NCBI GenBank assembly: GCA_030430725.1
Contig: JAUIKP010000040.1
Coordinates: forward strand, 1 to 12,522
Reading direction: 5' to 3'
DNA length: 12,522 nucleotides
Origin: Nitrospiria bacterium
GTDB taxonomy: Bacteria; Nitrospirota; Nitrospiria; Nitrospirales; UBA8639
Shown: piece by piece, positions 1 through 12,522 of the stretch
How the letters are laid out: each line of letters starts with the position of its first letter
How positions within the stretch are numbered: position 1 is the first letter of the stretch
Notes under the pieces: generated by a model
What the model saw: only the letters and a program-made list of their open reading frames with translations
Database searches by the model: none
Told to the model about the DNA's origin: nothing
Program-made: the position numbers and the translations under genes

Positions 1-198
1 GTGGAAGCCATTAATTATTTCCAACAGCAATACCCCCGTGTGCCACTCATTGTACTGACAGGATTTCCGGATATGGAAATGGCCACGGGATTTCTCAAGC
101 AGGGCATTGTGGATTATCTCGTTAAACCGGTTGAAAAAGAAAAGCTCATAAAATCTGTGGCCACCGCCATGGAAAAACGAGATCTCAATCGCTTGTAA
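1..198 (+). CDS. Response regulator receiver domain, C-terminal part (5' cut by window edge)
   Basis: This is the last 65 or so residues of a CheY-like receiver (REC) domain. The strand reading PLIVLTG carries the conserved switch Thr, and DYLVKPV carries the conserved Lys-Pro near the last beta strand. The final helix follows (KEKLIKSVATAMEKRD) and the protein ends about ten residues later. Nothing comes after the receiver, so it is either a stand-alone receiver or the last domain of a hybrid kinase. The phospho-acceptor Asp and the acidic pocket lie off the window, so they cannot be checked. The GTG at position 1 is simply the first in-frame start in the window and probably not the true start. 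A hairpin separates it from the kinase genes downstream on the same strand. A functional partnership with them is plausible but inferred. Confidence 0.85.
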   Translation: MEAINYFQQQYPRVPLIVLTGFPDMEMATGFLKQGIVDYLVKPVEKEKLIKSVATAMEKRDLNRL

Positions 199-266
199 TC
201 TAACGGGACTAACGTTTCAGCTTTTGAGGTTCTTCTGGCGGGAGAATCGTTCCCCATGAAGAAGTC

Positions 267-316
267 TATGGTATATCAAGTAAAGCCCTATCCCCTGGAT
301 AGGGCTTTCTACCATA
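267..316 (+). terminator. Two-tier hairpin after the receiver gene, probable terminator
   Basis: An uninterrupted 12-bp perfect inverted repeat (AAAGCCCTATCC at 282-293 with its complement at 297-308, 3-nt loop) sits inside a second perfect 7-bp repeat (TATGGTA at 267-273, TACCATA at 310-316), so the whole can fold as one long stem with an internal loop. It lies about 70 nt after the receiver stop and 90 nt before the kinase start. The U-tract is poor: the 3' arm ends CTTT, then CTACC. It may be a weak intrinsic terminator or a processing or stability hairpin. Confidence 0.6.
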
Positions 317-406
317 TAAACCTTGAAACCAGGGGAAACGTCTCATCCCCCCCATCCAGCCTTAGTTTCACATCATCCTCCATTCACACAGTCCAGGAGG
401 GATTCT

Positions 407-1462
407 ATGTCAACTGTTGAACCTCCGATAACCATTGCCATTCTCGGGGCCGGCAAGGGGGGAACGGCCATGCTGGAATCCTTTCTTAATTTACCCCATA
501 TCCGCCTCCTGGGTATTGCCGACACAAATCCTCACGCGCTGGGTTTTCAACTGGCCAAACTTCATAATATTCCGACAGTGTCTCACCCACTGAAACTTAT
601 TCAGGAAGACAAGTTGAATTTGATCATTGACGTGACCGGGGATCCCATTCTTCCTTCATACATTACGGAGCACAAACACAGCGGAGCTGAAGTGCTTGGA
701 GGGACCGCCGCCAAGGTTCTCTCAGAATTGATCCAGCATCAAACCGTTATCCAAACACAACTGTTTCAATCGGAAAAATTAGCCAGCATGGGAACTTTTG
801 CCTCAGGGATTGCCCATGACATTAATAACCCGCTGTATGTCATTTTGGCGATGGCCGAAGAAATTCAGGAGGAAACCAATCTCGATCGCATTCGACTCCA
901 TGCCGCCAGCATCCATGAAGCGGCTCAACGCATTCAAGCCATTTCACGAAATATCACTGATTATGTTCGCACCTCCAGTCATCAGGAACTCGAAACAATC
1001 GACCTCCATGCCAGACTGGATGAAGCCTTAAGCATTTCCAGATTTGCGACAAAATTTCGAGAAATCACCGTTCAGAAACACTACCAAAACGGCTTGTCCG
1101 TCCAGGCTAAACCCGAAGAAATGCTCCAGGTATTCATCAATCTTATAACTAACGCCATTCATGCCATGGAAGAAAAAGGCAGCCTCACCATTACCACCTC
1201 ACACAGCAACGGAACGGTTCAGATTGCTATCAGCGATACCGGCTGTGGCATTTCGCCGGAACACCTCCCAAACATTTTCAATCCCTTCTTTTCCACTAAA
1301 CCTAAAGGCCAGGGGACGGGCCTCGGACTCTATAACGTCAAAACAATTGTCAAAAAATATCATGGGGATCTTCAGGTCGAGAGCGAACAGGGGAAAGGCA
1401 CCACGTTCCGATTGTCCTTTCCCACCCTTCCTCCTGCAGAAAATAAGGTGTCCGGTGGATAA
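407..1462 (+). CDS. Soluble sensor histidine kinase with N-terminal Rossmann (NAD(P)-binding type) domain
   Basis: Start ATG 407 is chosen because AGGAGG (395-400) lies 6 nt upstream; an in-frame ATG at 323 has no such site. The protein is 351 aa with no membrane segment. Residues about 8-105 look like a Rossmann domain: first strand ending in GAGKGG (G14, G16, G19, the GxGxxG loop), an acidic D39 at the end of strand 2 where NAD-type folds hold the ribose, then a strand IIDVTGDP. Residues about 118-190 are a HisKA dimerisation domain with phospho-acceptor H137 in GIAHDINNP. About 225-345 is a HATPase_c domain with N-box N245/N249, G1 box DTGCG (D277) and G2 box GQGTGLGL. All catalytic boxes are intact. 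The input domain resembles dehydrogenase cofactor domains rather than PAS or GAF, so NAD(P)(H) or a related ligand is the inferred signal. The gene overlaps the next kinase by 8 nt. Confidence 0.88.
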   Translation: MSTVEPPITIAILGAGKGGTAMLESFLNLPHIRLLGIADTNPHALGFQLAKLHNIPTVSHPLKLIQEDKLNLIIDVTGDPILPSYITEHKHSGAEVLGGTAAKVLSELIQHQTVIQTQLFQSEKLASMGTFASGIAHDINNPLYVILAMAEEIQEETNLDRIRLHAASIHEAAQRIQAISRNITDYVRTSSHQELETIDLHARLDEALSISRFATKFREITVQKHYQNGLSVQAKPEEMLQVFINLITNAIHAMEEKGSLTITTSHSNGTVQIAISDTGCGISPEHLPNIFNPFFSTKPKGQGTGLGLYNVKTIVKKYHGDLQVESEQGKGTTFRLSFPTLPPAENKVSGG

Positions 1463-3926
1463 ATCTGAACCTAAACCTGCCAAAAGAAAAAAAGGACTGA
1501 CCAAAAAACTGGTTCTGTCCATGCTGTTGGTCGGTGCCCTCCCTTTGATCATTGGACTCCTGTTGGCTTTCTACCAGGGCACACAGGAAATTCGCGAGGT
1601 CAATGGTTCTAGCTTTGAAGCTCTCGCAACAGAAACGGCCAGAAAGCTTGATCTCGTCATGGCCGATGAACTTGCTCGCACGGCCTTACTGACAACCAAT
1701 ATCAAGATCATTAAAAAACTGGAACACACCCGCGACGCCCTCAGTGAGTTGACTCCACAGGAACTGGCTCTCACTCTACAACACGAACAAGAAGCCTGGA
1801 AGGCCAAGGATCCCGACATCCTTCAAAGAATTCTGGAAGGACCCTTTGCCGAGATCCTACAACAACATATGGGGGGAACCTTTATTGACCCGGGCCATCC
1901 CATTCCGGTGATTACCCGATCTGCTACACGTGGCTTATTTATTACCGATCATGCAGGACGGGTCGTGGCCAGTCTGGATTCCGACATTCCCTACCTTCAC
2001 CGGGAGGAAGTATGGTGGAAAGGTGCATTCCATAATGGCGTCGGTCAACCGTATATAGGCGAGATAGCGTTTGATTCACTACGGGGAGTCTATACGTTTA
2101 CTCTCGCGCTACCAATCATGGATAGCTTGCGGTATGAAGCCATCGGCGTCCTTCATCGGATTTATGACGCCAAGGAATTCTTTGCCCCCTCCATCGATAT
2201 TATTCGATTTGGCAAAACCGGTCATGTCATGCTCATTGACAGCCGTGGCGTCGTCCTGAGCTGCCCGATCCTTCCCACCGGCACCTCCATTAGTGACACA
2301 CGCCTTATTCCCCTCGTCACACCCCTGCATGCCGGATGGACTCCAGCTCCAAGCGATGGGCATGGGGGCACTGCAGCTTCCATCATTGGATTCTCCCCCC
2401 TGAGCAATACCAATCAGATTACCGAATCCTCTACCGGCCAGACCTGGCATATGTTTGTCTGGCAGTCATCTGGGGAGGTCTTTGCCCCCATAGAGCATTT
2501 TTTTAAATGGACAGCCGCTTTCGGATTACTCGGAGTGTCACTGCTCGTCACATTGGGCTATATCGCAGCCAATCGAATTGCCGCACCCATTCGTCGTCTT
2601 CAGGAGGCTGCCCGGCAAATCGGCAGAGGAGAATATCGAGAGCCCATTATCTTGTCCACTGGAGACGAGATTGAGGAATTGGCCGATGAGGTCAATCGCA
2701 TGAACCAACAACTGGCTTCACAGTTCGCCGGGCTGGAAAGCCAAGTTGAGTTGAAAACCCAGGAAGTGAAATACCTTGAGGAGTCCACCATAAAAATTCT
2801 GGATAATGTGCCCGACCCGGTCCTCATGATTGGTCCAGACGAACACATCGAATATTTGAATAAGGCCTCAAAAGAAGCCTTCGCCGCCACTAACGGCGAG
2901 ATCATCGGCACCCCACTGTTTCAAATTTTCTCCTTGGACCCTGCGACACAAGACCGCCTTAAACAAGAAATGCATGCGGTCCAGGTTATGGAACCTACAT
3001 CTTCAGACAATACGAAGACCAATCCATCCAAAACCTCGTTGCAGGATCCTCTGATTCCCACGAATTGGGCCCATTCAGGCGCCAATCGCCAGGAAATTCG
3101 TATTAATCAGCGAACGTTCCGGTACCGTTGGTTTGGTGTTCAGTCCCGACCAGGAAGGGGGCCAAGTGCCGGATTGGTATTACGAGATACGACGGAGGAA
3201 AGTATTCTGCAAGACCGAGTCATCCAAGGGGAAAAACTTGCAAGTTTGGGCGTTCTCAGTGCCGGAATTGGACATGAACTCAATAACCCTTTAGTCGGAG
3301 TCATTGGATTAGGTGAAGCGATACAAGAGGAGACCAACCCTGAGCAAATCAAAGAATATGCAAAGGGCATTGTCCAACATGGAAAACGTATGGCTTCCGT
3401 CGTCCGAGACTTTACCGGTCAATCCGGAGAAAAATTGACTGAAGGCCAAACGCTCATTAACCTCAATGAACTGTTAGAGCAATCTCTGGCTACCGTTACG
3501 GAACTCTTCCCATCAGTCCCAGTAGAAATCCAGACTCACCTGGGGCCTATTCCGCTCATTCAGGGAAAAGCCTTGGAACTCGGGCAGGTCTTTACCAACA
3601 TCATCACCAATGCGTTTCAAGCAATGAAAGAAGGTGGAAAACTTGATATTTCAACGGAAACGTCGGGACATGATTTGGAAATCCGCATTAACGACACGGG
3701 GCCCGGCATCGCCCCGGCGCATCTGCCCAGAGTCTTTGATCCATTTTTTACAACTAGGGGGCAGGGAGAAGGATCTGGCTTGGGCCTCACCGTGGCCTAT
3801 CGAATTATTAATAAATTAGGCGGACATATTCGAATGGAAAGTGAAGAGAGCCAGGGGACGACCTGCGTGATTACCTTCCCTGTCTCGAATGCCCAGCTGG
3901 CCAAGGAAAGGAGTTCGACATCATGA
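1455..3926 (+). CDS. Transmembrane sensor histidine kinase (dCache-HAMP-PAS-HisKA-HATPase)
   Basis: Start GTG 1455 is preferred: AAGGTG lies 5 nt upstream and the resulting N terminus is a short Lys/Arg-rich tail leading straight into the first membrane helix. The frame stays open upstream to 1161, but that stretch lies inside the previous gene. The protein is 823 aa. TM1 is at about 19-39. Residues 41-348 form a long periplasmic region that looks like double Cache (LFITDHAGRVVASLD and HVMLIDSRGVVLS are its typical strands). TM2 is at about 350-372, HAMP at 372-425, a coiled linker, then PAS from about 443. HisKA has H607 in GIGHELNNP, and HATPase_c has N719, D747 (DTGPG) and GSGLGL. It should sense a small periplasmic ligand and phosphorylate an unlinked or upstream receiver. 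The HisKA segment is strikingly like that of the preceding kinase, implying duplication of the core. Its stop overlaps the next start (ATGA). Confidence 0.92.
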   Translation: MDKSEPKPAKRKKGLTKKLVLSMLLVGALPLIIGLLLAFYQGTQEIREVNGSSFEALATETARKLDLVMADELARTALLTTNIKIIKKLEHTRDALSELTPQELALTLQHEQEAWKAKDPDILQRILEGPFAEILQQHMGGTFIDPGHPIPVITRSATRGLFITDHAGRVVASLDSDIPYLHREEVWWKGAFHNGVGQPYIGEIAFDSLRGVYTFTLALPIMDSLRYEAIGVLHRIYDAKEFFAPSIDIIRFGKTGHVMLIDSRGVVLSCPILPTGTSISDTRLIPLVTPLHAGWTPAPSDGHGGTAASIIGFSPLSNTNQITESSTGQTWHMFVWQSSGEVFAPIEHFFKWTAAFGLLGVSLLVTLGYIAANRIAAPIRRLQEAARQIGRGEYREPIILSTGDEIEELADEVNRMNQQLASQFAGLESQVELKTQEVKYLEESTIKILDNVPDPVLMIGPDEHIEYLNKASKEAFAATNGEIIGTPLFQIFSLDPATQDRLKQEMHAVQVMEPTSSDNTKTNPSKTSLQDPLIPTNWAHSGANRQEIRINQRTFRYRWFGVQSRPGRGPSAGLVLRDTTEESILQDRVIQGEKLASLGVLSAGIGHELNNPLVGVIGLGEAIQEETNPEQIKEYAKGIVQHGKRMASVVRDFTGQSGEKLTEGQTLINLNELLEQSLATVTELFPSVPVEIQTHLGPIPLIQGKALELGQVFTNIITNAFQAMKEGGKLDISTETSGHDLEIRINDTGPGIAPAHLPRVFDPFFTTRGQGEGSGLGLTVAYRIINKLGGHIRMESEESQGTTCVITFPVSNAQLAKERSSTS

Positions 3927-4525
3927 CAAACGTACAAAAGAGCAGGAACGGCTTGTCTATGGCATTTCTGGCCATTCTCTTCATTGGAATAGGCTTTTCT
4001 TCATCTCTTCAAGCAAGTGATTCCAACGCCATGAAAAATCTATCACCGGAGAAAGTGGCAGATTTCATTCATTCCATCGTTGAGGCGGACCGCCACGTCT
4101 ACACGACGCATATCGTAAAGAGAATGCAGGACCAAGGCGTGGTGGTGGCACGAGAAGATTGGGAAAACAAAAACGCCATTCCCCTTCCAGCACAGTTTCT
4201 CCATATTTCCAGCAAATTGGTTGCGGAATCAGGACACGGCATTCGATTCCGTTTAATTAGTCTGTGGCCAATCTATCGAAGAAATGGACCTGCAACGGAC
4301 TTCGAACGAAAAGGTCTGGAACAACTTTCGCTCAACCCAGATACGCCTCGACGTGGAATTGTTTCCACGGGGAAAAAGCGCTTATTTCAGGCTATTTATG
4401 CCGACAAAGCGATTAACGATACCTGCACGACGTGCCATAATGCTCACCCCTTAAGCCCCAAGCGTGACTTCAGAAAAGGCGACGTCATGGGAGCCATTGT
4501 CATTACCATACCCCTGGAGGACTAA
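3923..4525 (+). CDS. Exported Tll0287-like (DUF3365) c-type haem protein, probable redox or gas sensor partner
   Basis: The protein is 200 aa. A signal peptide (hydrophobic 13-28, likely cleavage after SLQA at residue 31) places it in the periplasm. One haem-c site CTTCH is present (C168, C171, H172). The segment around VYTTHIVKRMQDQGV and the later IPLPAQFLH are typical of the Tll0287-like/DUF3365 fold, a PAS-like haem domain found free or as the input part of histidine kinases. In the cyanobacterial Tll0287 structure, as I recall, the distal haem ligand is a Cys; here the two haem Cys are the only cysteines, so any distal ligand must be another residue. The start overlaps the kinase stop by 4 nt, a sign of translational coupling. 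I infer that it works with the membrane kinase as a separate haem sensor subunit. A general electron carrier is the alternative. Confidence 0.85.
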   Translation: MTNVQKSRNGLSMAFLAILFIGIGFSSSLQASDSNAMKNLSPEKVADFIHSIVEADRHVYTTHIVKRMQDQGVVVAREDWENKNAIPLPAQFLHISSKLVAESGHGIRFRLISLWPIYRRNGPATDFERKGLEQLSLNPDTPRRGIVSTGKKRLFQAIYADKAINDTCTTCHNAHPLSPKRDFRKGDVMGAIVITIPLED

Positions 4526-4633
4526 CTTCCGGCACGGGTTTCCCACGAGCTCCATTTTCACACATGCATAGTACGCTTCCCCTGTTTCAGGTACGATTTT
4601 AATCTCCGTTATGACAAGGAATCGGTAGGAAAC

Positions 4634-6127
4634 TTGTTACGATCTCCCATTGTCCAATTTGTGATTGGACTCGTTCTCACGACTCCTGCTTGGGGCTTTG
4701 ACCATCAGCCCGCATCTTTTTCCTCCGTCCCCGTGGTTATTGAGAATATCATCCAGGACATTCGCGAACTGAGCCATCCAGTGTATCAAGGTCGGCAGGC
4801 CGGCACGGATGGTAGCTTGCAATCGGCCGACTACCTGGTTGATCGCTTCAAATCCCTCGGCTTACAACCGGCTAGCCACTTTTCAAAACAAGAACAGGCT
4901 CGTAATTGGTTGCAACAACGGTCCATGACCGCGGTTCAATTGCTGGAGCCATCCACCATCACCCTTTCCCTCATTCATGCAAACCGGCCGTCAATGACGA
5001 TGACACTTCTTCCGGGTCACGAGTTTCTGCCAATCTTGGATTCTCCTTCATCAAGAACCATAGCCAGAGTCGTCTTTGTGGGATACGGCATTGTCGACCC
5101 TGCCCGCGGAATAGATGAGTATCAGGGAATGAATGTCGACAACCGCATCGTCCTATTTCTCCGGGGAAAACCCCCTTCCTACCCGGGGTGGGTCAGCCAT
5201 GAAGAAAAAGCGACCATCGCCAAAGAACGAGGTGCGGTAGGCTATTTAACGACAACCGGCCCACTGTTTGGTCGTTATGAAGCACGCAAAGGTCTGGGGC
5301 AGGCTCCTTTGGCAATCTATGGGGAAACATCCGATAACCGTCCCATCCCTGGGGCATGGATACATGGGAAAATTCTTGACCAGGCCTTAAACGCAACCAA
5401 TGACTCGCTCGAAGCCCTGCAACATGCCGCCAACGATATCGGGACTTTTCGTAACAAATCACTCCCGCTTCTGGTCCAATTCCAGTGGGAAAGCCAAAGT
5501 CATCCAGGAACGCTGACCAATGTCATCGGCATGTTACCGGGACGCGATCAAAACCTACGCAAAGAACTCATCCTCATCGGTGCGCATCGCGACCACTTTG
5601 GCCGGCAATCGGGCTTGCTTTTTCCTGGAGCCGATGACAATGCATCCGGAACATCCGTGATGTTGGAATTAACCAGGATGCTCTCCCAACGCACCACTGC
5701 AACTAAGCGGACCGTTGTCTTCCTGTCTTTTGATGGAGAAGAACGAGGTCTACTGGGATCGACGCTCTATGTCAGCAATCCGGCCGTTCCTTTGGATCAA
5801 ACGGTCGCCATGATTAATCTTGATCATCTAGGAGCGGGGGATGGAAAACTGACGGTTGGAGTCACTCGAATGGATAAAACGCTGGCTCAGCAAGCAGCCG
5901 ACCGGGTGGGAGTAGGCGACGATATTCAAATGTATGGATATTTTCCAGGGGGCGATCATATCCCTTTTTTTGAGGCCGGGGTGCCGACCGTGACCGTTGT
6001 CAGCAGCGGCAGGCACCCCCATTTTCATCAACCATCTGATACCCTGGAGTCCATTCAACCCGCAAATTTGGCGATCGCGACCAAATTTCTCTTTTCACTG
6101 ATTTCCCTGTTAGCTGACAAGCCGTAA
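4634..6127 (+). CDS. Secreted M28-family zinc aminopeptidase with PA-domain insert
   Basis: The start is TTG 4634, the only start that keeps the whole signal peptide (hydrophobic to about residue 21, TTPAWG). AGGA lies 3 nt upstream, rather close. The protein is 497 aa. A PA-type insert spans roughly 130-270 (VVFVGYGIVDP, then ERGAVGYLTTTG). The M28 catalytic core follows from about residue 295 with all the expected metal and catalytic residues: H318 and D320 (AHRDH), D334/D335 (GADDNASG), catalytic pair E369-E370 (DGEERGLLGS), D397 (NLDHLG) and H465 (FHQPSDT). It should remove N-terminal residues from peptides outside the cytoplasm using two zinc ions. It stands 108 nt after the haem protein gene without an obvious terminator between, so read-through is possible, but the functions look unrelated. 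Confidence 0.9.
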   Translation: MLRSPIVQFVIGLVLTTPAWGFDHQPASFSSVPVVIENIIQDIRELSHPVYQGRQAGTDGSLQSADYLVDRFKSLGLQPASHFSKQEQARNWLQQRSMTAVQLLEPSTITLSLIHANRPSMTMTLLPGHEFLPILDSPSSRTIARVVFVGYGIVDPARGIDEYQGMNVDNRIVLFLRGKPPSYPGWVSHEEKATIAKERGAVGYLTTTGPLFGRYEARKGLGQAPLAIYGETSDNRPIPGAWIHGKILDQALNATNDSLEALQHAANDIGTFRNKSLPLLVQFQWESQSHPGTLTNVIGMLPGRDQNLRKELILIGAHRDHFGRQSGLLFPGADDNASGTSVMLELTRMLSQRTTATKRTVVFLSFDGEERGLLGSTLYVSNPAVPLDQTVAMINLDHLGAGDGKLTVGVTRMDKTLAQQAADRVGVGDDIQMYGYFPGGDHIPFFEAGVPTVTVVSSGRHPHFHQPSDTLESIQPANLAIATKFLFSLISLLADKP

Positions 6128-6321
6128 GCAGGCTGTCATCCGCAGCTTCCCACAAAGGATCTGTGCCCAGAGTGAAGGTATTTAAAGTTTGTCAAATCCT
6201 TTCAGAAAAATGGTCGGATCTTGCCGATTGGTTTACCATGATATGGCCTTACCAAACGTTCCTTCTCCTAAAATTCTCACAGGGAACATGCAGACTATTA
6301 CCACACTTTTCCCGCTGTCCT

Positions 6322-6960
6322 TTAATCTTTTTCTTGTTTCACTTTTTCGACGGTCTTTTCTTTGATCACTTCAATTTCAAGAATGATTTCGACCTCATCA
6401 CCCACGAGCATTCCACCACTATCTAATAATTTGCTGAATTTCATGCCGAAATCCTTTCGGTTCAGCGTGCCGCCGGCAGTGAAGCCAGCCCGTGTATTGC
6501 CCCAAGGATCCTGAGCGACCCCATTAAACGTCCCGACCAATGTGATCTCTTTGGTGACGCCCAACAAAGTCAAATCTCCGACGGCGGTGTAGTCGTCTCC
6601 GGTTTTCTTGTAACTTTTCATGGTATAGGTCATAGTCGGAAACTTTTGAACGTCAAAAAAGTCCGGGCTTCGTAAATGCTCATCCCGTTTTTGATGATCC
6701 GTCGTAACCGAGGAGGTCTGGATGACCGCTTCAATGGTTTTGAATTCCTTCTCCTCTGCGTCCATCTCCACGATTCCTGAATATTCGGTAAACTTGCCAT
6801 TCGTTTTGGACACCACCATATGGGCAACTTGAAATCCAACCCTGGAATGATCATGGTCCAGTTTCCATTTTGCCATTTCTGCAATCGAAGCGGTAACAAA
6901 CCCAAAACCAACGATCAGAACTGTTCCAATACCAAAACACACTTTCGAAACCTTCCGCAT
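6322..6960 (-). CDS. YceI-family periplasmic lipocalin-like protein
   Basis: Start ATG at 6960 is set by AGGAGGT (6967-6973) 6 nt upstream; the frame is open further upstream but that part is leader. The protein is 212 aa, with a signal peptide (hydrophobic 9-24, cleavage likely after TASIA at 27) and mature N terminus EMAKWKLDHDHSRVGFQVAH, the hallmark opening of YceI. Further family motifs are DEHLRSPDFFDVQKFP, VGDLTLLGVTKEI and NRKDFGM. YceI proteins are beta-barrels that bind long isoprenoid-like lipids in the periplasm; the physiological role is unsettled. The C terminus is rich in Lys and Glu (IKEKTVEKVKQEKD), a charged tail beyond the barrel. It lies 107 nt after the CxxC protein gene on the same strand, with a hairpin in the spacer. 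Convergent with the peptidase. Confidence 0.92.
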   Translation of the reverse strand: MRKVSKVCFGIGTVLIVGFGFVTASIAEMAKWKLDHDHSRVGFQVAHMVVSKTNGKFTEYSGIVEMDAEEKEFKTIEAVIQTSSVTTDHQKRDEHLRSPDFFDVQKFPTMTYTMKSYKKTGDDYTAVGDLTLLGVTKEITLVGTFNGVAQDPWGNTRAGFTAGGTLNRKDFGMKFSKLLDSGGMLVGDEVEIILEIEVIKEKTVEKVKQEKD

Positions 6961-6982
6961 CACATAACCTCCTGTGCAATTT

Positions 6983-7008
6983 GAAGCCATACTGGTTGTA
7001 TGGTCTTC
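6983..7008 (-). repeat. Leader hairpin upstream of the YceI ribosome binding site
   Basis: On the - strand GAAG-A-CCATAC, loop AACCA, GTATGG-CTTC forms a 10-bp stem with one bulged base (arms at 6983-6992 and 6998-7008 in + coordinates). It sits about 9 nt upstream of the AGGAGGT of the YceI gene, in the spacer after the CxxC gene. It is followed by no U-run, so termination is unlikely. It could be an operator dyad, or an intercistronic hairpin protecting or separating the two messages. Confidence 0.45.
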
Positions 7009-7067
7009 GTTCATGAAACCAACAGGACATGACCTAGGAATCATCCATCCTATGCTTCGAGAATGAT

Positions 7068-7724
7068 TTATACGACCCACGAACTGTCCTTGCCGGAAGC
7101 TGGACCATCCAGCCATTCGTCAATGAGTGAAACCATCACCCCCGTAGGTTGATACCCCTGCGTCAATCTGATGTGGTCATTACCATTTTGCCCAAGCAGC
7201 GCTGGGAAACCACTCACACCCAATTGGCGGGCCCGATCAAACTCCTGCCAGACCGATTGTTTCATCCCAGAATCATAAAACCATTCCAAAAACCTGCCTT
7301 GATCAATACCCTGAGTACCGGCAAGATTCGCCAAAATCTCTGGGTGCGTGACATCTTTGTTTTTTACGTAAAATGCTTCCTGCACAGTATTCAAAAACAC
7401 AAATTCCTTATCCGGAGCCAATTGCCGAATCACCATCATCGCTCGTGATGGCGGTTCGGTGTCATACATGAACGAAGGGTCCGGATTAAAATTAAAGTTA
7501 AATGGCTGACCCGTTCGTTCATGGACCGCATGCCAATGGTTGAGAATGTAGGCACGCCGTCTCTCATCAAACCGTTCAGTATTGCCGGGGCGCAAACCAC
7601 CCAACAATACCTTGATCGGGACACGATCGCAATATCGCCGAACGATTTCGTCAATGACTGGTGAAAACCCCCAGCACCACGAACACATGGGATCAACCAC
7701 ATAGATAAGCGATTTCACCATCAT
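7068..7724 (-). CDS. DsbA/FrnE-like thioredoxin-fold protein with CSWC active site, cytoplasmic
   Basis: The protein is 218 aa from ATG 7724, which has GGTGG 5 nt upstream. GTG 7733 (AGGGAG 4 nt upstream) and ATG 7721 are alternatives. The N terminus reads LIYVVDPMCSWCWGF, a thioredoxin-fold first strand with redox pair C14-x-x-C17 and no signal peptide. A helical insert follows (about 45-150), and the cis-Pro loop is VSGFPALL (P174). This matches the DsbA-family subgroup of COG3531 type, relatives of FrnE, which act as cytoplasmic disulfide oxidoreductases or isomerases. The 2-hydroxychromene-2-carboxylate isomerase branch of this fold is less likely because both active-site Cys are kept. 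It is first of a - strand pair with YceI and divergent from the sigma-54 activator. The substrate is not deducible. Confidence 0.82.
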   Translation of the reverse strand: MMVKSLIYVVDPMCSWCWGFSPVIDEIVRRYCDRVPIKVLLGGLRPGNTERFDERRRAYILNHWHAVHERTGQPFNFNFNPDPSFMYDTEPPSRAMMVIRQLAPDKEFVFLNTVQEAFYVKNKDVTHPEILANLAGTQGIDQGRFLEWFYDSGMKQSVWQEFDRARQLGVSGFPALLGQNGNDHIRLTQGYQPTGVMVSLIDEWLDGPASGKDSSWVV

Positions 7725-8032
7725 GTCTACCACCTGGCTCCCTCGGTGACCTGCCCGAACATACCCAACCGATTATTGCCCAACAAATGAAATCAAAATA
7801 CTTTACCACAACGGCTTTATGTAACTTATCAATTTTCTCTCAAGGTTTCTTGTAGATTTCATGTAGCTTCGTGTGTTTCTGAAGAACCGCCTGGCAACTC
7901 CCTCCCCTTAGGAACCTAATGGAATGCGCTACCATAGTCTGTGAAATTGCAGCATCCTCGAACCAATAACCGCCCAATCTTTACACTCCTCAAACCAATG
8001 GATCATAATAAGGTTCTTAATTGGGAGACGCT
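7725..8032. other. Divergent intergenic region between CxxC protein and sigma-54 activator
   Basis: About 300 nt without a gene, which must hold promoters for both directions. I see no convincing sigma-70 or sigma-54 box. Two short items are visible. One is a direct repeat TGTAGaTTTC / TGTAGcTTC at 7851 and 7862, spaced 11 bp (one helical turn). The other is CTGTGAAA at 7939-7946, a 7/8 match to the half-site TTRYGAAA found upstream of the OsmC gene; its right half is poor. Either may be chance. Confidence 0.4.
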
Positions 8033-9970
8033 ATGCTGGGATCCCATCACGATCCGTCAACGAACCTCAACGAAGAGACTGCACTCCGAACTATCCTGGA
8101 GGGCACGGCCACTGTTACAGGGGAACGATTCTTTGAAGCCCTGGTGGAAAACCTGGCCAAAGCCTTACATACCCATGCCGCCTGGGTCACGGAATATTTT
8201 CCTGATTCCCGACGAATGAAAGCCCTAGCGTTTTATTTAGAGGGCACCTTCCTCAAAAATTGGGAAATGGATATTGCCGGGACCCCGTGCGAGCACGTTA
8301 TCGAGCAAGTCCGACTCATTCATTTCCCAGACAACTTATTAAATCTCTTTCCCATTGATCCCGATATCGTCGGCATGAAGGCAGCCAGCTATATGGGTCT
8401 CCCACTGGTCGATTCGATCGGAAATATCCTTGGGCATCTGGCGGTCATGGATACCAGACCCATGCCGGCGGAACCGCGGGTGCAGACGATTGTTCGAATT
8501 TTTGCATCAAGGGCGAGTGCCGAACTCCAGCGCATCCACGCAGAATCCGCGACACGTGAACGTGAACAAAAGTTGCGGCGATTTGTGGACAGTGCCATGG
8601 ATGCGATTATTGAATTAGATGAAGATCTTGGAGTAACCCGAATCAATCCGGCTGCCGAAAAGGTATTCAAATGTAAAGCCACTCATTTGTTTGGTAAGAA
8701 TTTTTCCCACTCTCTTTCCCAAAAAGACTCCGAGAAATTACGACTTCTTATCCAAGATCTCAACGCGAAACCGGCAGGCCAGCGATCCCTCTGGGTTTCT
8801 GGTGGATTCACGGCCCTCCGCGCAGACGGTTCGGAATTTCCCGCAGAAGCCACTCTTTCCCAATTTCACATGGATGGAAAGATCTATTACAGCCTGATTC
8901 TTCGTAATGTGAATGAACGCCTGGAAGCGGAACAAAAAATTCGATCCCTCACGATTGAAAAAGAATTTCTCAAAGAAGAATTACATGAGCTCCAACACTT
9001 TGGGGAAATTTTGGGGAATAGTCCCGCCTTGGGGCACGTCCTCCGGGATATCCAACAGGTCGCCGATACCGAAGCCACTGTGCTCATTTCAGGCGAAACC
9101 GGGACCGGCAAAGAGGTGATGGCCCGCGCCATTCATGCCAACAGCCGGCGTCGGAATCACCCATTCATCAAAGTGAACTGCGCCGCAATTCCTGCGACCT
9201 TAATCGAAAGTGAATTTTTTGGACATGAACAGGGTGCGTTTACCGGCGCCACGAAAAAGCGGGAAGGACGGTTTTCATTGGCCGACGGAGGGACCATTTT
9301 TCTAGATGAAATCGGCGAACTACCTTTGGATCTTCAAGGGAAACTGTTACGCATTCTTCAGGAAGGGGAATTCGATCCGGTCGGCAGTTCCCACACCAAA
9401 AAGGTAAATGTCCGTGTCCTGGCGGCCACAAATCGTGATTTACAGAAGGAGGTCCAAGATGGAAAATTTCGTGAAGATCTTTTTTATCGATTAAATGTCT
9501 TTCCCATCCATCTTCCGCCTTTGCGTGAACGCGGAGAAGATGTGGTCCTCCTGGCCAACACATTTGTTCAGCATTTTGCTCAACGAGTGGGTCGGACGGT
9601 GACCCCCCTTTCCCCTGACGCACTCGGACGACTCACGGCGTACCATTGGCCGGGAAATGTACGGGAATTGCAAAACGTGATCGAGCGGGCGGTCATTACG
9701 GCCCAAAACAGTCAATTAAATCTTGACCGTGCCCTCCCAGAGGCTAAAGGGACCCCTTCTTCGACTCATGAAAGCGTCAAACAGGAGTCTCCCACTTGCA
9801 TTCGAACCATTCAGGAAATTCAAAATTTTGAGCGTCAAAACATTCTACTGGCCCTTGAACAACGCGGGTGGAAAGTATCAGGTGAACAGGGAGCTGCCAA
9901 ACTTCTTGGCATGAACTCTTCAACCCTTGCATCTCGTATGAAAACTTTGGGCATTACTCGCACGAAATAA
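8033..9970 (+). CDS. Sigma-54-dependent transcriptional activator (GAF-PAS-AAA+-Fis HTH, FhlA-like)
   Basis: ATG 8033 has GGGAG 5 nt upstream; TTG 8021 in frame is an alternative. The protein is 645 aa. Residues about 18-168 are a GAF domain (motifs [25 protein letters not shown]), about 180-300 a PAS domain ([26 protein letters not shown]), then a short coiled linker. About 325-560 is the AAA+ core, with Walker A GETGTGKE (from G354), sigma-54 contact loop GAFTGA (401-406), Walker B IFLDE (D425, E426) and later arginine-bearing [10 protein letters not shown]. The C-terminal Fis-type helix-turn-helix spans about 609-640 ([21 protein letters not shown]). All parts needed to remodel sigma-54 RNA polymerase are intact. 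There is no receiver domain, so activity is controlled by ligands at GAF or PAS rather than phosphorylation. The best local target is the sigma-54 promoter at 10177, right after this gene. Confidence 0.95.
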
Positions 9971-10053
9971 TTCCTGCACGATTTCTACCCATATTTTTTC
10001 ATTTTTTTCCGATTCCCTTTCAGCATTTCTTCATTTCCAGGATTCTATTCAGT

Positions 10054-10109
10054 TTGCGAACTTTCGTAAATTCGAATTATGAAATTTCACAATTCGGCAA
10101 ATTTCGTGA
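10054..10109 (+). promoter_or_regulatory. Cluster of dyad sites, candidate upstream activating sequence (enhancer)
   Basis: Three 16-bp elements align on the pattern TTRYGAAA-TTTCRYAA. Site 1 (10054-10069) is TTGCGAACTTTCGTAA, site 2 (10077-10092) is TTATGAAATTTCACAA, and site 3 (10094-10109) is a weaker TCGGCAAATTTCGTGA. Right halves are TTTC[GA][TC][AG]A in all three. Site 2 is the core of a 24-bp near-palindrome (10073-10096) with outer arms CGAATT and AATTCG and one mismatched pair. The centres lie about 141, 118 and 101 bp before the predicted start at about 10203, the usual range for enhancer-binding proteins of sigma-54. Binding by the activator encoded just upstream is inferred. Confidence 0.65.
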
Positions 10110-10176
10110 GCGAATATCCCACCACCTGTTATTGCAAGACATTGTTTTTATTTATTTTTATTAAGACTTTTCAGCT

Positions 10177-10192
10177 TGGCACATCCCCTGCA
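10177..10192 (+). promoter_or_regulatory. Sigma-54 (RpoN) -24/-12 promoter of the OsmC gene
   Basis: The sequence TGGCACATCCCCTGCA matches the sigma-54 consensus TGGCACG-N4-TTGCA at 14 of the 16 positions if the N4 is counted as free. The invariant GG (10178-10179) and GC (10190-10191) are separated by exactly 10 nt. The predicted start is about 12 nt after the GC, near 10203. It lies downstream of the activator gene and its candidate enhancer dyads and upstream of the OsmC gene, with a leader of roughly 185 nt. Confidence 0.8.
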
Positions 10193-10389
10193 CAATAAAT
10201 TTGGCATGGAAGACAGCATATATCAAATCAGGTTCTCAAGGTGAAGGTAGGAACAAAATGACGAGTCAGGATGCGCGAAATTCACACTCTCAGAGGCCAG
10301 CTGAAAAGGGGAACCTTCAGGATATGTGCCGTCAGGCGGATCAACTTTTTTTTCACATGCTGTTTCACACTCAACCAGGAGGATGTGCC

Positions 10390-10959
10390 ATGTCATCAGT
10401 CGCCACACCATCAACTATCAATGGGGTCAACGTCGAACAATTAGGTACCAATATCCATGCCATTCAGGGCGAACCCGGTTTGGCCAAATTTCAGTTCCGG
10501 GCCACCAACTCCTGGGTCAATGGGGGGCACAATCGCACAACAATCAAGGAATTTTACGGAGTGGGCAAAGAAGATACGACCCGAACTGAGCCATTTGTCC
10601 TGGATGCCGATGAACCGCCGGTCTTGTTAGGACAGGACCAGGGAGCCAATCCGGTGGAGTTTGTGTTGCATGCCCTGGCGGCCTGCCTGACCACATCGAT
10701 GGTCTATCATGCGGCCGCTCAGGGCATCAAAATCGACTCTGTAGAATCTAGGTTGGAGGGAGACTTAGATCTTCATGGGTTTCTAGGGCTGTCTCAAGAC
10801 GTTCGACCAGGCTATCAAAATCTCCGGGTTCATTTCACCGTGAAAAGTGACGCCCCAGCCGAGACTCTTAGAAAATTGACGAAGTATTCACCGGTTTTCG
10901 ATATTGTATCGAATCCCGTACCGGTGGCAATATCGGTGAAGACGGACAGAACCAACTGA
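10390..10959 (+). CDS. OsmC/Ohr-family protein, single-cysteine type
   Basis: ATG 10390 is chosen because AGGAGG (10377-10382) lies 7 nt upstream. The same frame is open back to 10201, with an alternative ATG 10258 preceded by AGGTAGGA, which would add 44 residues of unfamiliar sequence. From 10390 the protein is 189 aa. The OsmC fold is shown by NPVEFVLHALAACLTTSMVYHAAAQGI (helix bearing C99, the peroxidatic position) and the C-terminal VKSDAPAETLRKLTKYSPVFDIVSNPVPV. The second, resolving Cys of classic OsmC/Ohr is replaced in SPVFDIV, and C99 is the only cysteine. Classic members reduce organic hydroperoxides with lipoyl or other thiols; this branch is less well characterised and may need an external thiol. 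Control by the sigma-54 promoter at 10177 is strongly suggested by position. No signal peptide, so cytoplasmic. Confidence 0.88.
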   Translation: MSSVATPSTINGVNVEQLGTNIHAIQGEPGLAKFQFRATNSWVNGGHNRTTIKEFYGVGKEDTTRTEPFVLDADEPPVLLGQDQGANPVEFVLHALAACLTTSMVYHAAAQGIKIDSVESRLEGDLDLHGFLGLSQDVRPGYQNLRVHFTVKSDAPAETLRKLTKYSPVFDIVSNPVPVAISVKTDRTN

Positions 10960-10970
10960 CGACAAGCCAA

Positions 10971-11005
10971 GCCGGTTGTCTCAGGCTCAACCTGAGGCAA
11001 TCGGC
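10971..11005 (+). terminator. 15-bp hairpin after the OsmC gene, probable transcription end
   Basis: GCCGGTTGTCTCAGG (10971-10985) pairs with CCTGAGGCAATCGGC (10991-11005) around a 5-nt loop CTCAA; thirteen pairs are Watson-Crick and two are G-U wobbles. It starts 12 nt after the OsmC stop. No U-run follows (it reads CCATGAG), so it may need Rho or act as a 3'-end stability hairpin. Confidence 0.6.
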
Positions 11006-11032
11006 CCATGAGTGAACGAATTAACAGAAAGT

Positions 11033-11625
11033 ATGCTCAAAATTGTATAGTGTTTTTTCTCTGGCACCCTGTGTTACTTATCTTTCCTAGCCATCTTTTT
11101 GTATGCCGTAAGATCTCTGGGATACTTTAGCGTCTCCAATACCATTGATGGCTAACCCTAGATTATAGTCCGGCAGGCTCTGGCCATCAATGTACCAGCT
11201 ACTGCTGTTTGATGCCTGGCAACCCATAAAGGCGAGACTTGGCACATTCAAGCCCCATTCGGTCAGGGCTTACTGGATGGAAGCAGATTGGGGATGGTTT
11301 TCATGGCCACATTCCTCCTCAAATCACGTTGATTTGTTCGGAATACGGCAGGTCTGGCTCTATTTACGAAACCAGGCGTACACACCTTTACCGCTCAAGA
11401 TCCCTGTCCTGCAGAACCAGGTACGGCATCCTCTATATGCGGGTGGCGTTTGCCTTCTGGGCCACCCCAACAATGACGATTGCCCATCTGGTCTTTGCGG
11501 TGACAGGAACCACCTAGATTCTGATAGCCATTCAATGAGAAGAAAAGGATTTGGTGGCTTTCCATGGATAAGCGTGTAACGACTATCAAAAAGGAGTACC
11601 CAAACGTATTCCCCGCTTTTTCTGG
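11033..11625 (+). pseudogene. Decayed methanethiol S-methyltransferase-like (MddA/NnrU family) gene
   Basis: Pieces of one membrane methyltransferase appear in order but in three frames. Frame A (from ATG 11033) gives CYLSFLAIFLYAV, TIDG and QALAINV, broken by stops at 11048, 11153, 11159 and 11210. A segment from about 11240 reads WHIQAPFGQGLL and MATFLL. It then shifts near 11310 to NHVDLFGIRQVWLYLRN, YTPLPLKIP and VRHPLYAG, the last being the RHP signature of NnrU/isoprenylcysteine methyltransferase relatives. It shifts again near 11430 to AFWATPTMTIAHLVFAVTGTT, then stop 11515, ILIAIQ, stop 11536, EEKDLVAFHG, stop 11569, and a YQKGVPKRIPRF tail. An intact MddA is about 250-270 aa, so the relic also lacks some 50-70 internal residues. 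Live members make dimethyl sulfide from methanethiol. Assignment is from remembered family motifs. Confidence 0.78.
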
Positions 11626-12003
11626 GGGAACCTCACGAGGAAACCAGAAGCCGCAAGAATATTGGCTCCATGAAGTCTTAAAGCACATAAACCGCTGCGT
11701 GACAAAACCATGCAGCAGCGACTTTATCTCTATAACAGGGAAGGGAAAACAACCATGCACACATTAAAAACTGAATTTTACTTCAGAATGCTTTCAGGAA
11801 GCTGCCTGTATGAACAAGTTTGGTTGGTATGGGGTGGAATTTTTCATAACCAAGGAGCATTCTGACTTCTCACCCCTTTTATTATCTCTGCATTCAACTA
11901 TATCTTTTCTCCCTTTTTCCTGGCCGCCAACCCATACGCACATAATGGAGTGAAATCCATACAAAAAAAACGTATCTCAAGTGATTACATTTGAACCCTA
12001 GCC
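11626..12003. other. Gene-free stretch with overlapping inverted repeats
   Basis: No convincing gene: short open frames here lack family motifs and ribosome sites. A perfect 10-bp inverted repeat, TCAGAATGCT (11783-11792) and AGCATTCTGA (11856-11865), spans 83 bp. A perfect 6-bp repeat, GGGGTG (11831-11836) and CACCCC (11871-11876), has one arm inside and one outside it, so the two stems would interlock or exclude each other. A run of eight A at about 11964-11971 lies near the end of the cupin gene and reads as U8 on its strand, but only a 4-bp stem flanks it. The region probably continues the decay seen in the adjoining pseudogene. Confidence 0.4.
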
Positions 12004-12330
12004 TCAGTCCTCCCAAAACACTGCAAGCCAGATCGTGTCTTGTTGGGGGTCGGTCCATTCCACACGATGCCTGGTATGGGGTGAAAGATAAAGAGAATCT
12101 CCTGGACCAAAAATCAATTCAGATTGTCCCTCAATTTTGAGTGAGGCTTTTCCTGCTAGTACCACAACGTATTCATGCTCTGCCTGGTCATACCAAAATT
12201 CGGGTGGAGAGGCCTGGCCCCGTGACACTATCCGCTCAATCCGCACAAAGCGACTCCTCAATACCTCACTCGTCAATTCGTGATCAATGCGTTCAGGAAT
12301 ATCGGCGAAAAGATTTTGACATCGTTCCAT
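12004..12330 (-). CDS. Small cupin-domain protein
   Basis: ATG at 12330 has AGAGGTG (12337-12343) 6 nt upstream; GTG 12339 overlaps that site and is less likely. The protein is 108 aa, a single cupin barrel without signal peptide. The barrel motifs are PPEFWYDQAEHEYVVVLAG (motif 1), FGPGDSLYLSPHTRHRVEWT (motif 2, with PGD turn and H-x-x-H-R) and a closing TIWLAVFW strand. Motif 1 has E-H in place of the canonical HxH, so metal binding, if any, must use an altered ligand set built around that His/Glu and the His of motif 2. This subgroup of stand-alone cupins has no firmly known reaction that I can name. It is isolated on the - strand next to degraded DNA. Confidence 0.85.
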   Translation of the reverse strand: MERCQNLFADIPERIDHELTSEVLRSRFVRIERIVSRGQASPPEFWYDQAEHEYVVVLAGKASLKIEGQSELIFGPGDSLYLSPHTRHRVEWTDPQQDTIWLAVFWED

Positions 12331-12431
12331 TTCCTGCACCTCTTAACAATTCGTTTTTGTTATGAAGCTCACAGAAAGCTCCCGGCCATATGGCAGACTC
12401 TTAGACCTGGCTGATTGGCATATGGGCACTT

Positions 12432-12521
12432 CTAAAAACAGTCGAGGTAGCGTGTTTGCTCCGCTGTCACTGGGCTAGGCATGCCATCGGGAAGGACCAT
12501 GAGAAAAGAGCGGGCCTCCTG
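12432..12521 (-). CDS. Possible C-terminal tail of an unidentified gene cut by the window end
   Basis: On the - strand a frame open from the window edge runs 29 codons to a TAG at 12432-12434, reading QEARSFLMVLPDGMPSPV, then TAEQTRYLDCF. It is too short to recognise. An AGGAGG at 12515-12520 lies 14 nt before an in-frame ATG (12500), too far for a good start, so a tail of a longer gene is more likely than a 22-residue peptide. It ends about 100 nt before the cupin gene on the same strand. Chance openness cannot be excluded. Confidence 0.25.
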   Translation of the reverse strand, partial: QEARSFLMVLPDGMPSPVTAEQTRYLDCF

Positions 12522-12522
12522 A

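Follow-up and report, generated by a model that had tools for sequence, protein, structure and literature searches.

A conserved activator, triple-dyad and promoter module ahead of an OsmC operon in Nitrospirales and Flavobacteriaceae, a probable dedicated sigma-54 switch

In the window, the whole 12,522-nucleotide stretch of DNA analysed here, from a nitrifying-type bacterium of the Nitrospiria, a gene for a sigma-54-type activator is followed by tandem dyads, a -24/-12 promoter sequence and a gene of the OsmC family. The locus raises the question of whether these parts form one regulatory unit, as an earlier note on this DNA proposed, and what such a unit would respond to. The features considered are as follows.

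8033..9970, + strand: intact open reading frame starting with ATG, sigma-54 enhancer-binding protein of 645 aa (reading frame, Pfam, homologue alignment, structure model and HTH comparison)
10054..10069: dyad I, TTGCGAACTTTCGTAA, starting 122 bases 5' of the promoter 18-mer
10077..10092: dyad II, TTATGAAATTTCACAA, at -99
10094..10109: dyad III, TCGGCAAATTTCGTGA, at -82
10176..10193, + strand: predicted sigma-54 promoter TTGGCACATCCCCTGCAC, with GG at 10178-10179, N10 and GC at 10190-10191 (pattern score and conservation)
10259..10389, + strand: in-frame N-terminal extension of OsmC (translations compared by eye)
10390..10959, + strand: OsmC-family protein of 189 aa (Pfam OsmC, 58.9 bits), with a single conserved Cys99 and without a resolving Cys
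11036..11613, + strand: decayed remnant, in several frames, of mddA (methanethiol S-methyltransferase), found by tblastn with the MddA of locus L010

The activator is composed of a GAF-like region (residues about 31-165), a PAS domain (180-296), an AAA+ domain (326-578) and a Fis/FhlA-type helix-turn-helix (HTH, 595-642). Pfam called Sigma54_activat at residues 326-493 (249 bits), the AAA lid, and PAS at residues 180-281; HTH_8 fell just under its cut-off in the window's copy (19.7 vs 22) and exceeded it in copies from relatives, while GAF was not called by Pfam in the window's copy and was called in the relatives P0101 and P0113 (residues ~31-165, 31-39 bits). The Sigma54_activat AAA+ domain, Walker A, GAFTGA and the HTH together place the protein among the sigma-54 enhancer-binding proteins, and the GAFTGA and Walker A residues, described in the earlier note as intact, are invariant or nearly so across 38 aligned activators, the window's copy included. 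The structure model had a mean pLDDT of 77.3; the best 50 matches of a fold search were solely AAA+-bearing sigma-54 activators, so this search was uninformative on the GAF half, for which a PDB sequence search also returned nothing convincing. The label "FhlA-like" given in the earlier note holds for the HTH, which is very similar to that of FhlA (VxGxxGAAxxLGxxxxTLxSRMKxLGI), likewise a sigma-54 activator. It does not hold for the sensor half, which gave no convincing match to that of FhlA, nor for the score against the FhlA NCBIfam equivalog model (364.3 bits vs a cut-off of 830); the NorR equivalog cut-off was not reached either (386.9 vs 476 bits). Upstream of hycA-hypA and hydN in E. coli, the window-type dyad scored below 12 of 16.

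Between the activator gene and the promoter lie three tandem TTRCGAAATTTCGYAA-like dyads of 16 bp each; a two-dyad reading of the window was dropped, three copies being present. Of the activator-linked loci, 32 were scanned and 31 had 1-6 dyads scoring at least 11 (overlapping ones counted), against 0.07-0.69 matches at this score in regions resampled by a first-order Markov model, a comparison that is partly circular because the consensus was built from the same loci as those scored. The fixed phase of the dyads and their co-occurrence with the other parts are the stronger evidence. The promoter TTGGCACATCCCCTGCAC is the sole GG-N10-GC site on either strand of the window with a score of at least 11 out of 13 informative positions, and would place the 5' end of the osmC transcript near 10203. 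With up to 1 mismatch the pattern was found once in 12.5 kb against 0.53 expected, and was present in 80 of 200 shuffles; since it is not significant by itself in a stretch of this length, conservation carries the promoter claim.

Conservation was examined in 146 genomes of the order Nitrospirales, which yielded 29 full-length close OsmC loci (at least 64% identity; a fragmentary copy in G094 and paralogues about 50% identical were excluded). Dyads and promoter were kept in 29/29 loci at the near-fixed phase of about -121/-99/-82, with an exact -12 GC in every one, and the activator was within the 1.5-kb flank of OsmC in 26. A first scan recovered the dyads and TGGCA-N8-GC in 25 of these 26 activator-adjacent loci, and reading further along the sequence revealed them in L031, L037 and L050, with promoters scoring just 9-10 of 13. 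The activator lies 2.2 and 5.0 kb upstream of OsmC in L037 and L050, and in L048 it is on a different contig, in two pieces, with dyads and TGGCA-N8-GC still present at OsmC. Per-dyad positions in this order were taken as the best match inside a 9-10 bp range, and among 25 loci of relatives the best match to dyad I fell between -120 and -123 in 23; just one or two dyads exceeded the threshold in L034, L042 and L010. In the genome G121, where the best activator match is just 42% identical, two dyads (-98, -81) and the promoter persist next to what is left of osmC (two frames, E 8e-10). With no OsmC match in 109/146 genomes of the order, the module falls well short of being universal.

The arrangement recurs in a second, distant phylum, which argues that the regulatory module is real. 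Among 29 close OsmC loci (at least 70% identity) from 249 Flavobacteriaceae genomes, OsmC is preceded in 28 by dyads at -112/-90/-72 and a -24 element; TGGCAY lies within 90 nt of OsmC in these 28/29, with an exact -12 GC in 23 (23/29 of the set) and GT in its place in L059, L061, L078, L079 and L081. Mean dyad scores here peak exactly at -90, -112 and -72 (12.3, 11.9 and 11.5 of 16; median 4.9). The dyads are less sharp in Nitrospirales, where unselected means are 8.8 at -121, 7.1 at -99 and -82, and 7.4 at -90 (median 4.6). In phylum-wide searches at E 1e-40, matches were obtained in 4/395 Bacteroidota and 33/295 Nitrospirota genomes. Of 13 loci new in these searches, the more distant Bacteroidota locus L110 has the activator and three dyads phased as in Nitrospirales (-122/-99/-82), with GA in place of GC at -12, and L112 has a divergent version; L111 and L113-L122 showed no dyad of at least 12 and no activator match.

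Dyads and activator also travel together. Three Flavobacteriaceae loci with the activator outside the flank examined (L057, L079, L080) keep the dyads and the -24 element, and an activator orthologue (64-65% identity) was located at distances of 86 kb, about 2.0 kb and about 1.8 kb, respectively; L075 lacks dyads and -24 element, and its genome lacks an activator orthologue. Ten control OsmC relatives with no activator in the stretch examined had no site scoring at least 10, nor any CG-containing dyad scoring at least 12, within 500 bp, and no sigma-54 activator was seen beside OsmC among the annotated genes listed for plasmid OsmC relatives (Bradyrhizobium, Leptospirillum, Rhodobacter). These observations bear on whether the dyads might serve a different regulator whose palindrome is similar, for instance Rex, the activator working elsewhere. 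The half-sites are indeed similar to the Rex palindrome, given in the abstract of PMC2883068 as TTGTGAAW4TTCACAA, but the lengths differ (16 vs 18 bp), the dyads form a triple array at fixed phase ahead of a sigma-54 promoter, and they track the activator even where it has been relocated, both being missing together; this explanation is very improbable.

The claim of the earlier note that activator, dyads, -24/-12 promoter and OsmC gene form one unit is thus borne out by conserved order and promoter at orthologous loci in two phyla. The anatomy of the module, its phase, its conservation and the co-occurrence of its parts are direct observations; binding by the activator, dependence on sigma-54 and activation we infer from knowledge of the family. 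The Fis/FhlA-type HTH would bind the three dyads, which start about 72-122 bp upstream of the promoter, and upon a signal reaching the sensor half the AAA+ ring would assemble on them and remodel the sigma-54 polymerase. That the module is a dedicated, essentially single-operon sigma-54 switch for the OsmC operon is held at a probability of about 0.85. Sigma-54 control of the operon is very likely from the sequence evidence; rpoN (PF04552) was found in 143/146 genomes of the order and not in the window's own assembly (G000, 83% complete), one of the three without it. In some genomes 1 to 5 kb separate promoter and OsmC, so OsmC is possibly not the sole or main target of the promoter.

The nearest known parallel is NorR-norVW of E. 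coli, in which the activator likewise lies beside its target operon and three enhancer sites precede the sigma-54 promoter; the GT-N7-AC sites at norR-norV start 110, 89 and 65 bases before the 18-mer, compared with about -121/-99/-82 in Nitrospirales and -112/-90/-72 in Flavobacteriaceae. NorR also contains a GAF domain, whose iron ligands include His111 and Cys113. NorR differs in its site and its HTH, in lacking the PAS domain of the window's activator, and in being divergent from its target, whereas the activator and osmC are in tandem. His111 and Cys113 fall on Ala and Tyr of the activator in an alignment that is itself weak (hhalign probability 7%, E 0.005).

For a wider regulon, the dyad 16-mer with up to 2 mismatches was searched genome-wide against a reversed control. 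Among the matches listed, hits and control hits were 33/20 in G043, 24/20 in G053, 28/9 in G030, 22/14 in G066, 6/5 in G075, 4/4 in G073, 30/26 in G146 and 32/41 in G147. The dyad-plus-promoter pattern occurred at 16 places in 15 of the 146 genomes, 8 at an osmC locus (that of G094 with the fragmentary osmC) and 1 at the osmC remnant; the other 7 had no activator or OsmC match in the stretch examined. A wider regulon was not evident in either search, in keeping with the self-contained regulon first proposed, although a few additional targets may exist in the window's genus, for which the surplus of hits over control in G030 and, to a smaller degree, in G043 and G066 leaves room.

The osmC gene starts with ATG at 10390, preceded by AGGAGG. 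A TTG start at 10201 was rejected because it lies upstream of the predicted transcript start near 10203 and would be unusable if transcription begins there. The in-frame ATG at 10259 opens a conserved extension with the motif CRxADxLxF...GGC, and 10259..10389 is likely to be translated or else to be an alternative start region; in L049 the extension region overlaps an upstream membrane-protein gene by ATGA. The protein passes the PF02566 cut-off of 27.5 bits, among NCBIfam models it matches OsmC_like_Se alone, and that at 64.9 bits against a cut-off of 95, its closest solved relative is 2opl (Geobacter GSU2788), and its structure model is modest (mean pLDDT 65).

Ohr/OsmC peroxiredoxins are usually controlled by OhrR or stress regulators. 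The window's protein shares their OsmC fold and first cysteine, and differs in lacking the resolving cysteine and in having a sigma-54 activator and promoter as its control. Cys99, at the peroxidatic-type position, is invariant in 47/47 aligned sequences; the resolving-Cys column is Ser in 46/47 and Gly in one, and the E. coli motif GCPVS aligns with YSPVF. The pair of peroxidatic and resolving cysteines that defines the two-Cys Ohr/OsmC peroxiredoxins is therefore lacking, and canonical two-Cys chemistry is unlikely. The "thiol peroxidase" reading of the earlier note is weak and was not borne out, and peroxide as the signal found no direct support. Fold family and invariant Cys99 would fit a working organic hydroperoxide peroxidase under a peroxide-sensing activator, but with Ser at the resolving position and OsmC_like_Se, under its cut-off, as the only NCBIfam match, such a role is improbable.

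The promoter often has more than OsmC downstream of it, namely mddA, a gene for a membrane protein, one for an RND pump, or PFOR. Intact mddA copies occur in relatives, that of L010 being above the NF045656 cut-off (348.5 vs 270 bits); mddA adjoins OsmC in 13/29 Nitrospirales loci, 5 of them broken or partial, the window's included, and in 0/29 Flavobacteriaceae stretches around OsmC. A PFOR match lies downstream of OsmC in 28/29 Flavobacteriaceae loci (TIGR02176, 1397 bits, in L016), and none was found in the stretches examined around Nitrospirales OsmC loci. The operon turned on would then comprise a single-Cys OsmC-like protein and lineage-specific cargo: mddA, membrane protein and RND pump in Nitrospirales, PFOR in Flavobacteriaceae. 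We tentatively suggest sulfide, methanethiol or a related thiol-redox imbalance as the trigger, with OsmC acting on thiol or persulfide adducts via Cys99, a suggestion that could well be wrong; given the distribution of mddA, it rests on part of the family.

The same switch might instead answer low oxygen or energy limitation, its GAF-PAS or cyclic-nucleotide-like sensor reading redox or energy state; PFOR and OsmC would be induced in Flavobacteriaceae, and Nitrospira would adjust in a comparable way. The regular PFOR match in that family would suit this, as would the L016 activator, the Flavobacteriaceae copy examined, which has a cNMP_binding domain in place of GAF. Against it stand the lack of a PFOR match in Nitrospirales, the mddA and RND cargo, which indicate detoxification, and a LysR-type gene divergent from the activator at L016, whose best named match, OxyR (below cut-off, 207.5 vs 329), indicates oxidative stress; we consider this reading unlikely.

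Returning to the dedicated switch for the OsmC operon, comparison of the window and L016 activators shows which parts are kept and which exchanged: identical residues number 146/249 in the AAA+ domain, 29/51 in the HTH and 25/127 in the sensor part. The half of the activator with the DNA-binding and AAA+ domains is retained along with dyads and promoter, and sensor domain and cargo are replaced. No description of an activator-dyad-promoter-OsmC module was found in the accessible portions of the literature searched, which yielded a single mention of the neighbourhood and, elsewhere, a single predicted OsmC promoter, and term counts found no OsmC in the main text available of the MddA papers PMC5607357 and PMC12904073; the suggestion that sigma-54 control of OsmC had gone undescribed agrees with this. 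Orphan "FhlA" regulators are reported, in the text available, from Nitrospira genomes. It is plausible, at somewhat less than even odds, that the locus represents an undescribed sigma-54 switch family of at least two phyla, with one half that reads the DNA and activates the polymerase, a fixed triple-dyad enhancer, exchangeable sensors (GAF-PAS or cyclic-nucleotide-binding) and exchangeable detoxification cargo surrounding a single-Cys OsmC clade; the activator is perhaps one of the orphan Nitrospira "FhlA" proteins, and the signal perhaps sulfide or methanethiol.

In Nitrospira and Flavobacteriaceae the module makes a clean unit of promoter, enhancer and activator that lends itself to testing, and in which the regulatory half and its DNA sites stay paired as sensor and cargo vary. 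Should the sulfur interpretation hold, it would provide a regulator for methanethiol and sulfide methylation, and the role of the one-cysteine OsmC clade becomes testable via inducers.

The gap between the activator gene and the OsmC-family gene was scanned for dyads and for the sigma-54 promoter pattern, and the following features were placed in the window (the source draft genome is 83% complete; its closest named relatives are Nitrospira/Nitrospirales MAGs).

8033-9970, + strand: activator, 645 aa (ORF, domain matches)
starts 10054, 10077 and 10094, no strand: three TTRCGAAATTTCGYAA-like dyads (dyad scan of gap)
starts 10176, + strand: putative sigma-54 promoter TTGGCACATCCCCTGCAC (promoter pattern scan)
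starts 10390, + strand: OsmC-family gene, ATG, separated from the activator by 419 bp

At one mismatch the promoter pattern is expected 0.53 times by chance in 12.5 kb; the single window promoter is possibly a chance match, and weight was therefore put on the loci of relatives. Elsewhere in the window, YceI and DsbA-family genes (6322-7733, - strand) diverge from the activator; both are retained at loci L006 and L007, and YceI alone was found at L008. A Tll0287-like protein gene (3923-4525) lies 3' of a histidine kinase gene, and its relative at L010 (7319-7894) follows OsmC and mddA. A small cupin protein (12004-12339, - strand) matched the nif11_cupin model below cut-off (92.8 vs 159.45 bits).

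OsmC matches were found in 37 of 146 Nitrospirales genomes searched, and 29 loci (L022-L050, identity at least 64%) formed the close full-length set. The activator lay inside the 1.5-kb flank at 26 of these; at L037 and L050 it sat farther upstream (2.2 and 5.0 kb, respectively) and was immediately followed by dyads and promoter, and at L048 dyads and promoter were present and the activator was in two pieces on another contig. At L031, on first scan a locus without promoter, dyads lie at -121 and -82 (dyad start to promoter 18-mer) and the promoter is CTGGCATCGTTCATGCTC, scoring 9 of 13. Taken as best matches inside 9-10 bp ranges, dyads fell at -120 to -123 and at -97 to -100 in 23/25 Nitrospirales loci each, and at -80 to -83 in 22/25. 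The unselected mean profile was less sharp, at 8.8 (-121) and 7.1 (-99 and -82), with 7.4 at -90 and a median of 4.6; L034, L042 and L010 had just one or two dyads above threshold. In genome G121, from which a close activator is absent, two dyads and a promoter persist 5' of an osmC remnant (L086).

Three Bacteroidota loci from the first scan (L016-L018) had the window's layout. Among 249 Flavobacteriaceae genomes surveyed, 54 had OsmC matches; the 29 close loci (identity at least 70%) had the activator inside the examined flank at 24 and PFOR 3' of OsmC at 28. TGGCAY was present within 90 nt of OsmC at 28 of the 29, followed by a -12 element of GC (23 loci) or GT (5 loci). Dyad scores were highest at -112, -90 and -72, so that dyad starts are spaced 22 + 18 bp, vs about 22 + 17 bp in Nitrospirales, and the entire array is displaced by about one helical turn. 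At L110, a Bacteroidota locus outside Flavobacteriaceae, the activator shares 55% identity with that of the window, three dyads stand in the Nitrospirales phase (-122/-99/-82) and the promoter is of the form GG-N10-GA. The order activator-promoter-osmC and the promoter itself, both proposed in the earlier note, are kept in relatives, and this comparative sequence evidence makes it very likely that the neighbouring activator exerts sigma-54 control.

Among Flavobacteriaceae, the activator orthologue is at distances of 86, 2.0 and 1.8 kb in G369, G206 and G387, genomes that kept the dyads and -24 element, and in G158 the OsmC locus begins near a contig edge and the orthologue is on another contig; G320 has no activator orthologue, and its locus (L075) has no dyads and no -24 element. 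The occurrence of the dyads together with the activator speaks for their being its sites rather than gene-order relics. In ten activator-less OsmC stretches (L009, L011-L015, L019-L021, L051) GG-N10-GC sites scored no higher than 9 of 13, and dyads of 12 of 16 or more were absent bar one AT-only match in L019; the dyad scan of L111 and L113-L122 was likewise empty. A second, more distant OsmC gene in G301 (L112) has a GAF-PAS activator transcribed divergently from it, with one dyad and TTGGAACAGGTTGTGCCA in between. Regulators of TetR-type appearance (by eye) lie upstream of OsmC on the same strand at L009 and L011 and divergently at L021, and a sigma-54 site was not found at these three loci; OsmC relatives in other lineages may use a different switch.

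By domain profile search the window activator has sigma-54 AAA+, PAS and C-terminal HTH domains. GAF was called in relatives P0101 and P0113, and not in the window or L106 activators. Identity to the L016 activator, the only one domain-scanned in Flavobacteriaceae (those of L017 and L018 can be aligned to it), is 146/249 in AAA+, 29/51 in the HTH and 32/129 in PAS, and the N-terminal sensor type differs (cNMP_binding in L016, where Nitrospirales relatives have GAF). NCBIfam equivalog cut-offs were not reached for NorR (386.9 of 476 bits), NifA (384.9 of 528.85) or FhlA (364.3 of 830), and by the cut-offs tested the activator belongs to neither the NorR nor the FhlA family. Its description as FhlA-like stands for the HTH, which matches that of FhlA and not that of NorR, and fails at the family cut-off. 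The plan is that of NorR-norVW, three sites before a sigma-54 promoter (in E. coli norR-norV, GT-N7-AC sites start 110, 89 and 65 bases 5' of CTGGCACGCAATCTGCAA); by analogy the module appears NorR-norVW-like in its working, with an FhlA-type DNA-reading head. Ten Nitrospirales genomes have 19-34 matches each to the activator at E 1e-60.

The closest solved relative of the window OsmC is 2opl. The 47 aligned sequences, near-duplicates among them, all have Cys99. The resolving Cys is absent, since GCPVS of E. coli OsmC aligns with YSPVF and that column is Ser in 46/47; the peroxidase function earlier assigned is accordingly doubtful. An in-frame N-terminal extension with CRxADxLxF (by eye; window 10259-10389 and L033-L050) is common to both Nitrospirales families, and is MNWExxCRNADRLxFRQ-like in the family that is not the window's. 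Across its last 20 codons, nine loci of the window's family gave 58/36/95 differences at codon positions 1/2/3 and, pairwise, 64 synonymous and 92 non-synonymous differences, a pattern that is suggestive only, the nine sequences being related.

Cargo was surveyed within 1.5-kb flanks, and cargo farther out would escape. A membrane protein gene without Pfam or NCBIfam match was found in 14/29 Nitrospirales loci, one being:

L049, 2139-2603, - strand: small membrane protein, its stop overlapping the start of the OsmC extension (ATGA); 13 further loci have the gene

In G083 the cargo includes an AcrB-type pump along with a membrane-fusion protein. The methanethiol S-methyltransferase gene mddA was near OsmC in 13/29 Nitrospirales loci and matched in 0/29 Flavobacteriaceae stretches. 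Eight Nitrospirales matches were uninterrupted and five, the window's among them, broken or partial. In several members of the genus mddA is decayed, partial or split after OsmC (window 11036-11613, L006, L007, L008 and L025); it is uninterrupted in L026, L027 and L029 and in L010, L031, L036, L042, L046 and L048.

In earlier literature, OsmC and a sigma-54-dependent regulator appear, together with a metallo-beta-lactamase and RND genes, among the neighbours of a urea transporter in soil Nitrospira, with no evident promoter claim (PMC12516955), and a table predicts RpoN site TGGCACGCTCCATGC upstream of a Bradyrhizobium OsmC-like gene (PMC13207237). The main text of a sigma-54 regulon survey contains neither OsmC nor Nitrospir- (PMC12316311). 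An FhlA gene is tabulated for 9/9 Nitrospira genomes, with the known FhlA regulon in only some (PMC5596200), and an OsmC-family gene (family level only) is reported as lowered by NO in Desulfovibrio (PMC5701242). H2S and MeSH, both cytotoxic, are turned into DMS by MddA through S-methylation, and a study of Actinomycetota reports that Mdd proteins relieve oxidative stress (PMC12904073); for this reason sulfide/methanethiol or thiol-redox stress is favoured as the putative trigger, as judged from part of the family.
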